From NCBI GenBank assembly GCA_033961575.1, contig CM066736.1:88457352-88521351 (forward strand): 64,000 nt of DNA, read 5' to 3'. This document shows positions 1 to 64,000 of the stretch, piece by piece. Numbering within the stretch: position 1 is the first letter of the stretch; every line of letters begins with the position of its first letter. The DNA comes from Aselliscus stoliczkanus (lineage: Eukaryota; Chordata; Mammalia; Chiroptera; Hipposideridae). A program made the position numbers and the translations under genes. Under the pieces are notes generated by a model. It did no database searches. It was given only the letters and a program-made list of their open reading frames with translations, and had not been told where the DNA came from.

Positions 1-1480
1 CTTCATGCAAACGCCATACAGTCTTCTCAGGGTACTCTATACAGACACTACAGGGAAAATGGCAAATGTTTCTTAGGGGCCTCCAGCCTCTTTAGTTACT
101 GTCTTTACTGACATCCTTCAGTTCTACACCATGTCCCGTGGGGGTGTCTGCCTGCTGAGCAGCCTCCCTCTGTAGAAAGATCCCTGGAAATACAGGACCA
201 GCCTTGTGATCAGGGGTAGGCAGAGCCCCTCCTCTGGGCACTGCACATCTTGGTCCTGTGCTGATGAGTCAGGAGATCAGAGCAGGAGCCAGCGGGATCA
301 GAGGGAGCATCCGGAAGGGGCTGGGCCGCCGGGGGTCTTGAAGTTTGGATGGGGAAGGACTGGGACAGGAAGTGAGGGAATTGCAGAGAGGTCAGGAGAG
401 GAGATGAGGAGGTGGGGAGGTGCCGAAGCTGTGCCCTCTCTGCTCAGCCTCTCAGGGCTCTCTCCTTGGGAAAGGGGTAGGTAAGGCCTGGGAATGGGGT
501 AGGTGGGGCGGGGAAGCCAGCTAAGGATGGCATGAGGTGGCCCAACTGGGTAGGCTAGGTATGCCGAGAGAGGATGGTGGGAAGATGGTATTTTCACAGC
601 CTCAGCTGCAGTCTCCTGGGAGGGGACGAGTGCAGGGAAATGAAGGAATTAGAGCCTGCTCTGAGCAGAAGCCGGGCCCGCTGGGGAGTAGGGCAGTGAT
701 TGTGTCCAAGGCTAGACTCTAGACAGTACCTGGGGAGTCAAGGGAGAGTTCGGGTTGAGGAGGGAATGTGGGGAAGTGGGGAGGAGGAGGCAGCATGGCT
801 GGTGTGAGGAATTACCTAACAGAAATTACCTAACAGAAATTTGCATTGCTGGGTTCTGTCTCCTGAAATATAAAGCAAGAGTTGTCACCATACACTGTAG
901 TTCCACACCCGCCCTCCCCGCCCCCAACCCCTGCAGGACAAGCATTGGTATTCCTCACTGGTCTCAGTTTTCTTGCCCACAAACTAGGATCATGAGTCTC
1001 TGGAGGCCTTCAGGATACAGGAGGGGGTGATGGAAGGGAGGCTGCTCTGCTTCTGGGGAATTGTGTATAGGTCGCACAGCCAGACTGTTCTATGGGGGCT
1101 TACTAGGATGGGTTCATAGAGGAAGCAAAGAATACCATCAAGTGTGAAGATTGGCCGGACAAGTGTGAGATGAGAGGTGTTGCAACTTTCAAGATGGCTG
1201 CCACTCTCCATGCCTAAATCATCCCTGGAAAAACCATAGAAATGAGGGAGAAGCAAAGAATTCTAGGAACTAACAAAAATAGCCTGGGTTGGAGTGGGGT
1301 GGAGGACTTAGGAGAGACAAAAGTGAGAAGCTGGGTTGGAGGAAAGAGCTTGCTTCACCCTGTGTTTCCTTGGACAATCAATCATTGCCTGTCCCATCAC
1401 CTCTGCAAAAACTCTTGGTACTTCATCTTAGCTGGAGGAAAATAATGATCCCTCCCTCTTTATTTTTTACATGACATATT
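1..1480. other. Non-repetitive sequence, no gene recognised
   Basis: I see no coding exon, RNA gene or recognisable transposon here. Open frames are short, overlap on both strands and show no conserved domain. The only local structure is a 14-bp perfect tandem duplication, attacctaacagaa, at 811-824 and 825-838. Part of this could be a very old repeat or an intron; I cannot tell. Confidence 0.5.
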
Positions 1481-2460
1481 AAAATTTTTGTTTTATTTTT
1501 CAATTACAGTTGACACACAATAGTGTATTGGCTAAGAATGATCTCTTAATTGGGAGGCTGTCCCAAGGATGGACAGGAATTATTGTCCTCTTTGTAGGCA
1601 AGGGAAACCAAGGCCCAGAAACTCAGCTTGCAGGGTTTAAAAAGCATTCCCACGGTCAGATGAGGAAACTGAGATGCAGAAAGGGCAGGGACCTTTAAGA
1701 TCACAAGAAGATCCAGAGGCAGAGCAGAGATGGGCATCAGCTTCCATTTCCTGGCCCAGGGTTCTCTCCCCTGTCTCAGGGATAGCAGTCTTTGCTTCAT
1801 TGAGTCACCAACCTCAGGCCCTGGAATGTAGGACTCACCCTGAAGACCAGGCCCTGGGGAGCTGGCTTGTTTTTTCCACATCACAGATGCCGCTGCATCT
1901 GCCTCATGCTAGGGTCAGGGAGTGGAGGGAGGGTACAGATTAAAACAGCAGACCCTCTTTGCTCTCACATCTGTCTCTGAACCACTCTCCAGGCTCTCAG
2001 CTTAGACTACTGTGCAGTGTGTGCCTGTTAGGTGCATGTGGTTGCTCTTCTCAGACTGGGAGGCCCGTAAGGGCAGGAACAGATCTGCCTCAGCTCTGGT
2101 TGCCCAGGTCCCTACTCAGAGTTTGGTACATAGAAGGTGCTCAAAACAGGTATGATGATGGATAGAAATAGGCAGAGTCAGGGCTCCAAGGCATGCATTC
2201 AGCAAAATTCAGCTGAACACTTGAGGGAGAATCTCTGAAAATCTCCAGAACTCTTCCTCTATGCAGCTCTTTGATCTCTGGCAATTTGCCCTAGAAACGC
2301 CGGTTAATTAACCTCTTCAGATTCACAACTCCATCTCCTCAACTCAGGGAGACTTCCAGGCTTGACCTGGGTCCCCGTTGCTGGCTGTGGCTTGGAAATT
2401 CCAGGAACTATGGGCAACTGTAGGGTTTACCACATGTGTGTGCTGCCTCTTGGGGTGTTA
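1481..2460. other. Old sequence with MIR-like and L2-like fragments
   Basis: Around 1600-1740 the phrase gatgaggaaactgagatgcag, followed by a loss-of-identity tail, resembles a MIR core. Around 2060-2150 the 'gggcaggaacagat ... tacatagaaggtgctcaa' pattern resembles an L2/MIR 3' end. Both are strongly decayed and their boundaries are uncertain. No gene is recognised in this stretch. Confidence 0.4.
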
Positions 2461-2894
2461 TTCATTGCCGGTAATCGAATGCCTAGAAAACATTTATGTC
2501 AAACATTTTATCCACTTTTTTGTTGTTATTATTTCATACAGGAGGGTAAGTCTAGTCTTAATTACTCGGTCTTGGGTGGGAGTGTAACTTTATTTTATTA
2601 ACTTTTATTGCAGGGTAGTACTTCATGTATGAATGTTGATAGGTATTTGGATATTAATAATTTGGCTATTAGAAAGAATGTTCCCATGAATACTCTTGTA
2701 TATATATACATTTTAATTAATCCATTGTATGAATATCTTTATTTCTGTTGTTGATGTATATCTTCAAGCTTCCATCTGGGACCATTCCTTTCTACCTAAA
2801 AACACCCTTTCATTATTTCCTTTGGTGAAGGTCTGCCGCTGATGAATTCTCCTGGTTTTTATTAGTTTGAAAATGTGTTTGTTTCTCCTTTATT

Positions 2895-3329
2895 CTTTTT
2901 TTTTTTAAAGATTTTATTGGTGATTTGGGGGAGCGGAACAATGTTGGGGAATCAGGGAAGGGGAACAGATAAGTTGCTGTCCTTTTGTTCCTCAGTCTAG
3001 TTGCGGAGGACGTTGCTCCCCTGGCCCATGTTGGTATCCTCATTGTGCATTTCCGAGGTGAGGCCGTCACTTACCGGCCATTGGACAGCTGCCCCGGGGG
3101 CTCACGGCAGCTCATGAAAGTGAACGCCAGCTGATGACCAGCCACACTGCAGCCTACGCTGTAGCCAGCGAAGTCACAGCAGCCCAGCTCCAGGTCGAGC
3201 TATTGTTCACCATCTTATCTATAAAGAGCTCAGCGACACTGGCCCTCATGTGGGATCTGAACCGAGGCCCTGCTGGTCAGAGCTGGCATCCCAAGCCAAC
3301 TCCTAACTAAAGCGCCACTTGGCCGGCCC
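2895..3329 (-). repeat. Long SINE (about 435 bp), subfamily II
   Basis: The minus-strand SINE has its head at the right end (ggccggccc, about 3321-3329) and its AATAAAATCTTT-type tail plus A-run at the left (about 2896-2920). The 11-bp target-site duplication tctcctttatt lies at 2884-2894 and 3330-3340. The region just inside the head is the variant containing 'gctcagagctgg' and 'caccatcttat', shared with the copies at 21238 and 60750. Confidence 0.85.
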
Positions 3330-3499
3330 TCTCCTTTATTTTTGAAGGATATTTTTTGAATCTGTCACTGAATCTTAGTTTAGGTAGCATTTTCTTTTAG
3401 CACTTTAAAGATAATATTCTGTCCTCTTTTGACTTCCATGGTTTCTAATGAGAACTCAGCTATTAGACCTACTATTGCTCCTTTGAAAGTAATGCATCT

Positions 3500-3604
3500 T
3501 GGGCCGGCCGAGTGGCGCAGTGGTTAAGTGCTGGCCTGGGAAGCCAGCGGCCCCGGTTCGGTCCCACATATGAGGGCCAGTGACACTGCCCTCAAAAAAA
3601 AAAA
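3500..3604 (+). repeat. Short SINE (about 105 bp)
   Basis: Head gggccggccgagtggcgcag, B-box-like ggttcggtcc, end cactgccctc, then an A-rich tail. The perfect 15-bp target-site duplication gaaagtaatgcatct lies at 3485-3499 and 3605-3619. This copy lacks the 300-bp body of the long form. Confidence 0.9.
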
Positions 3605-3640
3605 GAAAGTAATGCATCTCTTTTTCTGGCTGCTTTTATT

Positions 3641-4078
3641 ATTATTATTTTTTTGTAAAGATTTTATTGGGGAATTGGGGGAGGGGAACAGCGTTGGGGA
3701 ATCGGGGAAGGGGAGCAGACAAGTTGCTGTCTTTTTGTTCTTCAGTCTAGTTGCGGAGGACGTTGCTTCACTGGCCCATGTTGGTATCGTCATTGCGTTC
3801 TTCCCGGATGAGGCAGATTGGTCACCGGCCTCTGGATCGTCGCTCACCACTGGCTGTCAGCTGCTCACGCTGGCTGCCGGCCACTCTCTGTAGCCTATGG
3901 CAGCCCACTGCAGCAGGAGCTGCAGCCTACACCATTGCTGGGGCTCGCGCAGCCCAGCTCAATGTGGAGCTGTTGTTAGCTGTAGAGGGCAGTGTCATTG
4001 GCCCTCATATGTGGGATCTGAACCGGGGCTGCTGGCTTCCCAAACCAGCTCTTAACCAATGCGTCACTCGGCCAGGCC
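3641..4078 (-). repeat. Long SINE (about 438 bp), subfamily I
   Basis: The tail (taaagattttattgggg) is at the left and the head (cggccaggcc, degenerate) at the right. The target-site duplication ctgcttttatt lies at 3630-3640 and 4079-4089. It inserted exactly at the 3' end of element B, so the two duplications overlap. Confidence 0.85.
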
Positions 4079-4236
4079 CTGCTTTTATTTTTTAAAAGAT
4101 TTTTATTAAAAATATAGCTAACATACAATATTATATTAGTTTCAGGGGTACACCATAGTTATTCCACATTTATATGTGACCACCATGATAAGTTCAGCAA
4201 CCATCTGACACTGTACCATGCTATCACAATATTATT

Positions 4237-5508
4237 TTTTAATTATTATTATTATTTTTAGTTACAGATGTACATAGCAATGCAATAGTTATCCTTTTTA
4301 CCCCTTACAAAGTGACTAACCCTTCCCCCCAATTCCATTGACTCCATCCCCCCATTGTATTCCACATCCCATGACTATATATGTGTTAAATTATAGTCAA
4401 CATCTAATATTAATCAGTGGCGGCTTCAGATATACAGTGCAGTGGTCAGGCCTCTACACCGTCCATGAAGTGGTCTCCCTGACAAGACATGAGTCCATCT
4501 GGTCCCCTAAAAAAAAAAATATTTACAACCTTATTGATTATATTCCCTAAACTGTCTCTTCTGTCTCTGCAGTAGTATTGTAGTTATCAGTTTATGTTGC
4601 CTCATCCCTTCCCCTTCTCCCTCGTGACCATCCCCATCCCATCTAGCCCTCATCAGTTTTTCCTTTGTGTCTCTAAGACTATTTCTGTTTATTTTGCTCA
4701 TTTATTCAGTTCTTTAGATTCCACATATAAGTGAGATCATATGGTATTTGTCTTTCTCTGACTGACTTATTTCACTTAGCATAATGTTCTCTAGGTCCAT
4801 CCATATCATTGCATATGGTATGATTTCTTTCTTCTTTATAGCTGCTTAATACTCCATTGTGTAAATGTACCACAGTTTCTTAATCCAGTCATCTACCGAT
4901 GGGTATTTTGATTGTTTCCAAGTCTTGGCTATTGTAAATAGTGCTGCAATGAACATAGGGGTGTATATATATTTTTGAATCAGTGTCTTGGGTTTTTCAG
5001 GATAAATACCGAGGAGTGGAATTGCTGGGTCAAAAGGTAGTTTCATTTCCAGCTTTTTGAGATACCTCCATACAGATTTCCATAGTGGCTGCACCAATCT
5101 GCAATCCCACCAACAGTGCAGCAGGGTCCCCTTTCCCCCACAGCCCCGCCAGCACTTGTTGTTTGTTGATTTATTGATAATAGCCATTCTGACCAGAGTG
5201 AGGTGGTACCTCATTGTGGTTTTTATTTGCATTTCCCTAATGATCAGTGAGTGAGGTTGAACATTTTTTTATATGCCTGTTGGCCATCTGTATGTCCTCT
5301 TTAGAGAAATGTCTCTTTATATCCTCTGCCCATTTTTTAATTGGGTTGTTTTGTTTTATTGGTGTTGAGTTGCATGAGTGTTTTATAAATTTTGGATATT
5401 AACCCCTTATCAGATATATCATTGGCAAATATATTCTCCCATTCAGTAGGCTTCCTTTTTGTTTTATTGATGGTTTCCTTTGTTATGAAAAAACTTTTAA
5501 GTTTGGTA
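4237..5508 (-). mobile_element. Element E: 5'-truncated L1 (3'UTR plus ORF2 C-terminus)
   Basis: The 15-bp target-site duplication tatcacaatattatt lies at 4222-4236 and 5509-5523. The 3'UTR is at about 4237-4840. Minus-strand ORF2 C-terminal coding (about 4846-5490) includes the readable residues [16 protein letters not shown] and ends with the typical [12 protein letters not shown]. The 5' truncation lies in the ORF2 C-terminal third. It inserted into the 3'UTR of element B. Confidence 0.85.
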
Positions 5509-6149
5509 TATCACAATATTATTGATTATATTCCCTTATGCTATACATTACATCCACATGGCTTGTTTTATACCTGAAAATTTGGACCTCTTATTCCCTT
5601 TCATCTTCCCCTACCCTTTTTTAAATGTTCAGTTACACTTGATATTCACTATTATTTTGTATTAATTTCAGGTGTACAGCATAGTGGTTAGGCATTTATA
5701 TAATTTAAGAAGTGATCCCCTGATTAGTATAGTATCACTTGGCACTATACATACTTATTACCACATCATTGACTATATTCCCTATGTTTTACTTTACATC
5801 CCCATGACTATTTTGTTTTTGTTTTTTTTAATTTTTATTTTTTATTTTTTTTATTAGTTTCAGGTGTACAACACAAGGCAATAGTTATACTCTTTACCCC
5901 CCAAAGTGAAAACCCCCCTCCCCCAGTTTGCCACCCCACTCCTCCCCATATCATACATATCCATCACAACTCCCCTGACTCCCCTCCACAGTATACTCCA
6001 CATCCCGTGACCATCCACATATTCAGTTACAGTTGGCATACAATACTATACAACATCAGCTTCAGGTGTACAGTGCAGTGATCAAGCCTCTACTCCGTCC
6101 ATGAAGTGGTCTCCCTAACAAGACATGTGACTATCTGACATGCCACAAA

Positions 6150-6560
6150 ATTTTTACAACATTATTATATTCCCCGAACGGTGTGTCATATCCCTGTGGC
6201 AATATTGTAGTTGTCTATTTATGCTGTCTAATCCCTTCCCTTTCCCCCCCATCCCCACCCCCCTCCCAACTAGCAACCCTCAGTTTTTCCTCTACATCTA
6301 CGAGTCTGTTTACTTTGATCGTTCACTCAGCTCTTCAGACTCCACACACAAGTGAGATCACATGGTGCCTGTCCTTCTCTGACTGACTTATTTCACACAA
6401 CATCATAGTCTCTTCACAACATTGTCAATTACATTCCCAGAACTGCCCCCATATCCCTGCGGCAACATTGTAGTCCCACATACACTGTCCAAAACCTTGC
6501 CCCTCTCCCTCTTCCCCACTCCCTCCCAGCCAGCAACCATCAGATTTTCCTTTATATCTG
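6150..6560 (-). repeat. Diverged tandem duplication in the element A 3'UTR
   Basis: A block of about 150 bp occurs twice, about 261 bp apart. Its markers are catatccctgtggcaatatt at about 6187 and catatccctgcggcaacatt at about 6448, and each is followed by a C-rich stretch and 'agcaaccNTCAG'. A remnant of ORF2-terminal sequence lies between the copies. The order ORF1 - 3'UTR-like block - ORF2 tail - 3'UTR suggests how ORF2 was lost. Confidence 0.65.
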
Positions 6561-6625
6561 CTTGATACGACTTCAATCTTCTTAAATTTTCTCTCTGGGT
6601 TAGCTTGTTTACCCCTTTCTTTTGT

Positions 6626-7971
6626 TTAAAAAAGCCCTTTTAACATTTCTTGCAATGCTGGCTTGGTGGTAATGAATTCCTTAAGCTTATTCTTTTCTGA
6701 GAAGCTCTTTGTTTCTCCTTCACTTTTAAGTGATAGCCGTGCTGGGTAGAGCAATCTTGGTTTTAGGCCTTTATTTTGTGTCACTTTGAATATCTCCTGC
6801 CACACCCTTCTGGCCTGCAGAGTTTCTGTAGACAAGTCAGCTGTTAGTCTAACAGGAGTTCCTTTGTATGTAACCTGCTGTCTTTCTCTTGCAGCCTCTA
6901 GGATTCTGTCTCTGTCTTTAACCTTTGCCATTTTGACTATGATGTGTCTTGGTGTGGACCTGTTTGGGTTCAGCTTGTTTGGAACTCTCTGCACTTCCTG
7001 GGCATGTATGTTGATTTCCTTCACCAGGGTGGGGAAGTTTTCAGTCATTATTTTTGCAAATACATTCTTGACCCCTTGCTTCTTCTCTTCTCCTTCTGGT
7101 ATCCCTATGATTCGAAGGTGGTTGCGCTTCACCTTGTCCCATAGGGCTCTTAAACTATTTTCATTGTTTTTTATTCTTTGGTCTTTTTGCTGTGCCAACT
7201 GGGTGAGTTCTGTTATTTTATCTTCCAAATCGCTGATCCGCTCCTCTGCTTCATCTACTCTACTGGTGATTCCTTCGAGTGTGTTCTTCATTTCAGTTAT
7301 TGTATTCTTTAGTTCTAACAGGTTGTTTTTTATGGTTTCCCTATCCTTCTTTATGTCCTCGCTAAGTTCCTTAAACATTCTTTTTTTTTTTTAATTTTTT
7401 TTTTTTTAATTGGGGAATTGGGGGAGAGGAACAGCGTTGGGGAATCAAGGAAGGGGAACAGACAAGTTGCTGTCTTTTTGTTCTTCAGTCTAGTTGCGGA
7501 GGACGTTGCTTCACTGGCCCATGTTGGTATCGTCATTGCGCTCTTCCTGGATGAGGCAGATGGGTCGCTGGCCTCTGGATGGTCGCTCACTGCGGCTATT
7601 GGCAGCTCATGCTGGCTGCCAGCCACTCACGCTGGCTACTGGCCACTCACTGTAGCCTATGGCAGCCCACTGCAGCAGGGCTGCAGCCTACACCATTGCC
7701 GGGGCTCACACAGCCGAGCTTCAGGTGGAGCTGTCGTTAGCTGCAGAGGGCAGTGTCACTGGCCCTCACATGTGGGATCCGAACCGGGGCTGCTGGCATC
7801 TCAAAACCAGCTCTTAACCAGTGCGCCACTTGGCCGGCCCTCCTTAAACATTCTTATCATCAGTGTTCTAAACTCTGTCTCTGAAAGGTTGGATCCCTTT
7901 GTTTCATTTGGTTCCATTTCTGTAGGTTTCTTCTGATCTTTTACTTGTGACATGTTTCTTCGTTTTCCCAT
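6626..7971 (-). pseudogene. L1-type ORF1 of element A, interrupted by one SINE
   Basis: ORF1p is the RNA-binding chaperone of L1 elements, forming trimers through a coiled coil. The N-terminal piece starts with ATG at 7971 (MGKRRNMSQ) and the main piece covers 7378-6626. Removing the SINE and one copy of its duplication leaves 873 nt, which is exactly in frame and corresponds to 290 residues plus stop. The coiled coil is visible in a heptad-rich Glu/Lys/Leu stretch (about residues 45-115). It is followed by the RRM-like segment with RIIGIPEGEE and the C-terminal domain with RHIIVKMAKVKDRDRIL and YKGTPVRL. It is a little shorter than the human ORF1p of about 338 residues. The SINE supplies a stop, so the present copy is broken. 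Confidence 0.85.
7383..7840 (-). repeat. Long SINE (about 458 bp) inside ORF1 of element A
   Basis: Subfamily I. The perfect 15-bp target-site duplication tccttaaacattctt lies at 7368-7382 and 7841-7855. The T-run at the left is two runs separated by aa, so the tail is A-rich and long. It separates the first 38 or so ORF1 codons from the rest and is the only lesion visible in that ORF. Confidence 0.9.
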
Positions 7972-8139
7972 TGTGGCTGTCGCTCTGGGATTGCTTTGAT
8001 GTATTAGATAGATCACCAGGAGAGCCCTGGCTGTATCACGCAGGCACACAATTCACGGCCCAACACTCCCAGGAAAATTCCCAATCTCACCCTGTCCCAT
8101 TCAGCTGCTCGCAGATCAGGCCGAGCAGCCCAACCAATC

Positions 8140-8410
8140 ACCAGCCTGGCAACTGTGTAAGTGGAGTGCGGAGAGTGGGGACTCGAGGCGGCTTGCGCAC
8201 TCCAGCGTCTCAGTGAGCAGCCTGTTGGAGCCGGATCACTCCCACTAGGCGTTTCCCTGGCAACGCAGCACAAGCCAAGCGGAGGGTGGGGATCCGAGGC
8301 GGCTTGAGCACTCCCGGGTCTCAGTGAGCAGCCTGTTGGAGCCGGAGGGTACACGCCCTGCGTTTCCCTGGCAACGCAGTATAAGCCGGGCAGAGGGTGG
8401 GGATCGAAGG
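8140..8410 (-). promoter_or_regulatory. Tandem 5'UTR monomers with RFX X-box-like sites
   Basis: The period is 111 bp. The palindromic gtttccctggcaac occurs at 8251-8264 and 8362-8375, and a half-site ctggcaac lies near 8146. The repeat also shares cagtgagcagcctgttgga and a 'gaggcggcttg' stretch. The motif fits the RFX X-box pattern GTTNCC-NN-GGNAAC. The position in the 5'UTR of a retrotransposon suggests a promoter or enhancer role like that of mouse L1 monomers; binding itself is inference. Confidence 0.6.
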
Positions 8411-9059
8411 CCGCAGGCGCACGTGCACGTACACAGGTATTTCTGCGCCAATTCCACCAGACCAATTAGGTCTCGGACCTGATCCTTCGTGGGAGAGCCC
8501 AAGCTTGACAAAATGGCGACCTCCCTACACCACTCGCACACAGGCTCTGCTCCGCGGGAATAACAGTCCAAAAACCTCCAGCCTTTGCACCAAAGGTGCT
8601 CAGTTCAGTCTGTCCCCGCAGGCTCCTGGGTCCGGCTCACACAGCCACTCCCTCCACTAGGAACCAGGTAAGTGCTCACCGGCCCGGGCGCCGGCCCCAC
8701 TGATTCTCCAGCCGCTCTCAGCCTCACCGAGCTGAGCAAAGCGAGTCCTCACTAATTTACTGCCGGCTATCTTAGAACACCTCTTCCCGGCAAAGGAACT
8801 CTGGGCTGGTGAGTGTGGTGTGCGGCCGGAGGGTCTCTCCCCCAACCAGACAAGCTTCCCACGGCTGGGGCTTCCCTCACGAGGTTCGTCCTCTCTCGTC
8901 TCCGCCCGTCCTACCAGACCCGAGGCGGCTTCCTCTTTAAGTTCTTCGTTTAGTGGTTCTGTTAATCTAGTGCTCCGGGGACCTCCAGGGTTGAATGCTG
9001 TATAATTTGGTTGTAATTTTGGTGTGATCCTGGGAGGCAGTTAGCACAGCGTCTGTCTA

Positions 9060-9079
9060 TTGCGCCATTTTACCGGAAG
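9060..9079 (-). promoter_or_regulatory. 5' terminus of element A: ETS-like plus YY1-like motifs
   Basis: On the minus strand the element starts CTTCCGGTAAAATGGCGC. CTTCCGG is an ETS-type core and AAAATGGCG matches the YY1 core. Human L1 carries a YY1 site at the same place, where it positions transcription start. Elements B, C and D also have an ATGG core about ten bases from their 5' ends. Confidence 0.6.
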
Positions 9080-12000
9080 TCCCCATGACTATTTTGAAAC
9101 TACCAATTTGTACTTCTTAATCCCTTCACCTTTTTCACCCTGTCCCCAACCCCTTCCCATTTATGACCCCAACAAATCAAGTACCTATCTGATACTATAC
9201 ATCCTTTTTTTTGGTTACAATATTATTGTAACAATATTTGGTTACAATATTGTTACAATATTATTGACTATAGTCCTTATGCTATACCCTATATTCCCAT
9301 AACTAGTTTGTAACAACGAATTTGTACAAAATTCCTTCCCCTTTTTTCACCCACATCCCCAAACCTCTTCCCATCTGGCAGTCATCAAAATGTTTTCTGT
9401 TTCTATGAGTTTGTTTCTATTTTGTTCTTTAGGTTCCACATATAAGTGAAATAACGTTGAATCTGTCTTTCTTTGTCTGACATACTCCACTCAGCACAAC
9501 ACTCTCTAGGTCCATCCATGCTGCTGCACAGGTGGTGAGAGACCATTCTCTTCCATGGCCGAACAATACTCCATCATATGTATGTACCACCTACGCTTTA
9601 TTCATTCTTCCATTGATGAACATGCAGGCAGCCTCCACATCTTAGCCATTGTAAACAATGTTACAATGAACATATAGATGCCCACATCCCCTCAAAGTAG
9701 TGATTTGGGTTTCTTAAGATAAATACCCAGAAATGGGATTACTGAGTCCTTCCTTGTCTCTTGTTATAGTCTTTAAGTCTATTTTTGTTTGGTATAAGTA
9801 TTGATATCCCAGCTTTTTCTGTTTGTTTGTTTCCATTTTCATGAAATATCATTTTCCATCCCTTTATTTTCAGTCTCTGTGTGTCTTTCAATCTGAAGCG
9901 AGTCTCTTATAGGCAGGATATGTAGGGATTTTGTTTTCTTATCTACTCAGCCCTCCAACGTTGTTTGATTAGGACATTTAATCCATTTACATTGAAAATA
10001 ATTGTTGCTAGACATGTAGCTATTGCCATTTCATTATTCATAATTTAAATCTCTCTCTCTCTCTCTTTTCATCTTAAATAAGTCCCTCAAACACTCCTTG
10101 TGGTACTGATTTTATGGTGATGAACTCCTTTAGCTTTTTCTTATCTGGGAAGCTCTTTATCTATCCTTTGATTTTAAATGATAGCTTTGCTGGGTAGAAT
10201 ACCCTTGGTTGTAGGTCCTTGCTTCTCATTACTTTGAATATTCCTGCCAATCTCTTCTGGTCTGCAATATTTCTGTTGAGAAATCAACTGACAATCTTAT
10301 GGGAGCTCCCTTATAAGTTACTAGTTGCTTTTCTCTTGCTGCTTTTAGGATTCTCTCTTTGTCTTTAACCTTTGCCATTTTAATTATAATGTGTCTTGGT
10401 GTGAACCTGTTTGGGTTCATTTTGTTTGGGATCTGGGCTTTCTGGGCTTGTATGTCTATTTCCTTTGCCAGGTTAGGAAAGTTTTCAGTCATTGTTTCTT
10501 CAAATATGTTCTCAATCCCTTGCTCCCTCTTTCCTTCTGGTACCCCTACGATGTGAATGTTGTGACCTTTGATGTCCAGAGATCTCTTAAACTATCCTCA
10601 TTTTTTGGAATTCTTTTTTCCTTTTGCTGTTCATATTGAGCGTTTTTTGCTGCCTTATCTGCCAAATCTTTGATTCAATCCTCTGTCTCATCTAGTCTGC
10701 TGGTGAGTCATTCTAGTGCATTCTTCATTTCAGTTATTATATTCTTCACTTCACTTCACTTTTTCATAGTTTCTATGTCTTTTTTTTTTTTAACACTTTC
10801 TATCTCTTTGTTGAAGTTCTCACTAAGTTCTTTGAGCATCCTGGTAACCAGCGTTTTGAACTCTGTCTCTGGTAGGTTGTTTGTGTCCATTTCATTTAGT
10901 TCTTTTTTTGTGGAGTTTTCTCCTGTTCATTCATTTTTTTCTTTCCTCATTTTGGCTGCCTCTCTGTGTTTGTTTCTCTGTATTAGGTATATCTGCTATG
11001 TCTCCCCACCTTGGCCAAGTGGCCTTATATAGTAGGTGCCCTGTGGGTCCCTGGCACAGTCTCCCTGGTCACCTGCTGCAGGTGCTCCAGGAATGTCACT
11101 TGTGTGGGTTGTGTGTGGTCTTCTGTTATAGTTGAGCTTTGATTGCTATTGGCACATCAATGGGTGGGATTGACCCATAGGATGATTTGGCTGTGGGGCT
11201 TGACTGCTGTGCAGGGGGCTTACCATGCTGAGTGGGGATTTGCCTCACTCATCTCTGGTGCCTGTTGAGATTGCCCTTTGTGTATGCTGCTTGTGGGACT
11301 AATTGGGTGGTGCTCTGCTGTAGTCTGAAGCCAACCTCCAAGTATGTTGGTTCTGAACCTCTTGGGAGGGGCTCTGGTGCAGGGCCAGGTCACCCACTGC
11401 GTATGACCAGCCGGGGACTACCTCATAAGAGCTACAAAGTGATCCATGGTTGTTTGCTGCCTGTGCTAAACCTGGAGGCATGTGGGAGAGGCCACGCTCT
11501 GAACTGAGGTCAGCTGCCTCTAGTACCCGGCCTGGGGTAGCTTCGCAAAAAGCCAGGACATACTGAGGTCTATTGCCACTTGCTGGCTCCCTTAAGGTTC
11601 AGCCACTGTTAAAGTCATGTGCAGTACACAGGTTGGATGAGGAAAGGCCTCAGGGGGTCACTAAAGTGGAAAGAGTTGTGTTCTCCTGTTTAGTGTAGAT
11701 TCTGGATTGGTGTCAGTGCTGAGCCTGGAGCTACTCAGCAAAAGTTTCAGAGTACATCAAGGTCAGTTTCTGTCAACCTGGGGCCCTCAGACTCTGATCA
11801 TTTTCTAAGAAAAAGTGAAATGTGGGCAGGGCTGGCTGCTCATAGAGAAAGTGCCTCTGGTGTTGGGGGAGTTGGGTAGGGTGGGGTCTCAGTGAGTCAG
11901 CAGGGCAGTGCAGCAAAGCTCACCAGGCCAATCAGATTCAGATTTGGCGATGTAGGGGGAGGGCTCAACACAGGAAAGATAGTGTCTGCCTGCTGGCTGC

Positions 12001-12598
12001 ACTGGAGAAGGACACCACACAGGGAAATGGCAACCATTCCTCCAATTGTCTCTCTGAAGCCACACAACTCAATCTTTCTGCATATATCTCCAATGTCTCC
12101 AAAGTCACTATTCCTCCACTGGAACCCAGGGTGAGTGCTTGTAAATGTGTCTGTGTGGGGGCCCTTTAAGAGGACATCTGGGTTTCCTGTAGCCTTCTGT
12201 CCCACCCCGGGGTCAAAATTCCCACTGTTTTTCACAGCCAGATGTTGTGGGCTTCTCTTCCAAGCACCAGTACTCCAGGCTAGGGAGCCTGGTGTGGGGC
12301 TGGGGTTCCTCACTCCTCTTGGGGGAACCTCCATGGAGCAGATATTCCTCCTGATTCTCAGCCACCACATGGAGGTTTAGGACCAGCCTGTGTTGTGTCT
12401 CTGCACCTCTTACCAGTCTCCAATGCAGTATCTTCTTTATATCCTTAGTTATAAAACTTCTGTTCAGCTAGACTTCAGATGGTTCTCCAGATTGATTGTT
12501 CTATAATTTAGTTGCAATTTTAATATGTTCATGAAATGAAGCAAGCACAGTGTTTATCTACTCTACCATCCTGGAATAGTTATTTCTGGCTGCTTTTA

Positions 12599-13345
12599 AG
12601 ATTTTATCTTTGGTTTTGGTTTTCAGCAGTTTTTATCACAATGTGCTTATTTATAGTTTTCTTAGTATTTATCTGCTTGAGATGCATAACGTGTCTTGAA
12701 TCTGTGATGACTTTCCCTTTTCTCAATTCAATCTTCGTTAAGTGTAGAAAAGTACATTTCCCATGTTCCCAAAACATGCTAAGAAAATACTACAAAATTT
12801 TACTGAAATCCTATGATAACAAGAGAAAAATAGTGGTACAGAGATGGAAAAATATTTTAAATCAACCACTAAGTTCGAACTAACACCTCTTCTCAGGAGA
12901 GAAGGGTCACCAGTGGCAGTCTCTCTTCTTAGCTCCTTATAACCAAGGATAAATTCCTGATCTGATGTCCCTACCTGCAATCAACACTTCACACCCTCTG
13001 TCTGGTGGCTCATGAGAAGGAAAAACTACTTGTTTTCTGTCTTTGTAGTTTAAGTTTTGCCTCTGAGTAAACACATTTTAATATAGAACAGTTTAGTATT
13101 TGTTTAGAACCTCTCCACATCAGAATAGGGTTTTAGATTAATCATTGAAATAATTCCCTTCATGACAGAAAGTACCTGATTGCTAACTTCTAACCCAACT
13201 CAGGATAAAAAATAGCCAGTGGGCAGCTAGGATTCCCCTGCTCTGATGGATATCTTACTCTTTGCTTTAAGCTTCAAGTAAACCTGTATGAGGAGTTAGG
13301 GAGGTATCAGGGAGTTATTCACAGTTATACCTCTATTTCTACAAG
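12599..13345. other. Ancient L1 remainder, then unassigned sequence
   Basis: The first 130 bases continue the ancient L1M/HAL1 relic. From about 12740 to 13345 I see AT-rich sequence with no recognisable gene or repeat. Short open frames are present but none shows a domain. Confidence 0.45.
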
Positions 13346-13360
13346 AGCATTTTCTATTTC

Positions 13361-13481
13361 GTATTTTAGTTTATTTTATTTTATTTGAGGGCAGTGTCAC
13401 TGGCCCTCATATGTGGTACCCAAACCGGGGCCGCTGGCGTCCCAAGCCAGCTCTTCACCACCGCGCTACTCGGCCGGCCCA
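13361..13481 (-). repeat. Short SINE
   Basis: The minus-strand copy runs from tgagggcagtgtcactgg at the left to the head cggccggccc at the right. The target-site duplication agcattttctatttc lies at 13346-13360 and 13482-13496. Confidence 0.9.
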
Positions 13482-13496
13482 AGCATTTTCTATTTC

Positions 13497-14870
13497 AATG
13501 GTGAACCAAAATGGAAGCACCCTTGTGCTGGGTCATGATTCTCACCAATCTTTGCACCTGGGCAAACCCTCTGTGACCTGGCCCAGCTCACTGATTCATA
13601 TATCTTCCCTGAATTCCAGATGCTAACAGCCAATTGCCCAATCCCTTCTAGATTGTCACCCATGTTATAAATGCTGGAAAACTAAAGTAACATTTCCCAC
13701 ACTCCACTAAGCTTGGGTTTCATGTGTAATTTGGGTTCTATATAGAAGGTGTCCCTGTTAAGACATGGAGGTGAAGGTGTATCATGGGCATGATGACTGC
13801 AGTCATGTAGATGAGATCACCTGGAAAGCAGCTGCAATAGAGGTTTCTGGGTGTTCTAGGGGCACCTATGGTGAAGTTTCTAATAGTCTGCCCCTCACAT
13901 AGATTCCATGCAGCAGATGGAAGGATGGTGATATTTCCTTTAGAAAATTCCCCTTATGTGTTTGAGTGTTTTGGCTGGCTGCATTATCTCTGACCTTCAG
14001 CTATGTAGCACTGTGCCTGATCCTCTTCTCCTTCTACTTAAACCTGTGTAGGTTGTACCTTGTGAAACTAACAACTGACAGTCAACTGACAGTTCTCTCG
14101 AAGCACTGATCTATTTGTTGTAATTATCTGACTCCCCCAATAATATGTGAGCTCTCTGAGGGGAGAGACTAGTTTGAAATTTTTCTATATCCTTAGTACT
14201 TAGCACACAGCCTAAGACAGAGAAGGTGCTCAGCAAAAATTTATTGACAGCTAAATGCAATGTTAGTCATTACAGTATAAATTCAATCTGAGTGACTGCC
14301 TCCTCTGAGGAGCCTAAGGCTGGCCTGCATATCTTGAGGAATATTTCAGTAGTGATCATGTTACTTCATTCAACTGAAGAAAATAGTCTGCTCAGTAAAA
14401 TCATGTCTGCATGACGAACAGTCAGGCCTCCAACCAGAGCAAATCATGTTCACAATGGAATCATGCTTGCGTGACCAGCGTTGAACATCATTTAAAACCA
14501 ACTGGCTTCTAGAACAACGACTGGCAGTCTCCAGGATGCAAAATAATATTCACCATGAGTGGAGCATATAAAAGCAGGACAGAGAAAAACAACTGAATTT
14601 ATATTATATCATCATCAAATCAATTTTTAAAAATATCACCAGTGGAAAATGTCTCCCTAAAGAAATGTCACCCTAAACTGCCACTAACTAAGCTCCTGTT
14701 TTCATTTCTGCATGTGACCTGGGTCTTCTTATTCCTGAGTCCTCCAAGTGCCCAAACACAGGCCCCAAATTCTATGCTCTTATTCTCTTAGCAGTGTTTA
14801 ATGACATTATTTTAACTTGCTAGATGGGATTACATAGACCTTCTTGATGGCTGGCATATATCCTACCAAA
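13497..14870. other. Intergenic, old repeat traces only
   Basis: A stretch at about 14150-14250 (ctctgaggggagag ... gaaggtgctcagcaaa) looks like an L2/MIR 3' part. Otherwise I see no gene, RNA or transposon. Confidence 0.4.
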
Positions 14871-14889
14871 GGAAGCAGTTGGGCGGTAG

Positions 14890-15080
14890 AGTGCAGTGGT
14901 TAAGGCTGTGGTATCTGGTGCCAGGCAGACGTGGATCAAGTCTCTGCTCTGCCATTTCCTGCTGCGTGACTTTGTGTAAGGCACTTACCTTCCCTGAGTC
15001 TCAATTTCCTCATCTATAAAATGAGAATAATAATACACCTTGTTGAGGTGGTTATGAGGATTAAATGAGAAGAAGCATGA
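14890..15080 (+). repeat. MIR SINE (old)
   Basis: The A-box-like gtgcagtggttaaggctg, the 'ctgccatttcctgctgcgtgac' type core and the cctcatctataaaatgagaa segment are in MIR order, followed by the 'gttatgaggattaaatgag' 3' part. MIR is a mammal-wide tRNA-derived SINE. No target-site duplication remains. Confidence 0.75.
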
Positions 15081-15244
15081 AAGCTGCCAGCTGTCTGAAT
15101 TGCAGAGCTTTATCAGGGTGCATTTCTGGGAATAAGGGAGCATGACTTCATTTTTGGCAAAAGATGAGGGGTCAGTAGAAGGCTTTGGCCTCAGACACAG
15201 AAAAGGCAGGTTCAAGAGGATTGAAAAGAGGTAACTGGTGTTCT

Positions 15245-15672
15245 GGGTTAGGGCACTGACTTGTGCATCCCAAAAATATATGTTCAAGTCATAACCCCAA
15301 GTATCTGTGAATTGACCTTATTTGAAAATAGGATCTTTGTAGATGTAATTAAGATAAGATGAGGTCCTTCTAAGAAAGGGGAAATTTGGATATAGAGACA
15401 CACAGGAAGAATGCCATGTGAAGACAAAGGCAGAGATTGGAGCAATGTTCCACAAACCAAGCAATGCCCCGGATTGCTAGCTACCACCAGAAGCTAGGCA
15501 AGAGTCAAGGAAAGGTCCTCCTCTAAGGCCTTCAGGAAGAGCCATGGCCCTGCCAGAATGGAAATTTCAGATTTCTGGCCTCCAGAACCATGAGACAACA
15601 CATTTCTGTTGACTGAAGCCCCACTGTTTGTGGTACTTTGTTAGGGCAGCTCAAGGAAACTAACACAGTGGG
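15245..15672 (+). repeat. MaLR (MLT1/MST-type) LTR, old
   Basis: The order of recognisable segments fits a MaLR LTR: 'tatgttcaagtcataacccc', 'aattaagataagatgaggtcc', 'agacacacaggaagaatgcc', 'tggcctccagaaccatgag' and the 3' end 'gtggtactttgttagggcagc ... aaactaacacag'. It is a degenerate solo LTR without coding capacity. Confidence 0.65.
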
Positions 15673-17170
15673 CGAGGCAGAAGAGTAGTCGCTCCGGTCA
15701 TGGAGACAGATGGACTGGAGGGAGGAGGGGACACAGCTGATCATCATTTTCCAGGTTTAGTGTCTTGGCTCAGTAGGCAGGACACTGTAATCCCTGAAGA
15801 CCAACTGGGAGATACACACAACAGTCTGGTTCCCTTGCCTCAAGATGGGATAACTCCTCAGTGCAATCTATGATTTGTACTCCAGACCCACCTGCCCTAT
15901 CTAGGTCAAGGCTAGAGGTATCTTAGTCATCATCCATCCTCAGCTTTCCCCTTTCTTCTCCTGCTTGCCTCACCCCCTTACAGATTGTTTCTGACTAGTT
16001 CTCCCATCCTTGTCAACCATGTGGTCACCGTCACTCAGAATGTTCATTACACACTTCCCCAGGCCCAACCCTGTGCTGGCTGCTGGAGCTTGCGGTGGTA
16101 TAGAGGCATTAAGGCAGGGCCCCACCCCAAGGGGGCTCACAGTAGCCAGGGTGAAACATTAATTGATTAATCAACTAGTTAATGAATTAATTAAACACAC
16201 ATTTATTGAAAACATGCTGTGCACTGTCCCTGGCTGGGCTTGGAAAAGTTGCAGAGACCAACAAAACCAGACACTAAGCTTATAGACTAATTGAGGGATG
16301 GATGCCAATCAGACTCACAAGTGAATATAAAACTGCAACTATGACAAATGGGCCATTAAAGAAAAGGGCGATGTGAGCTGGTCATGGTGGTCAGGGTGTC
16401 TAACAAGAAGAAGAACTGCCTGGGATAAGACCTGAGGTGACTGAGAGTTAACTCAGCAAAGAGAGGAGGGCACAGCATGTGCTAATGCCATGGCATAAGA
16501 AAACACAACAAATAGGGACTTCAGGAAGGTCAGTGGAGGGGGGTGGCTGGGACAGTATGAGAGAGAGAGAAGGGATTGGGTGTACAATGAGGCAAAGGAG
16601 GCAGGCAGAGGCGAGGCTGTGGTAAGGAGTTTGGGCTTTATCTCAAAAGGAATGAACGTTAAGGGTTTTTAGTAGGCAGGTGACCTGGTCAGAAACTGAG
16701 AAAATCACTCTGGCTGCAGCATAGAGAAAAGACTGGAGGATGGGTTCAGCACCGTGGGCAGGCCAGTTCGGGAGCTCTTGCAGCAGTTCAGGTAAGAACG
16801 TGATTGTCAAGGTGAGGTAGGATGGAGAGAAATGATCATATTTGAGAGATAGCCTGGGTGATGTGTTGGATATGATATGTGGGAGAGAGAGAGGAGGGTT
16901 GATGGTAACCCTTAGTTTTCTGGTTTGTGAAAGTAGATCGATGTTGGTGCCATTTCCTAGGAGAAGGATCCCTGGAAGAGAGCCAGATCTGGGTGAGAAA
17001 ATCCTAAATTCAGGTGAAGGTTCTTTGTAAATCATAATGGTTGCAGGAGTGTCAGCTGTTACCACCTACTCATACAAAAAAGTATTTAGTAAATGCTTGC
17101 TCTATGCTGGGCTCTATGCCAGGTGCTGGAGGTTAAAGGGAAGGAAATCAACATTTGATGCACAACTTTG
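15673..17170. other. Intergenic; unassigned old repeats
   Basis: Part of 16400-17040 ('tttgggctttatctcaaaagg', 'gaaaatcactctggctgcag', 'ggagctcttgcagcagttcagg') resembles a mammal-wide interspersed repeat whose name I cannot give. No gene is seen. Confidence 0.35.
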
Positions 17171-17199
17171 CAATGCAATGAGGTAGAGAGATTAAGATG

Positions 17200-18510
17200 G
17201 GCATCTTGGTATCAGACAGACGTAGTTTTGAGACCTCCTTACTAGCTCTATGATCTTGGGCAAATCACTTAACCTTTTTATGTCTCAGGGACATCTGTAA
17301 AATGGGATTCCCCCCCCCCCGTTTTGTTTGTTTATTTTGTTCTTTAAATTCCACATATAAATGAAATCACATTGCATCTTTCTCTGTCTGACATACTCCA
17401 CTCAGCACAATACTCTCCAGGTCCATCCATGCCATTACAGATGGCAAGAATTCATTTCCTCCACGGGAGGGGGTCTGATGCCGGCCCAGGTCACCTACTG
17501 CCTATGCTGGACCTGGAGGCTTATAGGAGAGGCCACACTGCATACTGAGGATGGCTGCCACTAGTACTGGACGTGGGTAAGCTCCTCAAAAAGCCAGGAC
17601 ACACTGAGACTTACTGCCGCCTGCAGGGGGTTGCAGCTGGCTTTAGTAAGGTTCAAGTGCCAATAAAGCCTCCTGCAGTAAGGAGCTGGGTGTGGCAGGG
17701 TCTCAGTGAGTCAGCAGGGCAGAGCTGCAAAGCTCACCAGGCCAATCAGATTCAGATTTGGCCATAAGCGTAGGGGGCGGGCTCAACATAGGAAAGATGG
17801 CGCTGGCCTGCCAGCTGCTCTGGAGAAGGACCCCACGCAGAGAAAATGGTGACTGTCTTCCAGCTCATACCCCAAAGCCACACACCTCAGTCTGCTTCCC
17901 ACCGCCAAATGTCTCTCATGCACCTAGTCACCGTTTCTCTGCCGGAACTCAGGGTGAGTACCTCCAAACAAGTGGATCTATGAGTTGGCTGGTGAAGAGG
18001 ATGGTTCGTTTTCCACTAGATGGTCAGAACCCCCACTGTTTTTCACAGCCATGTGTTGTGAGAGCTCCTTTTTCCAGCACCAGTACCCCCAGGCTGGGGA
18101 GCCTTGTGTGGGGCTGGGCTCCTTTGCTCCTCCTTGGGGAATCTCCACGGACAAGGTATTTCTCTCAATTTTCATCTGCCACACAGTGGTTTGGGCCCAG
18201 TTCGTTTCTTGTCTCCACCCCTCCTACCAGTCTCTATGTGGCTACTTCATTATATCCTTAGTTATAAAACTTCCATTAAGCTAGACTTCAGATGGTTCTC
18301 TAGGTTGATTGTTCTATAATTTAGTTGTGATTTTAATATGTTCACAGGAGGATGCAGGCACAGTGTTTATCTATCCCACCATCTTGAATCCAATCTATAT
18401 ATTTGTGAAATGGGATTTATATTCCTGTGTCCTAGAATGTTGTATGGATGTAGCAACAATGCATGCAATGCCTTTAGCACAGTGCGTTGCACACAATAAG
18501 TGCTTAATAA
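17200..18510 (+). repeat. MIR split by element D
   Basis: The left half (17200-17309) has 'gatcttgggcaaatcactta' and 'catctgtaaaatggg'. The right half (18404-18510) has 'agcacagtgcgttgcacac' and 'aataagtgcttaataaa'. Together they make a normal MIR order. The break coincides with the flanking duplication of element D. Confidence 0.7.
17310..18403 (-). mobile_element. Element D: ORF-less mini-L1/HAL1 with a poly-G 3' end
   Basis: The flanks tgtaaaatgggatt (17296-17309) and tgtgaaatgggatt (18404-18417) form a 14-bp duplication with one mismatch. On the minus strand a complete 5'UTR (about 18390-17460) with a YY1-like CAAGATGG near its start joins directly to ORF2-terminal sequence (17457-17345). 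Both ORFs and nearly all of the 3'UTR are missing. The 3' end reads 'aacaaaataaacaaacaaaac' followed by 11 G (17310-17320 as C on the plus strand) instead of an A-tail. Confidence 0.65.
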
Positions 18511-20366
18511 AAAGCCAGTGTATTGGTTCTCTAGGTAAAGCACTGTCATGTGTCGTTGTATCTAGTCTTCACAACATCATTAGGAGGGAATTATCACTGT
18601 ATCTCATTTTACAGATAAGGCAGTTCTGGTGATTGCCTACCCAACAGCTTTTTCCCCTTTTTCTCACTGTAAGACAGTAGGTTTTGTTTGGGGGTTCATC
18701 ATTCCATATTCAGGAAAGCTGGCCCCTCTCTTGCCTCAGAGTGTAAATCCTGATTAGTCTAAATTAATCATGAGAATTCCGTTCCCCTACCCAATGATTG
18801 ATTTAGGGAGTCATGTGGTCCATTCCTACCCAGTTATGAACTTACTCCAGTTGCCCAGGAATGTCCTAATTTTAGCACTAATAATACTGAGTCCCAGAAA
18901 ACCTTAGTCCTGTGCAGACTCGGATGGTTGGTCACCCTGCTAGCCACTGAGATCTGAGAAGAAGACTTCTACAGGGATGTGGAATGGAGATGGGGGTGCA
19001 ACAGGAAAGCTTTTTCCTTGCTAAGAATAAATGATAAAAACATACGTGGGAGGACACACCTTTCTTTGCTAGGTGTCTTTGTTTCTGTGTGCTTTATATA
19101 TGCTTGGAGCTACTGTAGCCATTCTGTGGCCGTGAGAGGAGATAGCAACATGGTGAAGAAATGGAAAACACCTGCACAGCAGTAAGCACTTAGCTCAGGA
19201 GTTTTTGCTCTGAGAGTAATAAACCATAATATCTACTGATATCTGTTACTTGCAGCCAAATGCATCCTGATGCAAAATGGTACCCAGATGGGAAGAGGTG
19301 GAGCTGAGTGTGAGCCCATCTCCATCCTGGTATTCATACCTTAATACTAAACACTAGGACAGAGATAAGTTTAAGCTCTGGAAACAATTCCATTTGTCTT
19401 GGGCAATATTTCTCAAAGTGTGTTACTTCCATGAGATGCTTTCTACTCAAGGATTCCATGGTCAAGTGGGTTTGGGAGACATGCCATGCTGTCCTTTTAT
19501 CAATACATATTAATTTGGGGAAGTCTTGCAGTGAGGAAATCTGTTTATCTTAGGTTAACTCAGTTTCTCAAAATCATTTCAATGTGGAATCTTTAGTTGC
19601 ACTTTGTTTTTGTGAAGCCCTATTGATATCTCCCAGATGTTCCACAGAACAGTTTGGGAAATTGTGAGGTAACAGATGAAGATGAGGAGGCTGTCTGAAG
19701 CATGAGACCTCAGCAGTGGGCTCTGGATGGGACACCACATGCCTTGGTTTGTCTGTTGTCTGATGTGATTATTAATAGTGTTCCCTTTCCCTCTTCAGAG
19801 CATCCCAATTTGAGATGATCAACTGTATTGTCACTCAGCTCTGGAAAAAGAGGAGGAGGGCTTCCAGGGGAGAGGAGAAAGCAAGGAGCCCCTTAGGGTG
19901 AGGGAATAGTGTTTTTCCCTGGAAATGGAGCAAAATGGTGTGGTGACCAGAGTGTGGGCTGGGGCGATGGTGCCTCACATCACAAGAAGGAGGGCAGTAT
20001 AATGTGACGCCGTGGCACAGGCTGTATGTGTATTGCCGAAAGGGTGTTGGGGGTGGTGGTACAGGGTGAATATGTCTGGGTGGGAAGACAGGGATGGCAA
20101 AAGCTTGGCAGAGACATGGCAGTCTGCAGAGACATGGGGGTGGGCTGGGTGCGGAGGACACATATAGCACCTGCAGCAGGTGTCCTCTGAGACCACTACT
20201 TCCTACCTACTCCAGTGAGCTGGGTTGCCTGTGAGTTGCTTGGGCAACAGGAACATGGATGTGCAACCAATCTGGGAAGGCAGAGGCCTAAAAGAAGGGA
20301 AGGAAACTGCCCAGTCCTCAGTTAATCCTGCCTCCTCCAGCCCTGCGTTTTTTGTTGTTTTCAGGA
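18511..20366. other. Intergenic, no gene recognised
   Basis: A block at 18840-18950 (gaatgtcctaattttagcac ... ggatggttggtcaccct) is similar to one at 30110-30235, so both are copies of the same old, unnamed repeat. The rest shows no recognisable features. Confidence 0.4.
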
Positions 20367-21231
20367 AATTTTTTTATTACTTTTATGTATAGAAAACTCA
20401 ACAGTATTGCACTCAGCCCAGCTGGGTGGCCCGTTCGTTAGCCTTGCCTTTTCCAGCTTGTCAATGTGAGCCACCAATTTTGGGCCCAGGATGTTGCCTC
20501 CCCAGTGATGGTGGATCTCAGCATATCTGTCATTGTGATTGGTTTGGATAGCTTCCACCAGCTTCGCCAGAGCTCCTTTGTCGTCTGAGTTAACCTGTGT
20601 GAAGGTGATGGTGGTGCAGGCCTTCCTGTGGACTAGATGCCCAGTCTGGCCTTCCTCTTGATAATGCAGCAGGGAGCCCGCATTTTACTGCAAGGGGCAA
20701 GCAGGAAGACAACTGGCTCGAGATGATCCGCATCATGTGCAGTCACTACCAGTTGAGCCTTCTTGTGCTCCACCAAAGTGGTGACAGTATTAATCTGCTC
20801 AAAGGACAGGTGGCCTCTTGGTGGGGACATCCCCTTTGCTGGAAGCTTTTTTCTCAGCCCAAGTCCACAGTTTCTGCTTCTTCTGTTGTTTTGTTTCTGG
20901 GTTGTACTTGTGGGCCAGCTTATGCAGTTGAGTAGCTGTCTGGTGGTCCAAGGCCTGGGTGAACTGGTCAGTCACAGAAGGCACTTTCAGGTGCTTACAG
21001 AATAGCCCTTTGCCACTGCTGCCAAATGTAACAGGGCCATTTGACAAAGCAGATGAGATTCCTTTTGGGCTGAATGTACCGTCCAGTGCCACAATTCTTG
21101 GACCTTTTCTTAAACAGGGGATTTACCACCTTCTTGGCTTCCTGCGTCTTCATGACAGCGGGGGCTGGCACCACCTTCTTCCCCTTCGCCTTCTTTCCTT
21201 TCGGCATCTTGGGTAGTGGGAGGAGAGCCTT
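20367..21231 (-). pseudogene. RPL7A: RPL7A processed pseudogene
   Basis: This is an intronless copy of the mRNA for 60S ribosomal protein eL8. The start ATG is at 21207 ([12 protein letters not shown]), preceded by about 24 nt of pyrimidine-rich 5'UTR. Recognisable stretches follow in order: [78 protein letters not shown](I), and near 20510 [12 protein letters not shown]. The copy reaches the 3'UTR and ends in a short A-tail (seen as ttttttt at about 20367-20373). It is broken by several stops and frame changes (the pieces lie in different frames at 20995-21207, 20799-21092, 20633-20830 and 20361-20558). It is a non-functional retrocopy. Confidence 0.95.
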
Positions 21232-21237
21232 GCGTCT

Positions 21238-21240
21238 TTT

Positions 21241-21319
<79 letters not shown>

Positions 21320-21799
21320 AAAAGACTTTATTAGGGAATTGGGGGAGGGGAATGGTGTTGGGGAATCGGAGAAGGGGAACAGACAAGTTGCTGTCCTTTT
21401 GTTCTTCAGTCCAGTTGTGGAGGACATCGCTTCACTGGCCCATGTTAGCATTGTGATCATTGTGCTCTTTCCGAGTGAGGCAGTCACTTGCTGGCCGCTG
21501 GACAGCCACTCATAGCCGCTCATGGCAGCTCATGCTGGCTGCCCTCTGCTCACAGTAGCTTACGGCGGCCCACTGCAGCTCACAGTAGCTCATGGCAGCC
21601 CACTGCAGCAAGGGCTGCAGCCTATGCCTTCCTGGGCGACTCATGGCAGCCCAGCTCCAGGTGGAGCTGTTGTTCACCATCTTAGCTGTAGAGGGCGCAG
21701 CATCATTGGCCCTCATGTGGGAACCGAACCAGGGACCTCCTGCTCAGAGCTGGAACTCCCAAGCCAACTCTTAACCAAGGCGCTGCTCTCAGCCGGCCC
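21238..21799 (-). repeat. Long SINE with an 80-bp (GAAA)n tail
   Basis: The SINE body (21319-21799, head agccggccca at the right, subfamily II) ends in a pure run of about 20 tttc units on the plus strand at 21238-21318, which is (GAAA)n in the SINE orientation. The candidate duplication is imperfect: gcgtctttttctttc at 21232 against gcgtatctctttc at 21801. It sits at the 5' end of the RPL7A pseudogene. Confidence 0.8.
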
Positions 21800-23850
21800 A
21801 GCGTATCTCTTTCGTCACCGGCCTTCCTCATTGGAGTAGAAGCTCTTTGAGGTCAGGTACTTCATGTGTTCTGCCCATAGTTGTATCCAAACCAGTTCTT
21901 CATCCACAGTAAGCGTTCAATAAATGTGTTGAATAAATGAATCTGAGAGGGAGAGAAATGTTTTTCTAAACCACCTTGTATGGAGGACCGGAAAGGCATT
22001 TAATGCTTAACAAGCCTGTACTGCATGCTGGCGGCTTGCCAGCATGTTACCTACTTATGCTCACTCACCTTTCAGCAGAGTCATGGATGGGCTAATCCAA
22101 ACCCCATTCATCTTCTGAAGCACTGTTCAAGCCCCTCATCTACCAGGAAACCTTCCCCCTCTGAGCCACTTCCCTTTCGCTAAGCCTCCTCTCCTCCGAG
22201 CTTTATAAAATCCAGCTCTTAACTACACACTGTGCAGTGTGGTATTTCATCAGATCACCACCCCCTTGACTGTAAAATACTTTAGGAACAGACGCTACAT
22301 CTCTGTTTCCAAGTCTTCCCCACAGCACCAAGAGCTGAATTGAAAAACCAAAAAAGCCCCACAGCACTCCTATGTATTTGTTAATTGATAGGTTTACCTT
22401 TACCACCAGTCCTAGCACGACCTTGACTCAGAGCACTCTTCTGGCAGTTAGTTCCTGCTGCTCTGTAATCTGTCTCAGTTAAGAATGCTTTCTGCTCTGC
22501 AACAGAACGCCCAACAAACAGTGTCTTAAATAGCCAGGTCACTTAATTATCTCACCCAAGGAGAGGTTTGGAGGCAGGCAGGTCAAGGCTAAGCATTCTT
22601 CTAAGATGCCATCAGAGGCTCAGACTCATGGTGGCTTTCTGCTCTGACACTCTTAGTGTGCTGGCTTCTTGCCTCATGATACAAGATAGCTGATGAAGTT
22701 TCAGGCTTTGCACCTGTATCCCAGGCAGGAAGATGGGAGAAAGGGGTGAGGCCAGCCAAAATGTCCTCTGGATCAGAAAAGCAAAAGCTTTCCCAGAAGC
22801 CTCTAGCAGACTTCCACCTCATCTTATTGGCCACACTAAATATAAGGGAACCTGAGAAAACAGCTCTTTAGGCTTTCTAGCCTCTATAGTTAAGGGGACC
22901 AAGGAAAGTGGCATGAGAAAGAAGGCTGCATTCGCCCATTAACAGTGATCACTATGCACTCTATCGAAGGAAGAGAGAGACAAATGATCAGACTTGTCAT
23001 TCACTCAGGCTGACCATTCCGAAATCTCCCCATCCCAAGCAGAACCTTGCTTAAATTTATTTGTTTCCAGGGAGACATTCTAAGTTCTCGCTTATACATA
23101 AACACAGATGCCTACAGACATAAAAGGCACAGGCCATGCCATTCAGGGCCCCACAGTCAGGTGGGGAGGGTGTGAAGGGCTGGCAGACATAATCATCTCC
23201 ATGATGTGTGCTATGGACTGTGCGTAGAAGGATATGGGAGGAGGAAAGTCTAACTTCTGGTTGGGGGTGATCGAAGAAGGCTGCCCAGAAGTAGTGACAT
23301 ATGAGGTTGAAACGACAAAATATGAAGAGGGGGCTGGGAAGGACATTGCTGAGAAGAGAAAATACATGGGCAATGGAAGAGAGCCCAGCACATTTGGGGA
23401 GCATCAGAAAGTTCCGTTTTGTTGAAGTATGGGGTAGCTGCAGAAAAGAAGAGGCTGGCAGGGCCAGATCATGAAAGGCATGATGTGTGCCGATAAAGGC
23501 TCAATCCTCCAGCTTGCGGGCCTGGTGGTGCCATTTTCTGAGATAAAAATCCCTGAACTTAGTATGGTAATGTTGACTTTGGGGCCTCAAGCTGTCTTAT
23601 TCTACATGATTTTCCAGGACAGTCTCATCTACTGCCTTGACTTCAGTTATCATCTTATGACTCCTATATCCACATGCCCTGTTCAGATCTTTCTTCTGTA
23701 TTCCAAACCTGCATATCCAGTGCAGCTTTTGTTATATGACAACCGTGGCCAAAAATCTAGTAACTTAAAACTAGAATCATTATTTAGTCCCTTAATCTTT
23801 AGGTTCGCAATTTGTTTAGACTGAAATTAATGTCTCCCTGAAAGACTTAA
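21800..23850. other. Intergenic, old repeat traces
   Basis: The sequence 'agtaagcgttcaataaatgtg' near 21905 is a MIR/L2-like 3' end. Another block near 22470-22620 looks repeat-like but I cannot name it. No gene is seen. Confidence 0.4.
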
Positions 23851-24523
23851 AGGATACAGGGGTGGTAGCTCCCATTATATTCCTCATTTAATCCACTGGT
23901 ATTAGTGTCTCCAGAAACCAGTTGGATCATATTGGATCATGTGGTTATCATAACCACATGGTAGCTTCAAATGTAGCTCTTATGCTGGGTGTAGCATCTT
24001 TATTGGGATCAGCACAGCCTCTGGCACTTGTCTTTAACTCTGTCAATGTGTTCTTTTCAGTCCCCATTTGTAAGAAGAACCAAAAGCAGCTTACACTCGT
24101 GTATGGAAAGAGGAGTAGTTCTCTTTCACAGTTGTGCCCCAAGACTATAACTCTCCTGCTCTGTGTCATGACATAGTCTGCAAAGACCTTGGTCATGTTT
24201 AATTTTAGCAGAACATCCCTTGTTTCACTATATTGATGACATTGTGCTAATTGGACCTGGTAAACAGGAATATGGTGTTACTCTTAATGTCCAAAAAGAC
24301 ACATATATGTCAGAGGATGAGAGATAAACTCTACAAAGATTCAGAAGCCTGCTACATAGATGAAGGTTTTAGGGGTTCAAGGTCTGAGGCATGCTGGGAC
24401 ATCCCTTCTGAGGTAAAGAACAAATTGTCATACTTTATACTCCTTATTGCTAGGCAGCATATACATTTTGATGGTCTTTTGGATTTTGGAAGTAGTATGT
24501 GCCACTTCAAGAATACTATCCCA

Positions 24524-24979
24524 GGGCCGGCCGAGTGGCGCATTGGTTAAGCGCTGGTTTTGGGATGCCAGCGGCCCAGGTTCGGATCCCGCATGAGGGC
24601 CAGTGACACTGCCCTCTACAGCTAACAACAGCTCCACCTGGAGCTGGCCTGTGCGAGCCCCAGTAATGGTGTGGGCTGCAGCCCCTGCTGCAGTGGGCTG
24701 CCATAGGCTACAGTGAGTGGCCCGCAGCCAGCGTGAGCGGCTGGCAGCCAAGCGTGAGCTGCCAATAGCCGCGGTGAGCGACATCCAGAGGCCAGCGACC
24801 AATCTGCCTCCTCCGGGAAGAGCGCAATGACGATACCAACAGTGAAGCAACATCCTCCGCAACTAAACTGAAGAACAAAAAGACAGCAACTTGTCTGTTC
24901 CCCTTCCCCGATTCCCCAACGCTGTTCCCCTCTGCCAATTCCCCAATAAAATCTTTAAAAAAAAAAAAAAAAAAAAAAA
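24524..24979 (+). repeat. Long SINE (subfamily I) in the ERV, first of a tandem pair
   Basis: Full length from head gggccggccgagtggcgcat to ccccaataaaatctttaaaa and a long A-tail. The flanking duplication aagaatactatcccag is seen at about 24509-24523 and 24980-24995. The same word occurs a third time after the next SINE. Confidence 0.9.
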
Positions 24980-24995
24980 AAGAATACTATCCCAG

Positions 24996-25146
24996 GACCG
25001 GCCGAGTGGCTCAGTTGGTTAAGAGAGCTCGCTCAAGAGTGCGAGCTGAGCTCTGAGCAATGGCGGTTCAATGCCAGCCTGAGCTGAGTTGCCATTGAGC
25101 TGCCAACAGGTGTCAGGATGGCTCAGCTAAAAAAAAAAGAAAAAAG
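24996..25146 (+). repeat. VES-like tRNA SINE, second of the pair at the same target
   Basis: A different family: head accggccgagtggctcagtt, a 'gctcaagagtgcgagct' arm, and end 'ggatggctcagct' plus A-rich tail. Its flanks are the target word aagaatactatcccag at 24980-24995 and 25147-25162. It inserted into the duplication made by the neighbouring long SINE, or the reverse. Confidence 0.85.
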
Positions 25147-27149
25147 AAGAATACTATCCCAGTCCCTTTATCAGGTAGTCAGAAGTCTGACAATTTCAAG
25201 TGAGGCCCATGGGAAGAGAAGACTTTGCTTTAGGACTAGATTGCAGTACAAGCTGCTCTGCCCCTTGGCTATAGAATTAGAGACCTCACATGGAGATAGG
25301 GACTCTTGGCAGAGTCTCTGGCAATCCCCAATAGGAGATGCAAGGCACAGACCCTCTAGCTAGGCCATGCCTTCTGCATCAAAGAACTCTACATTTGAAA
25401 AGCAGCTCCTGATGGACTACTGGGCCATAGGAGAGACTGACCAGCAGACAGATACCAAGTGATGATCAGACAGGAGCAGCCTATCATGAGTTGGGTGTTG
25501 TTAAATCCATCAAGTCATAATAAGGTCAAGCAGGCATGCTAGCAGTCCATTTCCATTGTGTGATGGAAATGGTACATTCAGGCTTGAGGAGGCCTAGAAG
25601 GCACAGGTTAGTTACACAAGCAGATGACTCAGAGCTCCGTGTCATGTAATCTGTTGCACTGATGTTTCTGCAGCTCACACTTATGGCCTCATAGGGGCTT
25701 TTCTATGACCAGAAGATGGAGAGAGAAAGTACCCAGGCCTGGTTCATAGATACGGAGGCTCATCTACAGGTAGGTGTGAGCCAAAAATGGACTGTAGCTA
25801 CATGATAGCCTCAGGCACAGGTGGCCCTAACAGGTAGCATAGAAAGAGAGCCCTCCTAGTAGGCAGAGCTCTGAGCAATGCTCTTGGTTGTAAGCATTTA
25901 TGGAGTGAGGAGTGGCCGAAGGTAGAGATTAACACTTCTGAGAAGCAGTGAATCACTGACTGGCTGGTCAGGGGCTTGAAAGAAGCACCATTGGAAGATA
26001 AGGAAAGAGGCATATGGATGGACATACAAGGGGTGGGCACCAAGTGTGAAGACATTTGTATCTTATGTCAATGTTTACTAGGAAACATTCACTTCAGAGG
26101 AAGCACTCAACAACCAGGTGAACAGGATGACTCCTCTGGTGAATGTAGTCTGGCTTCTGTCCTTGGCCGCTCTAGTGTTGGAGCAGTGGACCAATGAATG
26201 GAGCAGTCGTGGTGGCAGGGATGAAGACTATGCACTGGCCCAACAGCTTGGCCTCCTACTCACCAAGGCTGGTCTAGCTACTGCCTCTGCTGATTATCTA
26301 ACTTACCACCCACAGAGTTCCCAGGGTGGCTCCATCCCTTGAGATCAAACAAGCTGATTCCATCAGATCCCTTCCAACCTGGAGGGGGGAGTGATTCTTT
26401 CACAGAATCCACTGGTCCTCCTATAGACTGTCACTTGGAGTACCTGGCCTGAAAGGCTGAGTGAGGGTGTGAGCCTGTGGATGACAGCTTGAGGGATCAA
26501 GTGCTATCCTCAAGGATATGCAATATGTGTTGAACCAATGGCTGTTTTGTGGTGCTCTGTCTCCATTACGTGTGATACAGAGGTCCAGGAGCCAAAGGGT
26601 AGAAGGAGGAGAGGCCATCATTTCCAGTGACTCACTTATGGAAGTTTTGCTTTGTGTTCCTACAGCTTTAATTTCTGCTGGAAAGAAGTCCTGGTTCCTG
26701 GGACTGCAGAGTGGGGGCGTGGGGTGAGCCCTTTCACCAAGGGACATGGGAGAATTCCACTTAAGCTAAAGCTACAACTACCACCTGGTCACTTTTGGAT
26801 CCACTGAACCACACCAGTGGTTCAGAAGGCAAAAGGGATTATGATGGTGGCAGAATATGATCAACCCTGATTTTCATGAAGAAGCAAGGTTGCTAACACT
26901 TAGTGGGGCAGGAAGGAGATTATCTGGAGCTCAAGAGATCTCTTAGGGTGCTTCTCTGCTCAGTAATGACACTGCAAAGCAATTGAGGCACCTATGGCCT
27001 GACAAAGGCAAGGCCACCGAGGGCTCAGACCCCTCAGGACAAAGGTCTGGGTTATGTGTTGGCAAGCAGCTAGATCAATTGATGTGCTGGCTAAGGGCAA
27101 GAGAAAGTTAGGCAGTGAGTGGCCAAGGGAAATGACATAATGTCAGTTA

Positions 27150-28176
27150 GAAATGCAAATTCAAACTACACTGGAAAACCATTTCTTACCCATCAGATGA
27201 GTATACATCCCAGAGTTGGACAACAATTTCTCTTGGTGAGGCTGAGGAAAAGACATTTTCACACATTTCTGGGAGAAAATGTAAAATAGTACTACCCCTA
27301 TGGAGGGGACATGAAAATACCTAGCAAAATGACATAGGTGTTCACCCATTTCTAAGACTCTATCCCAAATATAACTGGAGGGCCGGCCGAGTGGCGCATT
27401 GGTTAAGCGCTGGTTTTGGGATGCCAGCGGCCCCGGTTCGGATCCCACATGAGGGCCAGTGACACTGCCCTCTACAGCTAACAACAGCTCCACCTGGAGC
27501 TGGGCTGTGCGAGCCCCGGTGATGGTGTGGGCTGCAGCCCCTGCTGCAGTGGGCTGCCGTAGGCTACAGTGAGTGGCCCGCGGCTGGCAGCCAAGCGTGA
27601 GCTGCCAATAGCCGCGATGAGCGACATCCAGAGGCCAGAGACCGATCTGCCTCATCCGGGAAGAGCGCAATGATGATACCAACAGTGAAGCAACATCCTC
27701 CGCAACTAAACTGAAGAACAAAAAGACAGCAACTTGTCTGTTCCCCTTCCCCGATTCCCCAACGCTGTTCCACTCCGCCAATTCCCCAATAAAATCTTCA
27801 AAAAAAAAAAAAAGTACCAAATATAACTGGAAACAACCTGAATTGACCCTGGCACAAGACTGCTTACTGCTGTACTACTGTATTAGCAAAGATCCAGAAG
27901 AACATCATCAAGAGAACTATACTTTTTTGTAGCAGCTCTTGGGAAAGGGTTGGAATCTGGACAAAATGCTGAGTGATTTATTTGTTTCTGATTAATGTGT
28001 ACTGAGTGCTTGTTTTTTACATATGTCGCTCCCTTTAACAACCCTGCATCCTTTCTGGAAACAAATTTTTATCTGCAATCTTTAACACAGGCATTCTAAG
28101 AATGTATCATGAAAACATAACCAAAAATGGCAATCATTCTTCATGCCCAAAGATATTTACTGCAGTATTATTTTTC

Positions 28177-28180
<4 letters not shown>
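27150..28180 (+). repeat. Ancient L1M 3' fragment, interrupted by a SINE
   Basis: At 27150-27379 and 27832-28180 the sequence carries typical L1M ORF2-end/3'UTR phrases such as 'aaatgcaaattcaaac', 'taactggaaacaacctgaat' and 'ctgcagtattattt'. It is heavily decayed, and the exact subfamily is not determined. Confidence 0.5.
27380..27816 (+). repeat. Long SINE (subfamily I)
   Basis: Full-length copy very similar to that at 24524. The 15-bp duplication ccaaatataactgga lies at 27365-27379 and 27817-27831. A tail of 13 or more A follows aataaaatcttc. Confidence 0.9.
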
Positions 28181-28186
<6 letters not shown>

Positions 28187-28211
<25 letters not shown>

Positions 28212-28212
28212 A
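28187..28212 (+). repeat. (TG)n microsatellite
   Basis: A run of about 13 tg units after an atatat stretch. It is a simple repeat of no coding relevance. Confidence 0.9.
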
Positions 28213-29099
28213 TTGTTGTTGTTGCTGTTGTTTTGTATCTTATCAAAATTATATAAGCACATTATTTTTTTCTAAAAAAAAAAAAAATGCCAAGGAGTAC
28301 AGAGAAGCTTATAATGGTATCAGCAATTCCCAGCTCCACACCGTCCTGTCCCAGTTTGGTCTCCAGAGGCAACCCCTCTGAGCCATTTCTGGTTTTATAG
28401 AGGGTTATCTTCTGTGTTTATGTGGCTCTGCAGTTATCAAATTTAGATATTGTGCATTGGCTTTCTGCTATAGATTAGACTAGAACCTCCTCAAGAGAAA
28501 ACACTGCTTTTTATTTCTCCTTAGAGCCCTAGGACCTGGCTTTGGTACTGACAGGAAGTGAATATTAAATAAATATTTATTAAAGGAATAACCTGGGTGC
28601 TCAAGGGAGGAGAGGGAATTGAAAGCAGAGAGAAAATCATTGGCAAAAGGGCATAGCCCCTTCTTCCTGATTCACAAGACCCTGATCTGGTTCAGAGTGG
28701 CTATACCCTCAGCTAAAATTGCTCACCTCCCATACTTCTTTGCAGCAAGTAGAGACCATGTGATCTGCCCCAGCCAGAGATTTAAGTAGAAGTTGCTAAG
28801 TAGAGCTTCCTGGAATGGTTTCCAAAGGAAACCTGAGGCAGTTGGCATATCCTTGGATCCTTTTCACCCTTCCTTATTCTTCCTTCCTGGAATAGGGGTG
28901 TGATTTATGGAGGCTTAGCAGCAACATCCTAAAGATGGAAGACCAAAGCATTAGAAGGAGCTCATTTTTGAAGACATCATTCAATTCTACACCATCCTGG
29001 AGACTATATCTAAACTTTGTTATTTGAGACAAATAATGCTTTCATTTGTTTAAGATCATGTAACTAGTTTTTTCTGTTGCTTGCTGATTCATGCATTCT
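28213..29099. other. Intergenic, no gene recognised
   Basis: Near 28540-28590 'aatattaaataaatatttat' follows an L2-like phrase. No other feature was recognised. Confidence 0.4.
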
Positions 29100-29248
29100 T
29101 TTTTTTTTTTTTTTAACTGAGCCATCCTGCCACCTGTTGGCAGCTTAGCAGCAGCTCAGCTTGGGCTGGGCATTGAACTGCTGTTGCTCAGAGCTCAGCT
29201 TGCACTCTTGAGCAAGCTCTTAACCAACTGAGCCACTCGGCCGGCCCA
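29100..29248 (-). repeat. VES-like tRNA SINE
   Basis: The head cggccggccc is at the right (about 29238-29247). The internal 'gagccatcctgccacctgtt' and 'ttaaccaactgagccactcg' match the copies at 24996, 54840 and 57289. The A-tail is seen as t15 at the left. The target-site duplication is not clear. Confidence 0.8.
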
Positions 29249-30767
29249 GGATTCTGAAAATTTTCTGTAATAAAAATTTTAAGAGAACTATGAAAGTAAA
29301 AACATACATATAAATCATCCTTGTAAATATGATTTCCAAAAAGTTTTGCAAGATATTTGGGCTTCAAAAGTTGTTGCTAGGGCTTGTGACAGTATACCTT
29401 AATCTCTGAAAAGTGTGATTTTGACTGGTTGCCTTACTTGATGTTTTACACTGGTGATGACATTTAAATGGACATCTTGGTTTTTGAGGCAAGTACAAAT
29501 ACCTGTGAATTTTCTCTTTTCACCAGGAGGGAATCATTGGCATGGCATCTTCCTCAAAATACATGAGGGAAATAAAACTACACTGTAGAATTTCTTAATT
29601 AAACAAAGTTTGAGAGGTTTACCTCATTTAAATTAATAAACTAAAGGGGAGCTAAGAGCAGAGGTTGGTGACTCCATGTGGAGCTCAAATATGAGCCAAC
29701 CAAAGGGAGGCAAAATTAGTCGTCATGTATTGGATACTTCTTGTGCCCGACCTCACGCCCTGTCAGTCCAATTTTGACTTCAGCCATTGCTACAGCAACC
29801 AGATCTATGTAGGCATAATCCAACAGCGCTGGACCTCTGCTGCATTGTGTTTCTCTCACTTTCTGCCCAGGGCTTCTCTGAAGCCACAGTGGGAAATGCC
29901 TCTGGAATTCACAGGCACTCATGCATGTGAGCTCTGAATATGGAAGGAATTGACACCCCAAGGGGCAATACTTGACTAATAGGGTATGAGAATGAGTGAA
30001 TAAATGCTCCCCAATTCTGAGGCACCTCAGAAGGTGCTGTGGGCTCAAACCAACTCATCAGCTCAGCTTTGCACTGGCTATCCCTCCCTCTCTGGGGTTA
30101 GTTCCCGAGTTCCTGTAGTTACCAACTCATTCCAATTTACTTGGGACTTTCCTGATTTTAGCACTGAAAGTCTCACATCTTGGGGAACACCTCAGTTCCC
30201 AGCAAACAAGGATGGCTGGTCAACCTACCAGTTTCTCATTCCTGCACCCTGGGATCACCTCCCAAATAAATCCCTTTCATGCAAGTCCCTGTTTTGGGCT
30301 CTGTTTTCAGAGGGAACTCAGGCAATGACAATCCATTTGAGTCTCAATGGGGTACCTGCCTGTTTCTGAGACCTGTTTCTAATCAGTTCAAAATAAGGAA
30401 ATCAAGTTGCAATTGCTTAACAGCATCTGCTTAAAAGTTTCTGTTTCCTATTGTTGTGGATTATTGTTTTACAGCTTTTGCCTGATGTTCATGGGTATGA
30501 ATCCAGAGAATACAGGTGGAGCATTACCTATGAGCCTTCCAGCAATCAGAGCAGACAGAAGAGCTCTTGTGTTTCTGTCTCCTGGACTGAATGTTTCTAG
30601 TTTCTAGGTTAGAATTTTAAATGATTTCAAAGCTGAAGTGTTTTCATTCTTTTTGAATTAAGGTACAGCTAAGTGAATTTTCTCTGGAGACTCCAAAAGG
30701 CACAATTCTGGACCAGAGAAGGTTGTTTCCCCCAGGTCAGGGAACTACCACCTCTGGAGGATAAATA
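29249..30767. other. Intergenic; one old unnamed repeat
   Basis: The block at 30110-30235 (tttcctgattttagcactga ... ggatggctggtcaacct) is related to the one at 18840-18950. No coding gene was found. Confidence 0.4.
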
Positions 30768-30976
30768 CGAAGCATGCCAAAAAAAATGTATTAAAATTGT
30801 AATGCTCAACATATACTGATAACAAAAGATGAATACAAGTCACGTTTGACTTCTACAATTACAAGAGGTGCTCAAAATGGTTACCATCAGTGTCCAGATA
30901 CTTCTGATTATGGCAAACTACTGCCTGAGCAACGCTGACCAGAATCCACTTGTATATATGTTTTTGGCACCCCCGA
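30768..30976 (-). mobile_element. Small TIR DNA transposon (mariner-like MITE), copy 1
   Basis: About 208 bp. The right end reads ttttggcacccccg. The left end gcatgccaaaaaaaatgta is its degraded inverted repeat, and TA is present at both flanks. The interior matches the reverse complement of copy 2 at 36981 over most of its length (for example gaatacaagtcacgtttgac). It has no coding capacity. Assignment to Tc1/mariner rests only on the TA flanks. Confidence 0.65.
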
Positions 30977-30989
30977 TATGTGTATAATG

Positions 30990-32058
30990 GCCCAAGGAAG
31001 CTCAGGGCAGGGGTGTGTTTTCTGAATGTATGCATGGTTTTTTCTCCTCAGGGGAAAAATGCTCCTACTTAGTCTTTAGATTGTCCAATAATTAAATTAT
31101 TGTGTCTTCTGTTGAGTGAGAGATTTCCTCCCATGTCAAAGCCCGGCTGCATTGTATTTCAATTGGTATGAATTGAGAGAGGGGTTGGAAGTGGGGAATC
31201 CAATGGGTTGACACCTCAATAGATTTTTCAGCTTGCTTATTTCTGGAGGATTGGCCTAGGTATACTACAGATGACACAGAAATTAGTTTGACATCAAAGA
31301 TAGTTTTGAATTATTTAGGCCTCTGAAGACTTGTATTGTCGACGAAAAACATCTAGCCTAAGAGAAAACTTATAAGAGTTTATTTGAGCCAAACTGATGA
31401 CAATTGCCGGGAAGCAAAATCTCAACGGATTGAGAAAATGCTCTGTGAAATGGTGGTTTGCAGCTTATGTTACACATAAAATCAAAGGAGGAGGGTTATA
31501 TGAAATCCACTGGTGATAGATTTAGGGGGTGGAAGAAAGTAAAGTGGAGGAATCTCTGGGATTGGTTAAAGGTAAGTTGGAAAGACTTCTTTTACATAGG
31601 TGGGTGCAGGATAGTTAACAGTTCACTTTTTACAGCACATAGAGGTGGTAATCGGGAGACAAGCATAATAATAACGGATTTTGCAGTTTCCAGCTATGGT
31701 CTGGAAAAAGGATTACTGACATTCCAAAGATGTTATCTTGGGTTCAAAAAGACAACAGATAGGCCCACTGAAAAAGCACAGATTAACTTTATGAAGGAAG
31801 CTAAAGATGTGACTTCCTGCCATGGCTCACTTAGTTATGAAATTTTTTATACTTACACCACCTTATGTGGTTATTTTTAGTCTCCCAAACTTGTCTAGTT
31901 AATATGTGGCCCCTTTTCTGTCCACAATATAATGTCTCAGTGGATTTCCTGTGTTATATTGGTTTCAAGAGACCACTGAGTGCTTACATGAATCTAAGAT
32001 AAAAAGATTCAATGTTTCCAGGGGAGAAAATTAAGAAATCATGCCACACCTCCAATAC
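30990..32058. repeat. Probable old LTR-like sequence within intergenic DNA
   Basis: The region from about 31330 to 31905 ('gagtttatttgagccaaact', 'ttgccgggaagcaaaatctc', 'tcttgggttcaaaaagacaa') has the look of an old ERV LTR in minus orientation. I cannot fix its ends or family. The rest is unassigned. Confidence 0.35.
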
Positions 32059-32076
32059 TTTAAATGTGCTAGCCTT

Positions 32077-32180
32077 GGAGCCGGCCGAGTGGAGTGGCAC
32101 AGTGATTAAGCACTGGCTTGGGAAGCCAGCAGCCCCAATTCAGGTCCCACATATGAGAGCCAGTGACACTGCCCTCAAAA

Positions 32181-32224
<44 letters not shown>

Positions 32225-32231
32225 GATAATA
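32077..32231 (+). repeat. Short SINE with (AAAT)n tail
   Basis: The 17-bp duplication ttaaatgtgctagcctt lies at 32060-32076 and 32232-32248. The head contains a 5-base duplication (gagtggagtggcacag), and the tail is about 12 aaat units. Confidence 0.9.
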
Positions 32232-32290
32232 TTAAATGTGCTAGCCTTTTATGAAAAGCCTTCCATGCTAAGTGACAAATAAAACCTTCC

Positions 32291-32396
32291 GGGCCGGCCA
32301 AGTGGCGCGGTGGTTAAGCACTAGCTTGGGAAGCCAGCGGCCCTGGTTCGGTCCCACATACGAGGGCCAGTGACACTGCCCTCAAAATAAATAAAT
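32291..32396 (+). repeat. Short SINE
   Basis: Head gggccggccaagtggcgcgg, end cactgccctc, then aaat units. The 14-bp duplication aaataaaaccttcc lies at 32277-32290 and 32397-32410. Confidence 0.9.
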
Positions 32397-32527
32397 AAAT
32401 AAAACCTTCCAAGTCTCAGAACACCATGTTTACAAGGAGACTTGAGCTGTAAATGGCACTCTGTAATTAATGTTAATATATTTAAATAGTTTTTTAAAAA
32501 TTAGTCTTCAAAAGGATGACTCTTTTA

Positions 32528-33104
32528 TTTTTTAAAGATTTTATTGGTGGGGAATTGGGGGAGGTGAACAGCGTTGGGGAATTGGGGAAGGGGAACAGCC
32601 AAGTTGTTGTCCTTCAATCTTTGTGGAGGGTGCAGCAAACTCAACTCCAAGTCCAGTTGCGCTGCTCAGTTCAAGGTACTGTGCTCAATTAGTTGCGGGT
32701 GGGCGTAGCCACCATCCCATGCCGGAGTCGAACCAGCAGCCTTGTTGTTAAGAGCACGTGCTCTATCCCCTGAGCCACCCAGGTGGCAGTTCAGCTCAAG
32801 GTGCTGAGTTCATTCTTTAGTTGCAGGCGGGCGTAGCCTACCATCTTGAACAGGCAACCTTGTTGTTTGGATCATGTGCTCTTTAGTTGCAGGCGGGCGT
32901 AGCCTACCATCTTGAACAGGCAACCTTGTTGTTAGGAGCATGCACTCTCACCAGCTGAGCCATCCTGTCACCTGTTAGTAGCTCAGCAGCATCTCAGCTC
33001 GGGCATAGCTCACTGGCCCATGTGGGAATCAAACCAGTGACCCTGTTGCTCAGAGCTCACACTCTTGAGCAAGCTCTTAACCAACTGAACCATTCAACCA
33101 GCCC
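32528..33104 (-). repeat. Composite multi-module SINE (577 bp)
   Basis: The 15-bp duplication aggatgactctttta lies at 32513-32527 and 33105-33119. Read on the minus strand, it has a VES-like head (33104-about 32955), two nearly identical 66-bp modules (32944-32881 and 32878-32815), another tRNA-like unit with a B-box-like ggttcgactcc (about 32740), then a body and the tail shared with the long SINEs (tgttccccttccccaatt, about 32600-32530). It is one insertion, not several, because one duplication flanks the whole. Confidence 0.8.
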
Positions 33105-33149
33105 AGGATGACTCTTTTAACAGCCTTTTGCTTAGAATAATGGCTTCCA

Positions 33150-33256
33150 GGGCTGGCTGAGTGGCGCTGTGGTTAAAGCACTGGCTTGGGAAGCCAGCGG
33201 CCCCGGTTCGGTCCCACATGTGAGGGCCAGTGACACTGCCCTCAAAAAAAAAAGAG
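33150..33256 (+). repeat. Short SINE
   Basis: The 16-bp duplication agaataatggcttcca lies at 33134-33149 and 33257-33272. Head gggctggctgagtggcgctg. Confidence 0.9.
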
Positions 33257-33272
33257 AGAATAATGGCTTCCA

Positions 33273-34013
33273 ATTGGAAAAAAATGAAACTACTCAATCG
33301 AGTATTAAACCCTTTGGGTGAAAGGCAAATTTTACATTCTTATACAGGTTACAATGTGTAAACAGCCTTGGAAAAGAAACTGGATTGTTAATACAAATTT
33401 GAGCACTATTCCTGCTTTCAAATCTAAGCCCTTAATTCAAAATGTTTTTGGGTGGAAAATGGGAAAATCTACCTTTGGTTTAATGTCTTCAAGTTTCCTG
33501 CTGAGTTAAAAATTAAATGTGCAGATCAGGCCCATTGATATGCAAATTAACATCAGACCAAAAATTGGTAGTCACAAAGATTTTAGAAACCTTTCAGTAC
33601 TAAGACTTCTAATCAAGATTTAGAGAATTCCATTACTCTGTAAAACAAATATGAAGGAGCCTTTGACCACCTCTGCTAAGTGGTGTGTGTGGAGCCATGG
33701 CCCACTTACTTCCTCCCAGGGTCTTTGAGTTATGGGACTTGCTTTGGCTGTTCTCACACAGGACTTTACCACCCAGTTTTTATTTTACCAGAGACAGAGA
33801 TTGAGCATAGTCTCCATTTGAATTCTCCTGTTGGGAACCTCCATGCACCCTCATTTCCTCTTTAGAGTTCTCTTTTTCTACAGTAATTTCTCCCTTGTTA
33901 ATTATCTTAAGGATCTCACCAGTAAATGACAATGTGTATGCATATTTTACCAGTAAATGGCAATGTATACGCAAATCACTGACACTGCTCTGCAATTTAG
34001 CTTTAGTTTCTTC
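33273..34013. other. Intergenic, no gene recognised
   Basis: AT-rich sequence with only short open frames. I see a short direct repeat around 33915-33975 ('ccagtaaatgNcaatgtNtac' twice). Confidence 0.4.
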
Positions 34014-34026
34014 AAGAGTGTTTTCC

Positions 34027-34462
34027 GTGCCGGCCAAGTGGCACATTGGTTAAGAGGTGGTTTTGGGATGCCAGCGGCCCCGGTTCGGATCCCACATATG
34101 AGGGCCAGTGACACTGCCCTCCACAGCTAACAACAGCTCCACCTAGAGCTGGGCTGTGCGAGCCCCAGCAACGGTGTAGGCTGCAGCCCCTGCTGCAGTG
34201 GGCTGCCATGGGCTACAGTGAGTGGCCAGCAGCCAGCGTGAGCGGCCAATAGCCGTGATGAGTGACACCCAGAGGTCGGTGACCCATCTGCCTCATCTGG
34301 GAAGAGCGCAATGACGATACCAACATGGCCAGTGAAGCAACATCCTCCGCAACTAGACTGAAGAACAAAAAGGACAGCAACTTGTCTGTTCCCCTTCCCC
34401 GATTCCCCAACGCTGTTCCCCTCCCCAATTTCCCAATAAAATCTTAAAAAAATAAAAAATAA
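34027..34462 (+). repeat. Long SINE (subfamily I)
   Basis: The duplication aagagtgttttcc lies at 34014-34026 and 34463-34475. Head gtgccggccaagtggcacat, tail ttcccaataaaatcttaaaa. Confidence 0.9.
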
Positions 34463-34839
34463 AAGAGTGTTTTCCACCATTGTATGTTGATAGCCCATCT
34501 CTTTCCCAAGTCAAGGGGAACAAACTACTGGCCTACCTGAGAGTTCTAAGTCCTCTTTGGAAGGCTTGTGATACTCTGGGAGTTCCAAAATGCCAGGGTA
34601 AAAGTGTACACCATGCCCCACTGGTAGCTGAGCTGATAGTGATGGGCTAAGGAGCACACTCAGTTTCTGGTACATACTGGTAAGTATCTGGATGAAGGTT
34701 GGAGCCTTCATTCCCCTCAATCAAAGGGTAGAAGTCAGAAAATGTAGAAGAGGAGGAGTGGAAGGGGGTCCATAGTGGCTTTGATTAACTGCCTCCAACA
34801 ATGTATCACTTTTTACAACAACAGATGACAGGGGTGGTC

Positions 34840-35165
34840 TGGAGCAAGGTAAGAGTCTGAGTCAGTAGACCTCCACCCCTCTTAGGACGTTACACCCTTC
34901 TGTGGAAAAGCGAGTACCACCTGTTCCTGCCAAATCAATATGTAACTCCCTCACCCCACCCAGAAAACTGGAAGTCCTCAGGACGAGGGGACAGGGGCCT
35001 ATGCCTCTCTCTCCCACCTCAGCTAAGCCTATTCTCTTCCCTGAGAACGTATCGTTAATAAACCCTGCTTACATACTAATCAGCGTGCTGACTTTTGATT
35101 CTTCACTGCAGGGGCAAGAAGAACTGAGACTCCCATTACAAAAGGAATACCCTAGCATTTCCTAA
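34840..35165 (+). repeat. Probable ERV LTR 3' part
   Basis: The phrase ttaataaaccctgcttac followed by 'gctgacttttgattcttcac' resembles the polyadenylation signal and U5 of a class I ERV LTR. The 5' limit is not visible to me and there is no coding part. Confidence 0.45.
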
Positions 35166-35339
35166 CCTGTACACAAAGATGTTCTGTGAGTAGGAACCCT
35201 TCTGTTCTCTCCTGCACACAAACACTTCAGCCATTGTATCTTCTGAATATTTCTCATTTTATCATTTTCTAAGAAAATGTCTGGAACAATTTAGTTGTTT
35301 GAATTCTAAGAGAAAAATGTTAGTTTCTGAGGAGTTAGT

Positions 35340-35895
35340 GAAACTGGAGGGTAACCAAGTCCGGGGCTCGTGCTCCCTGTGCCATTCAGCCAATAGACCA
35401 ACACAGGAATTGGGTTATTTAGAATAAGCATTTATTGTAAGAACACTGGTGATCTGAGAAGGTGGCAGGTTAACACCTTCTAAAACTGCCTTGCCTTCCT
35501 CAGACCAGCTTAGGGCATTTAAGGAAAAATCTGGGCATTATACCAGAGCCTATAAGAGGGTTCTGGGGGATCTGTTCTGCTTCATGGAGACTTCCCTCTG
35601 GCTACGTGATTCTGTGATGGTGTCAGCAACCCAGGTAGAATGATGGGATTAGCCTGGAAATAATGCTAGAGCATAGAGATTGTGATCAACAAGACCAAGG
35701 GTATTAATCATAAGTTTCAGGGTAATTTTCTAAAACAGGGAACTGGAACTGGGTAGGACAGGGTACATTCTGAGCTTAAGCCACAGGGGGTTGATTTATT
35801 GTTAAGCTATAGACAGGTCAAGGAAAGGTGAGGCCCAGGACTCAGAGAGACATCTACTGTGGGGGTATCAACCAGGCCCTGCTTCAATACTTGCA
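35340..35895 (-). repeat. Probable LTR (minus strand)
   Basis: The plus strand shows agcatttattgtaagaac near 35425, a reversed AATAAA, with C/G-rich flanks and no coding potential. It is adjacent to L1M sequence. The family is not determined. Confidence 0.35.
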
Positions 35896-36408
35896 ACATA
35901 TACAGCCTATAAAGGGTTTATTTAAAGAAAAATAACTCCTGCATAGCAAGAAGAGAAATACAGAGATCCAGCTCAATAGAAAATTGGGTAGGAGACATGA
36001 TGGTATGTCATAAAGGAGGGTAATTCAAATGACCCATAGGAACCTGAGAAAATGATCAACCTCAATGAACATCAGAGAAATGCAAATAAAACCACAAGAA
36101 GATACCCACCAGAACTGCCAAATTAAAAAGATCAGCATAGCAAGTATGGGTGACAAAATGCAGAAATAGGAGCTTTACTTCTGGGGAATACAGACTAACA
36201 GGACCATCTGGGAAAATTGTTTGGCAGTTTGACCAACAATTTATGGGACATACATATGTCATATATCCCAGCAATTCCACTGTTAGGTATATACACAACA
36301 CAAACAAGTGATGTGCACAACAATATGTACATAACATGTAAAATACAACAATGTCCATAGCAGCATTATTCCTAAAAGCCCAAATTTAGAAAGAATGAAA
36401 TACAATAC

Positions 36409-36921
36409 TGATGCAGGATGATTTGTGAATGTTCAGGATTTGTGGTCTCGTAACACCGAAGAATGGAGGCATGGACCACGGAGGCAAAGTTTGCAGAGAA
36501 GAACAGTTTATTAGAGCAAAAAAGATACAGCTCTATAACCGAGAGGGAGCATCCGAAACTGGAGTGCCCTCTGACTAGGTGGGGAGGCTTCTGCTTATAT
36601 GTTTTTCCTAGCCTATCTGGGGAGAAAACTGGTGTCTATTAGTACTGATTTATGTAGCCTGGAGGGGGCTTCTCTAAACAGCCTAGTTGTCTCAGAGCTT
36701 AATTGGTGTTTTAGCTCCAGCAGGTGTGTTATCTCCAGGCTGGGCTCTCAAGCCGAGACCGAGGCCTGTCTCAGAGCATAATTGACAATTTTGCTCTGGC
36801 AGGAGAGTGTTATCTTAAAGTTGGGACTTTTCAAGGCTGAGGCTTTAAAAACATTTTATTTTCTTCTCGTTCTACCAGGGAATTCCTAACTGCCTAATTG
36901 TTACACTAACTAACCTGCCTT
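36409..36921 (-). repeat. Solo LTR (class I-like), minus strand
   Basis: Candidate 5-bp target duplication aatac at 36404-36408 and 36922-36926. The plus strand shows agaacagtttattagagc (36499-36516), a reversed AATAAA. About 513 bp with no internal region, so a recombined solo LTR. Confidence 0.6.
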
Positions 36922-36980
36922 AATACTATCAGCAGTAGAATGGGCCAGTAAACTGTCATATGTCCATACAATGCAATATA

Positions 36981-37216
36981 CTGGGGGTGCCAAAAAAATG
37001 TATACAAGTGGACACTTTGGTCAAGTTGTTCAAGCTGTAGTTCACCATAATCAGAAGTTTCTGGATGCTGATGGTACCAACTTTGAGCACCTGTTGTAAT
37101 TGCAGAAGTCACACGTGACTTGTATTCATCTTATGTTATTGGTATATATTGAGTATTACAATCGTAATACAACTTTCCTTTCTGAAAATATGTATACATT
37201 TTTGGGGCACCTTCTG
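36981..37216 (+). mobile_element. Small TIR DNA transposon (mariner-like MITE), copy 2
   Basis: The inverted ends gggggtgccaaaaaaatgta and tacatttttggggcacc are flanked by TA on both sides (36979-36980, 37217-37218). 236 bp, non-coding. The interior is the reverse complement of the copy at 30768. It inserted in L1M sequence. Confidence 0.75.
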
Positions 37217-38018
37217 TATTAGAAAAATGAAAATGAATAAAATACAGCACTATGCAACAACATGAATGAGCCTCACAAATGTAATTTTCAGTGGATTAAA
37301 ACAGACACACAAGAATACATTCTCTATGATTTCATTTATATAAAGTCTTAAATCAGGCAAAATGAACTTCTCGGTTGGTGAACACATGGTGGTGCTAGGA
37401 GAGTGACTTACTCAGAGAGGGCATGGAAGCTGTGTGTTCCTTCCCCCATACCTTGCCCTGGGCATCTCTTCCATCTGGCTGTTCTGAGTTACATTCTTGT
37501 ATAATAAACTGGTAATCAAGTAAGTAAAAACTAGGAATAGAAACATAAAACAGGCAAAAGGAATCTGTGTTGCTGGAAGTTATAACAGTGGTTACCCGTG
37601 GGGAAGTAATGACTAGCGGCTGCACAGGGGCCTTTGGATGGTGGGTAATGTTCTGTTTCTTGATTCGGGTACTCATCACATAGGTATGATTATTTTGTGA
37701 AAGTTCATCAATATGTATGTTTAGGATTTGTTCACTTTTCTGTATGTATGCTATGCTTAATAAAACATTTTTAAAAATAACACAGTCCTCCCCATTGCTC
37801 TGGAGAACGCCAGATCTGCCTCTTTTTAGAGGGGGAGATGTATGATGACTCAAAAGAAAAGGAGCTTGCAGAAGTGTGATTGTGGAAAGGGAAAAGCAGA
37901 GAAGGGAAAAGGGCTGTCTGATGAAGCCCACAAGAATGAGGTCTGGTCATTGAAAAGTGAAAATGGAAGGGTCATGGATGTTTGGAGATAGAAAGAAAGA
38001 AAAAAAAAGGAAAGAGGC

Positions 38019-38469
38019 GAAGTCGGCCAGGTGGCTCAGTTTGTTGAGAGTTGGTTTGGGAGCATGAGCTCTGAGCAGCAGTGCTGCCAGTTCAGATCCC
38101 ACATGAGGGCCAGTGATGCTGCACCCTCTACAGCTGAGATGGTGAACAACAGCTCGACCTTGGAGTGGGCTGCCGTTAGTCACCGGCGACGGCGACAGTG
38201 TAGGCTGCAGCGGGGCTGCAGTGGGCTGCCATGAGCTACTGTGGGTGGCTGGCAGCCAGCATGAGTGACGGCAGCTGCGAGAGCTGCTGTGAGCTGCCGT
38301 GAGTGACTGCCCAAATGCTGGCGACCGACTGCCTCAGCAGGGAAGAGTGAAATGATCACAATACCAACATGGGCCAGTGAAGCAACATCCTACACGGCTG
38401 GACTGAGAAACCGAAGGACAGAAACTTGTCTGTTCCTCTCCCCTAGTTCCCCAAAAAAATCTTTAAAAA
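38019..38469 (+). repeat. Hybrid long SINE (VES-like head, long-SINE body)
   Basis: The duplication aaaggaaagNggc flanks it (about 38006-38018 and 38471-38483). The head ggccaggtggctcagtttgt is VES-like, while the body from 'agggccagtgatgctgcacc' onward follows long-SINE subfamily II and ends in ccccaaaaaaatctttaaaa. Confidence 0.75.
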
Positions 38470-38537
38470 AAAAGGAAAGTGGCATCACACACTCGTTGAG
38501 CTTGTGTATTCTTAAACTGAACAAACAATTGTGCGAA

Positions 38538-38654
38538 GGGCCGACCGAGTGGCGCGGTGGTTAAGAGCTGGCTTGGGAAGCCAGTGGCCCCGGTTCGGGT
38601 CCCACATATGAAGGCCAGTGACACTGCCCTCAAAAAAAATAAAAAATAAAAAAA
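38538..38654 (+). repeat. Short SINE
   Basis: The duplication aattgtgcgaa lies at 38527-38537 and 38655-38665. Head gggccgaccgagtggcgcgg. Confidence 0.9.
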
Positions 38655-38665
38655 AATTGTGCGAA

Positions 38666-39260
38666 ATAATATACTGGTGTGGAAATAATAGTTTATGTCA
38701 CGATGTTGCTTATAAAATGTTCCATAAGCTATACAGCCTTAAAGGATGCATCAAAGCTCTTCTTCCGTGGGTATTAAATATGCAATGTCCACTGAAAAGG
38801 AAAATATAAGAACACGAAGTATGGAATGTCAGGCAGATTCAAATCTAGGATAAGATGTTGCTTAAATAGCAATAGCTTGATAAGGTCTAGTAGACAGTAT
38901 TATAGGTGAAGTAATATCTCCTTGTTAAATTTGCATAAAAACAAGTACTTTAAAATGTTTTCCTTACAGCTTAATTGCCTGTTCATATATTTTTCCTTAT
39001 TTTTCTATTGTTTGTCTTTTTATTCATTTGTAGATGTTCTTTACATGTTCTAAATTTTGCAGAGATCCTTTCCCAGTATGCTTCTACATCTTAAGTTTGT
39101 GGTGTATTTTGCCATTCAGAAGTTTAAATGTTTGATCCTGACTTCATATACTTGATGAGTAAAGGGAAAAAATCTGACATGCATAAGCATTTCCCAAGAA
39201 GATATCAAAATGGAATGCTTTATTTATCACAAGTGGTTCCTTCTTACTGGAAATGATAAA
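38666..39260. other. Intergenic, L1-like traces
   Basis: Around 38960-39140 the sequence (gttcatatatttttccttat ... agtttgtggtgtattttgcc) resembles a minus-strand ancient L1 ORF2 fragment. No gene is seen. Confidence 0.4.
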
Positions 39261-39270
39261 CAATCATGAA

Positions 39271-42200
39271 ATGTTTTTCCTTTTTTTTGAAAAATGAATT
39301 TCAGGTATACAAAGCAATGTAATAGTTAGACATTTAAACCCCTCATAAACTGATAACCCACCCCCCAAACTACTACCCCTCTGACATCTTATAAAGCTTT
39401 AACAGTACCATTCACTATCTTCCCTATGTTGTACTCCACATCCTATGACTATATATACCTATATATTTGTTATAGTTGACATTCAATATTATTCTACTTC
39501 AGCTTTAGATGTATAGCACGTTGGACACGGTCTATGAAGTGATCCCCCTGATAATTCCAGTGCCCATTCTGGCACCTTACAACATTGTTGATGATATTTC
39601 TCCATACTGTATTAACTACCAAATTTGTATTAATACCTTCACCTTTTTCACCCTTCCCCCAACCCCATTCCCATCTATCACCCCTAGATCTAGTACATAT
39701 CTGGCACCATACCTAGTTATTACAATATTATTGACTATATTCCTTATGCTATACCCTACATCCCCATGACTACAGAGTAACAATCAATTTGTACTTCTTA
39801 ATCCCTTCCCCTTTCACCCATCGTTTACCCCCCTTCCCATCTTAAAGAAGTCCCTCTAAGATTCCTTGTAATACTGGTTTGGTGATGATGAACTCCTTCA
39901 GCTTTTTCTTAATGGGAAGCTCTTTATCTGTCCTTCAATTCTAAATGATAGCCTTGCTAGGTAGAGCAATTTTGGTTGTATGTGTTGCTTTTCATCACTG
40001 GGAATATTTTCTACCCCTTCTTGCTTGCCTGCAAAGTTTCTGTTGAGAGCTCAGCTGCCAGTCTTATGGGGGCTCCCTTGTAAGTAACTAACTGCTTTTC
40101 TCTTGCTGCTTTTAAGATTCTCTCTTTGTCTTTAACCTTTGGCATTTTAATTATGATGTGTCTTAGTGTTGGCCTCTGAGTTTGTCTTGTTTGGGACTCT
40201 GTGTTTGTTGGGCTTGTATGTCCATTTCCTTCAGCAGGTTAGGGAAGTTTTCTGTCATTATTTCTTCAAATAGGTTTTCAGTTCTTTGCTCTCTCTCTTC
40301 TTCTTCTGGTACCCCTATAATGTGAATGTTGGTACACTTGATACTGTCCTGGAGGCCCCTTAAACTCTCAATTTTTTGAATTCTTTTTTCTTTTTGCTGT
40401 TTTGGTTAGGTGTTTTCTGCCACATCATTGGTTGGATCCTCTGCTTCATCTAATCTACTGTTGATTCCCTGTAATATATTCTTCATTTCCATTATTGTAT
40501 CCTTTATTTCTGACTGGTTTTTTTCATGGTTTCCATTTCCATTTCTATGCTTTCTATCTCTCTGTTGAAGTTCTCTTCATTGAGCATTCTTTTTTTTTTT
40601 TTAAGATATTGGAATTGGTGGAAGGGAACAGCATTGGGGAATCAGGGAAGGGGAACAGACAAGTTGCTGTCCTTTTGTTCTTCAGTCTAGTTGTGGAGGA
40701 CATTGCTTCACTGGCCCATGTTGGTATTATCATTGCGCTCTTCTTGGGTGAGGCAGATTGGTCACTGGCCTCTGAACGGCTGCTGATAGCAGCTCTTGGC
40801 AGCTCACACCAGCTGCCAGCTGCTCACGCTGGCCGCCGGCCACTCACTGTAGCCTATGGCAATCCACTGCATCAGGGGTTGCAGCTATGCCGTCTCAGGG
40901 GCTCACAGCAGCCCAGCTCCAGATGGAGCTGTTGTTCAGCATCTTAGCTGTAGAGGGCAGTGTCACTGGCCCTCATATGTGGGATCCGAACCGGGTCTGC
41001 TGGCGTCCCAAGCCAGCTCTTAACCAACGTGCCACTCGGCCGGCCCCATTGAGCATTCTTATAACCAGTGTTTGCAACCCTGAGTCTGATAGATTGCTTA
41101 TCTCCATTTCACTTAGTTCTTTTTCTGGAGCTTTGTTCAGTTCTTTTATTTGGGATATGATTTTTTGTTTTCCCTTTTTTGTTTGCCTCTCTGCGTTTGT
41201 TTCTATGTATTAGGTGGGCCTTATGTAGTAGGTGTGCTGTGGGGTTCAGTGGCACAGTATTTCTGGTCACCTGAGCCATACACTGCAGGTGTGTCCCTTG
41301 AGTGGATTGTGTGTGCCCTCCTCTTGTAGTTGAGCCTTGGTTGATAACTGCACATCAGTAGAAGGGACTGACCCTTGGGCTCACTAGTTCTGAGGACTGG
41401 CCTTGAGTACAGTAGAAGAGTTGTGTAGGCACTGACCCTACAGAGCAGGATCTGCTTCAGCAGGACTCTGGTACCTGCCCAATCCATCCCTTGGGTGTGT
41501 CATACTGCAGGCTGCTGGGTAATGCTCCAGCTCATTTTGAAGCTGACCACTGTGGGGCACCAGCCCCAAGACCACCTTAGAAGGGGTCCACTGTAGGTCA
41601 AGTTCAGCCCCAGCCCATGCCCATCCAAGGACACCCAGCAGGTGCCATAAAGAAATCTGCAGATGGCTTCTGCTTGTGTTGTGCTTGGAAGTGCCTTGAG
41701 ATGCCAACTCACAAACCACAGTTGGCTGCTGCTTGTGCCTCACTTAGGGCTGCTCAGCCAGAAGAACTTGACATGCTCAAGCCAGATGCTGCTTGTCTGG
41801 GTTCTGGGAACCTTTGAGAGACCTTAGAAAAGTCTGCAGCTTGAGCCAAGGCAGGTGGTCTGCACAAAAAAAATCAATGGAAGTGGCCTGTGTGTGCCCA
41901 AAATTTGGGTAGGGCGGGGTTCACCAGGGCGTGGTGAATGTACAGTGGAGACACAGATATGGGAGCCATCTGCATCTGCTCACTGGGATGGGGGAGGTCT
42001 CAGTAAAGAAACAATGGCCTCCACCAGCTCCCCCATCCAGGAGAAAGCCACCTCTCCAGCCCCCTTCCCAAGCCAGACAACTCAGTTCCCCACCATATGT
42101 CTCTGCCACCTCTCTAGCCAGTGCCCCAGCACTGGAGCTCAGAGTGAGTGGTCTCATTGGTGGATAAGTCCACGAATGGTCTTTTTAAGAGGAAAACCTG

Positions 42201-42593
42201 GGAGTGCAGCCACCCAGTCTCACTCAGTCAAAATCTCTGCTGGTTTTCACAAGCAGAAATTACAGAAACTTGTCTCTCCAGCATTGGAATTCTGGGTTGG
42301 GGCATGGCTGGGACCTCTCACTCCTCTGGGGAATGGTGGAGACCCCCACAGATGAAATACACCTCCCAGTCTTTAATGGACACACATGGGTGTAGAACCA
42401 GCCCATTCTACATCTCTGCCCTTCCTACCAGTCTGGAGGTGGCTTCTTCTACATATCCTTAGTTGAAGGGCTTCAGTTAAGCTTGATTTTAAGCAATTCT
42501 CAATAATGGTTGTTTTATAGATAGTTGTAATTTTGATGTGGTTGTGAGAGAAAATAAGAACAGCATTTACCTACTGCTCCATCTTGGTTATTC
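39271..42593 (-). mobile_element. Element C: HAL1-type half-LINE
   Basis: The 10-bp duplication caatcatgaa lies at 39261-39270 and 42594-42603. On the minus strand it has a 5'UTR (42593-about 41200) with a YY1-like CAAGATGGAGC near the start, a decayed ORF1 (about 41200-39850), and then directly a 3'UTR (about 39840-39290) and an A-rich tail. No ORF2 piece was found between ORF1 and the 3'UTR. ORF1 is broken by stops and by a SINE at 40592-41047. It is older than element A. Confidence 0.8.
40592..41047 (-). repeat. Long SINE inside ORF1 of element C
   Basis: The 13-bp duplication attgagcattctt lies at 40579-40591 and 41048-41060. Its insertion point corresponds to nearly the same ORF1 region that the SINE in element A hit ('gagcattctt' here, 'aaacattctt' there). 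Confidence 0.9.
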
Positions 42594-42603
42594 CAATCAT
42601 GAA

Positions 42604-43337
42604 CTTCTAATGACCCCTGTATGTCACAGTCTAACTGGCAAAGAACAATAGGATTTTTTGTAGCTTATTGTGTGCAGACCTATGGACTCTATGCATCCCT
42701 TCAGGAGTGCTAGTTTTCACTGCTTAATTAGCATAACTTCTCCTAACAATCACCACCCCCCCCCCCACTCCTTCCCCTGGTATATTCCCTTGCTTTTTTA
42801 CCTCTTATTTATTCTTTGACAGTCAATTGTATTACCTAAGTGCCTCCATTGTACAATTGGAAAATAATAGAACTTACCTCATAGGGTGATTATGAGGGCT
42901 AAACAACTAAACATGTAAATTGCTTAGAACAATGAGTACCTGATACACAGTAAACACCCAATATATTTGAACTATATTACTATTACTATGTAAAATTTTT
43001 CCTTTATAGTTTGTGTTTTTTGTTCTTAAGAAATACTTTCCCAATCTATAGGGATCTATTATTAGAGTGAATTCACAGAGCTTGGTAACTGCTGGGGTGA
43101 TACAGGGAGAAGGATCTATCTAGCACCGCTCTTGTAGTTTCAGCTCAGTCAATCAGGGCTCCAGAAATATTTAAGAGACATATAAGATGTGAGCCTTTGT
43201 GGCTGTGAAAATGCCAACATCACATCTAATGCCTTGGGAGAATTATTTGGGCAAAGTAAAATAGAAATACAAAATCACAGAAAAGCAAAGTGTGATTCCA
43301 AATGGTTTATTTCCTTAGATTATAACATTCATCACAA
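42604..43337. other. Intergenic with a MIR
   Basis: The sequence 42840-42985 ('cctcatagggtgattatgag', 'aattgcttagaacaatgagt', 'gatacacagtaaacacc') is a plus-strand MIR. A run of C (about 42757-42766) precedes it. No gene is seen. Confidence 0.6.
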
Positions 43338-43350
43338 TTAAATTGCATTT

Positions 43351-43458
43351 CTTTTTTTTTTTTTGAGAGCAGCGTCACTGGCCCTCATATGTGGGACCCA
43401 AACCAGGGCCACTGGCTTCCCAAGCCAGTGGTTAACCACTGTGCCACTCGGCTGGCCC
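43351..43458 (-). repeat. Short SINE
   Basis: The duplication ttaaattgcattt lies at 43338-43350 and 43459-43471. The head (cggctggccc) is at the right. Confidence 0.9.
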
Positions 43459-43728
43459 TTAAATTGCATTTTAAAGACTGTTACTGCTGCATAACAGTGC
43501 ATAACAATGCATAAAACATTATTTTTTAATCATAACAAAGTGTCAAGGGACTAGGACTTATCCAGGTAGTAAATGTGAAGACAGACAGCACACCTTTGGA
43601 GTCAGAACCCCTAGATCCCTTCGATGTCTCGAAGGTCATGAGCACCAATGTAGGCCACAAATTAGTGTAGATCTGAGTCCCACCCTTTCCAATACCCCAT
43701 GCAGAGCCAGACACCTGGCAGGGGAAGG

Positions 43729-43805
43729 TTACAGCTCAGCAGGAAGGAACAGCAGGACAAGGAGGCCAGGAAGCAGCAGGAGAAATGCAGGGCTTTCTGT
43801 TATTC
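43729..43805 (-). pseudogene. ART2: Last exon of the ART2-like gene (GPI-attachment signal)
   Basis: On the minus strand a pyrimidine-rich tract ending ctctgcag (acceptor at 43807-43806) precedes a 77-nt exon. It encodes a short polar stretch followed by a strongly hydrophobic tail (residues AFLLLLPGLLVLLFLPAEL) and a TAA stop at 43731-43729. Its phase fits the donor of the catalytic exon at 46091: one base from there plus two here make a Gly codon. In ART2/RT6 proteins such a tail is cleaved and replaced by a GPI anchor, putting the enzyme on the outer cell surface. This exon itself looks undamaged. It is marked as a pseudogene because the upstream exon is split. Confidence 0.75.
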
Positions 43806-46090
43806 CTGCAGAGGGAGGAAGAGAAGCGAAGGTTTCTGTGTGGGGTTTCTCAAGACACGGGACTCCCAAACTTTTTGAGTTTTGCTCTAGGCTCAAAAAA
43901 ACCCAAAGGGTGGACTCTAGGAGTTCCCTATACTTGGCCAGCAATTAGACTGTCCTCTTGGCTTTCAAGAATTCCTGAGTGCTCAGGAATACCAGAGAGA
44001 GAGTGGACTGTGAGGGCACATCCTTTTGGTCCTCTGAATTGAAGGTCACCTTGAATAGAACTGAGCCCTCAGACCTGATGGGCCCCTCAGCCCTCCCCTA
44101 TCGCCACTTCTCAGGCCCCTGTGCTCCCAGCTACAGGTGCCTCAGTAAGAAAGGTCTTCCCTGGCCACTGTGGGAGCCCCTCCGTGCTTGTCTTTGTCCA
44201 CCCAGGAAGATGTTTCTGGGTCTGCACCTCCTGGAAGTTCATCTTGTACAGCCACATATATACTCCTTCTCCACTAACCAGTGTCCACTGGCGTTCTGCC
44301 TCTGGGTGGAATCTGACTTCCTCTCCTGGGGTTCTCAGCTTAGCCTGCCCAAATCTAAATGAACATCAATCACTGGGCCTGAGATGGTGGACTACATCAG
44401 CTTTCCTCTGCCAGACTGCTTACCTGGCTATCCTGTTTTCAACAGGCTTCATCCAAATTCAAAATTCCTACATGTAAAATCTCGGGGACCCCCAGGAATC
44501 ACTCCTGTGGTCCCATTTCTACCCCAAACATTTCTCTTGCTTCCATCAGTCCTTTACAGCATAAAGACAATTTGGTTGAAATGTGCAGGATACTCAGTCC
44601 CTCTGCAGCTCAGATCCACTTCTGGCTGGACCCTGGCACCTCAACAAAACTTAAATTCAACAACATGTACTGGAGCCCAAGTCGGGTATTAATGACAGGC
44701 TCTGGGTGCAGCGGGAACAGGAAGACAAAGTCTCTGGCATTATAGGGATCCTCAGACTGAGCAAATTATCACCATAGAGATAGTGAGTATGTGGCTGAGA
44801 TGCATACAAGGTTCTCCACGGGAAAAAAAAAAAGACAGTAGTTGCTGAGCAATGTCTATGTGCCAGGCAATAAGACAAGCACTTTTAAAACTCTCCCAGA
44901 AATCCTACTGAGGTATTATTAATTTGTATCCTCATTTTACAAATGAGGCATTTGAGACACAGCTTGCTCAGGTAACTTGCCCAAAGTCACAGAGCTAGTG
45001 GTTGTTGAGCCTGGACTACCACTGAGGTCATCTGACCCCAAACCTGTGGCATGGAGCATGGTACGATATTTAATTTTGTCAGAAAGTATCAACGAAGGCT
45101 TACCATTGGGAGTGGTATTTGAGCCAGGTCTTGAGAAATAATTACCATACTAAATTGATAGTATCTTAGATTGGGTGAAATATGACATGAAGTTAAAGAA
45201 ACTTCAGGCCAGAAAGAACGACTGATGTCCTTGCACAGAAACCTGAGAGTCAGGACTCTTTGGGAATGGTTTTAAAACGGAGGCTCCTAATGGCACTTTC
45301 TCACCCATCACGGTGCTGGATAGGTCATAGCCCTTTGCCTGTTACTATTTCCAGCTATTAATGATATGCCTTCATTGAGGTTTGTTTCCTCTGGTTTTAC
45401 CGTCTCTAACCTTCATCAGTCTAGGCATCATCCCTGTGCATGTGGTCTACTGTATGGCCCGTTCATGTAAACCCTTTCAGTGCTTTGATCTCCTCAGCTC
45501 CAACACCACTCCCCTGTTCTTCAATCTAGCCAACTGCTTCCAAGGAACTGACCTCCAACCGACTCAGAACTTGTAAACTACACACGCTGTAAATCTCAAG
45601 GTCCACCATCCTGTTTTCTGACCTCACTCCCCAGTCTGCTCAGCTTTCACTCTCCCCCTCTGGAACACCTCATGGAGAACACCAGCTCCCTAACCTCCCT
45701 TGATCACCATGGCCACAGCCTCAGTTCAGGTACCTGGACATTTGCCTGGATTACTGCAGTGGCCACACCAATCTGCCTGGAACCAGGTTTCCTGACTCCC
45801 CTGACCCTGTCTTTTGTCCACATTTTGGCATTTTCCTTGACTCATGTTCCCTGGTATCCAGCAGGTCTCTCTGATCTTTCTGTACAGCAGGGAGCTAGAG
45901 AGCTTGGCTGGTCTAGAAACTGTCTGAGTTGCTCTCTATTCCAGGACATCACCCTATGCACCTAACACTCTTCAGCAGTTGGCTGAAAGCACCTATTGTT
46001 CTCTGCCCTGGTGGCTTCTGGTAGCAGAGCATCCCCTCTTATTTCATGATGGCCCCACCACTCTCACCAGGAACACAGACCCAGACTCAC
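43806..46090 (-). other. ART2: Intron of the ART2-like gene
   Basis: The 2,285-bp intron is bounded by a gtgagt donor (46090-46085, minus strand) and a cag acceptor preceded by a C/T-rich tract. It holds a MIR at about 44900-45060 ('cctcattttacaaatgaggc', 'ccaaagtcacagagctagtg') and otherwise unassigned sequence. I saw no further exon, but a small one could be missed. Confidence 0.65.
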
Positions 46091-46690
46091 CTGAGCTGTT
46101 GAAATTGCTTAAATTGTTAGTGGAACTATAGAAGCAGTTGAGTTTACTCTTAGATTTTGTGGGACTTTCAAGTAAAATTTCATTGTAGTTTTTATGTGAG
46201 CTTTGCATGGTGACTTTCTGATACACCTCGTAACCTGGAATTAGCACTTCCTCTTCAGCTGGATGCATAGAAAATTCTTGAATATTAACACCCAAGCAGG
46301 TCTGGATGGTAAACAGGGTCCTGTTTTCTCCTAGAAATCTTAAAGGTACAGACATAGACAAAGACGATGAGGTAAATTGGCCAAAACGTACTTTTTTTCT
46401 CCCATTGTCATGAAGTTTGGTGTCACAACCTCTATAGACTGTGTAACAGTTCCCAGTAGTGAGAAGCTGAAGAGCTCTTGTCAAATAATAATGGAAGGCT
46501 TTGAAGTGAAAGTTCTTTTCATTCTGACGGAATTCTCTTACAGCTTTGTTGAATTCTGTTGCAATTCTCCCAGTATAGGCTATTAGAGCTGTGCCATGGA
46601 AATCATTGAATTGTTTTGGATAATTTTTGTTCTTTGTTTGCTCCCATTTTTCCTTTGCCATTTCCCATTCATTTTTAAAATTTTTATTCA
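46091..46690 (-). pseudogene. ART2: ART2-like catalytic exon, 3' part (split by the EIF4B copy)
   Basis: Ecto-mono-ADP-ribosyltransferases move ADP-ribose from NAD to arginine on surface proteins, or hydrolyse NAD. This 600-bp part of the exon keeps the family signatures in order: DFHGTALIAYTG, FKAFHYYLTRALQLL, the catalytic Arg in CYTVYRGC, the Ser motif GQFTSSSLS, TCLGVNIQEFS, and the acidic motif EEEVLIPGYEVYQ. The R-S-ExE set needed for arginine-specific transfer is therefore complete. Cysteines of the extracellular fold (TCLG, NCFY) are present. The exon ends at a canonical donor (gtgagt, 46090). It has no internal stop. The upstream part continues at 50646 after the inserted retrocopy. 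Similarity is closest, from memory, to rodent ART2/RT6; human ART2 is known as a pseudogene. Confidence 0.85.
46677..46690 (+). repeat. Target-site duplication, left copy, of the EIF4B retrocopy
   Basis: The word aaaatttttattca is repeated exactly at 50632-50645. The bases before it (ttttt then aaaa) match the L1 endonuclease target TT/AAAA, as expected for L1-mediated retrotransposition. Confidence 0.9.
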
Positions 46691-49600
46691 GCTCTCTCCC
46701 TCTCCCAACATGGCGGCCTCAGCAAAAAAGAAGAATAAGAAGGGGAAGACTATCTCCCTAACAGACTTTCTGGCTGAGGATGGAGGGGCTGGTGCAGGAC
46801 ACACCTATGTCCCCAAACCAGTCAGCAGGGCTGATGAAACAGACTACCTGGAAGGATATGTTTCAACCACTTGGCACAGCAATGATGACGATGTGTATAG
46901 GGCACCTCCAATTGACCGTTCCATCCTGCCCACTGCTCCACGGGCTGCTCGGGAACCCAATATTGACAGGAGCCGTCTTCCCAAATCACCACCCTACACT
47001 GCTTTCCTAGGGAACCTGCCCTATGATGTGACAGAAGACTCCATTAAGGAATTCTTTAGAGGATTAAATATCAGTGCAGTGCGTTTACCACGTGAACCCA
47101 CCAATCCAGAGAGGTTGAAAGGTTTTGGTTATGCCGAGTTTGAGGACCTGGATTCCTTGTTCAATGCCCTGAGCCTCCATGAAGAGTCTCTAGGTAACAG
47201 GAGAATTCGAGTGGACGTTGCTGATCAAGCACAGGATAAAGACAGGGACGATCGTTCTTTTGGCCGAGATAGAAATCGGGATTCTGACAAAACAGATACA
47301 GACTGGAGGGCCCGTCCTACCACAGACAACTTTGATGACTACCCGCCTAGAAGAGGTGATGATAGCTTTGGAGACAAGTATCGAGATCGAGATCGTTATG
47401 ATTCAGACCGATACCGTGATGGGTATCGGGACAGTTACCGTGATGGTCCACGCCGGGATATGGATCGATATGGGGGCCGTGATCTCTATGATGACAGAGG
47501 CAGCAGAGACTATGCTAGAGGCTATGATTCCAGGATAGGCAGTGGCAGAAGAGCAGTTGGTAGTGGGTACCGGAGGGATGATGACTACAGAGGAGGTGGG
47601 GACCGCTATGAAGACAGATATGACAGACGCGACGATCGGTCAAGGGGCTCCAGAGATGATTACTCTCGGGATGATTATAGGCGCGATGATAGAGGTCCCC
47701 CCCAAAGACCCAAACTGAATCTAAAGCCTCAGAGCACTCCTAAGGAAGATGATTCCTCTGCTAGCACCTCCCAGTCCAGTCGAGCAGCCTCAATCTTTGG
47801 AGGGACAAAGCCTGTCGACACAGCTTCTAGAGAACGAGAAGTGGAGGAACGACTACAGAAGGAACAGGAGAAATTGCAGCATCAGCTGGATGAGCCAAAA
47901 CTAGAGTGACGGCCTCGGGAGAGACACCCAAGCTGGCGAAGTGAGGAAACTCAGGAACGGGAACGGTCAAGGACAGGAAGTGAGTCATCACAGTCTGGGA
48001 CTTCAGCCACCTCTAGCAGAAGTAAGTCAGATCAGGATGCACGAAGGAGAAAGAGTGAGAAGTCTCTAGAAAATGAAACATTCAATAAGGAGGAAGACTG
48101 TCACTCTCCAACTTCTAAGCCTCCCAAACCTGAACAGCCTCTAAAGGTAATGCCAGCCCCTCCACCAAAGGAGAATGCTTGGGTGAAGCGAAGTTCTAAC
48201 CCTCCTGCTCGATCTCAGAGCTCAGACACAGAGCAGCAATCTCCTACAAGTGGTGGTGGGAAAGCAGTTCCAGCTCAACCATCAGAGGAAGGACCATGAA
48301 GGAAAGATGAAAATAAAGTGGATGGGGTGAGTGTGCCAATTGGCCAAAGTGGGAACCCCAGCCGTGGGCCAGGAGATGGAGGGATCAAAGACCACTGGAA
48401 GGAGTCAGATAGGAAAGATGGCAAAAAGGATCAAGACTCCCGATCTGCACCTGAGCCAAAGAAACCTGAAAAAAAATCCAGCTTCTAAGTTCAGTTCTGC
48501 AAGCAAGTATGCTGCTCTCTCTGTTGATGGTGAAGATGAAAACGAGGGAGAAGATTACACCGAATAGACCTCCACTTCCTGTGCTTTCTCCGGGTCTCTC
48601 TCCACCCTGGAACATTTGAGAGCAAATCAAACCTCTGTCCAGACAAGACAAAATAAAACTCACCATCTCCTGGAGACCTTTCTTAACTTTTTTTAAAAAA
48701 ACAAACCAAAATGAAATGAAATGAAATGAAATTCTTTTGCATGCTGCTGCAGCCTTTAAAGTATTGAACTAACTGTAGAATCACATATGTAGCCAGAGAG
48801 AAAGAGACATATTTTAACGGAAAAGTTGTGCATTTTTATGACACATGCGATTGCCTGTGTGATTAGTGCCTAGGGGCCTCCATTTAGCAGAATGGCAATG
48901 ACAGTGATGCAATGTCTGGAATCTGGTTGGGCAGTAGGGCAAGTATGAAGAAGAGATTTCTACCTTTAATTCTTATTGTTCTAATGTGGCATACATGAAT
49001 CCTCAAGTATCTGAATAAATTCTCCATCCTTGGAAAGGTAGGTTTAGTCTCTGAAGTTGTTTTAGTCTCCAGGAGGCTGCCAGCTCCCCCGTACTTAGTT
49101 CTGAGTTACAGGGGCCAGCCTAGGGGGAATTCCTTCATTTTACCCCCCAGGGGGGTAGCTGGGAATGAGTCTACAGGCCACTAAAGAACAGGACTGCTTG
49201 GTGACCAAAATAAGTGGGAAAATCATGGTTTGAAAAGGAGCTTTGGGGAGGTGATTAATTATTTTGCACCAGTAATAGTGGAAAATGGTCTGACCTCCAA
49301 TAAACACACGAATGCTTACTTCCCGGAGCAGGAAGCACTTTACGGGTTGTGGGAATTCCCAAGTCTCTTATGTGTCCTGGTTTCACCCTTTCTTAAACAC
49401 TGTCCTTTCTGAAAGTTCAAGTGTATCCATATTCTGTTGAAATCTTGAGGCTTTAAAAATTTAGACTCTAGTTGTTGTCTTATGTTCCTCATGCTACTCT
49501 TTCCTGTTACCTCCCTAAAAGCAGGTTCTGTTTAAGCCACATACCCAGTTGACATTCCGTATCAATCTCTGGGAGCTGTCAAATTAGGAATTGCTGCTTT

Positions 49601-50631
49601 TCTCAAGCAAATTTTGGCTCCTTTATGTTTTTTGACTCCGGTTCTCCTGCTCCTGCCTCTTTGACCCCTTTCACACCTCAAAAAACTGTAGAATTAATGG
49701 TCTTAGGTGGTGAGTGAGGGTGGATAAATAAGGACAGTTAAATTGGGAGCCTTTCTTATGACCTTGATTGGGTTTTTTGGGGCATTTTTTTTTTCCACAG
49801 GTTTCCTTTTCTCCACTGAAATCCCACACCAATGTTTGGATTTTTAATGTGGCCTAGACCAATGTGTGGTTTTGTTTGGGTTTTTTAGCATCCCTTGAGA
49901 GAATAAATGATAATGAAGAGAACTATTTAACAAGGTCCTGGTTTCTCTTGCAACACAATAGCTTAACTTGCCTGCTTTTATGTGCACCTTTTACTGTCAG
50001 CTCGGTAGATGGCATCCTTATGGGCAATATTGGTACCTGCAGAGAAATGATACCTTGGTCTCTTGTTTGCAAGCCCTTCTCCCATCGGTTCTAGGTTAGA
50101 CTCTGTCCAGCCATGCAGGGGTGTTGGTTTATGAGTGCTGCAGCAGTGGGCATAATGAATAATTGACCCAGTGGACACAAAAGGCATACCAAGTAAAGTA
50201 ACTTTAAATAACTGGCTTCAGAGGCTAGTAGCTAGGAAGTGGCTTTTAGAAAGAGATACCCAAGGTCGTAAAGGTTTTTTTTTGTTGTTGTTTTTTTCAG
50301 CATTTGTAGATGATGAAAAGGTAGGGATTGCCCTCTTCATGTCTACTTCCTAATAGTTGTATCCCACCCCCAAAAAAAGTGTTTGTTTCTTTTCCCACTG
50401 CCCTACCCTGTCCCCCATTAAAACAGAAAACAGGGATTTATGTCCCATTCTTCGATACGTGTAAAATTTGTACAAAAATATCTTCTATGAAAATGATTTG
50501 TAATCTGTAGACTTAATACCTGGGAAATGTCTTGAGATGTGAATCCCATCCTTTGGGTTGTGGGGTTTTTTTTTGTTTTCTCCAAATAAATATGATCTTT
50601 AAAGTTCAAAAATAAATAAATAAAATAAAAT
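46691..50631 (+). pseudogene. EIF4B: EIF4B processed retrocopy, nearly full-length
   Basis: This is an intronless copy of the mRNA for translation initiation factor eIF4B, which helps eIF4A unwind mRNA 5' ends. The ATG is at 46710 (MAASAKKKNKKGK) after about 19 nt of 5'UTR. The RRM is recognisable (about residues 96-173; AFLGNLPYDV and KGFGYAEF), and the Asp/Arg/Tyr/Gly-rich region follows. Lesions: CGA to TGA at 47907-47909 (codon 400; the human protein has 611 residues), a second TGA at 48297-48299 from GGA (about codon 530), and one extra A in the A-run at 48469-48476 that shifts the frame. The end GEDENEGEDYTE and its stop (48565-48567) are in the shifted frame. A 3'UTR of about 2 kb ends with AATAAA (50585-50590) and an A-rich tail. 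Any protein made would be the first 399 residues, keeping the RRM; expression is unknown. Confidence 0.95.
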
Positions 50632-50645
50632 AAAATTTTTATTCA

Positions 50646-50778
50646 CTTCCAGTTCTTCTTTTAACAGCTTGGGTGCTTTTTTCTCCATTTCTTCAGTACA
50701 GCCCTCAAACTGATCATCAAACGCATTTTCAGCCATGTCTAGCTGACATGACTTGGTTAGCCATGCCAGGTCAATTAC
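50646..50778 (-). pseudogene. ART2: ART2-like catalytic exon, 5' part
   Basis: The 5' part of the split exon encodes the start of the mature enzyme, readable as LDMAENAFDDQFEGC, a hallmark of vertebrate ecto-ARTs, followed by EEMEKKAPKLLKEE. It meets the target-site duplication in the same frame as the part beyond the retrocopy. An acceptor-like ctctttttacag lies just upstream (AG at 50780-50779), so this may be the exon start. The signal-peptide coding part is not resolved: an ATG at 50857 or 50887 opens a hydrophobic-looking frame, but it is out of phase with the enzyme and meets a stop, so either an upstream exon is used or a frame lesion exists here. Confidence 0.75.
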
Positions 50779-50899
50779 CTGTAAAAAGAGGTGGTATCCC
50801 TTGACCCATTTGCTGAAGACCCAGCATGTACTGGATGCTGCCCAGAGTCCACAGCATGGACTTCTTGCTCAGCATGAAATCTGACATGTTCCTGTCATA

Positions 50900-51590
50900 G
50901 GATTCATACATGGTACATGTATGAAGGCAATCTTATTCAATGCGTAGTGTTAAAAGCAAAAGCTAGGCTTACTCTGTTTTGTTCCTGGTATTTTTAAAAA
51001 TCTTTTCAGATTCATGCTTTCTCATGTACTTTAGTCATGGACTCAACTTTAGAACTCTATAGTTTCAGAGATGTGAAGGAAAAGTAAGGTCAGCTCGATG
51101 TGGGGTGGGAGCAGGTGGTATATATTACTGTTGTGTTAGCCACTGAGTTAGGATCAAACAGTGAACTGCTATAGCTAGAAGAGATGTCATCTCCAAGTTG
51201 AAAAATAACTGCAAATAAATATGAGATAATTCAAGTGAGGTGTGAACATTAGTATTATTATGATTATGCTGATAACTTAGCTCTGTGTTAATAAATCCCT
51301 GCTTAGATCTGGAAGCCCAGGCTCCTATTTACACAGCTCCCTGCACAACTCAGGATTTTCTGTAAGCAGCTCTGCCTGGGTCCTCCTACAGGCAGGGAAG
51401 AGGTGACTCTGACCCCTGGCATCAGTAGTGAGCTGGCAAAGAAATAATTGATCCTGGTCATGGGCAGAGCTGCCTGTCATGTAGGTCACCAGTTAGAAAA
51501 AACAGATCACGTTTGAGAGGATCCCTCACAGGCCCTGACATTTTCCTCCGCTTTAGAGAATACTATGAGTACTCTCACAAATGTTAAAAA
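50900..51590. other. Upstream flank of the ART2-like gene, no exon recognised
   Basis: AT-rich sequence with no clear repeat. A first non-coding or signal-peptide exon could lie here or farther right; none can be supported from the sequence. Confidence 0.4.
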
Positions 51591-51599
51591 AAAAGAAAA

Positions 51600-51696
51600 G
51601 GGCCGGCCGAGTGGCGTGGTGGTTAAGAGCTGGCTTGGGATGCCAGCAGTCCCAGTTCAGGTCCCGCATATGAGGGCCAGTGACACTGCCCTCAAA

Positions 51697-51726
<30 letters not shown>
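51600..51726 (+). repeat. Short SINE with (AAAT)n tail
   Basis: Head gggccggccgagtggcgtgg, end cactgccctc, about seven aaat units. The target-site duplication is unclear because both flanks are A-rich. Confidence 0.85.
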
Positions 51727-51729
<3 letters not shown>

Positions 51730-52460
51730 TTTTAAAAAAGTCTTCTCAAAGCTTTGTTAACCTGAGGCTCAAACTTAAGTCAATACTTCTAGATATCTCT
51801 CTACTTTGTCAATTTCACCATGTTTAGGAAAAGCTAATACACATGAAAGCTTTAGCGTTCCTTGGTTAGAAGGAGAGGCAGAAGTCGGTGTTTGTGTGAA
51901 ATTGGGAGGGAAGTGGGGAAATTTAAGTATATTTTCCTGTTCTGACCTGAAGCTCTAGCCTTGACTAACCAGAGGAAGAGGGAGGGTCCTTTTGCAAAGG
52001 GACCATGTGAGACACAGGCACCAACAGTACTGCCTCAGGATCCTGGGTATAAATTGCACTAAGAATAAGTTTTTCAATTTAGGAGGGATGGATAGACTGG
52101 GTATCTGTTCTTCAGTATGTTTTCCTATTTTCAAGGTGCCTTCATCTCCCTAAATAGAACTGACTTTGTGCCATACCGCCACAATGGCAATCACCCCAAA
52201 CTTCAGATCTTTTCCTAGCCCCACCTGAACATCAACCTCTCCTCAGACCTTTCTAGTTTCCTCACATTCAGAGACCCTTCCCCTTCTGAGAACAGAATGT
52301 AGAGCCATCAGGTACCTGGTTTCCTGCAGATCCTTCTTGATTCAGTCCTGGCTGTCCTGACAGTGGTGTCTGAGAAAGGAGTGCCTTGGCCTTTATCGTT
52401 TGGGGAGAGATGAAGTTTCAGTTTCAGGTTTGATTTATAATGAAGGGAGGGTGACTTATA
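51727..52460. other. Intergenic, no gene recognised
   Basis: I see no domain-bearing frame and no named repeat here. Confidence 0.4.
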
Positions 52461-52464
52461 AACT

Positions 52465-53130
52465 ATCCCCACAAAAACCTGCACATGGATGTTTATAATA
52501 GCTTTATTCATATTGACAAAACTTGAAAGCAACCAAGGTGTCCTTCAGCAAGTGAATAAAAAAATAAGCCAGGGTACACCAGACAATGGAGTATTATTCA
52601 ACACTAAAAAAAAAAGAGCTATCAAGTTATGAAAGCACAAGGAAGAAACCTTAAATGCATATTATTAATACCAAGTGAAAGGAGCCAATGTGAAAAATGT
52701 CCATACTATATGATTCCAACTGTATGACACTCCAGATAAAACAAAACTATGGAGACAGTAAAAAAGATAGTGGTCACTAGAGATTGGGAATGGGGTGGCT
52801 GTAAGAGAGATGAGTAGGCAGAATATGGAGGATTTTAGAGGAGTAAGGCTATTCTGTATGATACTATAATGATAGATACATATCTTTAAAAATTTGTCAT
52901 GTCTTTAAAAATTTGTCAAAACCCAAACAATGTAGAACACCAACAGTGAACCTTATTTAAACTATGGACTCTGGGTAATAATGATGTGTCAGTTGTAACA
53001 AATGCAACCCTCTGGTAGGGATGTTGATAATGTGGAGGCTATGCATGTGTGGGGCTGGGGGTATATAGAAATCTGTACCTTCGTCTTAATTTTGTTGTGA
53101 GTTTTAAACTACTATAAAAAGTTAAAGTCT
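52465..53130 (+). repeat. Ancient L1M 3' end
   Basis: L1 ORF2 C-terminal/3'UTR phrases in order: 'gatgtttataatagctttat', 'caaccaaggtgtccttcagc', 'caatggagtattattcaaca', 'ctatatgattccaactgtat', 'ggggtggctgtaagagag'. It is decayed with no open frame. Confidence 0.7.
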
Positions 53131-53509
53131 TTTAAAAATGTTTTGATTCCAGTGAGAATGAGACTTATTCAAACTCATAGTTTGAATCAGAAATGCATCA
53201 GAGTCATCAGTGTATATTATTTTTTATGAATGGATGAGAAAAAGGGAAAGTCCCTCCTCCCACTGCGACTTAACAAAGACACCTTCAAATATTTATATTT
53301 CTGGAGATACATTGATATTCAATTCAATATGAGGGTCAACAATTTAATAAGGAACTGCAAAGCTGGTCCTCAGCCTCTGTGTATCACTATAGTGCTCCCA
53401 GCTGTTTACAGTATCAGCCTGCTCGGACTGGTCAGTGCATATGCCTTATGTGATACTAATTTTTTCAAATAGCACTCATGAAGACATGCAATGAGGATCA
53501 GAGACTTTT
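53131..53509. other. Intergenic, no gene recognised
   Basis: A short stretch between the L1M 3' end and the SINE. No recognisable repeat or coding frame. Confidence 0.4.
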
Positions 53510-53520
53510 AAGATTAAAAC

Positions 53521-53630
53521 ATAGGGCTGGCCGAGTGGCGCGGTAGTTAAGCGCTGGCTTGGGAAGCCAGCGGCCCCGGTTCGGGTCCCACTTATGAGGG
53601 CCAGTGACACTGCCCTCAAAAAAAAAAAAA
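53521..53630 (+). repeat. Short SINE
   Basis: The duplication aagattaaaac lies at 53510-53520 and 53631-53641. The anticodon-like arm is perfect: ctggc-ttgggaa-gccag. The tail is a pure A-run. Confidence 0.9.
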
Positions 53631-53641
53631 AAGATTAAAAC

Positions 53642-54823
53642 TTATGTTTCACAGGAATTATTCTCACTCTCTGAAATCTGTATTTCTTAAAAACAAACAA
53701 ACTCATTTGCTAAACTGGAAATAGAAAAGAATGGTTTCACTAAATATTGAAAAACAAGTCTCTTCATAGGATAAGAGAGTAAGACAAATAGTTTTATGAA
53801 TGCTTCCAACCTTATCAAAGCTGGCTTCATGATCCAGAACAACATCTGCTTTTCTGCAGCCATAGGGAAGAAGGACCATTTTTATCCTTACTTTTCTGAG
53901 GTTTGTTTTACTAGTAATTATTAATAGAAAAGCCAAGTTTTTCAAGAACTACGTATTAAAATTGCAAGTTAGCTCCCAAAGAAAAGAGCAGGCCTAAGAA
54001 CCTTCAAACTTACAGTATAGGAAAAAAAAAGGACAAAAGAGATTTTTTAATTTGCAATGTAAGACATGTAATCTTTTGTTTCTCCACGACTGATCAACAG
54101 TTAGGTTGCTTCTGATTCTCCTCTTATAGACAATATTTCCATGGAAATCCTTGTGTATTTACATTTATGAGAATATTTTCCCTGTGGAATGAATCCATAG
54201 AAGTGTAAATGATAGGTCAAGTTCTTTTGTATTTAAAATATTGATACGTATTATTAAATTACTTTCCACAAAAGTTGTTGCAATCCTCCCCCTTATAGTG
54301 TGTTCCCTTACATTTTGCCAGTAGTGGGTGTTGCTGCTATTTTTAGATTTAGAAAATCTGGGTTAAAACGAAGTATCATTGTTGTTTTAATTTGTGCCTC
54401 TTTGATGATTGGTCATTTGGCTTTAGGCATGTCTGGACCCAGGAACACAACCATCCCCACCAGTGCTTTCTTGCTACCTCTTGGTTTTGCTTCATTTTGC
54501 TTATGGGTTTTATTTTCTCCTCCTGCAAAAGAACTTTTCCCAAAAAATCTTAGCACATGAACAGCAGCACCTCCAGATGACACCAACACTGCTTTGCATC
54601 CCATGTAGAAATACAATTCTGCTCACACAATTTGCAAGTAGTGTATCCATGACTGTTTCTTCTTTGGACATTTAGTCTCGAGAACAAATTACTGTGTTTA
54701 GGAGGATATAATGAGAAGACTGGGGTGGTTTTAGTTACAAATCCCTACTGAGCCATGCCTAAAATCCCCACTTAGCCATGGCTAATCTTTACAACCCCTC
54801 TCACTCTGGGTAGAACTAAGCAG
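53642..54823. other. Intergenic with an old minus-strand L1 fragment
   Basis: At about 54080-54420 ('ttgcttctgattctcctctt', 'tgaatccatagaagtgtaaa', 'ttaatttgtgcctctttgat') the sequence is an old L1 ORF2 fragment in minus orientation. No gene is seen. Confidence 0.45.
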
Positions 54824-54839
54824 GGAGATGCCTTCTATT

Positions 54840-54987
54840 TTTTTGTGTTTTTTAGCTGAGCCATCCTGCCACTTGTTGGCAGCTCAATGGCAGCTCAGCT
54901 CGGGCTGGGCATCGAACTGCTGTTTCTCAGAGCTCAGTTCGCACTCTAGAGCGAGCTCTTAACCAACTGAGCCACTCGGCCCGCTCA
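54840..54987 (-). repeat. VES-like tRNA SINE
   Basis: Imperfect duplication ggagatgcNttct at about 54824-54836 and 54988-55000. Internal gagccatcctgccacttgtt and ttaaccaactgagccactcg. Confidence 0.85.
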
Positions 54988-55000
54988 GGAGATGCTTTCT

Positions 55001-55610
55001 TAAACATTATATTCTGAACTCAGTTTAGAGACACTTTGAGGGAATGAGGTCTTCCATCTTCTGGGTCATGGACTTTTCCATGAAATAACGCTGACATACA
55101 CAATAAGCCAGGTACGGAAAATTTACTTGCATTGGTTTATTGGTACTGTCAGTTTTATACCATGAGAGAAAAGGCAGTTGTGCCCATACCTAAGAATTTG
55201 TGAACCCCCCAAGCTTAAAATTACCCAGGTGCACACAATGTACCATTTTTATTCCTTTGTCTTCTTCTTGGTTCTACCTGAGCTCCTGCCCTGGATCATG
55301 TTACAGTGTGGTCCGCCCCTAGACTGTCTTAGCGTTGTCATCAGACCCTTTCATTATCCTGTCATTGTAATATTATTCATAATTTGGTGGCCTAGACAAC
55401 ATTATATTCCTCTGGTGAGAGTTTTTAAACAAGTGCACACCATATTGGCTTCTGTGGTCAACACTAGTAGAAGCTAGATGAGAATATTCCAATTTTATTT
55501 TGCTGTTAATAATTTAGGGTTTAGCTGATGTATCTGATTTACCCCTGACCTTGTAATTTTTATTCCGCATTTTGCAGAAGACTATGATATCTTGGCTTGT
55601 TTTTTGCATT
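55001..55610. other. Intergenic, no gene recognised
   Basis: AT-rich sequence between the SINE and the LTR. I see no supported feature. Confidence 0.4.
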
Positions 55611-55614
55611 ATGT

Positions 55615-56425
55615 GTACTGTCAACCAGTGGTGGGGCACCAATCCAGCGGCAACAGGAATCCCCAATTCGGGGTGCAGTGAAGAAGGAAATTTATTAAGT
55701 GCAAACAGCTCAGTTGTGATATAGCACAGCTGTGAGAACAGCACGGCTGTGGAACAGCTCAATAGGGTTACATCTCAATTGTGAAGCAGCACAGCTATGA
55801 ATCAACATGGCTGGGTTGTGAGGAGGCTCTGGGGCAAGGAGGCCCTGGGGCAAGGCCCTTCTCTAGCTAGACAGCTCTGGTCTGCTCCACCTGCTCTGGT
55901 CCAGTTCAGTCCTCTCTGCCCTGCACTGGTCTGCTCCATTCTGGACTAGGGCGATGTCTTTGGTGTTTCAGCTCCAGCCAGGGATATAAGTCTTCAGTCT
56001 TTGGTGGACAGTGTGCTCTGAAGCCAGAGGGAAGCTGACTTTTATAGACATAAATCCCCACCCCTGGCCCCTGATTGGTCAATCCTTATTTGCATGAGGA
56101 CTCCAAATCCTTGCAGTTTGATTGGTCTAAAAGGCACTGCCCTGGTTGGTCAGAATGGAGCCACTCTGATTGGTCAGTGAAGATGCTGATGGGGAAGTAG
56201 CTGTGCAGCTCCAATTGGACAGGGAATGTCTCAGTTATACTGGTTGAAATAGGATTCCAGGAACTCCTTTCTAAGGGCTGGCTCAGATGGCAGAAACACC
56301 ATGCAGAAGGATAGTTCAGTGCGGGAGGCAGCAGCTTAGTGCAGTCTTCTCCCTGAAGCGCAGTTTGCATGAGAGGCAAACTGTGTAGAAATGTATAGAT
56401 ATAAATGCTAGGCTCTGTTTTTCAC
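55615..56425 (-). repeat. Solo LTR (class I ERV-like) with intact promoter motifs
   Basis: On the minus strand, four CCAAT-type boxes (seen as attggtc/ttggtc at about 56074, 56121, 56145 and 56169) lie upstream of a TATA box, CTATAAAAG (56047-56039). A polyadenylation signal AATAAA (tttatt at 55691-55696) lies about 350 bp downstream. This is the U3-R-U5 order of a retroviral LTR. No internal coding region is attached. The exact ends are uncertain (TG near 55618 and CA near 56420 are candidates). Confidence 0.65.
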
Positions 56426-57276
56426 ATTTGAGTCCGGTTAGCTGCTAGGAGCCCTTTTTAGTAGGTATCTTCTTTCTCAGGGTCCACAGTACTTACCTAA
56501 AAAATTTATTAAACTTGAAAAAAAATTGAGTTCTTTTTTATTTTCTATCATTCCCTGACTTGTTTTAGGCAAATATTTTTTCATATTCTGCAGTGGCTGT
56601 GTAAGGAGCTGTGTAAATACGACCCAAAAATCAGTTAAAATTGGACAAAAATTTTAAACAAACAAAAAATTTGTTTAAATTGATCAAGGGCATACAACTA
56701 TTTGAGAGGTATTTATTTTTCAAAAATAATCTGTTTATATAAGAGTAGTGGAAACTGGAGTCTGTGACATTATTTCCAGTGGCTGCCAGGGTTCTCTGCA
56801 CCCCACCATCATGGTGCAGAAGTTCTGTACCAGGTAGGAGTGAGAGCCATGGAATAGCAATTCTACTGTTCTGCCTGAAGGGGATGACTTTTTTTGGAGC
56901 AGAACATGGAAAAATCCATGCCCATTGCTATTATCAACAACAATAAAGCTTTCAGTGGCAAATAATCTAGGGAGAATAAGATCACAAAGATATGAATTGG
57001 GACAAGCAAAACCCAGCAGACTAACCAGAAATTTAAGAGGAATATCTAGGGAAGGAGATAGCTAAGGGGGTCCTGTGAAAAATCACACTTTCTCCTGGTG
57101 ATTCAGAAGGCTGTGCACAGATGCAAGGTTGCACTAGCTCAGTAAGCACCAGAAAAGCCCCATTCAAGGTCCCGTTGCCAGGATAATGATAAAACAGACG
57201 TGTAAGCTCCCTGAATAGTGAAAGTATTTCATAGGCCACACACAGGTTCAACAGCAAAGGACAGAAGTCTTACTGG
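56426..57276. other. Intergenic, no gene recognised
   Basis: No domain-bearing frame and no repeat that I can name. Confidence 0.4.
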
Positions 57277-57288
57277 CTCAAAGTATTT

Positions 57289-57289
57289 T

Positions 57290-57333
<44 letters not shown>

Positions 57334-57477
57334 TTTATTTATTTTTAGCTGAGCCATCCTGCCACTTGTTGGCAGCTCAATGGCAACTCAGCTCGGGTTG
57401 ACATCGAACTGCCATTGCTCAGAGCTCAGCTCACACTCTTGAGCAAGCTCTTAACCAACTGAGCCACTCTGCTGGCT
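57289..57477 (-). repeat. VES-like tRNA SINE with (TTTA)n tail
   Basis: The duplication ctcaaagtattt lies at 57277-57288 and 57478-57489. The tail is about 14 ttta units on the plus strand. Confidence 0.9.
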
Positions 57478-57649
57478 CTCAAAGTATTTAAGAACAACCT
57501 CTGACCCATCATTGCCTGAACATTAAGCAATGCTGACCTAGGGGAAACATCCAGGAAGCCATGCTTAAATATTAAAACAAGGGTTAAAAATGAACTGTGC
57601 CATTAGAGGCTGCACAGTGCATGGGGAGCGGAATCCACAGAATTAATCC

Positions 57650-59600
57650 AGGCTAACAAGCAAAACACAGTAACAAGTCATCAAAAGGAGGGATATCAAA
57701 ACTCAGAGTTGCTATATTACCTAAAGTCTCTAGTTTTAACAAAACAACAACAACATGAAATATGAAAAGCAACAGAAAAATGTGACCATGCATGGGGGAA
57801 AAGCCAGCAATCAAACCTCTGAGAGCACACAGGTGTTGGACTTAGAAGACAAAAACATGAAAGCAGTTGTGATAAATACTCATATGTTCAAAGAACTAAA
57901 GGAAACCTTGATTAAAGAATTAAAGGGAAAAAACTAAGAGAACAATGTCTCACCATCTAAAGATTATTAATAATAAAGATATTATGGAGTTGAAAAATAT
58001 AATAACTGAAATAAAAATTCCCTTATTTTTATTTCAACAGCAGATTTGGGATGGCAGAAGAGAGGATAACTGAAGATTGATATTTAAGATATATCAGTAG
58101 AGATTATCCAATCTGAAGAATAGAAAGGGAAAAAAAGAGCAATGAAGAAAAATGAACAGAATCTGAAAGGTTCGTGGGATACAATTACCAACATATGCAT
58201 AATGGGAGTCCCAGGAGGAGAGAGAGGGAGAAAAGGAGAGAAGAGAGAGAAAAAATTAGAAAAGTATTTGAAGAAATAATGGCTGAAAAAAACTGCACCA
58301 AATTTCATGAAAAACATTAATGTACATATCCAAGAAGCTCAGAAAATTCCAAGTAGGATAAACATGAAAAGAACCAGACATAACACATCATAGTCCAACT
58401 GTTGGAAGACAAAGAGAACATTTTGAAAGCAACAAGAGAAAAATGTCTCATCACATACAGGGTTAACTACAATAATGCCAACAGTTCATTTCCCATCAGA
58501 GGGCAGTGGGATATATTTAAAGAAAAATAAAAAACCTTGCCAAACAAGAGTTCTATACCCAGCCTAACTATCCTTTGAAAATTATGAAAAAATAAAATTT
58601 CAGGTTAAAAGATTAAGATAATTGTTTGTTAGGAGACCAGCTTTACAAGAAATACTAAAGAAAATCTTGAGGATGAAAAGACAAAGTTAACGTGTTGTCT
58701 GGCAACTAACTACCAACCTGCTTGCTTCCCCCCACCACCCCACGCTTGCCCCATGTCAAAAATGACATAAGGAAGTGTCTAGGAAAACCGGGACCCAATG
58801 GAAATATAGGTTAAAACTTCCTTGAGGGAGCATCCCAGAAGCTGGGGCCTGATGGAATGATATCAGGTTCCCTTATCGGATGGTTTTATTATCCTTGGTG
58901 CCATCCCCTGGGGTTAAGCGTGTGTGTCGAAGGCACAGGATGTGTTGGAATGCAAATGGGAGTCTGATGGGGAGATAGCCAGCAGGCACTATATTACAGA
59001 CTTGGGAGTAAATAAATCTTCCTTCTTTTGACATTTCTCAATAAAAGTTTGCATCGGCCCGATTCAGGGCCTGCAGTCCCAGATAGAGGCTGCCAGTCCC
59101 TTGGCCCCTGCTCTATTATAATTTTGGCTCATTGTTTTTATTTCAGGCCTCACTGCTCTTCCCGAGTTTCACTGCTCTTTGTCGTGCGGATGTGACACTA
59201 ACATGTATCCACACGAAGAAAGAGAGTACCTGTAAAAGTGATTATCTAGGTAATTATAAAAGGTGGTATAAATATATCTTTTCTCTTTTATTCTCTTAAC
59301 TGACTTAAAAGACAATTGAATATAAAATTGCATTGTTGGAGTTATATAAAAATGTGATATATGTAACAATAATAGCACAAAGAGGAGGTAGGAAATGAAG
59401 CTATATTTGATCAAGGAAATCACACTAGATGGTAACTCTAAAGGAAGACATGAAGAGTACTAAAAATGATAAATATATAACTTAATATAAAAGATTATAT
59501 AAATATATTCTCTTCTTTTTTAGAATCTCTAAAAGATATAATTATATACATCAACAATTATAACTCTGTGTTAAAGGGGGGTAGTGAATATTAATTATGG
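57650..59600 (+). repeat. Ancient L1M/HAL1 relic interrupted by an LTR
   Basis: Plus-strand L1 ORF1 and downstream phrases: 'gacaaaaacatgaaagcag', 'tattatggagttgaaaaata', 'atgggagtcccaggagga', 'gaagaaataatggctgaaaa', 'caagaagctcagaaaattcc', 'ggaagacaaagagaacattt', 'acaagagttctatacccagc'. It covers about 57700-58690 and resumes at about 59206-59530. Stops are frequent. Confidence 0.65.
58692..59205 (+). repeat. Solo LTR, plus strand
   Basis: From about tgttgtctggcaactaac to gcggatgtgacac, with 'ctcaataaaagtttgc' (59037-59052) as polyadenylation signal and a pyrimidine-rich U5-like end. The flanks share taac (candidate short duplication). It splits the L1M/HAL1 relic. Confidence 0.55.
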
Positions 59601-60223
59601 CTCTGGGGCAAGCTGCTTCAACAGGAGTTGTAGCTCTTTCACTAATCTTCTTGTACTATGTCTTTGCAAGCTGGAAACTGCAAAGACCTTGTGATGAACT
59701 GATCTTCATAGAGGATATGAGAGGATCTGAAGTGCTATACAAGTAGTGTTCAATGAAACTTATTGTAGCCTCTGCTGCAGTGACGAGTTTCATACAGGTG
59801 AAATCTCGTAGCACCTCACCTCCAGCCCATGGTCTGGATTCCTGTCCTGATGCTTGACTGATACTGTGCTGTGTGAATCCACATATTCACAATGTGCTAA
59901 CCAGAAGGGCAGGAAAGTTGATGCCCTGGGGAAGAACTTTCACCAATGGAGGACAGAATTCAATAGATAAATTTTTCCCCTTTCTTTCTTTAGTTGGATA
60001 AAATTGGATTGCATTTCATAAAGATTCTAAGATGGCCACATGGGATATAGCAATGCATCACTTGTCATGGCCAACTCAATAATGCATCCCTGTATTGGCT
60101 TTCCTGTTTCTCCCCTCTCACTCACAATAATATGTCTAGATGTGGGTTTCTTAAGTCTTTATACTGGGAAATCAGTGGACCCCTTTATCTGGAGATTCAG
60201 TCTTTAACATCCAGGAAAATCTC
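59600..60223. other. Intergenic, no gene recognised
   Basis: No conserved frame. Short repeat-like phrases near 60040-60130 that I cannot name. Confidence 0.4.
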
Positions 60224-60235
60224 TCATCATTTTTT

Positions 60236-60346
60236 TGTTTGTTTGTTTGTTTGAGGGCAGTGTCACTGGCCCTCATACATGGGACCCGAACCAGGGCCGC
60301 TGGCATCCCAAGCGAGAGCTGAACCACCGTGCCACTCAGCCGGCCT
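60236..60346 (-). repeat. Short SINE
   Basis: Plus strand tgagggcagtgtcactgg to cagccggcc, with a tail of gttt units at the left. The duplication tcatcatt lies at 60224-60231 and 60347-60354. Confidence 0.85.
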
Positions 60347-60600
60347 TCATCATTATTTTTTGATGATTTCTTGCCCTTGGTTTTCTCTTTTAAGGAGATC
60401 AATTTTTAGAAGTTGTACCTCCTAGATTAATATTTTGTTTCTATTATCATTCTCTGATATTTTAGTGATTCTTTGTCTGTGTCCTACCACCTGGGAGATT
60501 CACATGAATTTATCTTTTACTCTTCTATTGAACTCATTAAAATTTTGACAAATATTTTTAATGTTCAAGAGCTCATTGTTGGCTCCTGATTGTTCCCTTT

Positions 60601-61228
60601 TTTTCTTTTTTTAAAAAGATTTTGGGGCCGGCTGAGTGGCACGGTGGTTAAGCGCTGGCTTGGGAAGTCAGCGGCCCTGGTTCAGTCCCACATATGAGGG
60701 CCAGTGACACTGCCCTCAAAAAACAAAAGATAGAAAAAGAAAAAGATTTTATTGGGGAATTGGCAAAGGGGAACAGTGTTGGGGAATCGGGGAAGGGGAA
60801 CAGACAAATGGGGGAGGGGAACAGCATTGGGGAATTGGGGGAAGAAGAACAGACAAGTTGCTATCCTTTTGTTCTTCAGTCTAGTTGTGCAGGACATCGC
60901 TTCACTGGCCCATGTTGGTATTATGATCATTATGCTCTTCCTGTGTGAGGCAGCTGCTTGCCGGCCATTGGACAGCCGCTCACGGCAGCTCATGGCAGGT
61001 ATCGGCCGCTCACAGTAGCTCAAGGCAGCCCACTGCAGCTCTGCTGCAGCCTACGTCGTCACTGGCTACTCGTGGCAGCCCAGCTCCAGATCAAGCTGTT
61101 GTTCACCATCTTAGCTGTAGAGGGAGAAACGTCACTGGTCCCCATGTGGGATCCGAACTGGCGGCTCTGCTGCTCAGAGTTCATGCCTCCAAACTAACTC
61201 TTAATCAACGAGCCATTCGGCCGGCCGC
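60601..61228 (-). repeat. Long SINE (subfamily II) with duplicated tail module, hit by a short SINE
   Basis: The head ggccggccgcc is at 61219-61228. The 3' tail segment 'ggggaacagNNttgggga' occurs twice (about 60770-60806 and 60812-60856), so this copy has an internal duplication. Its A-tail region (60601-60623, 60740-60760) is split by a short SINE. Confidence 0.75.
60624..60739 (+). repeat. Short SINE in the tail of the long SINE
   Basis: The duplication aaaaagatttt lies at 60613-60623 and 60740-60750. Head ggggccggctgagtggcacg. Confidence 0.85.
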
Positions 61229-61665
61229 CTTGTTTTTTTTTAAAATATTTTTATTGGGGAATTGGAGGTGGGGAACAGACAAGTTGCTGTCCTTTTGTTC
61301 TTCAATCTAGTTATAGAGGCCTTTGCTTCACTGGCCCATGTTGGTGTTATCATTGTGCTCCTCCCAGGTGAGGCAGATCGGTCTCCAGCCTCTGGACAGC
61401 CTCGCATGGTGGTTATTGGCAGCTCACTCCAGCTGCCAGCTGCTCACACTTGCTGCTGGCCACTCACTGTAGCTTATGACAGTCCACTGCAGCAGGGGTT
61501 GAAGCCTACCATCGCCAGGACTCACGCAGCCCAGCTCCAGGTCAGGCTGTTGTTCACCAACTTAGCTGTAGAAGGCAGTGTCACTGACCCTCATATGTGG
61601 GATCCAAACCGGGGCCGCTGGTATCCCAAGCCAACTCTTAACCACCGTGCCACTCGGCTGGCCCT
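61229..61665 (-). repeat. Long SINE (subfamily I), directly adjoining the previous one
   Basis: The tail at the left (ttttattggggaattggagg) is missing part of the 'aacagcgttgggg' segment. The head cggctggccc is at about 61655-61664. Its target-site duplication is not clear because it abuts the other SINE. Confidence 0.8.
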
Positions 61666-62282
61666 CCATTCAGTATTTTGATAGTCATATGGTTGATACT
61701 CAATAAATGTTTTATTCATTATTGTTGGGCTGGATATGCTTAAATGAGCAGTCTTTTTTTTTTTTTGGTTAAATTCTTTTGTTGTGAAATAAACATTTTT
61801 TAAAATTAGTTTCAGGTGTACAACGCAGTGCAATATTTATACTTTTTACCCCTCAAAGTGACAACTCCCCTTCCCCAATTCACACCCCACTCACTCCCAT
61901 GTCATACATATCTATTACAATTCCCTTGACTCCATTCCGCACTATACTTCACAACCTGTGACTATATATATATTCAATTACCGTTGGCATACAATATTAT
62001 ACAACATCAGCCTCAGGTGTATAGTACAGTGGCCAAGCTCTACCCCATCCATGAAGTGGTCTCCCTAACAAGACATGTGACCATCTGACACCCCACAAAA
62101 TATTTACAACACTATTAATTATATTCCCCGAACTGTCTTTCATATCCCTGTGGCAATATTGTAGTTACCTATTTATGTTGTCTAATCCCTTCCCCTTCTT
62201 CCTCATCCCCAACCCCCTCCCAACTAGCAACCACCAGTTTTTCCTCTATATCTATGAGTCTGTTTCTGTTTACTTTGCTCGT

Positions 62283-64000
62283 TCATTTAGTTTTTTGGAT
62301 TCCACATATAAGTGAGATCATATGGTATTTGTCTTTCTCAGACTGACTTATTTCACTTAACATAGTAGTCTCTAGGTCCATCCATATCATTGCAAATGGT
62401 GCAATTTCATTCTTCTTCATAGCAGAGTAATACTCCATTATATAAATGTACCGCAGTTTCTTAATCCAGTCATCTACTGATGGGCATTTTGGTTGTTTCC
62501 AAGTCTTGGCTGTTGTAAATAGCACTGCAATAAACATAAGGGTGCATATATTTTTTTGAATTAGCATCTTGGATTCCTCTGGGTAGATACCCAAGAGTGG
62601 AATTGCTGGGTCATACGGCAGTTCTATTTCCAGTTTTTTGAGATACCTCTATACTGATTTCCATAGTGGCTGCACCAATCTGCAGTCCCACCAACAGTGC
62701 CCCAGGGTTCCCTTTTCTCCACAACCTCGCCAGCCCTTGTTGTTTGTTGACTTAATGATGATAGCCATTCTGACCAGAGTTAGGTGGTATCTCACTGTGG
62801 TTTTTATTTGTATTTCTCTAATGATTAGTGAAGTTGAACATTTTTTCAAATGCCTGTTGGCCATCTGTATGTCCTCTTTAGAGAAATGACTTTTCATATC
62901 CTCTGCCCATTTTTTTTCTACTCTTTTTTTTTTTTTTGAGGGCAGTGTCACTGGCCCTCATATGTGGGACCCGAACCAGGGCCACTGCACCACTTGGCCG
63001 GCCCCCTCTGCCTATTTTTTAATTGAATTGTTTTTTTTTGGTGTTGAGTTGCATGAGTGTTTTATAAATTTTGGATATTAACCGCTTATCAGATATATTG
63101 TTGGCAAATATCTTCTCCCATTCTGTAAGCTGCCTTTTTGTTTTATTAATGATTTCCTTTGCTGTGAAAAAACTTTTAAGTTTGATATAATCCCATATGT
63201 TCATTTTTCCTTATATTTCCCTTGCCTGAGGGGATATATCAATAAAAATATTACTCAAGGTAATGTTTGCAAATTTACTCCCTATGTTTTCGTCTAGGAG
63301 TTTTATGGTTTCAGGTCTTACATTTAAGTCTTTAATCCATTTTGAGTTTGTTCTTGTATATGGTGTAAGTAGGTGGTCCAGTTTCATTTTTTTTGCATGT
63401 GCTGGTCCAATTTTCCCAGCACCATTTATTAAATAGACTATCTTTACTCCAATGTAAATTCTTGCTTCCATTGTCATAGGTTAAATGACAGTATATGGAT
63501 GGGTTTATTTCTGGGCTCTCTATTCTGTTCCATTAGTCTATGTGTCTGTTTTTATGCCAGCATGATACTGTTTTGATTACTGTAGACTTGTAGTATGATT
63601 TGATGTCAGGTAGCGTGATACCTCTCACTTGGTCCTTATTTCTCCAGATTGCCATGGCTATTTGGGGTCTTTTATGGTTCCATATAAATTTTAGGATTAT
63701 ATTTTCTATTTCTGAGAAAAATGTCCTTGGTAGTTTGATTGGAATTGCGTTGAATCTGTATATTGCCTTAGGTAATATTGACATTTTAACTATATTAATT
63801 CTTCCTATCCATGAACATGGTATGTATTTCCATTTATTTGTATCTTCTTTGATTTCTCTCTTCAGTGTCTTATAATTTTCTGAGAACAGGTCTTTTACTT
63901 CTTTGCTTAAGTTTATTCCTAGATATTTTATTGTTTTTGAAAAAATTATAAAAGCAAGTAATTTCCTGATTTCTTTTTCTGATAGTTTATTATTGGTGTA
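62283..64000 (-). pseudogene. L1 ORF2 C-terminal region, broken
   Basis: ORF2p is the L1 endonuclease/reverse transcriptase; only its post-RT C-terminal part is in the window. Readable pieces in order from the right: INIVKMAILPKA-type sequence near 63784 ([20 protein letters not shown]), then [20 protein letters not shown] (63211-63477), [17 protein letters not shown] (63019-63204), [20 protein letters not shown] and [15 protein letters not shown] (62649-62951), and ending with IKKLRYIYIMEYYSAMKKNE (62283-62594). Frame changes, stops and a SINE at 62916-63004 inactivate it. Confidence 0.85.
62916..63004 (-). repeat. Short SINE with internal deletion, inside L1 ORF2
   Basis: The duplication cctctgccNatttttt lies at 62900-62915 and 63005-63020. 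Compared with other short copies, about 20 nt of the anticodon-arm region are missing between 'gggccactg' and 'caccacttgg'. Confidence 0.85.

What the first reader, a model, noticed from the sequence alone, without database searches (positions are those of the whole stretch)
43729..50778. EIF4B retrocopy split the catalytic exon of an otherwise intact-looking ART2-type gene
The retrocopy (46691-50631) is flanked by a perfect 14-bp duplication (46677-46690, 50632-50645) with an L1-type TT/AAAA target. Both flanks encode one ecto-ADP-ribosyltransferase on the opposite strand, and the frame is continuous through the target word. The R, S and ExE catalytic motifs, the splice donor, the last-exon acceptor and the GPI tail are all preserved. 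This points to gene loss by a single retroposition event, with little decay of the target since. Human ART2 is a pseudogene while rodents keep it, so an independent loss in this lineage would be notable.
Basis: partly seen in the sequence, partly recalled or inferred. Interest (0 to 1): 0.88.

Follow-up and report, generated by a model that had tools for sequence, protein, structure and literature searches.

The report
Bat immune gene split by retrocopy
In a leaf-nosed-type bat, a copy of a translation-factor messenger RNA was pasted into the main exon of the only ART2 immune-enzyme gene found in the genome, so the gene looks dead; it is a well-preserved but mechanistically ordinary gene loss.

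Summary
A full-length EIF4B retrocopy (46691-50631) with a perfect 14-bp target duplication sits antisense inside the catalytic exon of an ART2-type gene. Joined in a script, the flanks give one open exon that aligns to a Hipposideros larvatus ART2-like protein without an indel. I add five things. (1) The host is a hipposiderid-like bat (ART4 95% identical to H. armiger). (2) This is the only ART2-type locus found in its 2.19-Gb assembly; H. larvatus has at least four ART2-like proteins, and the window gene groups with one of them. (3) The parental EIF4B gene is in the same genome, and the retrocopy carries about 1% substitutions of its own, roughly 3-7 million years at a recalled neutral rate. 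(5) That exon's splice donor looks broken: no GT follows the last codon, and the only nearby GT gives an immediate stop. So the gene has two inactivating lesions, and "otherwise intact" and "single event" are not established. Which lesion came first cannot be decided here. It is a new case of a known kind: unitary loss with L1-type exon disruption, parallel to human ART2P.

The parts
51128..51190 (-). ART2 exon 1 (start codon and signal peptide, 21 codons)
   Evidence: P0005 and P0064 searches of the own genome match here; 20 of 21 residues as in P0001
51122..51129 (-). defective-looking splice donor of exon 1: no GT directly after the last codon; the only GT overlaps the last codon and leads to an immediate stop
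   Evidence: sequence and translation; intron phase 0 inferred from what looks like intron read-through in P0007 and P0034
50646..50778 (-). 5' part of ART2 exon 2 (mature N-terminus)
   Evidence: Pfam ART 1.3e-9, profile positions 1-31, for 50647-50778; acceptor TTTTTACAG directly before 50778
50632..50645 (.). target site duplication, right copy
46691..50631 (+). EIF4B retrocopy, full length, antisense to ART2; broken reading frame
   Evidence: matches visible spliced EIF4B of the same genome, 76 differences at 3420 sites
46710..47909 (+). remaining EIF4B reading frame of the retrocopy (399 codons), ended by a nonsense change at 47907; further nonsense at 48298 and +1 shift near 48468
50609..50631 (+). 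A-rich tail of the retrocopy
   Evidence: begins where the match to the parental gene ends
46677..46690 (.). target site duplication, left copy
46091..46690 (-). 3' part of ART2 exon 2 (catalytic core with the R, S and E-x-E residues), donor CAG/GTGAGT intact; includes the left TSD copy
   Evidence: Pfam ART 1.1e-58 for 46092-46676; rat ART2 1gxy E 3.1e-70; donor
43729..43805 (-). ART2 exon 3 (hydrophobic GPI-type tail and stop), acceptor CTGCAG intact
   Evidence: similar tail in P0005 and P0006

Best explanation
The locus is the broken remnant of the last ART2 (T-cell-type ecto-ADP-ribosyltransferase) gene of a hipposiderid-like bat. A capped, polyadenylated EIF4B mRNA was reverse-transcribed and inserted by L1 machinery at a TTTT/AA site in exon 2, antisense to ART2. 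Translation from the ART2 5' part would now run about ten codons into the A-tail of the insert and stop, so no signal-bearing enzyme should be made. Shown: insert, duplication, tail, parent gene, split frame, no other ART2 locus found in the assembly, and a second lesion at the exon 1 donor. Inferred: L1 as the machine, an age of about 3-7 million years, fixation in the species, and that the insertion was the first rather than the second lesion (about 60:40).
For: TSD and insert ends. Parent EIF4B on C1 at about 98%. Retrocopy-only substitutions 27 of 3021 four-way sites plus 6 of 392 three-way sites. The joined exon is open and groups with H. larvatus P0001 at 100/98 support, apart from the three other H. 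larvatus ART2-like proteins in the tree. ART searches of the own genome with PF01129, P0005 and P0064 give one ART2 locus plus four loci that I read, from recall, as ART1, ART5, ART3 and ART4. L1 ORF1 remnants lie in the window.
Against: The exon 1 donor lesion could be older, and then the insertion hit a dead gene. The H. larvatus state is known from annotated proteins only, not from DNA. No reads, population data or RNA were available. The genome search scores only its best candidates.
Confidence: 0.82

Rival explanations
1. ART2 was already dead, for example through the exon 1 donor lesion, and the EIF4B retrocopy landed in a pseudogene as a neutral passenger.
For: The donor lesion alone gives an immediate stop. 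No counterpart of the other three H. larvatus ART2-like proteins was found in this genome, as if the function had been dispensable.
Against: Exons 2 and 3 (810 bp) carry no stop or frame shift, and the window branch is no longer than that of P0001 (both 0.1), so a long period of decay before the insertion is unlikely. By my rough estimate (no call) about one small lesion is expected in the time since the insertion anyway.
Confidence: 0.35
2. The insertion is a young allele segregating in the species, and intact ART2 alleles exist.
For: Only one haplotype was seen; polymorphic retrocopies are known in humans (PMC4151081, passages read).
Against: About 1% retrocopy-specific divergence is much for a segregating neutral allele; the donor lesion lies on the same haplotype.
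Confidence: 0.08
3. The interrupted gene still makes something: the insert is spliced out, or a short product starts at an internal ATG of the 3' part.
For: The 3' frame is open and holds the catalytic residues.
Against: That frame lacks a signal peptide and the N-terminal segment. The exon 1 donor looks broken as well. Removing the insert exactly would need splice sites at its borders; by eye the border sequences offer none.
Confidence: 0.04
4. Assembly artefact.
For: No reads could be examined.
Against: A misjoin would not create a perfect target duplication, an A-tail and a 5' end at the mRNA start, and the copy differs from its parent at 76 of 3420 sites.
Confidence: 0.01

Closest known systems
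Human and chimpanzee ART2P (RT6) pseudogene (Haag et al. 1994, not read; known through PMC4436801 and PMC2576468, passages read)
   Same: Loss of the ART2 gene; other ARTs kept; result is no ART2 enzyme
   Different: The primate genes carry premature stop codons; here a retrocopy splits the catalytic exon and a splice donor is lost; independent lineage
L1-mediated processed pseudogenes (reviewed in PMC4151081, passages read)
   Same: Intronless mRNA copy, poly(A), 5-20 bp target duplication
   Different: Landed in a coding exon of a gene that is single in this genome
TMF1 retrocopy in CYBB causing chronic granulomatous disease (de Boer et al. 2014, not read; via PMC4151081, passages read)
   Same: Antisense retrocopy inactivates an immune gene
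   Different: Intronic and exonised, one patient; here exonic and probably fixed
H. larvatus ART2-like proteins P0001, P0005, P0006, P0064
   Same: P0001 is the apparent orthologue, 84% over 244 columns

Membership tests
L1-mediated retrocopy (processed pseudogene) | lacks the introns of its parent | tested here: met
   13 visible parental pieces spread over about 30 kb lie in order in the insert; parts of the parental gene are withheld and were not compared
L1-mediated retrocopy (processed pseudogene) | A-rich tail at the mRNA 3' end | tested here: met
L1-mediated retrocopy (processed pseudogene) | target duplication of 5-20 bp and TTTT/AA-type nick | tested here: met
   14 bp perfect; nick read from the sequence by eye
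ART2 (ARTC2) ecto-ADP-ribosyltransferase | closer to ART2 than to ART1, 3, 4, 5 | tested here: met
   67% to P0005 against 41-43% for the four other ART loci; tree of 30 rows, own ART1-like locus not included
ART2 (ARTC2) ecto-ADP-ribosyltransferase | R-S-E-x-E catalytic residues (motif named in PMC2576468, passages read) | tested here: met
   VYRG, FTSSS, EEEVLIP aligned with rat ART2; the window has E where rat 1gxy has Q at the first E
ART2 (ARTC2) ecto-ADP-ribosyltransferase | signal peptide and C-terminal GPI-type tail | tested here: met
   exons 1 and 3 recognised by homology; anchoring itself not tested
ART2 (ARTC2) ecto-ADP-ribosyltransferase | enzyme activity | not testable with these tools
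   none; the gene is broken
Unitary pseudogene | no functional copy elsewhere in the genome | tested here: met
   within one assembly of 146 contigs and with only the best candidates scored
Unitary pseudogene | orthologue intact in relatives | tested here: met
Unitary pseudogene | fixed in the species | not testable with these tools
   one haplotype only

The most novel reading that the evidence does not exclude
A single retroposition abolished the whole ART2-dependent NAD/P2X7 signal of T cells in one bat lineage a few million years ago, convergent with apes, while a relative (H. larvatus) kept at least four copies; the loss was favoured rather than merely tolerated.
Probability: 0.1. Interest if true: 0.62.

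Novelty: new member of a known kind. Interest (0 to 1): 0.42.

Why it matters
ART2 is the enzyme that lets extracellular NAD trigger P2X7 on mouse T cells and that human T cells lack (PMC4436801, passages read). A recent, independent and cleanly readable loss in a bat, beside a relative with several copies, gives a natural comparison for what this pathway does, and shows how one retroposition can split a coding exon of a single remaining immune gene.

Tried and rejected
Mitochondrial identification of the species: the cytochrome b search of the own genome gave five partial, stop-bearing matches on large nuclear contigs only. Chromosomal neighbours were not annotated; flanks L046 and L047 were fetched but not read. 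Rfam and tRNA scans of the window gave nothing. Pfam on ten other window ORFs gave L1 ORF1 in two; the first of these also passed the cut-off of one coiled-coil family (V-SNARE), which I take as spurious, and another ORF had one sub-threshold match. The EIF4B protein search was made while the genome DNA search was busy; it confirmed EIF4B identity, and its use for dating was superseded by the parental gene. Literature: ten searches. Searches found no paper. In the others I saw 2 of 2, 10 of 20, 15 of 27, 10 of 38, 10 of 113, 3 of 3, 8 of 23 and 8 of 30 listings; no title there deals with ART2 loss in bats. Most subscription papers are not held, so absence from print is not shown. The idea that the small number of ART2 lesions points to retained function was rejected: at about 1% divergence I would expect only about one lesion in 0.87 kb of coding sequence (rough estimate, no call).

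Full report
Observation. The sequence at 46677-46690 is repeated exactly at 50632-50645. Random zones of 120 start positions at the same spacing share an exact 14-mer in 28 of 5000 placements, and here the two copies abut the ends of an insert that is recognisable on other grounds. The insert, 46691-50631, matches the spliced exons of an EIF4B gene elsewhere in the same genome: 76 differences at 3420 comparable sites, 2.2%. The other 521 of 3941 retrocopy bases were not compared, mostly because parts of the parental gene are withheld; the rest is tail and gaps. Seven of the 76 differences fall in one 77-base exon, which I cannot explain. The match ends where an A-rich tail starts. At the 5' end the retrocopy has one extra G before the C-rich mRNA start, where the parental gene has a T. 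Such an extra G is what reverse transcription through the cap can leave (recalled), so the copy looks full length.

Target gene. Both flanks encode an ART domain on the minus strand: 46092-46676 (Pfam ART 1.1e-58) and 50647-50778 (1.3e-9). The larger piece matches rat ART2 in the PDB (1gxy, E 3.1e-70), with the R, S and E-x-E residues in place. Where rat 1gxy has Q the window has E, so an arginine-specific transferase would be predicted for the gene before it broke (recalled structure-function work). Joined in a script, the exon is open throughout and aligns to H. larvatus P0001 without an indel. The exon 2 donor, exon 3 acceptor and GPI-type tail are intact.

Exon 1 (start codon and signal peptide) lies at 51128-51190; it was found by P0005 and P0064 searches of the own genome. 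Its last codons are the two glutamines seen at this place in the four H. larvatus proteins. Exon 2 begins exactly with the next codon. The proteins P0007 and P0034 start with residues that resemble the window's intron 1 in another frame, as if read through the intron, and in both a glutamine directly precedes the valine of exon 2, as the acceptor CAG would give; so I infer a phase-0 intron. In the window no GT follows the last exon 1 codon. The only GT overlaps it, and splicing there gives a stop codon at once. This looks like a one-base loss at the exon border. It could be a base error of the assembly, but taken at face value it is a second, sufficient lesion.

Host and copy number. The window lies on contig C10 of a 2.19-Gb assembly of 146 contigs. 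Its ART4-like exon is 99% identical to an unnamed protein (P0121) and 95% to Hipposideros armiger; the next named row, Myotis lucifugus, is at 84%. The database is clustered at 90%, so a closer species may be hidden in a cluster. The best ART2 hit is H. larvatus at 83% (120 of 305 hits were listed). I therefore call it a hipposiderid-like bat; the species is not identified. Searches with the ART family and with two H. larvatus proteins gave 6, 8 and 8 matches. In every case these are pieces of the window gene plus four other ART loci (C10 89.05 Mb twice, C8, C1), which I read as ART1, ART5, ART3 and ART4 from recall. So one ART2 locus was found. The tree holds 30 rows: the window gene, 26 of the 120 listed hits that I chose, and three of the four other own ART loci. 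In it the window gene pairs with P0001 (100/98) and excludes the other three H. larvatus proteins, so this lineage probably had, and lost, further ART2 copies too.

Age. With two other EIF4B retrocopies as outgroups, 27 of 3021 four-way sites changed on the retrocopy branch only, and 6 of 392 three-way sites; 19 four-way and 3 three-way sites changed in the parent only. Against the reading of a clean split, at 11 four-way sites the retrocopy agrees with the older outgroup copy while the parent agrees with the other copy; these may be parental changes or recurrent ones. Nine further four-way differences are less clear (5, 3 and 1 in the classes). Polarised with the C11 copy first, the retrocopy branch has 47 of 3420 changes. 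At a recalled neutral rate of 2.2e-9 per site per year the first figure gives 4.1 My (2.5-5.6) and the last about 6 My, so roughly 3-7 My. The retrocopy is itself broken (nonsense at 47907 and 48298, +1 shift near 48468).

Decay of the target. About 1% in 873 bp of ART2 coding sequence means some eight or nine substitutions and, by my rough estimate, about one inactivating small lesion since the insertion. One is seen, the donor. The preserved frames therefore neither show function nor prove that the insertion came first. The equal branch lengths of the window gene and P0001 (0.1 each) only speak against a long period of decay before the insertion.

Mechanism. The steps that best fit: L1 endonuclease nicked the bottom strand at TTTT/AA in exon 2, EIF4B mRNA was primed there by its tail and copied to the cap, and repair left the 14-bp duplication. 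The insert is antisense to ART2, so translation entering from the ART2 5' side ends about ten codons into the tail. The 3' part keeps an open frame with the catalytic residues but has no signal peptide.

Context. In mice ART2.2 lets extracellular NAD gate P2X7 on T cells, while human T cells cannot do this because the orthologous pseudogene has premature stops (PMC4436801, passages read). ART2 copy number is known to vary among rat, mouse and human (PMC2576468, passages read). Art2b is listed among human unitary losses (PMC2864566, passages read). An antisense retrocopy that disables an immune gene in a patient is known (CYBB, in PMC4151081, passages read). The present case is therefore a new member of known kinds: well preserved, recent, and interesting mainly for the contrast between no intact ART2 found here and several copies in H. 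larvatus.

Noticed in passing
G000: C11:54738-58776, C10:106460859-106463982 and others: EIF4B-like DNA occurs at 13 further loci besides the parent and the window copy (66-97% identity by piece), presumably retrocopies; only two were used in comparisons.
   Followed up: partly
window 46691: An extra G absent from the parental gene precedes the C-rich mRNA start of the retrocopy, as if copied from the cap.
   Followed up: partly
window 6629-7390 and 10232-10591, minus strand: L1 ORF1 remnants (Transposase_22), the first with three L1 ORF1 domains.
   Followed up: no
window, e.g. 43360-43458 and 51603-51690: A tRNA-like SINE, seen by eye in the sequence; similar translated fragments recur in several ORFs of the window.
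   Followed up: no
   Followed up: partly
window 46784-46860 (retrocopy exon piece): One 77-base exon of the retrocopy differs from the parent at 7 sites, far above the average of 2.2%; four of the seven agree with the older copy on C10.
   Followed up: no
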